Assembly: GCF_964355755.1 (NCBI RefSeq)
Contig: NC_092677.1
Coordinates: 8,127,001-8,191,000, forward strand
Reading direction: 5' to 3'
DNA length: 64,000 bases
Source: Antedon mediterranea
Taxonomy: Eukaryota > Echinodermata > Crinoidea > Comatulida > Antedonidae
The first letter of the stretch is position 1. Each line of letters starts with the position of its first letter. The notes beneath the pieces were generated by a model, which did not search any database, was not told the DNA's origin, and worked only from the letters and a program-made list of their open reading frames with translations. Below are positions 1 through 64,000 of the stretch, in pieces. A program made the position numbers and the translations under genes.

Positions 1-150
1 ACATCAAATGAGAGTGAAATCAACATCCAATGAGAGTGAAATCAACATTCAATGAGAGTAAATTCAAAATTCACTTTGTTATGATAATGAATTCAACATA
101 AAGTGAGATTGAATGGAACATTCAGTGAGAGTGAATTCAACATTTTTATT
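1..150. repeat. Minisatellite, about 22-bp unit
   Basis: Imperfect head-to-tail copies of a unit containing AATGAGAGTGAAATCAACAT fill the left edge and decay rightwards. The array is cut by the window start, so its full length is unknown. Confidence 0.8.
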
Positions 151-2825
151 TTTTATTTGGTAATTATAAGAAGGATAATTCAAAATTAAAAACCACAAAA
201 AGATGATAAATTATTATATTTAAATGAGAGTTAATAACAAATCAGCTCGTTGAATTACATATAATTTAAGTACAAAAAGTGACTTGTAATAAATGGGGAC
301 TTATTTATTATAGATATTATCTGGATTATAATGAGCCTATTGGTTTACAGTATTTCATGTATTAATATTTTGATCCGAGAAATGCCGAATATTATGGAAT
401 CATCTAAGAAATCAAATACGTATCATTTCATTTGGATGAATAATTGGACACTTTAGTAGGTCATGACACACTATTGGGAATACAATAACGTGTTGAAATA
501 TTGAATTCCAATACAATGCCTTATTATTTGCATTTATGAACGGAATGTTGCATCTAGCTATAAGCGTTTGTCTAATTGTATTTACTGAAACCTCCGTTTT
601 TAATAATAAGATGGCCTCCAGTCATAAAAATAAGAATAATTCTAGACCTACTCGATTACAACAATTCTTGACAGATTTAAAATCATAGTCTAGACGTAAG
701 CGGATCACATTCATTTTTAACACGTCGTTGGCGAAGATCGTGAGCGGGACGCGATTTTGTTTACCGAACATAAAATTAATATATATATACTGTATAATGA
801 ATGCGTACCTAATAAATGTCGTATTGAAATGTACAGAATTTATGATGGTAACATGGTTTGTTGAAAAATGCCAGGGTGACTTTCTAATGAAGTACGTCGT
901 TCTTTTATGCTACATTTCAGCATGGAGGTATGATTTAAGAGTGCATATTCCACATGCATCCATTACTTGCAGTAGGCCTACAGCGTCCTATTTTATACAC
1001 TAATTTAGTTTGCGACTTGACACGCTTGGTTCATCCTTTTCTTACGAAACAGCATACAGTCATGTGAACTGACGGTTATGTTTCCTTTATTTAAAATTGA
1101 TATCCGTGAATGTTATATGAATAATTTGAAGACAGTAATACTTGCTAGAAGCATAATATATTAGCCCACTGATGTGGTACTCAGGGTGAATGTTAATATG
1201 TCCACATACATCAAGTTTCAATCGGTATCATATCTAGGCCAGTTGAAATACCAAATAGATGTTCAATAATATTTGAATTTGTATACTAAAAACGCCACAC
1301 TGAATTACTGATATCACTCATGTACTATCATTAGTTGTGATAAAGTTGTCTACACTATAAAAGATTGCTTGGCACGTATGACATGCAATATTCTTCAGTA
1401 AACTAGGTGTTCACGTATTGCTTGATGTAAATAACACATACACGTTGTATTCTATATATCACTTCATCCTTCCACTTTTGTTTGTGACTACATTTTTCAA
1501 GACAATCTTTTCCTGGCGCTTAGGTCCAGAATATAGAGTCGTAAACCCCTCTGTTGGTATAAAGTTTGCGGTTACTCCACGTAGGACTATTAGTTTTGAA
1601 AAGACCTGTTGAGTTAAATTCTTTTCAGAACTAAATACAACATGATTTCGCCATGCATAACTTCAATATATTACCCATACTCTTCTACTCCAACTGTAGC
1701 AATATTAAATTGCTATGACGTTCAACCAAGAAAAAGTCAACATTTAGCCGAGTTTGGCGTGAATCCGCTTGAAATGTTTTGAATATGGTCGAGTTTTGCC
1801 GAATTTGGTCGAGTTTTACCGAATTTTGTCGAGTTTTGCAGAATTTGGTTTCAACTTTATAACTTGTAGAGTTGTTGGCGTCATTTTAATTTTCATGGTG
1901 TCACTTTAATTTTCATCATGGAAATGATTACTCGTTAATTGTGTAATAAATTACAAGGTTAATTATTTTCATTCTAACAGTTATTAAAACGGATGCCTCA
2001 CGATGACCTTTTTAGAAAAATAATTAATATCGTATCTTTAAAAGATGACAGAATAGAATATGCAATAATAGGTTATTTAATGCTAATGATTACGAGAATA
2101 ATTACGTGAGTTCAGTCTTAATAGCCATAAAGGGACATATTTAAAAAAACTATAAAAAGAGTTATTATCTATAGAACTTTATCATACAGTGCACTTTCTT
2201 TCAATTATACGCATAAAAACAAAGGTAGATAAACTTGGTCGATCGCCGTTGATTGCGCCTTGTTTCTGTATACTATAACATGACAATATTGCTGGAACGT
2301 CTCCTTGTTTATGACCACGTATCGTAAGATTATAGTGATTATCAATGTTCTTAAAATTAAATTTACTTGTAGATTAGCGAGATTACTTAATTTATATGTT
2401 GTCTTTGACTCCACTATTGATATTTTATTTATGTTTATCTTTATTTAAATCCAGAATTTGAAAAAAAAAAATGTTTGTTATTGGTTCTTGTGGAGCTTGT
2501 CAATGTTCTTTTGTTTTGTATTTTATGTATTCCCGTCTATAAATAGCGAGATGCCTGCTGTTGATTGTGAATTTAAATACAATTAAAACAAATGATTAAC
2601 CGATTTGGTTTTGTTTAAGCTTCGCTTTTAAAGTTTCATTATGGATGCGTCTGTTTTGTTCTGTCAATCCTTAATTGTGACTGAGCCGAGATTTGAATAT
2701 AACCATGATTAAATATTGTAGCCATGATAAAGTTATCGAATATTGTATATTTCAGATAATGGTTATTATCAATATATTAATAAATAAAATGTATTTATTA
2801 TTATTTAATAATAATGATCTGTATA
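151..2825. other. Gene-free AT-rich stretch
   Basis: I see no convincing coding exon. Open frames here are short, lack recognisable motifs and have no matching splice partners. A small tandem repeat lies at 1787-1850. The rest is unremarkable AT-rich DNA. Confidence 0.6.
1787..1850. repeat. Short tandem repeat, about 20-bp unit
   Basis: Three imperfect copies of a unit resembling GGTCGAGTTTTGCCGAATTT lie in tandem. A weaker partial copy lies about 40 bases to the left. Confidence 0.75.
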
Positions 2826-3133
2826 AGGGCGTGTTGTGCAGTGTGTCGGACGTTGGACTACTGTTTGTGAGATCGAGGTTCGAATCCAACTCTCGCTGCA
2901 TTGCTTGTATACTTATACAAGATACTTTATATACGTTTTCCTCTCTCCACCCAGGTGTATAAATGGGTACCCGGTTAGATCAAGACACAACTTTGCGCTG
3001 ATTACTAGCTGCATTATGGGAGTATGTTTCCATAGGTATTTGAAAATGACTGGGGTAAAAATGTTCAGCTCTTAGAGGTTTCACAACATTAGGCGCTATA
3101 TAAATCCAGGATATTATTATATTATTAATAATG
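2826..3133 (+). mobile_element. tRNA-derived SINE, full-length copy
   Basis: A tRNA-like head carries a clear RNA polymerase III B box (GGTTCGAATCC at 2877-2887). A body follows with the stretch GGTGTATAAATGGGTACCC, then a 3' tail GGCGCTATATAAATC and an (ATT)n-rich end. Reverse copies lie at 15559-15888 and 43022-43232. The tail matches the 3' end of the LINE ending near 63322, as expected if that LINE's reverse transcriptase mobilises the SINE. Family name is not known to me. Confidence 0.85.
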
Positions 3134-6100
3134 TTCGCGTTCCTTTAAAGTTTGCAATAATTCTCTCGACGATAAGACAACACTTCCGAAATTTAAAGCG
3201 AGTTAATAACAAAATTCGCAAAAGGGTGAGTTTTTTTTAAATATTAGTTCATTCATCAACTTTTATCACACTTTTCTATTTGGGTTATTAATCAATTCAG
3301 GTTTAATAAGGCTAAAATGTTTTCTCAAGACATTAGTATCGTTGTAAAATACCAATTATAACTTAATAGGCCATTATAATAGACAATACATCCTCTATTA
3401 AAACACTACATTTAAAGGATAATCTCAAGATGATATCTTAATTGCTTTGTTTTATTGATAAGTAGAATCTTAAAGTTATGGAACATTTTTTATTTAGTTT
3501 ATCATTAGCACATGTTGCTTTAATACTGCTAAAAGGTTGTCATCAACATCTTCGCTGAATTTTAAAATACCACAATCGATAATAGTATCGCTGTTCATAG
3601 ACCAATAACTCTTTTATTACATTTCAAAGATACATTTCTATAGATAAATTTAAAGGCGATTGTTTTGTTTATCGATATGTTAATATGCCTGCCTTACTGT
3701 ATCTATTGGCATTTAAGCTTGGTTCCCACTAAGCACGCAACGCACGGACGCATCGATGACCAGCGGCAGTTATATTAGTCCTTAGATTTACGAATTTTGA
3801 AATAGGTGGTAGGATAGGGATTAGGGCCTAAAAATGATAAAATTAACTGCATTATTAGGCCTACACAATAATATATGAATATGCCTAGATTGGTTGTAAA
3901 TATTTGCTTTCAGGTTGATTTTATTTCTCTTTCTTAACATCCTAAACCTGTGAATCTTTAAGGAAGGAAGTAGGTGTATGGCCTTTTGGCCATTTTTTGA
4001 AGAAAAAAAACTGTACTGTCCGTTTAGATAAAACTTAATGCGTTATTCGATCGATATCTTTGTTTTGTTATTTAAACTTTTACGTCAGGGGTCATTGACA
4101 AAATATTTCAGCTTAAACTCGTCTGAACGCGCGTGACAAATTAGTCTTCTTTTCGATAGTAACATTTCCTTAATTGCTTACAATTTTCAATCTACAATTA
4201 GCTGATATTGTGTATTTCGTTTGTCACACGTCAGAGTGTTCTCAATAGATTTACTATGTCCTTTATTATGAAATAATCAGCCTACGTTAACAAGACTGTT
4301 TTCTTGTTATAATAATTTTCTTAAAAGCATGGTTTTTTGTTTGTTGTTGATTAGTTATTGTACATCGAACAGTCTGTAACACAAAAAATACAATGATGAC
4401 GGTTATGGTAAAATTTAAAGTTGGTAATAATACTATACATACGTCATGCTATTTCAAAATGACATCACAAACAGATTGATGATATCTTTCATTGGTCAGA
4501 TGTCGTAAAAAAATTAAAATGTACACATAGGAGTGTAATAGAGTCTGTTACCTTTTAGTTTGTTGTTTGTATTTGATAAAGCTAACACATTAGTAGCCAC
4601 AAGTTTCAACAGTAAACCAAATTTTACATCTGTCACTAGATACATCTTAACTGGATAATTGCAATTCATCCAGATACAATTTATCCCTGTCATCAAACTC
4701 GTGTCTGCAGATAATTATTATGAAAGTGAATGATATTACCATGTGATTTTTATCTGAATCTTAAATACCAACTTTACCGGTAACCATATTTGTCAAACGT
4801 ATATTAGATACAGTGCATATCAGAACAATTGCAGGATTTTCGATTCTCCGTACAGTCATCACATTCTGATGAGATTTTACTGTTGATCAACATAGATAGG
4901 CATTCATCACCTAAATTGTATAGGTATAAATTAGCCGATAAGTCCGTTATTTGAAGAAAAACTTTTAACAATCCGATAGATGAAAGAAAGAATAAATATA
5001 TATATATATATATATATATTCATTCTCACAGATTTCCTTATCTTTATCGTTTCAAATTAATTAAATAAATTTCAGTATATCACCGGGCGGTTTAGTTTAG
5101 TCCTTTGCCTGACTTGTTTATATAGGTATATATATCGAAATTTATAATTTTTTTTTTACATTTTAATGTGTTTCGGGCTTATTTGAGAAAGCTTGTCATA
5201 AGTCATGTCATGTTTAGCAGAGTGAACGTTATTTATTGAATTATTCTCCATTTTCTTCAATATCTACTGTAATTTCGGATGTCAATACATCATTTGAGTT
5301 TTGTTCTCTTTCTGATAGATAACAAGCACAATAATTGCTAAATGTTGCATTATTTCGAAAACTTTTATTCTTCCTAATTAAAAACAATGTCTGTTTTCTG
5401 TTGACCTTTCAGACAATATGGCACCTAATTTTCACAAAATTGGCAGTTTAAGAGATATATTTACAAATAGACCTCAAAAGTATAGCTCCGTGTTTAATAT
5501 GTAGATTGTCTATTATAACATACAACATGGCCTAGGATACGGGAGTCACATATAATTTAAATAAGGTAATATCCCATGTGTTTAAATTATCTATGACAAA
5601 ATCTATCTTATAGTTCCATAATGTGTTAACAGTTTATTTCATCATGATATTCGTGCGCATTTTCTTTATTATCTTACTACGTGCTTGCTCAATAAAATTA
5701 GCACACAAAAAACTATTTACTATTTGTCTTTAATCTTTTTTTAAAGCCTATTTTGTTCGCAATTATCTTCAATCAAACTCACTCTTCTTCGAATATAATA
5801 GTTTTGATAAACCTACTCAGGCAGGATATGGTAAACATTAATAATGCCACTTGCATACACAAGAGATGTACATTTGCACCCATTATGTAGTAAATCCGTT
5901 CTCGTCAGGCTTCAGTTGAGCATGACACATCGCACTGGATATTGTAATTACTCAACGTCTTGAGTGGTTTTGTCCCGCTAGAATTATACTAGTATTGCTG
6001 CAGCAATAACAAACATAACTATAAAAAAAAGTATGGAAATAATCAGTAAGATTAATGAAAGAAAACAACATGCGTTAGTTTTTCTACACACACCCTCCTT

Positions 6101-6569
6101 TGCCGAAACCCTCATTGGCACACCTGTATTCAGAGGGGGAAGTTTTTTCGTGACCAACGGTGCATGCAATATTAGCACTACCAGTCCCTATTAAGGTGAA
6201 ACTTATTTTATTAGGACAATGTTAGTGTCCTCTAATAAGAGGCTTACTGTAGTATGAGTGTTAATTTTCTCATAAATCTCTGGAACTTCCTGTACTCTTA
6301 TAGGTTTTAGTTTTGTACATTTTCCTTTCCTTTTTAAATTATTAGCATAATTGTTATAGTAAACTGGCAGAGCGAGCAGCTCCTCCTCCCAACCACACCA
6401 CTATCACTTTGAAGTATGTTCAACATCTTCCCAGTACTTACCATCCAGTCACCCCTCCCAGTTTAACGTCTTTCTAAATCCCGATGGAAAAACACATGTA
6501 TGTTTACACACTATTAAATGGTCAACACTCATTTCAAGGGGACACTTTGTTGATTCTGAATGCCTCCCC
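3134..6569. other. Gene-free stretch
   Basis: AT-rich, with a (TA)n run near 4997-5020. A 64-codon minus-strand frame at 5984-6178 ends in a hydrophobic stretch, but nothing else supports it as a gene. The text near 6120-6240 (CCTGTATTCAG, then GTCCTCTAATAAGAGG) resembles sequence around 38515-38780, which suggests old DNA-transposon debris. Confidence 0.55.
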
Positions 6570-6572
6570 TTA

Positions 6573-6752
6573 AGGGTCTTTCACACCTGTTCCGGCACGC
6601 TTCCGGTCCGGCGAATCGAACATCAATGTTTCTTTTTCATGACGCTCCACGCGACTATGAGCCAATCGATATGCGCGTAGCCGCGTGAAAACGAAACATC
6701 GACGTTCGATTGGATTTTCCGGAACCGTGCCGGAACAGGTGTGAAAGACCCT
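6573..6752. mobile_element. Palindromic MITE, PIF/Harbinger-like
   Basis: Terminal inverted repeats AGGGTCTTTCACACC and its complement bound about 180 bp of inverted sequence; TTA lies directly outside each end (6570-6572 and 6753-6755). The 3-bp TTA target duplication suggests a PIF/Harbinger-type non-autonomous element. A diverged relative lies at 38595-38750. No coding capacity. Confidence 0.8.
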
Positions 6753-6756
6753 TTAA

Positions 6757-7217
6757 TCAAAGATTATATAGCGCCGCTACGCGGCGCAAGATAGGTAACT
6801 GTTGCCAAGCTCCTATCTTATAACACTACGCGCCCAGTAAATCCATGGACGCCATTCGGGCGGACAGGTTATTATTGTGATTTAAATGTAAATGGTTTAA
6901 ATTTGGCGGTCCGCCTCGAAGTATCTGTGGTTAACCATCTTTATGTTTGATTCATGGAAAAGGGAAGAAATTATGTAAACAAAGTAAAATAAAAGTTTCT
7001 TTGGGATCTGGACACTTTCCGATTAATTCTGTGTGTTTACATTGATATGTTTGGTTAGACAACTTCGTTCTTTAACCGAAACATCGTGGATATTGCCTTG
7101 ACAACGACTTTATTCCGGTTCAAACTTGTCCGCCGGAATGGCGTCCATGGATTACAAAGGTCTCACCCAGTTACCTATCTTGCGCCGCGTAGCGGCGCTA
7201 TACAATCTTTGCTTTAA
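6757..7217. mobile_element. Foldback element with long GC-rich arms
   Basis: The left arm runs through ATAGCGCCGCTACGCGGCGC, AAGATAGGTAACTG and TCCATGGACGCCATTC. The right arm ends with the reverse complement of all of these. Arms are about 90 bp around a spacer of about 280 bp with no open frame. The element abuts the MITE at 6573-6752. The arms contain smaller GC palindromes, so a transcript or single strand could fold strongly. Confidence 0.85.
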
Positions 7218-9486
7218 TCGGGGTTCTACTATCGTTCTTTACAAACTAAAAGATTTTTATTATACATTTTATGATTATCGACAATAATTTTCACAAAATA
7301 TAATAAAAATATATAATTTAAAAATAACAATGTTTATAGTTTTTATAGCTTTATTTTGTATCTTTTTCGCCTTGTCCTAGTTTTATATATTGATCATGAC
7401 AACCACGCATTCAGTACTATTACTCTAGAATTGTTATTAAATTGTAGACAATTTTAAAAAATCACATTATTTGCTGCTATTGATATGACATAAAAGTAAT
7501 AAAGTAAAGTAGTAGTAAAGTCGGATGTATAATCCGAGAATCGAATTAGTCGATCCAAAGAAAATCCGATTTTTTTTTCAAATAAAGAACAACAGAACAT
7601 AACATTTGAATATGTTTTCTCTATTGTCTAGTTTAAAGCGGCGTTAAAAAGGAAATTATTAAGTTTATTTGGCAGTCCTCATCTGGACATTCCTTCCCCA
7701 AAGCTCTCCATTTTGCTATTCTTGCAACCAGTTGTTTTTATATTTTCTCCATTCATCTCTCCATCTCATTTTCCTTTTTCTTTGGTTGCCAAATTGTAGT
7801 CTGCTTGTCCATCTATTGTCCTGGAATCTTGCAAGAAGTGACCTTATTATGCTTTTATTACTTTGCATGAAAACTTGTACAATATCTATCTAGCTTATTA
7901 AAAAGGAACTGGCGTTAGCATTGCGCATTCATCTCGCACTTCGTTCTGCTATTAGCTAGACATTTTTTAAATTATCATTCATAACGGATAAAATCAATAA
8001 GTATATTCTATAGATAAGTTACAATCACAATGGAATGTATTTTTATAAAACGATAAAGAGGCATTACAGGCTAGTAATATTGATAATACTGACTCCGCGA
8101 GATAAACAATCAATTGTAGTAATTGTTTGGTTTAATTCTTTTTTGCGATAATAATCACTTTTTCTGCGACAGGTAAATACTTTATTATTCAGTCAGTAGT
8201 AAAAATCATCCTTAAGGTTGGTTCCCACCGGGACACAACCACGAATGACCAATCACAAGCGACAGTTTGGATACCAGATTCATACGTTACGTTTACGTAA
8301 TCAAGTTATATGCAAATATAAAATACAACGTCATAATTGTTATGGGTGTGGTAAATATGTTTTATTAGATCTGTTTTATTTTTTATACCATCATCAATCA
8401 TTAAGACCATCATAGCACCACCAGTATCATTATCATCGACTTGAGCAACATCGTCAATGGTGCCTTCATCCTCAACATCAAAACGCGAGCACAAGCGGCC
8501 AGAAAGACGAATATACTGATGACGTATTTTTCATGTTCATTAAAAAAAGTATTGACAGGTTTTTGACATCATGATAAATAACATGGGACGTCGACTTGCT
8601 AAACTGCCGTCCTAATTCATGCCGTGAGAAAGACAGTATTACTTCAATACAACACTGACGGTTAACCCGTTATGTTACACTCGACAAGTTTAAATCGATC
8701 ACGTAGTTTACAGGTTCATTAAGAGCATGTTGAGAGATAATTGTCAACATTAATCGACATTATTTACAATAATTATTGTATAACGTGGTTGAATGTAAAG
8801 ATCGTAGCTATTAAGTCTGTACATTTTTATGTGTCACACGGAGTACGCACTTGTAAAATGTAGTAGATAGTCACTGAAGTATGAAGTTTAAAAAACAAAT
8901 CGATTTATTAAATATTTAAAACATGATGTTCAAAACATAGCCTACTGCAAATCAAAACGTTGATAACGTGTTATAATGGTCAAAATGCACGTATACAAAA
9001 CATACAAAAGGTATGTGATTAACGAATGTCACAGTTATATTGAAAATATAAGTCGCAAATGTTTTCGACCAAGTTCCTTTCAAGAGATATGTATTATCAC
9101 TGACCTTGAATAATATTGATAGAAAACAAAGCTTAAACAGTACATTAGATATTCCTAGTGATTGTTGAAAACATTAAATTAATAATCATCTTGCAGTTAT
9201 TATTATCTTGTTTTAAAAATATTAAAGCTTATGAAAGGTCTCTTAAATTAGGTCTAAAAGCAAAATGGGTTGCAAAGTAGGATGGTTGTGTAATGTTTTA
9301 TCTTACCAGTTGTTTTGCTTTTAAATCACAATCGTTTTCATTTATAAATCATTAAGCCGATTTTGAGGACTGTATTTATTTATCATCTGTAATACAGTAT
9401 CATAAAAAAATAAATTGTATCCCTAAAAAACACACTTTGAATATCACATTCATTCAATTGACTAAATATTGGATCGAAAACAAGGC
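7218..9486. other. Gene-free stretch
   Basis: No exon with splice-site and phase support was found. The text at 8215-8300 (GGTTGGTTCCCACC) weakly resembles 3718-3770 and may be old repeat. Otherwise unremarkable. Confidence 0.5.
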
Positions 9487-9551
9487 GATATACATGGCTG
9501 CAGTCGCGTGCTCAAGTTAGTGTTTACCGACCGACCGACCAACCGACCGAC
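9487..9551 (+). repeat. Dispersed repeat ending in an ACCG/GACC run
   Basis: CATGGCTGCAGTCGCGTGCT followed by CAAGTTAGTGTTTA and an (ACCG)n run is repeated almost exactly at 19571-19630. This is a small dispersed family with a microsatellite 3' end, possibly a SINE or LINE tail. Only two copies are seen here. Confidence 0.75.
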
Positions 9552-11794
9552 CTAGTGGTCTGTAGTGTGAAAAAACAAGTTACCTGGAAAACTATGATAG
9601 TTTTATATTGTGTAAGTTGCTGCCATAACCACTCGGCCATATTCCACTCGGGCATTTGACCCGTTTAAGTACACAATTTCATCGTCATTTTTAATATACC
9701 GTAGTTGATTATGTTGCACGTGCATTGAATTGGTTTTCATTTTATTGGAATATATTATTTCTCCACTATATCACGAGTAGCAGGCATTGGAATTGGAAGA
9801 ATACGACCTGACGCAACAAGAAAATGATGCAAATATGGGCTGACGAGTAGATTAATTATAAGAGCACATATAGGATGGCATTAGTTTGACATAGATACTG
9901 TTTGCCTGTTATTGTACACGATCATGACTAGTGATAATAAGGAGACGCTCATGGACGGTTTCAGAGAGGGTATCGATGGGTATCGAAGGCGCGCCCTTCT
10001 TCCTTTTGAACAGCTAAAATAAAATTATGAACTGTACTTTATGATATATTATACTATTAGGCCTATATCACGTAAGCGCTCCTCCGTTTCGTGCGTCGAA
10101 AATTGCAGTAAGAGCATGTGATACGGTTAGCTAATATGATAGGTATCGGTTGGAATGCATTGTTTTTTTTTCAGCTACGGGTATAGCCTAATTGTTATTT
10201 TCCGGTACAGAAGTTTTGCAATTCGGTTTATCAAACTTAATTTCGTAATATTAGTACTGAAAAGAAATCTCTTCCGATTATTTTTATTTTATTCTTGATT
10301 TATAGTATCCCAAAAAATCGGAACCTAATAGTGTTCGGCGTGAGGTTGAATCAAACAAATAATTATTGCCTGTCAGTTAAGATTTTAGGAATAGAACATT
10401 ACATAAAGATCGAGCGTGTTTAGTCTTTGCTTTTTCTATGTATTTAGATAAACTCAATTACAACAATACAGGAAAAAGACATGACATCAATCTACAAAAT
10501 TAATGTGAAGCAAACATGCTTGACGACAGTAATTCCTTAATGCTAAAATATGTTTACAATTCCGTATTTGGAATTGTAATTTTTCTTACGAATTGACAGT
10601 AAAAATTCCAACAGTAACGTTTCAACAACAAAAATGTTACGATTGTAGGGGCATGCCAACAAACAAATCGGCGTTATGATAGCGTCGGTAACTAAGGCGA
10701 AAACTCTGAAATTAAAGTAATCAATAAAGACATTCCATGCACGTGCAGCATAATCGACTATAGATTTAAAATGATTATGTAAGAGTGTACTTAGGCGGGT
10801 AGAACGGCCGAGCGGTTAAGGAAACTAGAAATATTGCATAATTATATAATATGTAAATCCAAAGGCAAATTACTGAAAAAATGACAATGCTGTGGGTATC
10901 AGTGGCTGGATCTCAATGAAGATACAAAATAAAATTAGCAGAGCTTTTGGGCAACGCTAGCCTTTTATCATTATACTTTTGTAAATATTGCAAAACTAAT
11001 CCATTATAAATTTTGAATTTGACGGAGAACTCACCGCGTACGGAAATTCACCCTTCGTTTTAACGTCAGTTTATCAATCACCCCTTTTAAAGGCTTAGAA
11101 ACCCACACCGGGTATTGCCTTACGCAGGCATGTTTTCTGATTCAGAGTAATCTAAACGCTATATCATACGATAGACCTGTTTTTGTATAGACAAAGCATT
11201 TACAGGGAAAATAGATATAAAGTTGAATAGCCTACAACTTGCCGGTATGTAATCCTCCGTTTCCCGGTATGACTTACGAATGAATGCATGATGTACTTTA
11301 GGCCTACTTAATCTAGATAGATATTATGAATACAGTTTTCGTTTAACAAAGTATACAACATTGTATACTCTGTAATTTCATTTTATCGGTTGAAATGTCA
11401 ATTTTACTTGAAAATATAATTTGTATATATAACAAGATACACAACAAGATTGTTTGGCTGTGAGACATTAATAGGCCTGCAGTGCAAAGTACAATAATCT
11501 CGATATAACAATCACGTCATTCTCGTACATTCAGTGCCCTAATAACTAAGCTTAAATAAAGGCTGTTAATGAACCTGTGTAGAATGTATTTAGAAGTACA
11601 AATAATAGATTTATATTTATTTAATATCATTTGGATATACATACTATATACATTGATGCTTGTTTAGCTCTGAGACATAGAATGCAGTTACAAATGAAAT
11701 AATAGTTTTATCTGAAACATCGCCATTCCTTTTGATCCACATCACGTGTACGTTGATATGCCAGACTTTTTGATATCACCAACATTGTAACAGT
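9552..11794. other. Gene-free stretch with repeat fragments
   Basis: A box-A-like string ACGGCCGAGCGGTTAAGG lies at 10803-10820 and probably marks a truncated tRNA-like SINE. The sequence at about 10841-10920, containing GTATCAGTGGCTGGATCTCA, is repeated in reverse at 20661-20730. No coding exon was recognised. Confidence 0.55.
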
Positions 11795-12330
11795 TCTTCC
11801 ATGTTTCCAGTTGTAATTTCTCTGGTCTTTATTAACAATTCTTTCATGTTTTCAGTCGTGTTTTTCTCCTTCTATCTCTCTGGTATTTAACAGTTCTTCC
11901 ATGTTTTCAGTCGTGTTTTTCTCATTCTATCTCTCTGGTATTTAACAGTTCTTTCATGTTTTCAGACTTGTTTTTCTCCTTCTCTCTGGTCTTTAACGGT
12001 TCTTCCATGTTTTCAGTCGTGTTTTTCTCCTTCTATCTCTCTCGTCTTTATCAGTTCTTCCATGTTTTCAGTCGTGTTTTTCTCCTTCAATCTTCCTATT
12101 CTTTATCAGTTCTTTCATGCTTCCAGTCGTGTTTTCCCCTTCTCTCTGGTCTTTATCAATTCTTCCATGTTTCCAGTCGTTTTTTTCTCCTTCAATCTCC
12201 CTGGTCTTTATCAATTCTTCCATGTTTCCATTCGTTTTTTCTCCTTCTCTCTAGTCTTTATCAGTTCTTCCATGTTTTCAGTCGTACTTTGTCTAATTTT
12301 CTCTTGTCTTTATACTGTTCAGTTCTCCTA
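11795..12330. repeat. C/T-rich minisatellite, 50-60 bp units
   Basis: Roughly ten diverged copies of a unit containing TTCTTCCATGTTTTCAGTCG followed by TGTTTTTCTCCTTC and CTCTCTGGTCTTTATCAG run head to tail. The strand is strongly pyrimidine-biased, so frames of 118-137 codons appear open by composition only. I do not regard those as genes. Confidence 0.9.
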
Positions 12331-13000
12331 TGTCTTCAAACAATTGTTGTTGCCAATCCTGTGGATTAAAAAATGCATTTTGCGTTGTAGTTTTGTTATA
12401 TTGATTAACTTTGTTTAATGCCTGTGACAATAATGGATTACGTCATAAAACTAAAGAATGAATAACGCTATCTAGCTAATATATCATTTCAACGATAGAA
12501 GAATAATCTGTTATATAATTGTTTTAATAGCTAAAGCCATGCAATTCTTATTGCGCATTAGCTTACTCCTTATTATTTTATAATTGTATAGGCCGAGCCG
12601 ATGGGCTAGATTATTTTTCTATTTACAGCTCTGCAAAAACTAGGCATATAGACTATAATTGCAGATACAGTAGCTCCTATCATCCGTCACAGTAGAAAAT
12701 TGATGTTTTCAATAGATATAACGCTATAAAATTTTAATTCCAATAACTAATAAATAATAATATTTGTATTTTCGGACTATTCTTCACTCGAATTTACCAT
12801 TCTGAACAATCAAAATGTTGCTTTTGATTGGTCATTTACCTCGTTGCGCGTACGTTGACCATTTTCCTAGTGAGAGCCCAGCTTTCAAAGGCAGACGCCG
12901 ATATCAATTTTCTCATACATTTTAAACAGTTTAATGTGATCCAAATAAATATTTATTATGAATATTACATGACTAATTTCATTCATTTACAAATATTTAA

Positions 13001-13015
13001 TATTTTATCTTTTAG
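13001..13015 (+). promoter_or_regulatory. Likely 3' splice acceptor upstream of GPCR start
   Basis: A pyrimidine-rich tract, TATTTTATCTTTTAG, ends in AG nine bases before the ATG at 13025. The GPCR transcript probably has a spliced 5' untranslated exon further upstream. That upstream exon was not identified. Confidence 0.6.
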
Positions 13016-13024
13016 AGAAGCTCG

Positions 13025-14125
13025 ATGGATTTCAACAACACCTCCAGCACCATCAGCAGTAGCTATGATTATCCAGGCGAGTTCGATCCTACTTCTACGC
13101 TGTGGCAGGATTTCATCGTTGCGATGGAAATAACGTTCATAATTGTTGGCATATTTGGAAATACGCTGTTGATTTTTATCATCATCGCTAACAATAACAT
13201 GCACAGTGCCCACAACTACCTGTTAGTATGCTTAGCAATCGGAGATTTGCTGTTACTGACGCTCGGTGTACCAATTTTTGTGTTTAAAAAAATCACTACT
13301 TACGCCTCTTTTCTACATAAAAGCTCAATTGGATGTAAACTGGTTCACGGCTGCTTAGTGATGGCTGAGTGTGTATCCATTGGTACCTTCACTGCCCTTA
13401 GCGTCGATCGTTACATGGTTATACGGTACAGGATGACCAGTTGCAACTCTCAAAGCTACCGAAAGTATATATGTATCTGCATTTGTATCTGGTTTTTGGC
13501 TATTTGCATCAGTGCACCAATATTCCACCAAGCTTATATCACAGAGTTACCACTGTACGGTAACATGTCACTTATCACGTGTTATCCGTTTGTAATGCAC
13601 TCTAATTTTGCAAAGACTTACCAGGTTACGGTTGCTATAATCATGTATATGATACCTTTGGTGTTGATATTGATTTGTTATTCAAAGATGGCGTTTATAT
13701 TGATGACAAGTATAAGGACAAATAATGTTATTAGCCAAGGCTCTGCTACAGATGCAATGACGAGAAGACGGTATTTGGCTCGAAGCGTGCTAATCATGAT
13801 CGTCATATTTGCCATTTGTTGGTTACCACTGCACGCCTCTGAAATAGTGCGACAGTATAACGACGAAGATATCAACTTTACCGTTAGGCAACACCCATTG
13901 ATGCAATTAATATCAAATATAAAATATTTGATGATTATTTTTAGCGCATGTGCCAATCCGTTGGTTCTGTTCACTGTAAGCAAACAGTTTAAGAGATATC
14001 TTAGGCAATATTTCTGCTGTAAGAAATCCATTGATCTCAAGCACCCAAAATCGTTCACATTAGTGCCATCATATAAAAAGGTTGGACAGATTGAAAAAGA
14101 CACAACACGAAGTACTTCTTTGTGA
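13025..14125 (+). CDS. Class A GPCR, bombesin/CCHamide-receptor-like
   Basis: A complete single-exon seven-transmembrane receptor of 366 residues, acting at the plasma membrane. Hallmarks seen: G45-N46 in TM1, LAIGD (D74) in TM2, a Cys pair C104/C186 for the TM3-ECL2 disulfide, DRY at 128-130, W156 in TM4, P211 in TM5, CWLP at 265-268 in TM6 and NPLVLF at 311-316 in TM7. TM7 thus has Phe where NPxxY has Tyr. N-terminal sequons at N4/N5, a loop sequon at N284, a double Cys at 331-332 for palmitoylation and a C-terminal TSL that fits a class I PDZ ligand. The RRR...LARSVL entry to TM6 and the SKQFKRYLRQ helix 8 resemble bombesin, endothelin and CCHamide receptors, so a peptide ligand is inferred. 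Subfamily is tentative; class A membership is firm. Confidence 0.93.
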   Translation: MDFNNTSSTISSSYDYPGEFDPTSTLWQDFIVAMEITFIIVGIFGNTLLIFIIIANNNMHSAHNYLLVCLAIGDLLLLTLGVPIFVFKKITTYASFLHKSSIGCKLVHGCLVMAECVSIGTFTALSVDRYMVIRYRMTSCNSQSYRKYICICICIWFLAICISAPIFHQAYITELPLYGNMSLITCYPFVMHSNFAKTYQVTVAIIMYMIPLVLILICYSKMAFILMTSIRTNNVISQGSATDAMTRRRYLARSVLIMIVIFAICWLPLHASEIVRQYNDEDINFTVRQHPLMQLISNIKYLMIIFSACANPLVLFTVSKQFKRYLRQYFCCKKSIDLKHPKSFTLVPSYKKVGQIEKDTTRSTSL

Positions 14126-15558
14126 CAGAGTAGGGGAAAACAGAGGGCCATACGAAGCAGTATCTTTTGAAATACTGTATTAAGCAGCTCTGCTGTTTTG
14201 TTAAAGAGACAGTTTTAAGACAGTGACAAAACACGATGGATGAGCGGGTTGCATTAAAATCAACAACTGGAATTCAGATAACAATTCTTTTAGGCGACCA
14301 GCAGTATATTAAATAACATTGTAACATAGGCTTATATCGAATGTAAATATATAACTAGAAAAATAGTATGTTTTTTAACGTTCACCATTTTTGTTATAAT
14401 ATTAGGTATTGAGCATGTAAGAATTTGACTCAGAGTTGAAAAAAAAGTTCTTGAATTCATTAAAAACATGAATTCCAATGACGGACTAGACAGACCCAGT
14501 GACACACTGACAACTGACTGGCGTACAGACATAGTTAACAAGTAGAATTATGCATTTTCATATGAATGTTCCAATTACACTCAACAATTACTTACAACGC
14601 GCATGCGTCAGTGCGTTGCGTTTAAGTGAGATCACAGCTTATAAGCCCACATTCATTTGGTGGACGGAGGAAACTCAAAGGTCTAGATGCGTTAGGTTTT
14701 TGGATCACACTGCAAGAGTGAATAAGGGTGCTTAAACCGAGATTTTAAGCTCTTCTTTTTGCGACATGCAAACGTCTAACCACGGGAGCTTTCAAGATAA
14801 TGATGTGTAGCTCTCCGGATGTAATAAATATAAATTAATTACTAAGGTTATATTCTTTGTATATTCTTTGACATGATGAAACATTGTAAAAGAAGTGAAA
14901 GTCTATTGTATTGTTAGGAAGCAAGACCTCTAGTTATGTTATGCTAATTAATTGTGCGCATGCGTAGTGGTTTTCAAACTCGACATCATTTTGTTGGAAT
15001 AAATGTTCAGGTCAGCGGAAACAATATTATGAGTTACCGTACGGTATACGTAAACGTGTACAAAAACGTAAAATAAAACAAAAGCTAACTGTATTCAATT
15101 ATGTATATAAGATAAATTATTTTCAAATGGTTGTTCATTCATTCATGAATACTATTATGGTATTCTATAGTAAAAATGGAAATTAAGAAATATGTATTAT
15201 TGATGTACAGTAATAGTGAACAATAAAGTATTGTAATTGTAAATTATGCATTTAATAAAATCGTTCTTGATTTTTGAAAGTATAAATCATTTGAAATCAA
15301 ACCCAAATTTGAAAGGTATAAAAGAAAGGTAACATTACATTATATTGAATTTTAAAAAGTCGATATTATGTGATTCTGCGCATGTCATTTTGTTAAAAAA
15401 TTTAGGATACAAATGCTGCAAATTTTTTTTAATTGGCAAAATATCAGCTGTTTAAATTATGCATTAAGGTAACATGCGCAGACCACATTGTGTGATTCTG
15501 CGTGTGCCATTTTGTTAAAAACAAAAGGGAAAACAAATTTCCCTGTACAGGAATATAG
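14126..15558. other. 3' flank of GPCR and gene-free stretch
   Basis: An AATAAA at 14823-14828 could be the GPCR polyadenylation signal, but it lies about 700 bases after the stop. The repeated core GCGCATGCGT occurs near 14600 and 14955. From about 15365 onward, diverged pieces of the neighbouring satellite appear (CTGCGCATGTCATTTTGTTA). No further gene seen. Confidence 0.5.
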
Positions 15559-15888
15559 TATAGTAATAATGATAATAATACCACATTTATATAGCGCCCT
15601 TTTCATGAGTAATCATGCTCAAAGGCGCTTTACAAGCATTATTACCCCAGTATTTTTTTGGGATCAAACATGTATGGAAACATACTCCCATAATGCAGCC
15701 GGTAACCAGCGCAAATTTGTGTCTAGATCTAACTGGGTACCCATTTATACACCTGGGTGGAGAGGCAACGTAAGTAAAGTGTCTTGCCTACTCACAAGCA
15801 AGCAATGCGGCGAGAGTTGGATTCGAACCTAGGTCTGACGATCGGTAGTCCAACGTCCAACACACTGCGCCACACACCCTTACAAAGA
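15559..15888 (-). mobile_element. tRNA-derived SINE, reverse copy in satellite
   Basis: On the minus strand this reads a tRNA-like head (B box GGTTCGAATCC near 15820), the body with GGTGTATAAATGGGTACCC, and a tail ending GGGCGCTATATAAATG with an AT-rich microsatellite. It is the same family as 2826-3133. The longer tail here aligns over about 50 bases with the LINE 3' end near 63260-63315. It sits at the left edge of the satellite and seems to have inserted into diverged units. Confidence 0.88.
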
Positions 15889-18800
15889 ATTCAGCTGAAA
15901 AGTGGATATTTTTGCCATTTTTCCAAAAAAAATTCCCTGTACTATAGACATAAATGGTTACTATTGCATAATAAACATGCGCAGAGACGAATAATGGGTT
16001 ATGCCCATGTCAATTGTGCTATGGTAACCAGTTTTGACATAAATGGTTACTATAGTATAATAAACATGCGCAGAGGCGAATAATGGGTTCTGCACATGTC
16101 AATTGTGCTATGGTAACCAGTTTTGACAAATGGTTACTATAGTATAATAAATATGCGCAGAGGCGAATAATGGATTCTGCGCATGTCAATTGTGCGATGG
16201 TAACCAGTTTTGACATAAATGGTTACTATAATATAATAAACATGCGCAGAGGCGAATAATGGGTTCTGCGCATGTCAATTGTGCTATAGTAACCAGTTTT
16301 ATCGAAAAATAAAAAGGTCAAAAATTTGCCATTTTTTGAAAAATCCCAGTACAGTGAAATTTTCGAAAAATGGCCGATTTCCGACCCTTTTATTTTTTGA
16401 CATAAATGGTTACTAATGCATAATAAACATGCGCAGAGACGAATAGTGGGTTCTGCGCATGTCAATTGTGCTATGGTAACCAGTTTTGACATAAATGGTT
16501 AATATTGCATAATAAACATGCGCAGAGACGAATAATGAGTTTTGCGCATCTCAATTGTGCTATGGTAACCAGTTTTGACATAAATGGTTACTATTGTATA
16601 TTAAACATGCGCAGAGGCGAAAAATGGGTTCTGCGCATGTCAATTGTGCTATAGTAACCAGTTCTATCAAAAAATAAAAAGGTCGAAATTTAACCATTTT
16701 TTCCAAAAAATCCCTGTACTATAGTACAGGAAAATTTGCGAAAAATGGCCGATATAGGACCCTTTTATTTTTTGACATAAATGGTTACTAATGCATAATA
16801 AACATGCGCAGAGACGAATAGTGGGTTCTGCGCATGTCAATTGTACTATGTTAACCAGTTTTGACATAAATGGTTACTATTGCATAATAAACATGCGCAG
16901 AGGCGAATAATGGGTTCTGCGCATGTCAATTGTGCTATGGTAACCAGTTTTGACATAAATGGTTAATATTGCATAATAAACATGCGCAGAGAGGAATAAT
17001 GAGTTTTGCGCATCTCAATTGTGCTATGGTAACCAGTTTTGACATAAATGGTTACTATTGTATATTAAACATGCGCAGAGGCGAAAAATGGGTTCTGCGC
17101 ATGTCAATTGTGCTATAGTAACCAGTTCTATCAAAAAATAAAAAGGTCGAAATTTAACCATTTTTTCCAAAAAATCCCTGTACTAGTACAGGAAAATTTG
17201 CGAAAAATGGCCGATATAGGACCCTTTTATTTTTTGACATAAATGGTTACTAATGCATAATAAACATGCGCAGAGACGAATAGTGGGTTCTGCGCATGTC
17301 AATTGTACTATGTTAACCAGTTTTGACATAAATGGTTACTATTGCATAATAAACATGCGCAGAGGCGAATAATGGGTTCTGCGCATGTCAATTGTGCTAT
17401 AGTAACCAGTTTTATCGAAAAATAAAAAGGTCGAAAATTTGCCATTTTTTGAAAAATCCCTTTTTCGAAAAATGGCCGATTTTCGACCCTTTTATTTTTT
17501 GACATAATTGGTTACTATTGCATAATAAACATGCGCAGAGACGAATAATGGGTTCTGCGCATGTCAATTGTGCTATGTTAACCAATTTTGACATAAATGG
17601 TTACTATAGTATAATAAATATGCGCAGAGGCAAATAATGGGTTCTGCGCATGTCAATTGTGCTATGGTAACCAGTTTTGACATAAATGGTTATTATAGTC
17701 TAATAAACATGCGCAGAGGCGAATAATGGGTTCTGCGCATGTCAATTGTGCTATAGTAACCAGTTTTATCGAAAAATAAAAAGGTCAAAAATTTGCCATT
17801 TTTTGAAAAATCCCTGTACTATAGTACAGTGAAATTTTCGAAAAATGGCCGATTTCCGACCCTTTTATTTTTTGACATAAATGGTTACTAATGCATAATA
17901 AACATGCGCAGAGACGAATAGTGGGTTCTGCGCATGTCAATTGTGCTATGGTAACCAGTTTTGACATAAATGGTTAATATTGCATAATAAACATGCGCAG
18001 AGACGAATAATGAGTTTTGCGCATCTCAATTGTGCTATGGTAACCAGTTTTGACATAAATGGTTACTATTGTATATTAAACATGCGCAGAGGCGAAAAAT
18101 GGGTTCTGCGCATGTCAATTGTGCTATAGTAACCAGTTCTATCAAAAAATAAAAAGGTCGAAATTTAACCATTTTTTCCAAAAAATCCCTGTACTATAGT
18201 ACAGGAAAATTTGCGAAAAATGGCCGATATAGGACCCTTTTATTTTTTGACATAAATGGTTACTAATGCATAATAAACATGCGCAGAGACGAATAGTGGG
18301 TTCTGCGCATGTCAATTGTACTATGTTAACCAGTTTTGACATAAATGGTTACTATTGCATAATAAACATGCGCAGAGGCGAATAATGGGTTCTGCGCATG
18401 TCAATTGTGCTATAGTAACCAGTTCTATCAAAAAATAAAAAGGTCGAAATTTAACCATTTTTTTTCAAAAAATCCCTGTACTATAGTACAGGAAAATTTG
18501 CGAAAAATGGCCGATATAGGACCCTTTTATTTTTTGACATAAATGGTTACTAATGCATAATAAACATGCGCAGAGACGAATAGTGGGTTCTGCGCATGTC
18601 AATTGTACTATGTTAACCAGTTTTGACATAAATGGTTACTATTGCATAATAAACATGCGCAGAGGCGAATAATGGGTTCTGCGCATGTCAATTGTGCTAT
18701 AGTAACCAGTTTTATCGAAAAATAAAAAGGTCGAAAATTTGCCATTTTTTGAAAAATCCCTTTTTCGAAAAATGGCCGATTTTCGACCCTTTTATTTTTT

Positions 18801-19505
18801 GACATAAATGGTTACTATTGCATAATAAACATGCGCAGAGACGAATAATGGGTTCTGCGCATGTCAATTGTGCTATGTTAACCAATTTTGACATAAATGG
18901 TTACTATAGTATAATAAATATTCGCAGAGGCTAATAATGGGTTCTGCGCATGTCAATTGTGCTATGTTAACCAATTTTGACATAAATGGTTACTATAGTA
19001 TAATAAATGGGTTCTGCGCATGTCAATTGTGCTATAGTAACCAGTTTTATCGAAAAATAAAAAGGTCGAAAATTTGCCATTTTTTGAAAAATCCCTGTAC
19101 TATAGTACAGGGAAATTATCGAAAAATGACCGATTTTCGACCCTTTTATTTTTTGACATAAATGGTTACTAATGCATAATAAACATGCGCAGAGACAAAT
19201 AGTGGGTTCTGCGCATGTCAATTGTGCGATGGTAACCAGTTTTGACATAAATGGTTACTATTGCATAATAAACATGCGCAGAGACGAATAATGGGTTTTG
19301 CGCATGTCAATTGTGCTATGGTAACCAGTTTTGACATAAATGGTTACTATAGTATAATAAACATGCGCAGAGACGAATAATGGGTTCTGCGCATGTCAAT
19401 TGTGGTATAGTAACCAGTTTTATCGAAAAATAAAAAGGTCGAAAATTTGCCATTTTTTGTACTATAGTACAGGGAAATTTTCGAAAAATGGCAGATTTTC
19501 GAAAA
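15889..19505. repeat. Satellite array of palindromic units
   Basis: About 3.6 kb of tandem units. One unit type (about 95-100 bp) is palindromic around TAACCAGTTTTGACATAAAT, with ends CTGCGCATG and CATGCGCAG. A second type holds a long hairpin: AAAAATAAAAAGGTCGAAA, then TTTGCCATTTTTTGAAAAAT, then CCCTGTACTATAGTACAGGG at the centre, then the complement. Larger blocks are themselves repeated (about 16490-16870, 16965-17340 and 17965-18345), so higher-order duplication has occurred. Many short minus-strand frames beginning MSKLV are this repeat read in frame and are not genes. Confidence 0.95.
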
Positions 19506-19570
19506 CAACAACAAATGTTGCAAGTAGTTCGTGGTTGGATTTCCGATCATACCAGCAAAAACCATAACTA

Positions 19571-19630
19571 TATAACATGGCTGCAGTCGCGTGCTCAAGT
19601 TAGTGTTTATACCGACCAACCAACCGACCA
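19571..19630 (+). repeat. Second copy of ACCG-tailed dispersed repeat
   Basis: Nearly identical to 9487-9551, including CATGGCTGCAGTCGCGTGCT and the trailing CCGACC run. It lies just beyond the right end of the satellite. Confidence 0.75.
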
Positions 19631-19639
19631 AAAGACATG

Positions 19640-20331
19640 AGCTGTAGCAAGCGTCAAGTAGCGGGCCACCAGTAGCATTTTAAACAAGATTAAGAACCAC
19701 ACATATCAAGGTTTATTCATCCACTTACTCCATGGTTTAATCTAAACAGATCTTCACTTTGAATTAGTTACACATACAGACTACAACATCTAATTAAAAT
19801 TTAAAAATGAGTAGATAGAAATAAAAACTAAATTTAAAGTCATCCACAGTCCAAAAAACGAGCCTTATCGTATGAATCTGGTCTTTTATCAAGATGAGAT
19901 GTTTAATGACAGATGTATGGAAATTGAAAATCATCCTGAAATGTCATCATTGAAATTATAATTGTGTCAATAAATATGTATGTACGATGTATACATATAA
20001 TATCAAAAAAATGTTTTAAAACATTTTTATTTAACAATACTTATAATTTTAATATTTTAACAATTAATAGTGAAGAAAATTAGATAAATATTTAATAAAT
20101 ATTAACTATATCATAATAAATACCCTTTATAAATATATTTTTCTTTGCAAGAATAATAAGTGGAATGTAATGAAGGCTTGTTATTTTTGCATTTCTATAA
20201 TTTGTGCTTGCCCATAATGTTAGCATGCACAACATTTTGATATGTATATTTGATACCCATAATTTTTGCGAAAACAGTATGCACTACAGTATGTTAATAA
20301 GCAATTATATTAAAATGTATTTTTTTAGTAT
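19640..20331. other. Gene-free AT-rich stretch
   Basis: Very AT-rich spacer between the satellite and the 3' end of the JmjC gene. Nothing recognisable apart from the downstream flank of that transcript. Confidence 0.5.
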
Positions 20332-20337
20332 TTTATT
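20332..20337 (-). promoter_or_regulatory. Polyadenylation signal of JmjC gene
   Basis: AATAAA on the minus strand, about 42 bases beyond the stop codon of the JmjC gene and the only well-placed candidate. Confidence 0.6.
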
Positions 20338-20378
20338 TTTTTTTTATAGAATATAAATAAAAAAAACTGTGAAATGAA

Positions 20379-23300
20379 TTAAAGTTCATCACGCCAAGAT
20401 TTTTCATTGAGTTGGTAGCTTGGCTCATCTAGCAAACGTGCAACATCCTTGAACATCTCAATGTCTGCTTCAACAATTTGTCTCCGAGTAACAAAGCCCC
20501 GATTACGCTTATCAAAAATGGAGAATGCCTGAAAAGATACAAATACAAAATAAACATTCTCTTATGATTTTAATGGAGCATTATAGTAGTAAAATAGTAA
20601 TAAGAGTATATAATAATAATATATTGTTTTGATTTAGCTTTTTGCTTTCTTTTTGAATATTCATTGAGATCCAGCCACTGATACCAACAGCATTGTTTTT
20701 TTTAGTAATTTGCCTTTGGATTTATAATAATAAAAGTAGTATACATCTGAAACAAAGAGGTTATATAATTAACTAGAGAGTGAACTCCTATGTAAAAAAC
20801 AGTTCAAAAAGTTATTCAGCATGGAGTGAGACCATGAAATATAGCTGCATCACTTTGGCCAATAGATTTGCCAGTTTGAAGTCAGGGCCCTTGGTTACCG
20901 CTACAACGCAACATAAGTACATAAGCGCCACTTAGGTGGGACTGTTCGATTAATTCTTTGCTTGCGATTGGTCAAATTACATGCACTGTGCTTACGCTCT
21001 TGCGAGGCTTCATGAGAATGCAATGCATTAGTCACCTACTAATTTGCCTGTGTTGTGAAAACACCTTCTTATAATATATTATTTTCTTGCTATTAAAAAT
21101 GATGTACTGTTTTTCATATCTTACGTCCTTAGTATTATATACTTATATATATTTAATATACAATAAATAGTTTTAATATTTTTGAACAAAAATATTTGGC
21201 AACAAATTTAGGAAGTCCCGGCCTTGTTGGTAAAACTTCACTGTTCCTAACAAATTATACACACTCTGAACATTGTACTTTATTTTATTAACTTAAGTAT
21301 TCACATATTATTCACTTTCATTCCTTACAATGAAGACACCGTATCTTTAATATGATCTTTTTACATTATTTACCAGGAAAAAATAAATAAATTCAATGAC
21401 TATACCTTCATTGCGTCTGCTCTCAATTCCTTATTTTGTAAATCTGGTTCAAGATCATCCAAAAAATAGTCAGCATAGAAAATCATGAATCTTTCAAATG
21501 ATAGACGGTCGTCTTCTCGTAGAATCTGTAGGAATGACTGGCGGATAGATGCCGGATCCATATAACCCATTTCAATTACCTGGAAAAAAATATAATTATT
21601 AAAGTAGTTTTTTTTATTAGGTATAACAAATCATGAGATAAACATGCAACTTGCCATGGCTTTAGTTTGATAACCAGACCACTTCTAAATCTTAGTAACT
21701 GTTCTATCATGTATTGCATTGTCAAATTAGGACTTACTTGCAGCCTACAAGTTCATCTATAGTAACTACTGATACGTACCTTAACAATAACATTAACACA
21801 TTTATTACCTTGTCTCCCTCCTTGTAAGTCCAAAAGATTGGAACCTGATCCAGTGATGTATATGGGAACTCATTACCACAATCAGTATCGTTGAAATGTG
21901 GTTCAGTAGTGAACAAGATGGCATAAGACATGCTACGTCCGTATGAACGAACTTGATGAAAGTAGCCTAAAAAAAACATGTACAGAAATTTGTAGGTGAA
22001 ATATTTAAGGTCATTACTAAAAGTTAAAGGAATGGCAAAGGCTTCATGAGGGCTACATCTGACAAAGGATGATACAATCTTCAGATGTAGCAGTTGTGCC
22101 AAGTTGGGGTCCAGTTTGTTTCAAGTTGTTGCAGATTTTACTTGCTTGAGCCAAAGTACATTATAGAATAAATGTTGGACTTAAGGCGACACCTCTGAAT
22201 CAGTGTTAGACAGCTCTGTAGCGCAACTGGACCTACAGTTCTTTAATTTATCAGTTCAGATTAAATTGATGGATGAATCGAGTTGGATACAAGCCACATG
22301 CTTACCTGATGGGATAAAGACACAATCTCCGGGCCAGATGGTAGTCCACTGCCACGGTACCTTAGAAAAACCACTGTACTTAAACATATTGATCATCTCA
22401 ACATCAATCTGTGAATACCCAGAACCTGAATCTGGTGACTACACAAAAGAAAAGATATGTTTTGGTTAAAAGTCGATCAGGACATCAATAGAACGAAACC
22501 TGTGGCCGCATTCACCATTCACACTTAGGCTAAGGGAAACACCTTAAAATTAAAAAAATCTCCTACCTAAGTGAATACAGTTTAAGGGAAATACTTACAT
22601 ATTAATTGAGTTAAGTGAAATACTTAATATTCACTTAAGTGTGATTGGTGAATACGGCAACATTGTTTTCTTTTTTGTGTTTAGTGGAAACCAAGAATAT
22701 TAATATGTATTTATTTGTTTTGTTTAAATAAGCAAGCAAATGTTTAACCATGACAATATTTTGTTACAGTTCGGATGATCCATGGCATCATGAATTTGTT
22801 TTTATTTTTTCAACATTTATTTTGATAATAATGGCATAAACAACATATGAGTACAAACTACATGGTAAAATTACTTGCGCCGCGCTTACGTCGTTGAGTT
22901 GTGTGAGAACCATGCTTAAATGCTGAGGTAGGATGGTTCGATTGAGCATTTTAAAATCTTTAAATTACCTTATTTGCAATTTCAAGAAACTTAGAATATT
23001 TTGGATGGATAAAAATAAAATCTTTGCGGCCGTCCAGCAGACAATGGATGTTATGGTCAGCGTCGTAATGCAGGACAGACGATGTACCACCACTGCTCAT
23101 CCAAAAGTTACTTTCTTGAATCAACTTCTTGAATGAACCGCATAGTAAACACTGTGGAACCTGCACAAAAGAAGGTAAAGAAAGTGTAATGTGTTGTAAA
23201 TTATTTCATCATAGAATCGAGAGGGAAAAAATTATAAGTAATTAATTAAACAATTGAAATATGTTGAATTAATTTCACCTGGATTCAAAATATTAAATCT

Positions 23301-26300
23301 GAACACTTTTTCTCTTTGTGCAAAAATCTAATCTAGTCTGGATTGGAAAAGATGGACTTGACTGGAGATGAACAGGGATACACACGATGCACGGAATCAT
23401 ACATGCTTAGTAATCCATCGTCAAAACATACAACACATACAGTAACATCACACTACTGGCCAACTGTATTCAGATGTTTATTTCATATAGTTATACGAAA
23501 TCTGTTCTTCAAATATGTTTAAAAATGTATTGTCTTCTTAAAAAAAAATTGTTGCCATTATAATGTTACATAAAGGTTTAAAAATTGTATCGCAAAAAAA
23601 AAAATTACCTGAAAAACTTTAATTTAAAGCAAAGAAATAGTATAATTGTTTGTCAAACAATGGTTTTGATCAATTTGTTATTCGTTTAATTGATTTCGTC
23701 TATAGAAATTAATAACTTGTTTAGAACTGCAAAAGTCTGATTTTATAAATCGTTATTTTTCAGGGGAAATACATCTTAAAACTTGAATTACAAACAGTAT
23801 CTGTAGATCAAGTTTTTGCAATTGTTATTTACCTTTACATATGATCTCATTTCGTCAGGTAAAACTGTTACAGCATACCAATCCTCCGTCTTATATCCTT
23901 TTAGGAATTCCTTCAATGGCCTAACATTTCGAACAACGTTGGCTCTGTTTTCTTTTTTTAATTCAACTATAACTTGAAGATTTCCAAAACTGAAAATAAA
24001 TCATACATACATGTACATATAATTATTAAATTGTATTATTTGTGTTGAACCAGGGTTTAGAGATGGGTTTCTCTCAAATAAAATTAAGAAAATATTATTT
24101 TTACCTTCGCCTAGGAGGTTTATTTTTGTCTGAGATATTTGTGTGTAGTGTTGTGTATGTTTGTTTGTTTGTTAGCAGGATAAAATAAACACTAAAAGAG
24201 GGACCGAATTTAAAACACAGAGAGTTATGTGGTCACGGATGACTCCATTGAATTTTGGAGACAATTAAAATTCTGGACCATTATTTTACTTAGGCCGTAC
24301 GTCAAAACTACCAACGGATCTTTATCACGATTCTTGATCCTTTTTCTCTTTTTACTCCTGGCATGATTTGATAATCATATAGTATCTAGTACAACTTGGG
24401 CTGTAAAACTGTGTAAGATCCTTTAAATGTTATATAAATTTGTTTAAATAAAGGAAATTTTTTTGTCATTTTTTTGTGGGTTCTTCCCACTTTTATTTAA
24501 TCAAAAAACGTGATAAATATTTAAAAAAACACAAATCTAATATTATATGTGTATACATAATCCACACAATTATAAAATTATATAAATATATTACACATAC
24601 ATGTATACAGTATATGTATACATATGTATATATCTTTATTCTATGGTATATTGAAATTATATATCTGAATCTATAGCGGTATATAAGCAATATTCATAAT
24701 CATTACAATATTTTATTTCTTTGTTTGAAAGAGACCATTGTTTAATTCAATCCAGTGATAATCAATGTTGCATTGATATTTATTTTGTTATTGTCTGGTC
24801 TTTTCTTTTATTGTTTAGGTTATCAGTCATCAAAAAGGAAATCCACAGCTGTTTCAACCTCTTAACTGTTGGTATGGGAATTATAATTGTAAGTACTAGA
24901 TGGTACGCTCGCTTCGCTCGCGTACCATCTAGGTCGTGCCCACAGATGGTTCTCGAATACATAATAATTTCAGCGTTAAAAAACTGGCGATTTCAAATGT
25001 ACGTACCGCAGGACAATAATACATGTCGTTTACAGGAACGAATAAATAGACACTGTGATTTATGTACTCAACTAAAATTAGCACCCTGGGAATTACTTCC
25101 AAAAGAGAAACTTGTCACAAAATGAGACCAATTGTTTAAGTCAAATTTAAACAAACTAAATTTGTGTTTTGTATGTAACATTAGGGTTGAGGGATGGGGA
25201 AGAGGATGGGTGCAAAGGGGAACACTTTTTAAATATATTCTTTATCCATTTAGTAACGAAATATTAATTGTTTTCATGTTTTACAAATAATATACCACTA
25301 CACACAGTAAAACATTGCGATTTAATACTTTGTTGAAGCTATCACCGTCGATTGAAATAGTACAGTACATGTAACGCTACATCACTACGACGTGAATATG
25401 TTTATATAATGTAAAACAATTTGTGAAAACCACCTCTATTCGGGGAAAATCATAAATTCGATTTAATCGTCAATAAATATTAAATTATCTAACTCAACTT
25501 AATTAGTAGGCCTAATGGTTTTCAATTGTTTCTTAGAGCCAATTCATACTTAAGTTGGTTCCTACCCTACCCACCAAAGTTGTTCTGCGTTTAGGGCATG
25601 TGATGTACCGTAGGCCTATCCTCTACTGGTTTTACAACGCTACTCATGCCAGTGAGGGAAGGGTGATGATGTGGGTGGTTTAACTGCAATAATAAAGATG
25701 TGTACATAATATACGGCGAGTGAAAACGCTAGCTCATTATCCGTTTAAAAAAAATTTATATCCAACCTCTGCAGCACAGATTGAAAAAAAAAATGGATCG
25801 AATTTCTGTTATGAGTATACAGTAGTTGCCTTTACGACGCCTGAGGGAATAGACGCTTGTGGAACAGAGATTGGAATGTTTCATTCATCGCAAATCAATA
25901 CATTTGTATAACGTATTTTAAATCTATCAAAATAGTATTTTTTAAAGAAAATCGGCCTGTCTTCAACATTATGATGCTGTACTCGAGCTGTTCAACTGGT
26001 TTTCAGCCATTAAAAACAATTATCGTAGGAGGAGATAGGAAAATGCGAAGCATCCTCGCATTATTGTCTGCGGGTATTTATCAAGACGGACATCCATTAG
26101 ACAGTGTATACCACGATCGAAAAACACCCCTATTTGGGGCAAATCGTTGAACCTAAATTCGTTTTAATCGTCAATAACTAATTATCTAACTCAATTTAAT
26201 TAGTAAACAGGGTTACATCAGGTGGTTAAAATCAGTACCGAAAGTACGAACCAACTTTATATACCATCGAGTAAACATTCTAGAAATAACGCGCGATTTA

Positions 26301-27864
26301 CCGAATTTTGCCCTTACGTAAATTTATATATAGATTACAGGAAATTCATCCACTTTTTTTTAGTTTTTATTCATTTTTATCTTAAACCAACGGCTGTTTC
26401 AACCTCTTCACTGTTGGGATGGGAATTTTAATTTAAGTACAGGAAATTTATAAATTTGTTTTAATTTCTTTATATAAAACTGGTTGATTTTCATCTTAAA
26501 TCAACGTCTGTTTCAACCTCTTCACTGTTTGGTGGGAATTTTAATCTTAATTAGTACAGCTAAATTGCTGTTAGTTTCTTTATATTAAAATGGTTGATTT
26601 TTAATATCTTAATCAATAGCTGATCAATGGTTTCAATATCATCACTGTGAAGATGGGAATTTAAAAAACAAAAAAGGGAAGTTCTTTAAAATAAAACTTA
26701 GTGGATTTTTATATAGTAGGCCAACTGTTTACTCTTTTATAATATCAATGGCATTTTCAGCCACATAAATACGCCTGGTGAGTTTGACCTTAATCAATTC
26801 AACGACGAGCAAAGGCAAATATAAAAAAATTGTCCAATCGTATTGAACCCTAAATTACTATCCACATCACTACGCCAAAGTCAAACTAAACTTACAAAAC
26901 TTTTTTAACTGACCAATCAGGACTTTCTTGACTCTTATATTTTATAATTGTAGGTCAATATATAAGGAACAGAACTTACTTTTCTTCCAAAAAACTATCA
27001 TCCCATTTTTCAAAAGCTAGCGAATCTTTTACTGCTCCTCTCATAACCAATGGTTTCTTTTTACTGACATGAAGATCTGAAAACTCTCTAGGGTGAGGTA
27101 CCACAGGGACTTCCATGACTTTGCCCTCTGCCTTGCGTTGGTAGCCTTAAGATATAAATTAAATATAACATTAATTAGTTTGTATTTTATCACCACTAAC
27201 CCTTGGTTTTGATGTTATATATTTTCAATGGTGCTTAGTGAGTGAGTGGCTGAGTGGTTAAGACAGTGGGACTGTAATACGTAGCCATAATATCGGCAAG
27301 GGTTCAGGCCTCACTAGCTCCATGGTTCTGGTGGTAGAACAAGTCTTCTCGGATAAGGACTATAAACCGTAGGTCCAGTGATACAAAAAATGCTCATTTG
27401 CACTTTTTAAAGAACCTAGTAGTTTAGTACATCTTTCGAGACCAGTAGGGGTTACCCTGGTGTACTGTACTACAGTAGTTTACACAGCCACTGTCAAACA
27501 CAGCCACTACTTAAAAGTAGGCATTCTAGTAGGTCTCTTTCTTAGTTATAATAATAAATTGATTGTGGAACTATGACGATGGAGAGTGTAAGATATTTCC
27601 CTGACCTAGAGAAGAATTGACTGGCCAAAACAGGGAAGGTTCTTTGTCTATGACTTCCGCAGTTTATGATGTTGTGAGTTGTTACTTACCTAATGGTCTT
27701 AAATGACCATCCGGTATCCCAGATCCTGATCTGCTTGATTTGAATTGTACTGGAAATTTGACATCCATTCTCATGTCCTTCGGGAAAGGAACATTACATT
27801 CCACCAACAACATTAGGATACCAATTATACTCAATTGCAAAATTGAACAGTTTTTAACTTCCAT
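20379..27864 (-). CDS. ER-luminal JmjC hydroxylase-like protein, RDEL
   Basis: Eight exons read high to low: 27690-27864, 26980-27145, 23833-23989, 22969-23160, 22306-22438, 21809-21966, 21406-21579, 20379-20528. All junctions are GT-AG and in phase, giving 434 residues. A hydrophobic signal peptide occupies about residues 1-24. The JmjC/Cupin_8 fold starts near PLVMRGA (90-96) and has iron ligands H197, D199 and H278. N203 and K212 sit exactly where the asparaginyl hydroxylase FIH has N205 and K214, so Fe(II)/2-oxoglutarate binding looks intact. A C-terminal helical region includes a degenerate EF-hand (FDKRNRGFVT, from D391) and ends WRDEL, a KDEL-type ER retrieval signal. A luminal protein hydroxylase is inferred; the substrate is unknown. 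ER-luminal JMJD8 is a loose analogue with a different layout. Confidence 0.9.
20661..20730 (-). repeat. Dispersed repeat, reverse of 10841-10920
   Basis: On the minus strand it reads through AAATCCAAAGGCAAATTACT to GTATCAGTGGCTGGATCTCA, matching 10841-10920. It lies in the last intron of the JmjC gene. Confidence 0.7.
22505..22658. mobile_element. Intronic MITE
   Basis: Inverted ends GCCGCATTCACCATTCACAC and the complement of GCCGTATTCACCAATCACAC bound a 154-bp element in intron 5 of the JmjC gene. A possible half-copy lies near 31575-31615 (GGCCGTATTTAATAAATAAC). No coding capacity. Confidence 0.75.
24104..24275. repeat. Dispersed repeat, widespread marine type
   Basis: CCTTCGCCTAGGAGGTTTAT is followed by TGTTTGTTTGTTTGTTAGCAGG and then CACGGATGACTCCATTGAAT with TTTTGGAGAC. 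From memory, this arrangement resembles a repeat seen in many marine invertebrate genomes. It lies in intron 2 of the JmjC gene. The family assignment is recollection, not a search result. Confidence 0.5.
24895..26182 (+). mobile_element. Dispersed element, copy 1
   Basis: It starts with the palindrome AGATGGTACGC...GCGTACCATCT and runs in parallel with 60861-64000: the shared text includes GTCGTGCCCACAGATGGTTC, GATTTCAAATGTACGTACCG and, near the far end, TCATCGCAAATCAATACATT and ACACCCCTATTTGGGGC. A short internal direct repeat (around 25430-25510 and 26118-26210) carries TTTAATCGTCAATAA. No intact protein frame is shared by both copies. The element interrupts a tandem array whose units lie on both sides. 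It sits in intron 2 of the JmjC gene. Confidence 0.8.
26330..26665 (+). repeat. Tandem repeat, about 115-bp unit
   Basis: Three units marked by TGTTTCAACCTCTTCACTGT start near 26395, 26509 and 26628, the last diverged. A further unit with the same core lies at about 24790-24894, immediately left of the dispersed element. The array was probably continuous before that insertion. Confidence 0.8.
27233..27500 (+). mobile_element. tRNA(Leu/Ser)-like SINE
   Basis: The head has an A-box-like GTGGCTGAGTGGTTAAG and a B-box-like GGGTTCAGGCCTC, typical of tRNAs with a long variable arm. The body contains GCTCCATGGTTCTGG and TCGGATAAGGACTATAAACC. A reverse copy with the same body lies at 38155-38318. 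This family differs from the SINE at 2826. It lies in intron 1 of the JmjC gene. Confidence 0.75.
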
Positions 27865-29329
27865 GTTTAAACAATTAGATCTACAGCAAACAAAGTAAAA
27901 TATATTATCTTAGAAAAAAAAGACGCCACTGTAAGTACCGTGAGCTACATGTAATTTCAATCAAAACGTTTTTCGTTTATAATAGAAATTCTCTATAAAA
28001 AAAAACACCTGTAGTTGGCCGAAATTAACTGAGAGAATGACACGATCGCTTAACTAACATGTATGCCACGTGTAGATAGTTTTGTGGTAACATCACCCAT
28101 ATAATACTCTTCCCAATCGATAAAGAATGAACTCATTGTAAGCAGTGAATTATTAGCATGTATTGGAAGGTCATAGCTAGGCCCAGGACCAATGACAAAG
28201 CCGGCACAATCAGTGCACCATGACTCCCCAATCACTGAGCTTCCAGCTGTCATACTCTAGCCTACGATAATCGATTAACATAAAATCGATAAAACACACG
28301 TTCCTCCTCTGTACGTACTGATTGAACATGGTCTAGGCCTACTATTAGATCATTTCTATCGTTTCCTAACAGACATTAGTAGTTAGCTTACTGTGCGGAA
28401 TTTTTTTCCCAAGCCGTTTCCTCTTATCTCTTAAAACTTGCCTTTTTGTTTTGTTTTATGATGTATTGTTGTGTTCGTGACGCATGACTGGGTCTGAATC
28501 CAAACAGTCAACCAATCAGACGCGAGTCTAAAAGAAGTTTTTTTTTCAATTACTTTGCCTTAATTACTGAACATTGAGGGCAAAATATCATCATATTTAT
28601 TTATTTTTATTCAAATTCAAAATGTAATAGTCTTACCGCCTATACAATAAAACATCTGAGTATATTTTGGTCTACTGCCTTAGATGTACTACTCTGTTAA
28701 GGTTAGCAAACTTATTTATTTATTTTATTAATTAATTAAAACTAATGAATAAATTATCGCAAAATCATTGAAAATCTCTATGAACATTATACATCTAAGA
28801 TTAAGAATACAAAACCAAATAACAACAATAGTAGTAAAATTGTGTTACTGGAGACCTAACCTTTTCCCTCCGTTTATACGTGAACTTCGATCTGTCATTT
28901 CCTCCATCAGTTTCAACACATCCGGTTATTGCAGTATAATCAGTACACAATTAATGTAAATTCTTTCTGTTTATTGATTTTCCATCCATTTTCAGAATTA
29001 TTATGCGTCCAAATGAATGTAAATGATGCGTTCAGGTTAAAAACCATGATACCTAAAACAGGGTCAACCAATCTTAGGTTTTGGGTCTATAGCTTTCGTG
29101 ATCTTAGGTTTCGTGACACCCATCTAAATACCGACCGAATTAACTAAACAAAACTGCACATAATTATCTTTACATAAACAGGCCTACAAAAGTTATGTAT
29201 ATGGTTGTTAACGTTTTATTATGGGTACGATACAAGAGTTATTATCTACATATAACAAACACTCACGCGCGCGCTAATTGTGTTGTTAGGATCAATCCAA
29301 ATTGATAATTGCTGCCAACCAAATATTTT
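27865..29329. other. Intergenic region between JmjC and Ig-receptor genes
   Basis: It holds the presumed 5' region of the JmjC gene (a candidate acceptor TTTGTTTGCTGTAG on the minus strand about 16 bases before its ATG), the 67-codon frame at 28050-28253, and the 3' flank of the Ig-receptor gene. No other gene recognised. Confidence 0.5.
28050..28253 (-). CDS. Hypothetical 67-residue open frame
   Basis: A complete ATG-to-stop frame whose composition (WCTDCAGF, IDWEEYYMGD) looks more protein-like than most AT-driven frames nearby. I recognise no family. It lies about 200 bases upstream of the JmjC start on the same strand, so it could be an upstream frame or an exon of that transcript. However, splicing from the GTTAGT near its end to the acceptor before the JmjC ATG would reach an immediate stop. 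No membrane segment or signal peptide is visible. Low confidence. Confidence 0.25.
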   Translation of the reverse strand: MTAGSSVIGESWCTDCAGFVIGPGPSYDLPIHANNSLLTMSSFFIDWEEYYMGDVTTKLSTRGIHVS

Positions 29330-32300
29330 TTATTTTTTTCTTTTAACATTTATATATACAGGTGTATCATCCGTCTTCCTCTGTAGATCTTGGTAAAGGG
29401 TGCCTTTTTGTTCGCCATTATAAACGGTGTAAACCTAAAAAAAAAAAAGTGGAGAGTACAAATGAAATATCTGTAGTGAGGAATGTCTTTCAGTAGTTTA
29501 GTTTTTTTGTTTTGTTATTCCTTTAAAGCTCACACTGAACATAGTTGTTCATAAACACACAGGGACGAGAACTGAGAGCTATCTATGTTGCACTCATGTA
29601 TTTTTTACTCAATAACATTTAGTTAGGGCCTTATACATGCAAGTAAAAAGTTGCAAAAGGTAACAAATGGTTGATTAAAATATTGATTATAATATCGAAC
29701 AATTAGTATATCGCAATTCTTAAAATACCAAAAAATATACTCTACATGAAGAAAGTAAAACCAAGGCAATCTAACACCAGGATGCTGAGCTGCTCCAGAA
29801 ATCAAGGGTTTATTCGGCGGCTGCGACACGATCAGTGCCACAAACCTTAACAGACAACGCGGACCGCGCGGGGAATTTATTTGTTTATACTGTTGGTATT
29901 TGTCGCAGCCAGACATTAGATCAAAGGAATGTTACGAGTTCCTATCTTGGCAAGACCAGTGTCCTGTTGTTAGATTTCCCTGGTAAAACTTATGTCTTCA
30001 TAATATGTATACGGCAGGTGGGTATTGCTCTTTTCAAATTGTTCAAGATTGGTATTCACTCCCTCCTCTCATGCGGCGTCTAGTTGTAAAATGATAATTG
30101 TTTTACAACCCCCTAATTATATGCGTGCAAGACTGAACATTTTACTTACTGCCTCCTTTGTCTGGTGCGAAGCTTCTGGTACCTATAAAAAGATAAGGAA
30201 GTCATGGTAGGTTAAAGTTTCTGAACTCATACACATTAGATACATTGATGAGACATAAACCGTTGTGAAACAAACCTTTAAACAGAATCCTCACAACAGT
30301 TAGACATTATTTAACTACTGGTAGAACCTTCCAGGTTGCGTACTGTTTCATCTTTCAACGTCGTCCAAGTGCACAATCCATTTTCGTTATTTTGAGCAGA
30401 TTTTACTGAAGATGAATGCTTCCAATCAATACAGAATGTTTTGTCTTTCCGATGATGTAATCAGGTTTGATAGAGCGGCGTGATAAAAGTACTATAAAAG
30501 TATAATAACCTGATTCTTTGATGCTTTAATTTTGCCGAAGATTAAGAATACCGAAGAAGTTAAAAGTATTCCAACCGCAAGTCCAACAAATGCGATACCA
30601 ACGATGAGCCCGGCTTTTCGATTTTCTGAAACTGAAGCAAAGGTATTGTGAGAATGGTTCTATTTTATTCTATTTTAAATAATAACCTGATTCTTTGCCG
30701 ACGATTAAGAATACCGAGGAAGTTTAAAAAAAGTAAACTGAATTTTGAATGAATAGAACATCTCATCTCATCTCTCATCTCATAGCCTATTTCACCCACT
30801 GCTGTGTGAAGGCCTCCTCTAGCTGTTTCCATTTAGTTCTGTTCCTTGTCGATCTTTCCCATGTTGCCGTTTCCATGTACGTTGTTATGTCGTCACGCCA
30901 TCTTCTTTTTTGCCGTCTCTTCTTCTTCTCCCTGTCCTCGGCTGCCATTCATTCAATCTCTACGTCCTTCTGTTGTCGTCTCTTCTGGCTATGTTTCCTG
31001 CCATCTCCATTTCAATTCTTTGATCTTTACCATGATGTCTTTGACTGTTGTTCTTTTCCGTATCTCACTATTTCTTCTCTGTCTTGTATTGATAGATTTA
31101 CCATTTTTCTTTCCATCGCTCTTTGTGTTGTTATCAATTTTTGTTCCATCTCTTTCGTTGTTGCCCATGTCTCTGCCCAATTAACTATAGTTGTTAGAAC
31201 ACATTGATTGTACACCCTGCTTCTTATACCCCTTTCACACCAAAACTCCGGAGTGTCTCTGGAGTTCGCTCTCCGGAGAATGTTCAGCTGTTCAACCCCG
31301 CAGTTTTAAACTCCGGAGTTGCTTGATTTTACCTTTCACACCAAACAGCGGGACGTCAACTCCGGGGTGTCTCCGGAGTGTCTCCGGAGTTTTGCTTTTG
31401 GTGTGTGAAAGGGGTATTAGTGACATGGGAATGTCTTGGTCGGTCAGGATAGAACATGAATGAGTGTAAATTTCAAACATACAGGAACATAACAAACATT
31501 TGCAATAGGCACATTAAATAAATATTGTTTTTATTATGATTATGTTACGTATCGAGGTGCCAAGTGAACTACAGTGGCCGTATTTAATAAATAACACTTA
31601 ATTGAGATATTTCCCTTAAATCAAGACAATTAATTTAAATCACGTTATTATAATTACCTTCAAAACTGTAATTTGAATCCATGGTTGCTAAAAGCACAAA
31701 GAAAGAATTATGTTATGTTAATATTTCCACAAAAACATGACAATATAATGAGATTAAACATGTTCATTTGGTTTTTAGTTTCGAAAAGAATTGTCACAAT
31801 TTACTATGACAAATAAAGATAAATAAAATAAAAGCAAAAACAAATTTTCAATAGGCCTACTAATAAAGTTATTCTCTTTTGCCAAAAAATGAATAAAAAA
31901 TAAACTGTAAAAATATAATGTAACCAGGAACCCTTCCAGACAATGTGCTTCAGATATCAGATATACATCATTTTTTATTCAATGGAGAGAAGATATCTCT
32001 AGAAACTATTTCCAATTGTAATTCAAAATTCAAAAATCTTACAAAGCAACGAAAGTGTTCCTATGTTACTCAACTTTCCTTCATTTCTGTTGTAAGCGGC
32101 ATTTTCCGCTCGGCACTGATAAGCGCCCTCATCCATTTCATTTACTCTGTTAATCTCCAAAAACAAATATCTCTTAATAAATGACTTCATGTACTTCCCT
32201 TTATTTGAGACGTTCAGCAACTTTCCGTCTTTGAGCCACTCAGTGCTGATAGGAGGGTATCCATATGCAGTTAATGAACAAACAAACAAACCAGTTGTAT

Positions 32301-33901
32301 TTTTTCTTAAATGTATATCTGGTGATTTGAGAGTAATCTCTCCTAGATCTGTAATGATATTGTTTCATAATAACCATTAACCATTTCTCTATTATAGCTA
32401 CTCCCTGTTTTGCAAAATGTTGCGGAAGAGGGCTCAGTATACTTACAACTTACTCTAAAGTATTCTGATCTACTTGACTTCCCTTCTTCATCTTTAAACG
32501 CATCGTTCTCTACTTTACATTGGTACCGTCCTGTGTCCGTCTGTTCTAATCTAATGATCTCTAACGACGTTGTATTAGTCTGTGAATACTTCAGTGTGTC
32601 ATACACATCTATAACGTTCCCATTTTTCAACCATGTGACGTTGTATAAGTTCGGAACGCCTTTAGATGAGCATATAAATGTTGCATTTTCGCCTATCTTG
32701 CTGTACGTTACGGGAAGCTTTAGTACAGGTACTTCTAGATCTGTGTTTACAATCCACAAACAAAATTAATAAATAAATTAGTAGAAATACATTGTTTTTA
32801 TCTATGCAACAACAATTAAATTCACTTGCAAATGTGGATAAACCTATGCCTATGGATATAAGCCAAATATCATTTGACAGTCATGATTACAATCATAGCA
32901 CTGTGACTAGGTAGGTCAGGACTAACCCTTGAGATTGGAAGAAAATCACCAAGCTTTAAACTTCACAACAAATACAATTGAATACACATTATGTCAATTC
33001 AATTGCTCTCTACATGACAGCGTATCACATGGTATTCGAACATACAGTATCTATAATAGTGAAAAATACAAATTGTGTGTGCTTCTTTTCTACTTACAAT
33101 TGACAATCAGCTGGTAGTTTGCACCTTTCCCAGTTACTTCGTCTCTGCAAAAGTAGGAATCAGCATCACTAATATCAATCTTTCTAATAGAAAGAGCACC
33201 ATCACTTTGTAAAATGTATCTCCCATTACTAGGCCTACTAATACTTTCGTCGTCAGTAGAAACAATAAGATCTTTAACTGACGTTGATGATCTGTACCAA
33301 CGAGTACCGAAACTACTTTTTATTGAACATGTCGGCAGTTCTCTTGATTCACCAGCTTTAACCTCAATAATTGAACATGTTATTGCTCGAATACCTACAA
33401 AGATAATAAAATGCAGATATTCTTTGATTTTAGTTTCATTATTATGCACAAAAAACGTTAATAGCAGAGCAGATAAAAAGTTAGTAGGCCTACATCTGCA
33501 ATAATGGTTACATAATAAATATATAGCATTATAGGCCTATGATATAAAATGCCTGCGTGTATCATGTGAGTTTTGAAAATCGTACTTGGCTTGGTAACGA
33601 AGATACGGATTTTCGTGATTAATGAGTTATGTACTCGTGGTTATTTGTGAGTACGGAGTTCGGTATGCTTGCTGTTATTACAACAAGCCAGATATGTTGT
33701 ATATAAAGGCGAATAAATTGATCTGATTGTGTCGTACACATCGTCTAGTCTAGGATGTGTACCTTTTCTTTAAATTACTCAAGTATAACGAAGAATGACA
33801 TCAAGTGGCCACAAGAAAAACGTTAAGCAGCCAAAAAATAAATTATACTTACTAAAACATAAAACAATTATTATTGACACGTAGTGGTAATGAATGTGCA
33901 T
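29330..33901 (-). CDS. Three-Ig-domain receptor with tyrosine-motif tail
   Basis: Eight exons high to low: 33853-33901, 33098-33394, 32447-32740, 32043-32348, 31658-31687, 30510-30631, 30150-30182, 29330-29434. Phases agree throughout (phase-1 Ig exons), giving 411 residues. A 16-residue signal-peptide exon leads to Ig1 (C39, W49, C99), Ig2 (C139, W152, C190) and Ig3 (C237, W251, C292), each with a D-x-G/A/D-x-Y-x-C end. Sequons occur at N134, N149, N171, N230 and N259. A 30-base microexon gives the juxtamembrane piece, and residues 333-357 form the membrane span. The short tail carries YQDL (391-394) and YINV (404-407). YINV fits a Grb2-type pYxN site, and the pair resembles a loose ITAM. 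Cell-surface recognition or adhesion with tyrosine signalling is inferred; no orthologue named. Confidence 0.87.
29755..29990. mobile_element. Foldback/MITE-like element
   Basis: CCAAGGCAATCTAACACCAG at 29761 is inverted near 29982 (minus-strand CCAGGGAAATCTAACAACAG), with a second inverted pair GGCTGCGAC inside. It lies in the last intron of the Ig-receptor gene. A related half-copy is at 56784-56866. Confidence 0.7.
30680..30726 (-). pseudogene. Partial duplicate of transmembrane exon
   Basis: This 47-base stretch repeats the donor end of exon 6 (30510-30631), including CTGATTCTTTG and ATTAAGAATACCGA on the plus strand, with about 13 bases missing. It keeps a GT donor but no acceptor, so it is unlikely to be used. 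Confidence 0.75.
30775..31213 (-). pseudogene. Decayed LINE 3' fragment in intron
   Basis: Minus-strand frames read NWAETWATTKEMEQKL, then TTQRAMERKM and later KKRRQKRRWRDDI, the arrangement seen after the reverse transcriptase in many invertebrate LINE proteins. The reading is split between at least two frames with stops, and there is no catalytic core. It sits in intron 5 of the Ig-receptor gene. Confidence 0.75.
31227..31416. mobile_element. Palindromic MITE with TTA duplication
   Basis: Inverted ends TACCCCTTTCACACCAAAAC and its near-complement bound a 190-bp element rich in CTCCGGAG. TTA lies outside both ends (31224-31226, 31417-31419). The TSD length matches the MITE at 6573, but the termini differ. 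It lies in intron 5 of the Ig-receptor gene. Confidence 0.85.
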
Positions 33902-35102
33902 GTTTACAATGGTGTCTAAGTATCAGACTGAAGAAGAAACAACTGCAGTAGTAAATACGGGATTTTCTATTTACTACTAGTAGGCCTATACCCCGATACC
34001 GGACACATTTCCGCTTTTACATGTATGGTTTTGTAACCAAGGCCAATTAACTTTCTTTTTACAAACTCTAAATTTATGTTAATGTTTCCTGCTCAAATAT
34101 AAAATGTATATGTTGTAACTGGTTATTAGTTTTGATCATATTCGCACTGATCTTAATTTTGGGGTTTTTTTGTTATATATAAACGACAGTATACTTGTTG
34201 ATTAGAACATTCAAATAATTAACTCGACTTTTTTTGAAAAAACGGAAGGACATGTACGTGTTAGATTAAAGCGTTCTAGAGAACTTTCTTGAAATTTTTA
34301 GGGAATTTCTGAGATCCGCTCTGGTAAAAAACAAGGAAACCGATTAACTGTACGAACTAAAACCTTTTGTTTTGCATACATTTAATCAGAATTAGTCTAC
34401 ATCCCATACATACAATACAATATACAGTAATATATAACGTCATTATCATATCATTAATATAAAAATATTAGCAAATTATGTTTAATAGTATATTAATATA
34501 GTTTGTAAATACAAATTGATTATTGCTTTTATATACTATATTCCTGTTGACGAAGAGGCATACCACAGAACCTCTTGCAAAAAGTATAATTCCACCATCC
34601 CTTATATTGCAACAAAATACAGGTATCAACTTAAAGACCAGTTAAATCCAATTCGAGAATACTGTCCGGTAACATTCATTTCATAACTTTGAAACTACAG
34701 CCCGCACTTGAAGCTTGAGAATTCTTTCCCGAAAATTATAACAAAGAACATGAACCGAGTAGTTTGCATCGATACAAAACAACGGAATTTGTTACATTAT
34801 GATTAACAACAATTCTTAATAACCTTATTTATTTTTTAACAGCGGAATCAGAACGTTCGCCGTAAAATAAGTAAACAAAAGACATGTTAATTGGGTAACT
34901 ATTTTTTCACAGTATTTTCCTATGAAAGATTGATTGAAATTTGTTTATACCAAAAAAAACCAGCAGAATTGTTATTATAAAATTTGCGGCACACCTCATA
35001 TATATATATTTCTGAGAAGAACTTTTTGAGTTGAGTAGAATTGTTATTATATGTTAAGCTAAAAATGTATTGTTTCTTTCCTAGAGCAAACGTTTTGTTT
35101 GC
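33902..35102. other. Intergenic, upstream of Ig receptor
   Basis: Presumed 5' flank of the Ig-receptor gene and 3' flank of the PAF-acetylhydrolase gene. AT-rich; no exon or element recognised. Confidence 0.5.
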
Positions 35103-35108
35103 TTTATT
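35103..35108 (-). promoter_or_regulatory. Polyadenylation signal of PAF-AH gene
   Basis: AATAAA on the minus strand, about 19 bases past the stop codon of the acetylhydrolase gene. Confidence 0.65.
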
Positions 35109-35126
35109 GGTCAGCTTGACTGTTGT

Positions 35127-38100
35127 CTAAAGAGAAGCTTTTGGCAGTCTTTCAGGATCAAGTTGTATATTAGTGCCATGTATGACGTCATCGGCTGCAT
35201 CATCAGTAAACACTTTGTCCAGGTTCGAATCATAGTCTATACCTAAAGAAACAAAAGAAAATATATTTTTGGAATAGATTTCTTCCTAATATGGTATTAT
35301 TATATTACCATTCCTTCCTTATATGTTACAAATATTAATATTATATCAAACACACAATACAACAACAAAAATATAAAGTTCATGCCTACCTAAATGTTTT
35401 GATATAAACGCGATAAGCGCGTCGTTGTTGTTATCCATAGCAACGTACGGATCAGCATCACCTTGTAGTCCGGCCAATTTCCCGATAAATTTGCTTGTTA
35501 GAAATGTGAAGTCACTCTGGCTCTGATGAACTGTTTCGCTAAAAAATAAAGCGTCATGAAGTCGTTATAATTTGTTCTTTATTACAAGGACGTAAGCGCA
35601 ATGCAAGTAATTTGACCAATCACAACACGATGGATTATTCAAATGTTCGCTTGTCATTGTATGTCAACTCACTTACATGCTTTGCGCTTAATTCGTTTCG
35701 TCCTAGAGGACTAAGCTTAAAGCCTAGTCTAGCAAACTTGTTTTGCCACTGTTTGAAGATGTTGTGTTATTGAAGTATTCTATATAATAAACGGCCAATT
35801 TACACAGACGAGCGATAACGGTAAGCGGAAAACAAAAATGTAGAATCTATGTTATTCCGTATGACCATTTACACACAAGGTGGAGCGGACGGACAGTTTC
35901 CGCTAAGAAAAGTTGAAGATTCTATGTGGGACAAGCTACGCGGTTCTCCGCTTACCGATACCGCTCGTCGTCTTTATGATGACTTCTTGCTGTTAGATGT
36001 GAACACAATCTTTAAAAAAAATTAAAAATAAGTAAAATGATTTTCCAAATCATACCGAAGTGTCAACATCTTCCTGTCTTCAATCTGATTGGTGGGATTG
36101 ACGAGGTACGTCATCGCTGCAACGTTTGCTGCCCATTGAAAATGCTCTGAGTTGATGATAAGGAGAGGTTGCGTTATTGTACTGAGCATCGGCTTCTCTA
36201 GTGGATACATCCAGGGATCAAACGCTACACCAACTCTGATAATAACAAATCTTGCACTTAGAGGGGTAGAGAATATTTTTTATAAATCATATTTTTATAT
36301 TTTCCCAGTTAGGTGTTGAGCCTTTGAGCCATGATGGTTCTCACTCCTTATGGTTCTGAATAAATGGTCTTGGTAAGCAATGTAGAATGTTGTGAATGCT
36401 TGAATGAACATTATATTAAAAGCAATTACGCGCGTGGAAAAAGATGTGGGTCTGTCTTTGTTTTGTTCGAGTTGCCAATTTTAGGAAAATCAGAATAGGT
36501 GAAACCATTGCTCAAAGTGAAGTAACATGAAAGACGCAACTTAAGTGGTAAATGACACCAGAATACATACAGCATAAAGGAACATCGCTAATCTTATGTA
36601 GGAGTATGGTAAACGGAAAGTGTGCATTGATTGGGTTAAATAACAATGTATATATCAACAAATACACCCACACATTGAAATACAAATTACTCATCTCTTT
36701 CTTGAACTAGCAATAATAAACTGACTAATATAAGCAAAAAACTCACTTAAAACGTTGCTCTTTCTTAAGTGTTTGTATTGCTGTTCCTCCTCCGAAGGAG
36801 TGACCAATCATTGATAGTTTATCAAAATCAAGTAAACCCTACAACAATCAGTAAAAACAAAAAAATTAATAATGAAAATAAATGTTTACAGAGTGACTCA
36901 ATACATTAATATAAGCCAATGATTTGTTTATCTGTACTATAGTGTCAAGGTCAAGTGTTTATTCAAGGTCAAATATTGCATAAATCCTTGTGATTATAAG
37001 AAATCATGAGGACTATCAGTGCCACTTACCATTACTCTGGTTCATATTAGATAATTATGATAATGAAGATTTATAGCACCAAATCCAGGATGGACTTAGT
37101 TGTTATACCTTTCCAACAACATTTTTCTCCCCTAAGAGTCACGTCAATGACACCATTACGTTTTTCCACGAAAGTGACTCTGTGAACTAGCACAACAGGG
37201 TTTCGAAAATGTACTAGGTTCTTTAAATTGCACACGACCATTATTGTTTACACTGGAGTAGACTTGCCCCAAGTCTGTATTATCTTCATTTTTTTTTTAT
37301 TTATTTGTTTTTTATTTCGACCGCGATTTTTGTCTGAAAATACAGACTTGTGAAACACGTATAGAAATCGGTTTGCAGACCGCAAACATCCGATAAGAAT
37401 GACGTAGGTTATCATACCGTATTTGGCTATATAGGGCGGGCGGTATGTAAATATGGATTTCGAATCAACCAATGATCATTTTGTTTCAAAATGAAAAAGA
37501 TCGGGTACGTGCAGTGCTGAATGTACGATCGAGACTGTTGAAATATAAAATCGTAATGCCAAGTTGTTTTGTTTATTAATTGTTTAGTCCTTGGCCTAGG
37601 CCTCTTTCGTAGGTCCTACTCAATTCGCACGTATGACCTGCCAAATAAAACGCCAATAAAGTAGGCCTACATACCACCACCAGCACACAACAGGTCTACA
37701 CCACCACACAGCAGGACAGGGTCGGGTGAGAATTAAATCTTAAATCAAAATTATCTCCGCGTAATAAATGATCCATTCAATGTTTGATTTGCGGAGAAGC
37801 TAGCCTATCATATCAAGACGAGTTTTCATGTTCTTGGGAAAAACCCCATCAAATGTTTACCAGACTACTAGGCATATAAAATAATATCTAGCCTTCAGAA
37901 ACTTTCATAAATGTACCTAAGTACACATCATCTTAGTTGTTGAGTCTTTGAAATTCTGAAATATGAATATTAAAACGGTGTACGAGTGAGTAGCCAATCG
38001 CATGCAGCTGAAACTAGTCAACCGGATAATCGTATGCACCAAGAATTCTTGGTGTCAAACCACGTGACTTGTGCGTGTTTCCCCAGACGGAGTATCCAAA

Positions 38101-40961
38101 ATCAAGTAGTATACGTATGAAATGCCATATGTGCCAAAATATTTTTCTTTTTACTAATATTAAGACAAAACTCCGTCTGCAACCCAGACTAACACTGGAG
38201 ATACGGTCAATAGTTCTTATCCGAAAAGATTCCTTCCAACACCATGGAGCAAGTGCAATAAGGCCGCTAGATTATGGTTCAACTGTCTTACACGCTCGGC
38301 CATTCACTTACTAAAGATGATTACTTAAGTTTGACCATGAGTACAAAAAACGTTTAAAAAACAAGAATACTGTACCTTAAATTGTGACAAATCAAATTCA
38401 CCTCCAAGATAATTTCTAACTTCTGTTCCATTATTAATCTTTTCCAGTAAATTCAATCCTTTAATACACTCATCAGCTCTCTGGTTGACCTTCAAAGAAC
38501 AAAAGTTTCTGCTTAATAGGGGTGTCCCCTGAATACAGGTTGGCCATTAGTCGTATAGGTCTGCATTTCCCCTCTAACGGGAAAGTGTTCTTTAAAGGGT
38601 CTTTCACATCTTCTCTGGGTTAGGCAAATAAAATCGCATCTCACCTCGCGCATATCAATCATTTTGGCGCATGAAAACAAAACAGTGAGGTTCGATTTTA
38701 TTTGCCGGAGTCGGACCAGAATTGGAAAGGACAAGGTGTGAAAGACTATAAACATAGGTTTCCTTAATAGAGGTGTCACGAATTAATACTAATGTCAATT
38801 GTAGTGGTTGTTACATGCCTGTATGATTTCTGCAATCTTTTATTAATTAAAATAAAATAGTTTTAAATAATATGTTATAATTTAAATTGAAGATATAAAA
38901 TGTTTTATAAAAATAAATATTTTACTTCCATTATATTATTATTAGACCTACCTGTCCATTTCTTATTTTAAAATCTTCGTCGGTTTTGTCTTTTACTCTG
39001 ATGAATTTAACATATTCCTCCTTATACTCAGACTCTGAATCTGCTGAATCACCATCTTTTAAGTAATATGTAGCGCATGCCGATTTGTCCCTTTAAACCA
39101 TGAGTGAAACACATTTTTTTTTTAATATTTTACATACAATATTCATATGAGATGCATATATTCAAATGAGATTCATATATTCATATGAGATGCATATATT
39201 CAAATGAGATTCATATATTCATATGAGATGCATAAATTCAAATGAGATGCTTCAAATGAGACGGATGCGTATCAATTTTATTCAAAAGGGCCAATAAAAA
39301 AGAAGGCAGGAAAAAAAATGCGATTATTGTCAGGACAAACTATACAAGTAGCTGGTAAATATGGAATTTCACAACTGAAGATTACACATCTGAATTACCT
39401 ATGCTCAACTGCTGCCACGAAAAATCCTTGTGAAGCTAGCTCCAGACAAATGGTTGTGTACGTTGTTCTCATCGCACCCAACCCATGCGAAAAAACAACG
39501 ACTGGAAGCGTCTGATTCTCCGCTAGTTTACGAACATTTGCATATTGTATTGCAGGTACACGATAACTACCTTAAATCACGAATAAGAAACAATGGAAAT
39601 TAAATAAATACAAATGTGTATTAACATTTATATAATAATTTTCAGAAGATAAAGTACAGAATAATTTAACCAGGTGGCACTAATGAATAATTAATATTTG
39701 CATATAAAATAATTGGCAGTAAAAATGTATGGAATAATATACCACCAATGGGCAATAATGAATAATTAATGAATAATTACCAAACATCAAATGAAATAAC
39801 CACTTTGAAAATTTGCTAGTGAAGGAAGTGAATTCACTATAGCTATCCGAGTAGGCACGGTTTGGTATCCACAATGGCTGCTTCGTTTGTTTCAAATCAT
39901 CGGCTGTTAGGTCTGTCGGGTAATACAATCTAGTGAATGTGCTAAAATACGGAAAAGAATGTGTTGATTGAAAAGATAGAATGAGGTAGTCAAGTCTGCA
40001 ATAGGCAGTGCTGATTTTGCCTAAAAACTTCCTAAATTTACATTTTTTAGTTACTAAAACCAAGGAAGGGTTAAATTATTTCTTCTCTGCTAAAACAAAC
40101 AAAAGCCAAAACCATAAATGTAGTTTCTTTTCTGAAGTAGATTATATACTTAATATTATTATTGTTATTGACAAGAACCTACTGTAATTCACGTTCACAG
40201 CTAAAATTATGAATAATAAGTGAAGCATAGAAAACAATGATCCGAGCAGCTGACCTTGTTTTTAAGGAGTGTACTTATTATGTACAGTATTGAATCACCT
40301 GATAAAAGAGATAGCACGTCAGTACAGTCAATATACTGATACTTAGTGCAGAATCTCAATAAGGTGCGAACGAGTGACTACGCCTCTTTACAAGAAATCC
40401 CCATACATTCTAAAAAGGAAGTTATAGCATCAATGCTTCAGACAGAAAAGCATTGTTAATTTTTTTTTGTAATCAAAATAAATTTTCCACCCTATTCACC
40501 AAAACTAAACCTGGTGCTAGCTGGCAACTACATACAAATCTCTTTATTTTTACTTTTTACAAATGCCTTACAATTGAATAAACTGTATTTCTACAGAGAT
40601 TGTTTGAGATATGGATCGATTATAGAGAAATTATAGGCCTAGACATAAAGTATGCTTGTCAAACCACACAAAAACTGTAATTGCTTATATGGAGACAACT
40701 ATCAATATAAAAACTTGTCGTTAAAATGAACACCCACGGTTCAATGCCTACTTTAAAATGATTGTATTGAATTGAATAGTTGTATACACAGTAGCTCAAG
40801 GAATGCAAGTCAGTGTATCAGGAAGTCGTTGGTTATTCTTTTAGAATTGAGAGTATTTTACAACTTACTTACATTACAATCAAAGGATTTAGCAATAAAA
40901 TAATAATTCTATACTTATAATAGCAGAGAGAGCAGAAGAGAGAACAAAGAAAACGCCACGC

Positions 40962-40997
<36 letters not shown>

Positions 40998-41406
40998 GAC
41001 GGTATGCTACTACTATAGCTACTTAGGCCTACTAAGCTGCTTTGCTGACATTTCTAAATATTTGATTACATTCAAAATCGGTCGTAAAAACTGGTCCCGA
41101 TCGTCTTCGGACTGACCGTCTGCGGTTCCGATTGCCTGTTCTCCTGATGGTGAGTTACTGTTAGGCCTCCTATAAAAGTAGGCACGGGATAGGCCTAGCT
41201 CCGCACACATATAATTACCGGCGAGGCACTTACCCATTTATAGAATTGTCCGACATAACATCTGCAAGTCCGACAACAAATGGCCCTCGTCCTGGAGGAA
41301 TTCCATGACATTTATTTCTGGGGACTGCCGGCTTCATTGCGAGAACTGGTAGTTGTACAAAACAAAAACACAGAGAAGGACAATTTATTATAAGAAACTC
41401 ATACAT
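35127..41406 (-). CDS. PLA2G7-like: Platelet-activating factor acetylhydrolase
   Basis: Nine exons high to low: 41234-41406, 39781-39941, 39399-39570, 38952-39090, 38376-38489, 36747-36838, 36056-36235, 35390-35538, 35127-35242. All junctions are GT-AG and in phase, giving 431 residues, close to the roughly 440 of vertebrate plasma PAF-AH. It hydrolyses the sn-2 acetyl or oxidised acyl chain of PAF-type phospholipids. The oxyanion region FSHGLGA, the nucleophile in GHSFGG (S267), the acid in AFDPWMYPL (D290) and the base in TVHQSQSDF (H348) are all present. The N-terminus is uncertain: Met at 41406 gives a hydrophobic signal-like stretch (secreted form), an in-frame Met lies at 41475, and Met at 41337 would give a cytosolic, PAFAH2-like start. 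Family assignment is firm; secretion is inferred. Confidence 0.93.
35816..35972. mobile_element. Intronic MITE
   Basis: Inverted ends AGACGAGCGATAACGGTAAG and complement (CTTACCGATACCGCTCGTC) with a TCCGCT core bound about 157 bp in an intron of the acetylhydrolase gene. No coding capacity. Confidence 0.75.
37190..37240 (-). mobile_element. SINE 3' fragment (Leu/Ser-like family)
   Basis: ATGTACTAGGTTCTTTAAA on the plus strand is the reverse of the 3' part of the SINE at 27233-27500. Short and diverged. Confidence 0.55.
38155..38318 (-). mobile_element. tRNA(Leu/Ser)-like SINE, reverse copy
   Basis: On the minus strand it reads ATGGCCGAGCGTGTAAGACA, then GCTCCATGGTGTTGG and TCGGATAAGAACTATTGACC, colinear with 27233-27365. 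The B box is degraded. It lies in an intron of the acetylhydrolase gene. Confidence 0.7.
38595..38750. mobile_element. Diverged MITE related to 6573-6752
   Basis: Ends AAAGGGTCTTTCACATC and AAGGTGTGAAAGACT are inverted. The inside has the inverted pair AATAAAATCG and CGATTTTATT. Flanking direct repeats CTTAATAGGGGTGTC (about 38515) and CTTAATAGAGGTGTC (about 38763) suggest insertion into an older duplicated sequence. Confidence 0.65.
39140..39262. repeat. Tandem repeat, about 18/36-bp unit
   Basis: Alternating ATTCATATGAGATGCATAT and ATTCAAATGAGATTCATAT blocks form an 18-bp period with a 36-bp higher order. It lies in an intron of the acetylhydrolase gene. Confidence 0.85.
40965..40992. repeat. 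(AT)n microsatellite
   Basis: Uninterrupted AT dinucleotide run in the first intron of the acetylhydrolase gene. Confidence 0.9.
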
Positions 41407-41475
41407 GTGAATTATACGCCACCTATCGGGGACGCTACTCCGGGAACTTGAGCAATGTGATTGTTGAAACTTCAT

Positions 41476-43021
41476 TGCGCTAAATGACGATCTTTATTCA
41501 AAGTGTTCTTAATAGGCATTGCATTATCTATGAAAATCTAATCAATATGTAGGCCTAGACGGAAAGGGTCCGGAAAAAACAATGACTTGTGAAACTAAAA
41601 TTAGATTTAAACTTTCTACTCGCCATTGTTTCTCAGCAACAGAAATGCAAACAAGCAAAATTTAACAAACAATTGTAAAAGTTAGATAATCATTTATTGT
41701 TAAAGCTTATAAAGTAAAAGATTATGGAACGAATGCTATGCGGCGCAGTTTCCATATTTTCCGGAGGGTTTAAGTTTCAATCATAATTACTGACAATCAA
41801 AACAATAGATCCTACATGTACCGAGGAGAAGCGCAAAAAGAAAAAAAAATTTATTTAATATTCATCCATGTCTGACGTGGCACTTATGAAAAAAGTACAC
41901 TTGCCAGATAACAATTACATTGTATCGATTGATCTGGACATTGTACTTTACTTCCAAACAGGCCACACGTTATCATGGGATTAATATGCGACAAAAATGA
42001 CTCCAAAATCGCAGACGACGGGTTAAAGTTCAATTACAGTAGGCTACTCAGATGTAAAATGTAGTTAGTAGGCCTACAGCGCTTTTGTATTTTTTGGAAA
42101 AGCGCTTTATAAATCTGTATAGTATATTATAGTATCTTAATAGAAGGCATGCTCTGACTTCAGGCAATAAATTAATAAAATGGTCAATAAATTAGATCTG
42201 TTTGACCAGGGAAGAGAACGCTTCCCTGGTTTGACCTACCTTTGGATTCATTATCTTTTGGTATATTATTGCTTGAAAAAAGTTTACAAGCGAAACATCA
42301 GCGACAAAATCAATGTTTTTTCCGTCCAAAGTTCGTCTTGTTAGAGGAGACATTATTATTAAGCTTATTAAAAGTAAAAATTACATTAGAGATCTATCTA
42401 TAAGCCTGAATGTATATAAAAGCGGTTATTTCTTAGTTGTGTTTTGTTATATTTTGCTTCTTTTTTTTAAGTATTTACCTCCCTTTGTTTTATTCTGATT
42501 GCACCACAAGTGGCAGTAATGTGTCACCAATAAAAAAAGCTCATAACAATACTTTAAAGCAGTATTATAAATTGATTAAAAAACTGGAAGTGAGCCACCT
42601 TTGTTTCAACAAGCAACTTAATAATAAGGTAGGCCTAATGTGACAACGAACTGTGTGACAACCAAACGTTGTTCTATCCAAAGTGTTCGTGTTACTATGG
42701 ATATAAAATATCCCCTTTTTATAATATTATTTATACTGTTATATTTGTGATATGAGATCAACATAGGTCAAAGTATAAAAGAGATTAATACCGGTATATT
42801 ATACAATATACTGTAAAAAGTTACCACACGCAGGTATTCCTTATTACCAAAACGTGATACCTCCGTTTCTTTTAAAATGTTCTCGATATAATAATATTAT
42901 ACCGGTATATTGCCTGCTTAGAGGTGGAAATATAAGATTTGACATCCCCTAGAGAATATTCGTTCTTATATAGCGGTTATTGTACAATGTTTCTATTCGT
43001 TTCAAATCATTAGGCCTACGG
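41476..43021. other. Gene-free stretch with SINE/LINE tail fragment
   Basis: No gene seen. At 42076-42125 the text ACAGCGCTTTTG...AAAGCGCTTTATAAATC matches the shared LINE/SINE 3' tail and is probably a truncated insertion. Confidence 0.55.
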
Positions 43022-43232
43022 CATTTTTTTTTTATCAAACACGTATGGAAACATACTCTCATAATGAAGCTATAGTAATCAGCCCAAAATTGTGCCTTGA
43101 CCTTACCAGGTACTCATTTATACCTGGGTGGATAGAGGCAAACATAAGTAAAGCGTCTTGCCTAATGAGCAATAATTCGGCGAGCGTTTGATTGGAACTC
43201 AACAGTAATCCAACAAGTAAGCCACACGGACA
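43022..43232 (-). mobile_element. Diverged tRNA-derived SINE, reverse copy
   Basis: It contains CGTATGGAAACATACTCTCA and ACTCATTTATACCTGGGTGG, colinear with the SINE at 15559-15888. The B-box region is decayed (GTTTGATTGGAAC on the plus strand). Confidence 0.75.
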
Positions 43233-44611
43233 CCCTCACACACAAGTACCAAACAATGTTGTTACGGTCACAGAAAAACGCCAAATAATAAAGAAATAAT
43301 ACAAATAAACAAACTGGGATACAATTTTTAAATACATTTATATAATTTATTCTCATTTACACAACATGTATCTTACCAGCCATCGAAGTTCGTTCTTAGC
43401 ATTTGTTATTGTTAGCGCAGGCCTAGACCTTCGTTCAGTTAAAACATTCTATTCAAATATATATAAATATCTATAAAATATATCATTGTAAAAGATTTTC
43501 AAATTAATATCATGAATGAGTTAATGAAAGCAGGGAAGAGTGATATTATTACAATTCTCTTCACTGATGACAGAGACTAATTCCATAATTAGGCTACAAG
43601 AATTTATTTGGCGTCTGTTTAATTTAATGTTCTCCAATGCAGTTTTTTCTCCTTTCATTGTAAAACTAATGCATCATTATAATAAAATCAATAAATCGTA
43701 ATCTAGATTGAAACATGGATTAAATATTCTTTAATCCATTATTGAAATTAAACAAGTAAAGGTTTCTTAAAATCTAAAATAAAGATTAATAGAAACACAT
43801 TAATTACCACCTACAATTCAAAATGCTAAACCCCATTTAGATTTCAAATTTATTTTCGGTATGTTTACGTAAAGAGCGAACTTGAAAAATCACGTACGTA
43901 CTCGTCGTGACGTTTGCTACAAAACTCTTCCCATCATGCCTCGCGAAATCAGGCTAATTACGTCTCAAGCCAACTATACATTATAGCAATATTGTAAAAA
44001 AAGGGGTTTATACGGCAAAAAAAAATCAATTTGTGTTCAATATTTTTTTCAATAACTATAAAAAAAAATACAAAATTGCCTATTCGAATTTTTATTCTAT
44101 TTCATTTTAATAATAATAATGTTTTGCATTAAAAAGACCATTAAGGAATAATTAAGGCTGATGTATCATGCATTGTTCAGATGTACAGATACGTATATCC
44201 TTGCTTCCGTTGTTAACATAATCCACGGTAATTATTGTCGTATAATATAAACATTTTAAAACAAAATTGTCAATACGTGATTAAATGATACATAAGGCTA
44301 ATTAATATTGCAAAACAATTCATGAAAGTACGTATTCATTACTTTGATGGCACATAATTATGTTATTTTTGATTATGAGGTAGATGAATGATGACGTAAT
44401 TGGCCAATAGGCATCCTTCACCCAGTTCCGCTATACGATCCAAGACCTTCGACTTAATTGTCACTCAAGTTCCAACTAAAAGCTTATGAATAATATGTAT
44501 ATACTATAAGCCGATTCTCAATTCCTTTGTTTTCAAACACTTTTAGTTCTTCAAAACACATTATTCGATAACAAAACAACTCTATATTAATAATAACTAA
44601 ATAATTTAGTT
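43233..44611. other. Gene-free stretch
   Basis: AT-rich 3' flank of the GPCR below. A minus-strand AATAAA at 44612-44617, about 150 bases past that gene's stop, is a plausible polyadenylation signal. Nothing else recognised. Confidence 0.5.
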
Positions 44612-44769
44612 TTTATTAACAATAATATTATTTGGACTGGCTTCATTCAGATGGGAATTCAAGGTCAACATCGTTTCCTTTGTTTGGAAGCTTACAAAGA
44701 ATAATACTGCATACGTAGACCATGGAAGTACACAATTCAGTTTATACTGTACATCCATGTATGAGTAGA

Positions 44770-45825
44770 CTACGATTTTACTAACTGGAAATCGTCAAAA
44801 TTTGAAATGTTTGATTTTGATTCCTTGCATTTAAAAGTTCGTCTGAAAGCAATTCTAAAGTCTTGTCTTCTACAGGCGTATATAAACGGGTTCACCATAG
44901 AGCTAGCAAACACAATTGCTTCAAAAAACCACACCAGCACCGGTATATTGATGTCCCAAATGTATTCTACGTATGTGAGGATAGTTAACGGAGTCAAAGA
45001 CAGTATAAAAACCACCAGAACAAGAGTAATGGTTATAAAGGATTTCAGATGAAGTTCGACAGATATGAGTTCTGACGTCCCTTTCCTCGGTCTGTTCTGT
45101 CTCGTTAACATCATCGTACCGGGTAGTTCTTTCTCTTTTTTTCTGGCAATTACGTACGAACTCATATGTAATTTAATCATAATTGTAAGAATAATCAAAA
45201 AATAAAAACTGCATATATAATTTCTGATTCTGTTTGCTTGTCCTTTGATTGTGATAATTCCTGAGGTCAAGTCTCTCTCGACTCCCCAGAAGAAAGGTAT
45301 TAAAATCGGTATAAAGCTAACAATCCAGGCTACAGCAATGTACTTGAATGCTCGAACTTTTGTCGATTTTCCAATGTAACTAAGTGGCTGGGTCAATGCA
45401 CAGTAACGGTCCCACGTAATCAATAGCAGGTTGTGAATAGAGGCCCATGAAAACAAGAACAATGGCATTACGTACATAGTCACTCCATCGCTTAAATTCG
45501 CATTAGAAAATTGTCTACGAACAAATACGTAATGCATAATAACTCCTGGTACGGCAATGGCACCGGTAAGGAAGTCTGCGACAGCCAGACTCCCCAGATA
45601 ATAATTCCTAACAACTTGAAGTGTTGGATAACGGTAAATCGTAAACACAACTATAGCATTGCCGACGATGCTAACTACTCCAATCGGTACAAATACCACC
45701 ATAATATATATAATCACATATATACTTAATTCAGAGCTGGACGGTATTAATATCTCTGTTGTACTATTCACAGTAAAATATAATTCCGTTTGGTATTCAG
45801 TTGTATATTCCATGTTGTTCTTCAT
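44770..45825 (-). CDS. Divergent amine-receptor-like orphan GPCR (copy A)
   Basis: Intact single-exon receptor of 351 residues. Class A marks seen: G55-N56, LAVAD (D84) in TM2, DRY (139-141), W167, P279 in TM6 and NPFIY (312-316), with C333 in helix 8 as a palmitoylation candidate. The TM3-ICL2 text (HNLLLITWDRY, QPLSY) is most like muscarinic or histamine receptors. Yet the amine-binding Asp of TM3 (position 3.32) is Leu, the TM3 disulfide Cys (3.25) is Val, ECL2 lacks a free Cys, TM5 has Met216 instead of Pro, and TM6 has SLTP in place of CWxP. A non-amine ligand or altered signalling is inferred. Sequons at N20 and N110. It is the paralogue of 56951-58009. Confidence 0.93.
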   Translation of the reverse strand: MKNNMEYTTEYQTELYFTVNSTTEILIPSSSELSIYVIIYIMVVFVPIGVVSIVGNAIVVFTIYRYPTLQVVRNYYLGSLAVADFLTGAIAVPGVIMHYVFVRRQFSNANLSDGVTMYVMPLFLFSWASIHNLLLITWDRYCALTQPLSYIGKSTKVRAFKYIAVAWIVSFIPILIPFFWGVERDLTSGIITIKGQANRIRNYICSFYFLIILTIMIKLHMSSYVIARKKEKELPGTMMLTRQNRPRKGTSELISVELHLKSFITITLVLVVFILSLTPLTILTYVEYIWDINIPVLVWFFEAIVFASSMVNPFIYACRRQDFRIAFRRTFKCKESKSNISNFDDFQLVKS

Positions 45826-48800
45826 TCACACGATACACAGCCCATGTTCCCCAACTCAACCGGCCGCTTGAGCCTGTTTGATCGTTTTCGCACGAGCAGC
45901 AGTGATGAGACAATAATAAGTATTTGTGATCGGTCAAGCGTGAAGTTCAATTTGCGGTCTATAGGTCGAAAATCATTTTAGTGTTTAATTGAGTTTCACT
46001 TAAATGTGCATCCTTTTTCCGACTTAATATCACCAACCACCGATAGATTTATAATATGGTATTAGTCAGAACAATCTTGGTGAGTTAGTGTCGTTTTACA
46101 TTTAGTAATAGTGATTAAATAAAAACAGGAAAAAAATTAAGAATTTCATAATATGATTAAGAAATTAATGAGTTCACTTTGATGCTATATTAAGGACTGA
46201 TGTATGTAGCCTACTCACTGTAGTTAAATTGTTGAAAATGAAGAACCTTTATATTATAATGAAAAAGCAACAAACAATTGTACACTATTTGTGTTGTACA
46301 TTAGTCATAAACCCTAACCTTATCCACCTGGCCATTATTGTGTACGATATTTATGAAATATTTATATAAGATATTAATTAACAATGATTGTTCACAATTG
46401 TGATTAGAAATAATCAAAAGTATTGATTATTATCGTTCAAAACGGCACGTTTGGCCATTAACGTTGATTTCAAGATTACCATAACACAATTGAAATTAAT
46501 TCTAATTAATTATTATAGGCCTAATTTGGCATTGAATCAATCATGGTTGCTTATTGGAGATTTCAGCTGCAGATGGGGCTCTTGCGCAAGACAGAGGACA
46601 TAATGTACGTGTTTAAATACAATGTGCAGTCCAGACAACTATAGTATAAGCCTATACTTTTTTAGAATTTGTCCTTAGCATTGACAAATAATATTAAGGA
46701 AAACTAAAGCGTTTATTTGATATTAGTTGTATTATCGTATGTAGGCCTAAATATCATCCCTCGGAAACCGTCAAAATGTAATTTCTCCGAGAATGTTAAA
46801 TGCCATGATGACACTAACTAAATGACCAGTGATGACTTTACCATTAGGTTACCCCCTGACTGAAAACTATAACATAGGATTTCACTAGTTCCAAGTGACG
46901 TCACGTACTATCTGATCGCTCTTTATTTGTCACCAATGAAATCATGATGATGACGTATAACTGTTAATGTTGACTTTTGTGTTTGTGTTTACGATAACTA
47001 TTTACTCCAATTAAATGACGTAGCGGTGTTAATGATAAGTTGAAGGTCATCCGTAAACAAACGAATGTAAACTAAACTTCTAGGCTAGGCCACTATTGAT
47101 CTTGACTAAATATTAGATGACTTATTTTATTTGTCGAAATGTATGTGTTGAATGAACAACTCTGTCTACTCTTATAATATTATTAGAAACCCTTATTTGA
47201 ACTCGTCACCAAGACGAGTTAGGTTATTCTTAAGTTCACAAACATAACGTTTTAATGCGTATACGTATACCATACTGGTACTTGATTGGATGCCATGATG
47301 TAAGTTATAAAATATATACAATTTAGTATCACGGTATATATAGGTGAAATTGCATGACCAAAACATCACTACAAATGACGTCATCCAATTGAAGGTAAAC
47401 TTTCGAAAGATAATTGTTTTAGAATAATATGATTTTGGAAGTAAATCGGAGACGTTGATCGTTGATATTTGTCACCTATAGAGCCTCTGCAGTCTTTTCA
47501 TATAACTCCGATCGATGTTATGTTCATAAATAAACAACTGAAACATTGTAATTGTATGATGACCCATAAAGAGGTTCATACAACTGGAGATAGGATGATT
47601 GAGTACATTCTATACCCGACCTCTGCGATCAGCTCTCGATGCCACCAGCAACAAAATATTTACGGTACCGGTAATCGTTTTAATAACCAAACAATATATA
47701 TATATATATATGTATAATTATACAGGTAGGATACTGCCCTTCGTTTTCGCTTATAGGCCTAACACTGAAAATATAATTCATTTCACTTCAATGTATTATA
47801 AACTATCATTGGATTATGTCTCAATTACAACTTATACGTCGACATTATTTCAAAATTAGCAAAATTAAGAATCGCTTTTGAATTTGAAATTTGACTTAAT
47901 TAGAAATGTCAATAGTTGGAACTTATACGTGGCTCGAATGGCGTTCGTATATAATAATTAATTGTTTGTAACAATGCAATTATAAGAAATAGAAAACGTG
48001 ATCAGATTTTGAAAATGATTTCATTGTTTTCTGTTGCAATTGTATGACTCATAAAGTGACTGTTTCGAATATACGACCTCTGTCCACAAGCCGAGTATCA
48101 TACAAACAACCTGAGTGTAATTGATTGACGTTTCAAGAATAAATAAGAAAGAAAACAATGAAATAGGGCCTATATCCTGAGTTTTCAAAGAGAGGTTAAT
48201 TAAAATAACAATAACATAACATGAAAAATAAAATAACTACTAAGCCTAGTTTGATGTGCAAACAAATATTCATAATTATAAATACAATTTAATATCGAAT
48301 TAACAACTGATTGGTTGATTGGTGGATGTATTGAAGTGAAAACATTTCATAATGAGAAGAACATATGCATTTTTGTAGACTGCTGAGACCCTTTATAGCT
48401 GTTGTATGCCATTTTTATTATTTTAACAGTCTATTTTACTCTTACTCTTTACTACTCTAAAATGAAGGAAAATATGAATAATCTCAACCCAGTCAGATTT
48501 AAACCGGACTTTAAAAAAGGGTCGTTAAAAGGTCAGAATCAGCATGTTGTGTCACAGACAGTAATAATAATTGTTAATTAAGTCGCATCATTGAACTAAC
48601 TATTTGAATTGTCACTTTTGAAATAATTTAGTGAGGCTAGGATGACGTCATCTACAAACCTGTAGAATCGATGTGGTCAATGCCTTGAAAGTTGATTTCT
48701 CCACAACCTTTTAAACCATTGAAAACATTGAATGAGTGTTGTTTTTTTCCTTCCTTTCTTCTCATGTGAAGACAGTATCCTTACTTCCAAGTCATTCGAT

Positions 48801-50944
48801 AATATTATAATATGAATTATTATAATTACAATTGTCCTATTATTCAATAACATATCGCATAAGTCAATACAACAGGGCAATAATAAAATAGTTTTATTTA
48901 CATTCACACATGAATTACGCGAATAATTAATAATGAATGGCCTTAGCATTAAAATATGTATTTTTAAAAGATCAATATCAAAACAGTAGAAATTAAAATA
49001 GTTATCAACCATGCTATGATAATAATAACCATGAATAATAAAATGTATCCGGCGGAAAATTACTGCCCTGGATTTGGCGGAATTTCTAATGTAGGTCTTA
49101 TAACGGAACATTCATGCTGCATCCCGGCCGAAAAATGCTACCGATACTTATCTGGTGGAGAATGATAACGTACTGTATCTTTCGAAAAAATAACTATTTT
49201 ATTTGTCTGGTGGAAAATAATAGTAGATTATCCTTTTTTGTTCATTGCGTATATTGCACTAGTATCTGCTGTGTCGGAAAATGCTAAGTGGAAAATTCAT
49301 ACTCCTGGCGTATAGGTCATACTTTAACTAGCGGACTGTATTTGGTGGAAACTTACTGCTGGATGAAAAATTCTAGTAGACCTACTTTGTTAATTTCTAT
49401 ATATATCCAAAAGTCAATCGTAATTGTAATTTCACTCTTCCTTGATAAATCATGTATTCTGTAAGATCTCCATGGCATACCGGTATATGGATTTACAATG
49501 GAGGAAGGTATAACATTGTACCTCCATGGATTTACTAAGTGGGTCGTTTGGATTATACTTCGTGATTGTTGATTTATTTTTAATAAGTTACAGCACGCCA
49601 CTCACAATCATTACTGTACTTGGTAAATAGAGGATTTGATTGTTCAAGGTTTCATAATTTGATTACAATAGCCTATTATTAGAGTGACCATTAAGTATAA
49701 ATTCACAAATTATGAGGAAATAGACAGTATAAGCATTTCTGTTATCATTATTCCTGTTTAGTTTCTTGTGGATTAGTGTGAATAAAGTTGATAGCTTAAT
49801 CATAAATAGCCTTGGATTTAAACTAATCCGTTTCGTTCGTGAGTTATAGACCATGGTATTTAGTATTTCAAAATATTTTTTTATTAAAACTTAAAGCCCT
49901 TTTCACAATGTGGTGTTATTTGTATTGAACGATTTATTGACGAAAATTCCCTTTAAATTGTCATGAGATATTCTTTGAGCTGCCACTTCTTAACTGTTAT
50001 CGTGTCATAATTATAGTGAACTAGGGATTAATGACACGTAACGTAAAGGGATTAAGTTAATCCATAAATTAGTATAATCTTCTTTAATTGAGAAAATAAT
50101 ATACGCTCAATTAGGCAGAGTTAAAATTACACATTTTTATTCCCAAACTCATCCCCAACTACCTTTAATTTATCCCTGAATTGATGCTTGTATTAATATC
50201 GGAGGTAAATGACGTCAAGTGTTGTAAATAACGCGTCACAATTGTTTCCAAGACCAATGCAGCACACGATAAATAATACAATATTTGGTATGGCACCTTG
50301 TTTTTACTATTTCATTTTACTTGTATAATTCGCTTCTTAGTTAAGACTTAAATGTTATTTTTTGATACTTTTCTTTTTGTTTTTACATTGCCTTGTAAAT
50401 GAACGCACCGTCTTATAAACGTGTGCCGCTGATACAAAAGCGTTTGTTCAATCAATTTATCTTATCTTATCTACCAATGAAACTACTCTCTACAGTGATT
50501 TGCTAAATAAATCATCGCTGGTAAAGTAAACAAATAGAATCATTCCAAGTACTCGATGGTCCTATTCCGAAAGAGAAACACGAAACACGCGCTATAATAA
50601 TGCGCTTTACATTTAGATTTATCTATAATCGTTTTGCTCTCGATCACTCTTTCTATACGTGCAATTAATGAACAACGCAATATCTGCTGCAGGTTGTCTC
50701 TGATTAGATTATTTAGTTACTTTCTTGCAATTTGCAGGGTCGTTGAACAACAAATTGAGTTATTTATTTATTTGATAGGCCTAGGCCTACACATCACAGC
50801 ACGGCACTCAAACACACAATTCATTTATAGGTCCATGAAAACTCGATGTCAACTTCTTTTATGAGGCCTACTTTTACAATCACAACACGATTCCGACGAA
50901 TTTCAGTCACAGAACGGTAAAAATTAAAAAAATTAATAATAAAA
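45826..50944. other. Gene-free stretch
   Basis: AT-rich, with a (TA)n run near 47696-47711 and several TAGGCCTA octamers. A 144-codon minus-strand frame at 48677-49111 is dominated by AT-encoded residues and shows no motif. No supported exon. Confidence 0.5.
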
Positions 50945-50998
50945 GCATTTATAATGCGCCATATATCCATGCTCATAGGCGCAGTACATACATGTATA
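50945..50998 (-). mobile_element. SINE/LINE 3' tail fragment
   Basis: On the minus strand it reads ACTGCGCCTATGAGCATGGA and then TGGCGCATTATAAATGC, matching the shared SINE/LINE tail at 15580-15630 and 63262-63310. Confidence 0.55.
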
Positions 50999-51857
50999 AA
51001 CCATTATAAGAATTAAAACAACTTAAGAAACCAAGTTTAAAATGCCATAAAGGTCTACGACAATTAAAACTAGTGAACAGCTTCCCTACAATTATAAAAA
51101 ATCAAGTTTTAATCAAACTCTAAATTAAAAAGGCATATATACTACGGTACTGACTAGATATCATATTGGCTAAAAATACTGTTTCTAATTATAATATGAA
51201 ACTTCAAATGTTAAATTTATACTGAATGGCGGAAAATGAACTAAAAATGGTAGGCCTAAATCATAACAATTCCAATGAGTAGGCCTAAGCAGAATCATTT
51301 GCAGGTCTACACATGCACGTATAAATACTTCTATGGTTGACATAAAAAAAACGATATTGAAAACCACCCAGGAAACCACATTTTAAAGAAGTTTGTGTGT
51401 CTATTTCAATTGCATGCACGTCACAAATGTGGGTTCATTGATAAAAAATACACAGGGTAAAAGGTAAATAACACCGTTATGTAAATGGCCGGAGGTTTTG
51501 GTAAACCACATTGGTTACTTCTCTTCACTAGTAGTCGAACGTGTTTCTTGGAAAAATAACTAAGTAAGATAAATAGCCGGAAACTCTTATAAGGAAACGA
51601 GTGGGATTACACCAGTAGACACCGAAAACGAGGAGGAAAGCTGTATTAGCTGTGTCTCGAATGACCAAGGATGCGGGATAATAGCCAGATTAAAGATACG
51701 TTCACACTGAACCTAATTATCGGTTAATTCATTATCGGATAATAATATCGGTTAATTTTTTGACGGAAATACGTAAAAAAACTACGATAATTTTTCAACG
51801 AAAGTTATCCCGTAATATCGGTATAAAGGTATTGGGCCTCGATGCTAACGTAGTCTA

Positions 51858-52436
51858 GGGCTGTGTTTATACAACACCCTAAAGTTGAATCCGTCTTTAA
51901 TTTTTAGCGTGTTGCACGGGCCGAGGTCAACGCCACAAAAACCTTGCAGTTATACATGAAATCGTAATACCGTGTTATATGTAGTTCATAAGTTGTACAA
52001 TATACTTGCATGCATTATGAATTAATATGAGTTTATATTAAGGATTTTAATAAAGGATGATTTCGTTTAAAATTTAGTTTATTCAATTATTGATTTTTTT
52101 AATCTGCTTTTGAAATTAGAAAAAAAATGTTTTAGAATTAGGATAAAACTTTGCCAAATTATGCTAACATTTGATTAGCGTTAATGTTAAGTGCTAAATC
52201 GGTTAAAATATGCAAAAAAGCACAATTATCTACTAGATTTGGTCAACATTTTCACAGCACATACTTTTATTTAACGAGAGGTCAAAACAATACCCTGAGG
52301 ACACTTCCAACACGCCAACAGCAACCGGAAATCCACAAAATGTTAGGATTCAGCCAAGTAGCCTCTTTTGCAATTAATTACACTTTTTGTAGGCGTGTTG
52401 AATATGCGTGTAATAGCGTGTTGTATAAACGCGCCC
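51858..52436. mobile_element. Non-autonomous DNA transposon with TIRs
   Basis: Ends GGGCTGTGTTTATACAACAC and, inverted, GGGCGCGTTTATACAACACG bound 579 bp. A 91-codon frame inside (52184-52459) runs past the right end and shows no transposase motif. I could not define a target duplication. Confidence 0.75.
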
Positions 52437-54919
52437 AGGACTGGCGGTTCATCGGGTGAGTAAAGTATAATGACTTACACGTATTTATATAGGCCTACCC
52501 TGATTTGTAGCTCAGATGGATCGTTATATCGTTATTCAACAATGTGCAACTAGTATGATAATAATAATATTAGCATTACATTATTAATATTTTACAATAT
52601 GGCGACACGGACACCCTCAAAAATAATTATCAGGATTAGTCTCTGGTCCATGAATTCTAATGTATTACATTTGCATAAATCGGAAACCGTTTATACGTCT
52701 ATTTATATCACCGAAGGATCTTCAGAAGAAAAAATACATTAAATGAAGGAAATTACCAATTCCTATTGAAATTCAAACAATGATGTTTGATTCCTGTGGG
52801 TGGGTATTCTAGTGAAAGATTATAAAACGAGTGTATATAATTTACTAAGACTTTAATTACCCTTGTCTGCAAGTATAGGTACTTATGATATCAAGTATAA
52901 GTACGTTCACATTAATTATGAACTTGGAGGTTCAATAGCCATCTGGTTAAAGTGTATATTGTCACGATAAGATACCGTACATCACGTTGTCTACTGTAAA
53001 TAAAATAACAGTCGGCCATCTTATAGGAAGGATTAGATGGGGCTCAATCCACCATATATCGATGCACCATCGCATTTTATTATCACAAATTGCAATGTTA
53101 TCCATTTTTGTATTGTATTGTTATTATATGTATGCATTTTTGTTAACTTCTGCGAAGCATATTGTTTTTGTCTTCTGACATCTAAATTAAGAACAGAACA
53201 TTTTTTTATTAAGAACAAAACATTTCCTGGTGTGGGCAGAAGGATCTAAACATAAGCATATGTTGCTATAAAGTATATTGCGGTATGTCACGGTATTTAG
53301 TAGCAATGGTGACGACGTACGTGTGACTAATGTGAGGAAAGGAATCAGTGACCGATTTATGACTGTATTTACGAAAGCGTAAGCTTATGTTTAATATTAT
53401 GTTAATTTTTCGTATCCCTTTTTCTGCGACGAAATTTAGTTCCACATTATGAGTTTTTTTGCACCTTCAACGCGAATCTATATTATAATTTGTATAAGGG
53501 AAAAATTGTTTGTCTACGGGAGCACTTACTATAAAATGCGATATTTATAAAATGTCAGTTCCAGGGCCGGGAATTATAGAAATCACGTTGTTAAACTCAT
53601 ATACAAGGTAACACCTTACAGTACATTTTGATGTGGCTTGATGTGAAAAACAAGTTGTTTAATCGGTAAAATATTTGAGTGGTTTGTGCATGAGTACATC
53701 ATATCCGGGTTCTCTACCAAACTGTCTTATGAGTTCTAACCACGGTGGAGCTAAGGGTTTTTTATGAGGCGTTAGGATGTCATTTATGGTTGAACAAAAC
53801 TACAAACATAGTAGACTCATCAACAATAAACATACACGTATTTGTAATTAATGGTATAAGCTATGCCATAACTTGAAAGAAGTAGTATACGGCATTCAAC
53901 GTGTTCAAGTTTGAGAATTCCATGGATGTATAGACAGTACGTGACAGTATAATTGTTGATCCTAAAGTTCTAGGTTGAAATATCTGTTGGCAAAAAAGAA
54001 TATAACGACATAAAATCTGTCGCTGGTGGCGTAATCATATGTTGTCATCATAAATACACAGTGTTTTGGTGAACGCTACCAACATCGTCAATTATAACTA
54101 AAACAATAAAACAAATATACATCAGCTTTTGAATGCGCACAAAGAATAATCATGTTCATTGCGCGCCTACAAAACAGCACTGTCAAGAAACATCATTTCC
54201 ATTAGCTTAAACGCGCGTCACATACCTATTGATGTCATTGTCACTGAAGATTGCGTGACTGATAGGCTTATAATGCATAATAGTGTAATTATATGCCTCT
54301 TATTTCTAAACAGTCCAAACGATCACTTGTATTAATGTACATGTAATGCCATTATTATACCTCATTAATGACATAAAACTTAATATTCGAGAGTTTTAAT
54401 TTGTTTCATCATAAATTAATATTTATTTCCTCCATAACCATAACATCAAGCAAAACAAGACACGTTCATTTTAAACTGATTAGGCCCTAAACAAATGAAA
54501 ATGTTTTTTGAAATTAGTACGTCATTTAAAAAACTGGCGGCCAATGGCTATGGTAAAAAAAAATTGCACTGACGGTTTGCTTAGCGGTAAATTCTGAGTC
54601 AGGAAAATGTTTGAGCTTATTATATTATTAACATCAAGGTCTACACGTGCCCTTTTATCGAAATAAGATCATGGAATATAATTATAATCGTTGAAAGTCA
54701 AACGGTTAATCAGGATACACTTGCTTTTGCACATATATTATTATGTATAGAAGAATGCATTTTATTATAAAACCTCTTAATTATTAAAACATTCACACAA
54801 AACATCGAACGTGACACAGATATCAAGGTAAATTAAGTAAATGAGATCAATAGTCAAAATTCAAGAACAAGACCTTATAATAATAACATTAAATATTACT
54901 GATATGTTATGAGTTTCAA
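52437..54919. other. Gene-free stretch
   Basis: AT-rich with no supported exon, repeat or RNA gene. Confidence 0.45.
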
Positions 54920-55610
54920 TATAGAAAAGCTCAAAGAAATGAGCAATGTTGGGCCAATGACGTAAAACAAATACTATGCATAAATGGATTTGGTAACATA
55001 TGGTACTCACAACAGGTTAATAATATATATACTTTTATTTCAAATTTTAAACAAAGGCTTACAGATATTGAACGACAGAAATTCTACGAAGATACTAGGA
55101 TACACTCTAAGCTCCAATATTACAAGCACGTTAAATATAAGTTTGGAATTGAAGAATATCTAACGAAAGTAACAAATTACAAACATAGACAAATTATGAC
55201 TAAGATACGACTAGGAATTTTAGAATTAGAAATTGAAAAAGGAAGATGGAATTGTATAAATAGAAATGAAAGATTATGCAAATTATGTGCTTTACAATCA
55301 ATTGAAGATGAATATCATTTCACTTTAGTTTGTCCATTTTATTCAGATATTAGAACTAAATATATGTTTTCCTTTTATACAAACAACCCAACTAAATTAA
55401 AATATATTTATCTTATGTCTGCCACAAATACTGATCTTATTGTTAAACTTGGAAAATATTTATTTTTTTCATTTAAACGTAGAACAGAATTTTTAAACGC
55501 ACTCAACTGATATTTATTTAATATTGTATTACATTGTATATTATTTGGGCCAAAGGCCATATATAATAAATGTTTCTTGGATCTCCAAGAAAGAATGAAT
55601 GAATGATAGA
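54920..55610 (+). pseudogene. LINE 3' end: C-terminal ORF fragment and tail
   Basis: One frame is open from about 54920 to the stop at 55510. It reads INGFGNIWYSQQ, then DIERQKFYED, TKIRLGILELEIEKGRW and a CxxC...HxxxxC zinc-knuckle-like motif (CKLC, then EDEYHFTLVC). This is the segment after the reverse transcriptase in many invertebrate LINEs. The catalytic domains are absent, so it is a 5'-truncated insertion. The 3' untranslated part has GGGCCAAAGGCC and ends in a (GAAT)n run near 55600. It differs in family from the LINE at 61332-63322. Confidence 0.82.
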
Positions 55611-56783
55611 CTAAGTTAAGGGTAAAGTTTGAAAGTGTAGATTTATGCTATTTTGTAGATTTAATCGAGTTTATTTTGTTTTTTATAGGCCTAAGTAAAA
55701 TAGGCCTAAACAATTTTCTAAATGAATAACTTTAATAAAACTGCAAAGTTTGATTTTCTTAATATTTTTTAAAGAAGAAATGCATCTTTAATGATTTATT
55801 GAATTTATTTAAATATAGGTACTGGTTTACCCATTGGATCATCAAAAAGAATAAATTATTCTATATAGGCAGACGATGAGTGTAAATCTAGTACAACAAA
55901 AAAGAAAAGCAAAATGCTAAGATTGATTTAAAAAACAATAGATATTTAGCATAGATCGGTTTAGTAAATAAATTTATTATATTATATTATAATTGTATGA
56001 AGAAATAAATATGCATGTAGATGAAAAAACAACAAGAACGACTATGTAAGAAAAAATTAGTTTGTTAGTGAAAATGTGCTATAGATAATGTATGTATAAA
56101 AAGAGAAAATGTGATAAGATGTAAACAAATGAACAAAAATGTATGTAAACAGATGATGAAAACAAACACTGTTAATATAATAATATGTATAGTGTATTGA
56201 AATGAAAATGTGTTTAGTAAAGTATGGAAAAAAAAGTGGGATGAACCCACATAAGATAAAATAAAAGAATAAATTAAGATTATTATTATTATTATTATTA
56301 GTGTTATTATTATTATTATTATTATTATCATTTATAATAAAGCTTAATATCTCTTTGGTAATATATCAACAAGAACTTATGAAGAATCAATTGGTAGCAA
56401 ACACTTTCTATAAAGCTGGATTCACATCAAACTTTGGTCCTGTCCAACAGGTCATTTAAATCTTTTGGAGCTCTCTTCTGTGATGCTACCATCTCTTTTT
56501 ATACGCAATTTTAAAGGATGTTTTCACCATTCTTTAACATCTATACGCAATTTAACTATATTTTTAGCAACCGGAGACAATTTGGGCTTCATATCACAAA
56601 TTGCTTCCTACCATGATAACGATTCAGTTGTGATAAAGTGCCCGGGAAACTAGATTACTCCGTTCGAGATTTCTCTTTTCGGTAGGCCTACGCTTCGGAA
56701 GCACTCGACGGATCCTTTTTTATTCTGTCCGGAAATAGTGGAGACGTTATTTACGTAAGAAGATGAATCGTTCAACACTTTTA
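55611..56783. other. Gene-free stretch with microsatellite
   Basis: AT-rich; contains the (ATT)n run at 56279-56331. No supported exon. Confidence 0.5.
56279..56331. repeat. (ATT)n microsatellite
   Basis: A run of ATT trinucleotides with one interruption. The isoleucine-only start of an antisense frame here is an artefact of it. Confidence 0.95.
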
Positions 56784-56866
56784 AGACCAACGCAATCTAA
56801 CAACAGGACACTAGAATAAAACTTGTAACAGTCTTTTAGTATTATCTGGCTGCGACAAACATTATA
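56784..56866. mobile_element. Half-copy related to foldback 29755-29990
   Basis: ACCAACGCAATCTAACAACA and later TCTGGCTGCGAC match the arms of the element at 29755-29990. Only part is present. Confidence 0.55.
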
Positions 56867-56950
56867 TCTTATTATATTATTAATTACTATGATTAATTGA
56901 TCGTGTTGAAGCCACAGATAAGCCATTTGATCTCTCTGTTGTTACCTTTA

Positions 56951-58009
56951 TTAGACTACGATTGGTCTTTCATAAACGTTGGTAGTTCGACGACATCCAA
57001 AAAGTTTACGAAAGGCTGCATTGAAATCTTGTCGCATGAACGCGTAAATAAACGGGTTGATGGAAGAACTACAGAACATAGCAACCTCTGAAATCCACGC
57101 TATTTCTGTAACGACACAACCATTACTATAACTAATAGACGTTGTGACAACCAATGGGAACAGTGTTACAACAAACACAGACAGCACTAGACTAGTTGTT
57201 TTAAAAGCTTTCTGGTGGATCTCCCAGTAAAGTTTCATTGTACCGCGTTGAAAAATATGAGATGGATTTCTGGATCCAATTTGGTTAGTATTATTTACGT
57301 CCAGTTGCTGTCTGCCTGATATTTTCTTGTTCTGTTGTCGCGCAATGCTGTATGTTTTCAGATGCAACGTAATAATGATAATCATAACACAAGTAAAGTA
57401 TACCATACAAATATAGTTCCGAACTTTGTTTCCAAAAAGGTCAAAACGCACACCAAAATCCGATTTTTCTAAATCCCAGAAAAATGGTATGATACAAGGG
57501 TACCAACTGACCAACCAACACATCCCTATCAGACAAAATGCTCGCCTCGGAGAGAGTTTTAATCCGTATGTTAACGGCCAATTCACCGCAACAAATCTAT
57601 CAAATGTGATTAGTAGTAGATTATGAATCGAAGCCCAGATAAAATAGAACAGAGGAATTGTGTATAAAGAAGCGCCCTCAGCGAATCCATTCTCAGTGCT
57701 TATTTGAAAACTTCGCCTATAGAATAAATAATATACAACTGTCGTTGGCACGGCAATGAGCCCTGTGAGAAAGTCTGCTAGAGCTAAACTAGCAACGAAA
57801 TAGTTCCGCACAACCTGTAAAGAAGGTTCGTAGTATATTCCAAGGATCACGATAGCGTTGCCAAAGACACTGGTGAAAAAGATCGCACCGAATACTAAGG
57901 TTATATATAAAATGAACGCTTCTGTTATTTCCACTTTTTCACCACCTCCATGTTCAATGTCTGTGTCCACGGAAGAAGAGTAATTGATAGTTGTGACATC
58001 ACATTCCAT
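56951..58009 (-). CDS. Divergent amine-receptor-like orphan GPCR (copy B)
   Basis: Intact single-exon receptor of 352 residues, paralogue of the one at 44770-45825. They share LQVVRNY, ADFLTG, WASIHNLLLIT and RQDF..AFR. Marks: G50-N51, D79 in TM2, DRF (137-139, Phe for Tyr), W165, P285 and NPFIY (318-322). Copy B repeats copy A's losses: Leu at 3.32, Ala at 3.25, no ECL2 Cys and Ile212 in place of the TM5 Pro. The third intracellular loop is longer and basic. An acceptor (TTTGTCTTTATTTTTCTAG) ends three bases before the ATG, so a 5' non-coding exon is likely. The stop overlaps TAATAAA, a possible polyadenylation signal. C-terminal IVV fits a class II PDZ ligand. Ligand unknown. Confidence 0.93.
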   Translation of the reverse strand: MECDVTTINYSSSVDTDIEHGGGEKVEITEAFILYITLVFGAIFFTSVFGNAIVILGIYYEPSLQVVRNYFVASLALADFLTGLIAVPTTVVYYLFYRRSFQISTENGFAEGASLYTIPLFYFIWASIHNLLLITFDRFVAVNWPLTYGLKLSPRRAFCLIGMCWLVSWYPCIIPFFWDLEKSDFGVRFDLFGNKVRNYICMVYFTCVMIIIITLHLKTYSIARQQNKKISGRQQLDVNNTNQIGSRNPSHIFQRGTMKLYWEIHQKAFKTTSLVLSVFVVTLFPLVVTTSISYSNGCVVTEIAWISEVAMFCSSSINPFIYAFMRQDFNAAFRKLFGCRRTTNVYERPIVV

Positions 58010-58012
58010 TAT

Positions 58013-58031
58013 CTAGAAAAATAAAGACAAA
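58013..58031 (-). promoter_or_regulatory. 3' splice acceptor before GPCR copy B start
   Basis: A pyrimidine-rich tract ending in AG (58014-58013) directly precedes ATA-ATG on the minus strand. It supports a spliced 5' untranslated exon and the ATG at 58009. Confidence 0.65.
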
Positions 58032-60860
58032 ATATAAAGAAATAAATGCCTAAGAGGCCTACTTAATATACCGAATACAAATTCAAAACTGCAATCTATC
58101 GATTTTCTACGATGACATGACTTAATAAACCATAAACGACTAAGACGGTGAAATTGATTTGGTGACGGAAATGTTAATGAAAAAGCAAGGTACCGTAAGA
58201 CCATTAAACAATTTTGTGGAGATCAACAAAACATAGGTCTCGAAACTAGTTTGTATACTGAAGTATTTGTTATTCAATTGCTTATTTTCGTATTACGTAG
58301 GGTTTTCCATCTTCAAGATTGAAGAGGGGATTCAAAGAAGATGTTATTAAGTGTTTACTTTACTACATTGTGTTTGTTTTAAATTAACCAATTATACATC
58401 TAGAGGAAAAAGGTTATTAAATAGGAATCTTTTGGGGAAAAAATTAAAGATAAACCGTTGTAAACATTAATATATACACGCATTACTGACATATGTGTTT
58501 GTAATTACGGTAGGCCCTTATCATCTATATTACACGATACCTTTGAACTGTCAATGTATGCTTATAAGAGGTTTATTTATTACAACATGTTTGTTTATTA
58601 CCATACTTTGTATGACGTAGGCCTACGTTTTGTTTGCACGATAACGCCCACAATGTTTAAGTTATCGTCCTGATTTTCTTTTGCACTTTTGAACTATAAA
58701 CAGTCCATGAATCTTGATTTTTAGGAAAATCTATATAATTATTGGTTATATAAGTCACAAAAGCTTAGGCCTATTATAATCTCAAGTTATCTGTATCTTC
58801 ATTATAAATAGCACAACGTCTATTGCTTATTGCCAGATATTGCGCTCAGTTTCTGAGCGTTTACTTTTTTATTTATTTAAAGGCATTACCTTTATATCGA
58901 TGGGACAAATTTAATCCAGCTTACACAATTTCAATGTTACAAGGCATATTTAACTAAAAAGAAAATAAGTATGATATGGGTTTGGAATTACCAATATTTG
59001 TGGTTATGAAGTGTTTACGCATCAAAACAAATAGTTTATGAAATTGTCTCAGAAACTTTCTTGGCCCGGCGTGCAGAAATCGACACGAGATGGTAATAAG
59101 TTTTGTATCAATATTTCTGCTTAGAATTTAAAAACAATTTAAAAATAATGTAAGGATTTAAATCAAAGGTGGGATTTTTTTTGCTAAACAAGTTTGTAAA
59201 CCCGGCCTAGGCCTATACATATGTTTTCGATTCTCGACGACTTGAAATAAAAATCTGCGAATGAGAAGTTGAATACACTATATTTCGTTACAACTGCTAG
59301 TATCTTATAAATGATCAATGCTTCTTGTTTCATCCACATGGTGCAATGAACTTTCAAATGTGTGCGTACAATATGATGCAATTATATACTTTGACACTGC
59401 AACCGACAAGGTAATGCATAATAATATCAACAAACGAATAATGGCGTAATCAAATAAACGAGTTTAATTATAATATAAATGATTTTCTTATTTTTAACTT
59501 TCCAAATGGTTTGTATCTTTTTATTGTGTGTTTGTTTGTATTTGATAAATAAACCTAATGTTCAAAAAATGATTCAATGATATCTTTAAAATTGTTTTTA
59601 CAAAACGCTCAAATTATTGTTTCATTTAAAATGACAACGAAGATTATTTAAATTATCAACATGAAAACTCGCAGTGAACCACGATTTCCCCCTTTATTTA
59701 TGCTCATTTGTATTGCGTTATTTATAAATTAATCTCGCAAAACGGATTGTAACTAGCGCCATCGCAGAACGACAGTGCTCACTGAATACGACGCTCGGAG
59801 CTATATATTCGGACTATCAGAAGAAGAAAAACTAACACTACTATACGTTCTAACTATAACACTAATGCTTCTGAACACTACCTTAATATTATGAAGAGCT
59901 TAGCCTGTTTCTGTCTTAATATAAACTGTCCAAGTACCAAAAGGACACACTTTCTAAACTAATCCACTCGAACTCCCTCTCACGACTGGGACAGCATAGT
60001 ATGCAAAACTCGTCTGTGTGAGGATTAGGCTTTACTTCTAGGCCTATCATTGCGTTTAATTGATCGATAGTGTTTTCATTCGATGTAACTTTATTCAAAT
60101 ACAAATTAGATAATGCAAAACCCATGGCATTCATTTTTGTTAAACAAATTCAGAATTGTAAAATTGTACAATGTGCAAACACATTACAACAGTTGTATGC
60201 ATAACATCACAAGCAATATACATCTAGAATGTAAATTTATAATATAGTCTAAAACTTTGTAATGGTCTGTTGTTTTTAACTTAAACCATAATCATTACCA
60301 TATTTTTCATATTAGTTGAATTTTAAATTATAACAGGTTATCGTCACCTTTTAATGAATTTCTCTATTGACGTCATGGCAAATTCCATGATACATCATTA
60401 CATTTGAAACCTGTAGACCCTAAATTAACCCTAAAACCCAATCGCCCTTGATATAGGTTTTACATGTAAACCACAGGTAAAGCAGCGTTTATTCACATCG
60501 ATGGCAAGAATATTCAACAAAATGTTTCTGACCGTCCATTGCCTCTGGCAGAATAATTTAACTGTCATTGGCTTAATTTCATCTAACTGTCAATAACTGT
60601 TAATAGGGAGGTTTCGCAACCTTACGAATACGATAACGAAAACGGATACGTCACACATTTGTGAAACTTTTGAGCTGATCCCCATTTCATATTCGTAAAG
60701 CGTATTCGTGTTGACGAATATCACCAGTCATATTCGTAACTACAAAACGAGTATAGTTTTTGATCTATTTTGCACATTTTGCATTTGAATCAGGAATGAT
60801 TCATGATTATAATATAATTATAGATTTATTGACAGTAATTTACTAAAGTAATTTACTAAA
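58032..60860. other. Gene-free stretch
   Basis: Presumed upstream region of GPCR copy B. AT-rich, several TAGGCCTA octamers, no supported exon or element. A 72-codon frame at 59916-60134 lacks any supporting feature. Confidence 0.5.
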
Positions 60861-63800
60861 ACTAGATGGTACGCTCGCTTCGCTCGCGTACCATCTATGT
60901 CGTGCCCACAGATGGTTCTCGAATACACAGTAATTTCAGCGTAACAAAACTGGCGATTTCAAATGTACGTACCGCAGGACTACAATACATTGTCGTTTAC
61001 AGAAACGAATAAACAGACACGATGATTTATGTAGTCAACTAAAATTAGCACCCTGGGAATTACTTCCGAAAAGGAGTCCAAATTTTTGATTTGGACTCAT
61101 TTAAAGAAACCCAATTTGTGTATGTAACATTAGGGTTGAGGGATGGGAAAGCGGATAGGTACAAAGAGGAACAATTTTTAAATATATTTTTTATCCACTC
61201 AGTAATGAAATATTTTGTTCATGTTTTATAGGCCTATAAATAATATACCTCTAAATACAGTAAAACATTTGCGATTTAATACTTTGTTAAAACTGTCACT
61301 GTCATAATCGATTGAAATATTAAAGTATCAATCAATGTACAACTCTACATTGCGTTCAATCATTGCTATTCGACCGCAAACTCCATGGTATACTGGTGAG
61401 ATACGAAAACAGAAAAAAGTAAGAAGGCAGCTGGAGAGGAAATGGCGTAAGACAGGTCTCGAAACTGATTGGCATGCTTACACACATCAACGCCAATGTG
61501 TATCATCACATATTCATACTGCAAAGTTGGAATATCACTCAGCTCTAGTAAATAATGCTGTAGGCGACCAGAAGCAATTATTCAAAATTGTAAACACGTT
61601 ACTGCATAGAGGAAATACGACACCCTTACCTACCTGTAAATCAACCAGTATTCTTGCTGAACGTTTCTCAGAGTTTTTTTAATGAAAAGATCACTAAAAT
61701 TCGATCAGGATTTCCTCAATCTGTTCTCCAAGATGCGCATACATTTAGTACAAAGGCTCTTTTAAGCTGTCAACTGTCTATTCTTGAACCAACCACAGAT
61801 GAGGAGATCGAGAAATTGATCAAGGCATCCCCGATAAAGTCTTGTGAGCTAGATCCTATTCCAACTTGGCTTTTAAGGGATTGCGGTCCTGTAATAGTTC
61901 CAGTGCTAATGAAATTAGTTAATCTTTCACTTATCACATCCACAGTACCGCAGAATTTAAAGAAAGCACATGTACGGCCTTTGCTGAAGAAGACTGGCCT
62001 CAACCCAGAAGTTCTTAAAAATTATAGACCGGTTTCAAATTTATCCTTTGTTTCGAAGCTTATTGAGCGTGTTGTTGCAGTTAGACTCTCTAAGCATATG
62101 TCAAATCACAACCTCCATGAAACTACCAATCAGCATACAAAGCTAACCACAGTGTGGAGACAGCGCTTCTACGTGTTCAGAATGACGTTTTGACATCAAT
62201 AGATAATCAAGAACTTGTTATTCTAGTTTTACTAGACTTATCGGCTGCTTTTGACACAGTAGATCACTCACTGCTTCTTCATAGATTGTCACATGATATT
62301 GGGGTAAGAGATCAAGCATTGTCTTGGTTCACATCATATCTAAGGAACAGAACCCAGGCCGTCTGCATTGGTGATGTTTCATCAGATGACCTTCCTCTAT
62401 TATGTGGCGTCCCACAAGGTTCGGTGCTTGGACCACAGCTGTTTCCCATCTATGTTGCCCCAGTTGCTGAAATAATACGAAGACACGGATTATGTCATCA
62501 TTTCTATGCAGATGATATACAAATCTACGGTTCTGTCAAGCCTTGCCAGACCAAGTTTCTGTCCGCCGTAAAACGGTTAGAAGCATGCACTGCTGAGATT
62601 AGAAAATGGATGGGCTCCAACTTCCTCAAGCTAAATGATAAAAAGACCGATGTGATGCTATTTGGTTCTGTTCAGCAGAGAAAAAAGATCCGGATTGATG
62701 GCCTACATATTGCTGGCGTACTAGTCAATCCATCATCAGAAGTTCGTAACCTTGGTGTTCAACTTGATTGTAAAATGACCATGGAATCACATATCAACAA
62801 AATCTGCCGATCTGCTATTTTCCATTTATGTAACATCGCCAAGATCCGACGTTACTTCAACCATTGTGCAACAGAGCAGATTGCACATGCTTGTGTTACC
62901 AGTCGGCTTGATATGGGAAATTCCCTGCTGTATGGTCTGCCAAAGAAGCAGTTGCGGACTCTCCAGAAGGTGCAAAATTGGGCAGCTCGCTTGGTGATGT
63001 GTGCCAAGAAGTATGATCACGTCACACAATTGTTCAAAGAGTTAAATTGGCTACCCATGGAGTCACGTGTTAAATTTAAGATCCTGCTGCTGGTGTTCCG
63101 ATGCCTAAATAGTTGCGCTCCAAAATATCTCTCAGAATTGTTGACAGTCAAGAAGGGAAAGCGAGAACTACGATCTAGTCATCAGGTTCTACTGGACATT
63201 CCAAGGAGCAAACATAGTTGGGGAGATCGGACTCTCAGTGTTGCTGGACCTAGGCTTTTTTTACAGCGCCATGAGCAATGAATGTTGGAATGGCGCTATA
63301 TAAATCGAACGATTGATTGAAAGTACATGTCACGATACACCACTACGACGTTTATATTATTGGTAATTATTAATTAATACAAACGTTGAGAAGGAACTGT
63401 CAGTATAAAGTTTATTTGTATATAATAATGTGTTTATATATCTAACAGTAGAGCCTAACCACAATCTCAGTAATAAAGTTTATTTGCATATAGTTTTATA
63501 TTACATCTAACAGTACGAACATTCACAGTAAGAAATGTTCGATTCAAATGAGGACCAAAAATAGTTAATAGGTATTTACAGTATTGTCAAACTATTGCAA
63601 GTTTATTCTCAAAGGGCCCATATATTTACCTACCGTATGATTTAAACCAAGGGCTCATAAATGTACCTACTTGTGTTAAACCAAACTCTGGCAGACTGAG
63701 AGATTGGGATGTTCCATTCATCGCAAATCAATACATTTGTATAGGCCTAATCGTATATTAAATCTATCAAAATAGTATTTTTTTAAGAAAATCGGCCTGT

Positions 63801-64000
63801 CTTCAACATTATGATGATGTACTATAGCTGTTCAACCAGTTTTCAATTATCGTAGGAGGAGAGAGGAAAATGCGAAGCCTCCTCCTCGCATTTTTGTGGC
63901 GGGTATTTTTCAAGATGGACATCCATTAGACAGTGTATACCACGATCGGAAAACACCCCTATTTGGGGCAAATCGTTGAACCTAAATTCGTTTTAATCGT
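60861..64000 (+). mobile_element. Dispersed element, copy 2, with nested LINE
   Basis: It begins like copy 1 (24895) with the palindrome AGATGGTACGC...GCGTACCATCT and runs colinearly to about 61325. It resumes at about 63325 (GTACATGTCACGATACACCA against GTACATGTAACGCTACATCA in copy 1) and continues to the window end. The middle 2 kb is a LINE insertion absent from copy 1. The right end lies outside the window. Confidence 0.82.
61332..63322 (+). pseudogene. CR1/L2-like LINE, 5'-truncated and frameshifted
   Basis: A non-LTR retrotransposon open-frame remnant, copying its RNA at a nicked target when active. The endonuclease is missing; the copy starts in the linker (IRPQTPWYTGEIR). Reverse transcriptase motifs follow: KNYRPVSNLSFVSKLIERV, LDLSAAFDTVDHS, GVPQGSVLGP, the catalytic FYADDIQIY, then NDKKTDVMLFG, and the C-terminal LNWLPMESRVKFKILLLVF. 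The frame changes twice: in a T-run near 61673-61680 and near 62120-62130. So this copy cannot make a full protein. The 3' end, GGCGCTATATAAATC then (GATT)n, is shared with the SINE at 2826. It is nested in dispersed element copy 2. Confidence 0.92.

Follow-up and report, generated by a model that had tools for sequence, protein, structure and literature searches.

Known JmjC relatives are mostly nuclear or cytosolic proteins. The 2-oxoglutarate (2OG) hydroxylases known from the endoplasmic reticulum (ER), which include the collagen prolyl and lysyl hydroxylases, ASPH and P4H-TM, are not of the JmjC type (PMC4543633, PMC7948501). In the literature searched, no ER-lumen JmjC protein was found other than JMJD8. 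The roles of individual residues have been described for JMJD5: H321, D323 and H400 are the iron ligands, K336 and S318 bind 2OG, and W310 and V402 lie in the 2OG pocket; E238 forms a salt bridge to the substrate arginine, its alanine variant being inactive, and Y243, the second arginine-binding residue, acts as a cation-π partner (PMC5862942).

The window analysed here is a stretch of 64,000 nucleotides of the genome of the crinoid Antedon mediterranea. It contains a gene which, with fair probability, belongs to an animal family of soluble ER-lumen Fe(II)/2OG JmjC (Cupin_8) hydroxylases. The gene lies on the minus strand at positions 20379 to 27864, in eight exons; every intron has GT-AG ends, the phases are all compatible and there are no internal stops. 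A first-pass annotation of the same DNA had placed an eight-exon gene here, and its outer limits proved exact, with the splice ends and phases in agreement. The coding sequence of 1305 nt specifies 434 residues plus the stop, starting MEVKNCSILQLSIIGILMLLVEC and ending WRDEL (Table 1).

Table 1. Features of the window gene (window coordinates) and of its paralogues in the same assembly.
Feature	Position	Strand	Description
Exon 1	27690..27864	-	Start codon, signal sequence, GHLRPLG linker; GT donor, phase 1
Predicted signal sequence, residues 1-23	27796..27864	-	Core LSIIGILMLLV, (-3,-1) site VEC/NV (slash marks the cut); hydropathy only
Exon 2	26980..27145	-	AG/GT ends, compatible phases
Exon 3	23833..23989	-	Contains invariant E123 (JMJD5 E238 equivalent)
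E123 codon	23962..23964	-	Aligned with arginine-binding Glu238 of JMJD5 (role of E238: PMC5862942)
Exon 4	22969..23160	-	Start of JmjC core: W186, S194, H197, D199, N203, K212
HYD iron-binding motif, H197-D199	23062..23070	-	Within exon 4
Exon 5	22306..22438	-	AG/GT ends, compatible phases
Exon 6	21809..21966	-	Contains distal iron ligand H278
H278 codon	21956..21958	-	Within exon 6
Exon 7	21406..21579	-	Helical region linking JmjC core to EF-hand
Exon 8	20379..20528	-	EF-hand-like segment, C-terminal RDEL, stop; preceding phase-0 intron kept in 5/5
Degenerate EF loop DKRNRGFVTRRQ, residues 391-402	20478..20513	-	Pfam EF-hand_6 E 0.013 on C-terminal piece; ligands lost
C-terminal RDEL retrieval motif	20382..20393	-	Paralogues end KDEL, KDEL, KDEL, KEEL
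Paralogue loci	C3 near 9.777 Mb; C11 near 3.81 Mb; C7 near 20.58 Mb; C7 near 29.37 Mb		Genome search
C11 paralogue			399 aa, 7 exons
C7b paralogue			435 aa, 10 exons, one GC-AG intron
C7a paralogue			444 aa, 9 exons
C3 paralogue			531 aa, 9 exons

The assembly that contains the window (354 Mb in 18 contigs) was searched with single family proteins, and exon-by-exon matches to the window protein were found at four other loci. Gene models were assembled from the fetched loci, those of C3, C7a and C7b being hand-checked; the four reading frames are free of internal stops, all phases are compatible, and identity to the window copy is 29–34%. No further full member was found when the same genome was searched with three sister proteins, and 40 pattern matches in viral contigs included no relative. 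All five proteins have a hydrophobic N-terminal core, a Cupin_8 domain, an EF-hand-like C-terminal region and an [RK][DE]EL end. Because the four paralogues were assembled independently and repeat this four-part layout, the ER JmjC arrangement has support well beyond that of a single gene model. The layout of an ER-resident JmjC hydroxylase, proposed by the first-pass annotation for the window gene, thus recurs in its paralogues, localisation and activity being read from sequence. Relatives lacking both the signal sequence and the retrieval motif had been named there as evidence against the proposal; all four paralogues carry both.

Further features are common to the group. A phase-0 intron lies directly 5' of the EF-hand exon in every member (in one case offset by one alignment column), and in four of the five a GHLxPLG linker comes after the signal sequence. 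Four cysteines are invariant (C173, C206, C269 and C304), with a glycosylation sequon just N-terminal to C304 in three members; the cysteines and the sequon may be taken as soft evidence compatible with a lumenal protein. The window protein has sequons at N229 and N300. A small tree built on the iron-site region groups the five ER members on a single branch, with support of 94/100, to which JMJD5 does not belong; its deeper branches are not separated. The same genome has a separate JMJD5 gene (C5 near 4.149 Mb) and a FIH-like gene (C6 near 26.70 Mb), as well as exons which, recognised by eye from the human proteins, we take to be those of JMJD7, TYW5, HSPBAP1 and JMJD4. Since the genome carries JMJD5, FIH and further JmjC genes as separate genes, the five-member ER group is regarded as a distinct family.

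The first-pass annotation had proposed a comparison with the Cupin_8/JmjC families. In this comparison the Pfam Cupin_8 profile covers residues 78–291 of the window protein (E 8e-32, 111.5 bits against a cut-off of 27.4), and it matches all five members. The HxD...H iron triad (H197, D199, H278) and the 2OG lysine K212 are kept throughout the family, and the Fe(II)/2OG residues listed earlier as complete in the window copy (H197, D199, N203, K212 and H278) are indeed all present. Their spacing had been described as exactly that of FIH; this holds for the H, D, N and K positions, which are identical, but not for the distal histidine, found at +81 compared with +80 in FIH. The corresponding distance in JMJD5 is +79 (numbering from PMC5862942).

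The JMJD5 residues with known roles (PMC5862942) were mapped onto the five members by MAFFT alignment. All five retain E238, W310, S318, H321, D323, K336, H400 and V402, E238 aligning with an invariant glutamate that is E123 in the window copy. N327 is kept in four members, the C3 paralogue having an alanine in place of N203; at the position of L329 the family has Asn or His. For Y272 the profile alignment gives the invariant Y152 as counterpart and the MAFFT alignment does not, and because the two disagree this equivalence is uncertain. When the five-protein profile was compared with solved structures, the best matches were JMJD5 (E 2e-32), fly JMJD7 (9e-24), human JMJD7 (1.5e-21) and TYW5 (2e-21), with weaker matches to FIH (1e-12) and JMJD6 (1.5e-4). 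JMJD5 is, by this profile comparison, the closest solved relative of the family.

The invariance of E238 and of the 2OG-pocket Trp and Ser of JMJD5 makes a basic residue, arginine or perhaps lysine, the single likeliest class of target. The class assignment is weakened by the arginine-pocket residue Y243, which is kept in none of the five members, and we hold it tentatively, at slightly under an even chance. The proteins could instead be active ER hydroxylases that modify Asn/Asp, Pro, His, another side chain or a non-protein substrate. The loss of Y243 speaks for this, as does the fact that asparaginyl (FIH) and tRNA (TYW5) hydroxylases of the superfamily also match the family profile; we nevertheless consider it unlikely, since the counterpart of E238 is invariant in all five and is shared with the best-matching relative, whereas the JMJD7 exon of the same genome, recognised and aligned by eye, has an alanine at this position.

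The proteins might alternatively reside in the ER and act by binding, as a folding factor or scaffold, in the manner of a pseudo-enzyme or chaperone-like protein, which may also be how JMJD8 works. JMJD8, the sole studied ER JmjC protein found, has a His for the Asp at its iron site and was linked to protein-folding complexes (PMC5684140), and the C3 paralogue lacks the asparagine that contacts the 2OG carboxylate. Against this, the three iron ligands and the 2OG-site Lys, Ser and Trp are invariant across the five paralogues. Because the Fe/2OG residues have stayed invariant in proteins so diverged, catalysis is hard to do without as an explanation; a role by binding is quite unlikely, and the window protein is probably a catalytically active hydroxylase.

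The C-terminal region resembles an EF-hand to different degrees in different members. In the window copy the Pfam EF-hand_6 match is weak (residues 383–404, E 0.06 with the whole protein), and the loop DKRNRGFVTRRQ has an aspartate at ligand position 1, but arginines at positions 3 and 5 and a glutamine at position 12. The term “EF-hand remnant”, applied to it previously, is apt, and the loop very likely binds no calcium. The sister loops are better: DSNLNGRITEEE, DNNNDGVLVKED, DDNYDDIIDFEE, DTDQKGYVTCDK and DVNSDNIISKKE. Judged by the PROSITE PS00018 pattern, the C3 loop DVNSDNIISKKE is the only full match, C11, C7a and C7b are near misses, and the window copy fails. Single-protein EF-hand scores are below the Pfam curated cut-offs in all five members, while the C-terminal part of the five-protein profile matches the solved structures of hippocalcin (E 4.6e-4) and calmodulin (0.009). 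Calcium control is doubtful for the window copy because its loop has lost the ligands, and it is plausible for the four sisters; the earlier description of the hydroxylase as possibly calcium-linked is thus weak for the gene on which it was based and better suited to its paralogues.

It can be imagined that the proteins are calcium sensors first, the EF-hands detecting store calcium and thereby controlling the oxygenase, a role suggested for P4H-TM. EF-like loops are present in the four sisters, and in P4H-TM Ca2+ at levels of the ER range is bound beside the active site (PMC7948501). Such a primary sensor role appears decidedly unlikely, given a window loop that has lost calcium ligands, a full PROSITE pattern in just one loop, that of C3, and sub-threshold Pfam scores.

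The sorting signals bear on the compartment. The window core LSIIGILMLLV has a mean Kyte-Doolittle value of 3.05, while the rest of the protein nowhere exceeds 1.34; the N-terminal cores of all five members have means of 2.25–3.05 (by hydropathy only), the signal sequence being least clear in C3. The N-terminal signal sequence reported by the first-pass annotation is accordingly present by this measure, with similar cores in the four paralogues. In these four, one uninterrupted exon encodes the signal sequence together with the first part of the catalytic domain, so that no guessed splice is needed to attach the sorting signal. At the other end, the WRDEL noted earlier is the in-frame terminus of the window protein, and the paralogues end TKDEL, QKDEL, KKEEL and IKDEL. 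Among the 8377 stop codons in the six frames of the window, a single one is preceded by [KHR]DEL, and it is that of this gene; with the amino-acid composition of the family, a [KHR][DE]EL end is expected by chance in about 1.6e-4 of proteins. For C11 and C7a the terminus was apparent from the translated frames themselves. For C3 and C7b a DEL-like end was part of what guided the choice of last exon, and these two ends therefore carry some selection. That the signals are chance or gene-model artefacts in an ordinary cytosolic or nuclear JmjC hydroxylase, as might be argued from models built on genomic sequence and from the partly directed search for two of the ends, is most improbable in view of the shared signal and catalytic exon in four paralogues, the [KR][DE]EL end in all five (three of them noticed without searching) and the conserved phase-0 intron 5' of the EF exon. 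Residence of the window protein in the ER lumen is, on these signals, highly probable.

For a lumenal hydroxylase of this kind, the signal sequence would bring the protein into the ER co-translationally, and the KDEL receptor would bring it back from the Golgi. In the ER lumen it would use Fe(II), O2 and 2OG to hydroxylate side chains of secretory proteins in transit. The EF-hand module of the sisters probably tunes or stabilizes the enzyme in the calcium-rich lumen, comparable to what has been proposed for P4H-TM, and that of the window copy would be a structural remnant. Some secreted animal proteins contain hydroxyarginine, e.g. 4-hydroxyarginine in the mussel protein Mefp-3 (PMC4275877). 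A complete JmjC site between a signal sequence and a retrieval motif, in five paralogues, points to a form of secretory-pathway hydroxylation that is absent from the literature searched. The reading in its most specific form, a previously uncharacterised family of catalytically complete, soluble ER-lumen JmjC arginyl/lysyl hydroxylases with C-terminal EF-hands and at least five genes in one animal, is possible but rather less than probable. If it is true, the family would be a JmjC counterpart to P4H-TM, bringing EF-hands and a 2OG oxygenase together in the calcium store, and secretory proteins would gain a calcium-aware, oxygen-dependent hydroxylation step.

Among the known systems, JMJD7, TYW5 and FIH share the Cupin_8 superfamily and the iron/2OG site with the family. 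To our knowledge none of these three is ER-lumenal; they differ from the family also in that relatives of each are separate in the same genome (the JMJD7 and TYW5 exons recognised by eye). JMJD5 has, as far as we know, no signal sequence, EF-hand or KDEL. The Y243 of JMJD5 is not kept in the family, and a JMJD5 orthologue stands separately in the same genome. A reading of the window gene as the JMJD5 orthologue was rejected on account of this separate gene and of the tree, which keeps the five ER members together as a separate group. JMJD5 (KDM8), an arginyl C-3 hydroxylase, shares with the family the Cupin_8/JmjC domain, the iron ligands, the 2OG lysine, W310, S318 and E238 (PMC5862942).

JMJD8 resembles the family as a JmjC protein with a signal peptide that is located in the ER lumen, but consists of the JmjC domain only and has a histidine for the aspartate at the iron site (PMC5684140), whereas the family keeps Asp199 in all five members. 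A JMJD8-orthologue reading was rejected on this iron ligand, JMJD8 being compared by description only; neither KDEL nor an EF-hand is mentioned in the JMJD8 paper (PMC5684140). P4H-TM (P4HTM) is an ER 2OG oxygenase that bears an ER-retention signal and whose calcium-binding EF domain lies close to the active site, but it is a membrane-anchored P4H-type dioxygenase, not a JmjC protein, and its EF domain is inserted within the catalytic domain (PMC7948501). The EF region of the family lies C-terminal to the Cupin_8 domain, an arrangement unlike the P4H-type domain, inserted EF domain and membrane anchor of P4H-TM.

No JmjC protein that combines an EF-hand with a KDEL-type end was found in the literature searched, in which subscription journals are thinly covered, and JmjC, hydroxylase and KDEL are all absent from the text of a review of the evolution of the ER calcium system. 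This agrees with the earlier remark that the layout matched no named, characterised protein. Automatic annotations of orthologues in other species probably exist. JMJD8 and P4H-TM may each be seen as a partial precedent. The family described here is real, coherent and apparently uncharacterised, and among the known JmjC hydroxylases, to which it belongs in kind, it appears to be marked out by its compartment and its architecture.

The C3 paralogue, one of four relatives of the window gene elsewhere in the same genome (G000 C3, 9.7727–9.7776 Mb), is longer, at 531 aa, and contains additional EF-hand-like exons; its first 171 codons are intronless. The position of the asparagine that contacts the 2OG carboxylate is occupied by alanine, and this protein may have an activity different from that of the other members. 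In three of the five paralogues, a glycosylation sequon lies a short way ahead of the invariant Cys304 (numbering of the window copy): NDT in the window gene (residue 300), NHT in C11 and NFS in C7a. One intron of the remaining paralogue, C7b (G000 C7, near 29.369 Mb), features a GC-AG splice pair (AAT|gcaagt).

Other features of the window are listed in the table; the two receptor-like frames on the reverse strand are similar to each other.

Other gene-like and repeat-like features in the window
Position	Strand	Feature	Basis	Reading
11836-12415	+	Long overlapping frames inside a tandem-repeat region		Probably a repeat rather than a gene
13016-14122	+	Rhodopsin-type seven-helix receptor-like frame, long, intronless	By eye	
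32026-33536	-	Frames that resemble exons and carry immunoglobulin-type motifs (GxYQC)	Motif	Probably an Ig-domain protein
44773-45825	-	Rhodopsin-type seven-helix receptor-like frame, long, intronless	By eye	
56954-58012	-	Rhodopsin-type seven-helix receptor-like frame, long, intronless	By eye	
61308-63278	+	Frames with reverse-transcriptase-like motifs (YADD)	Motif	Non-LTR retroelement, by eye
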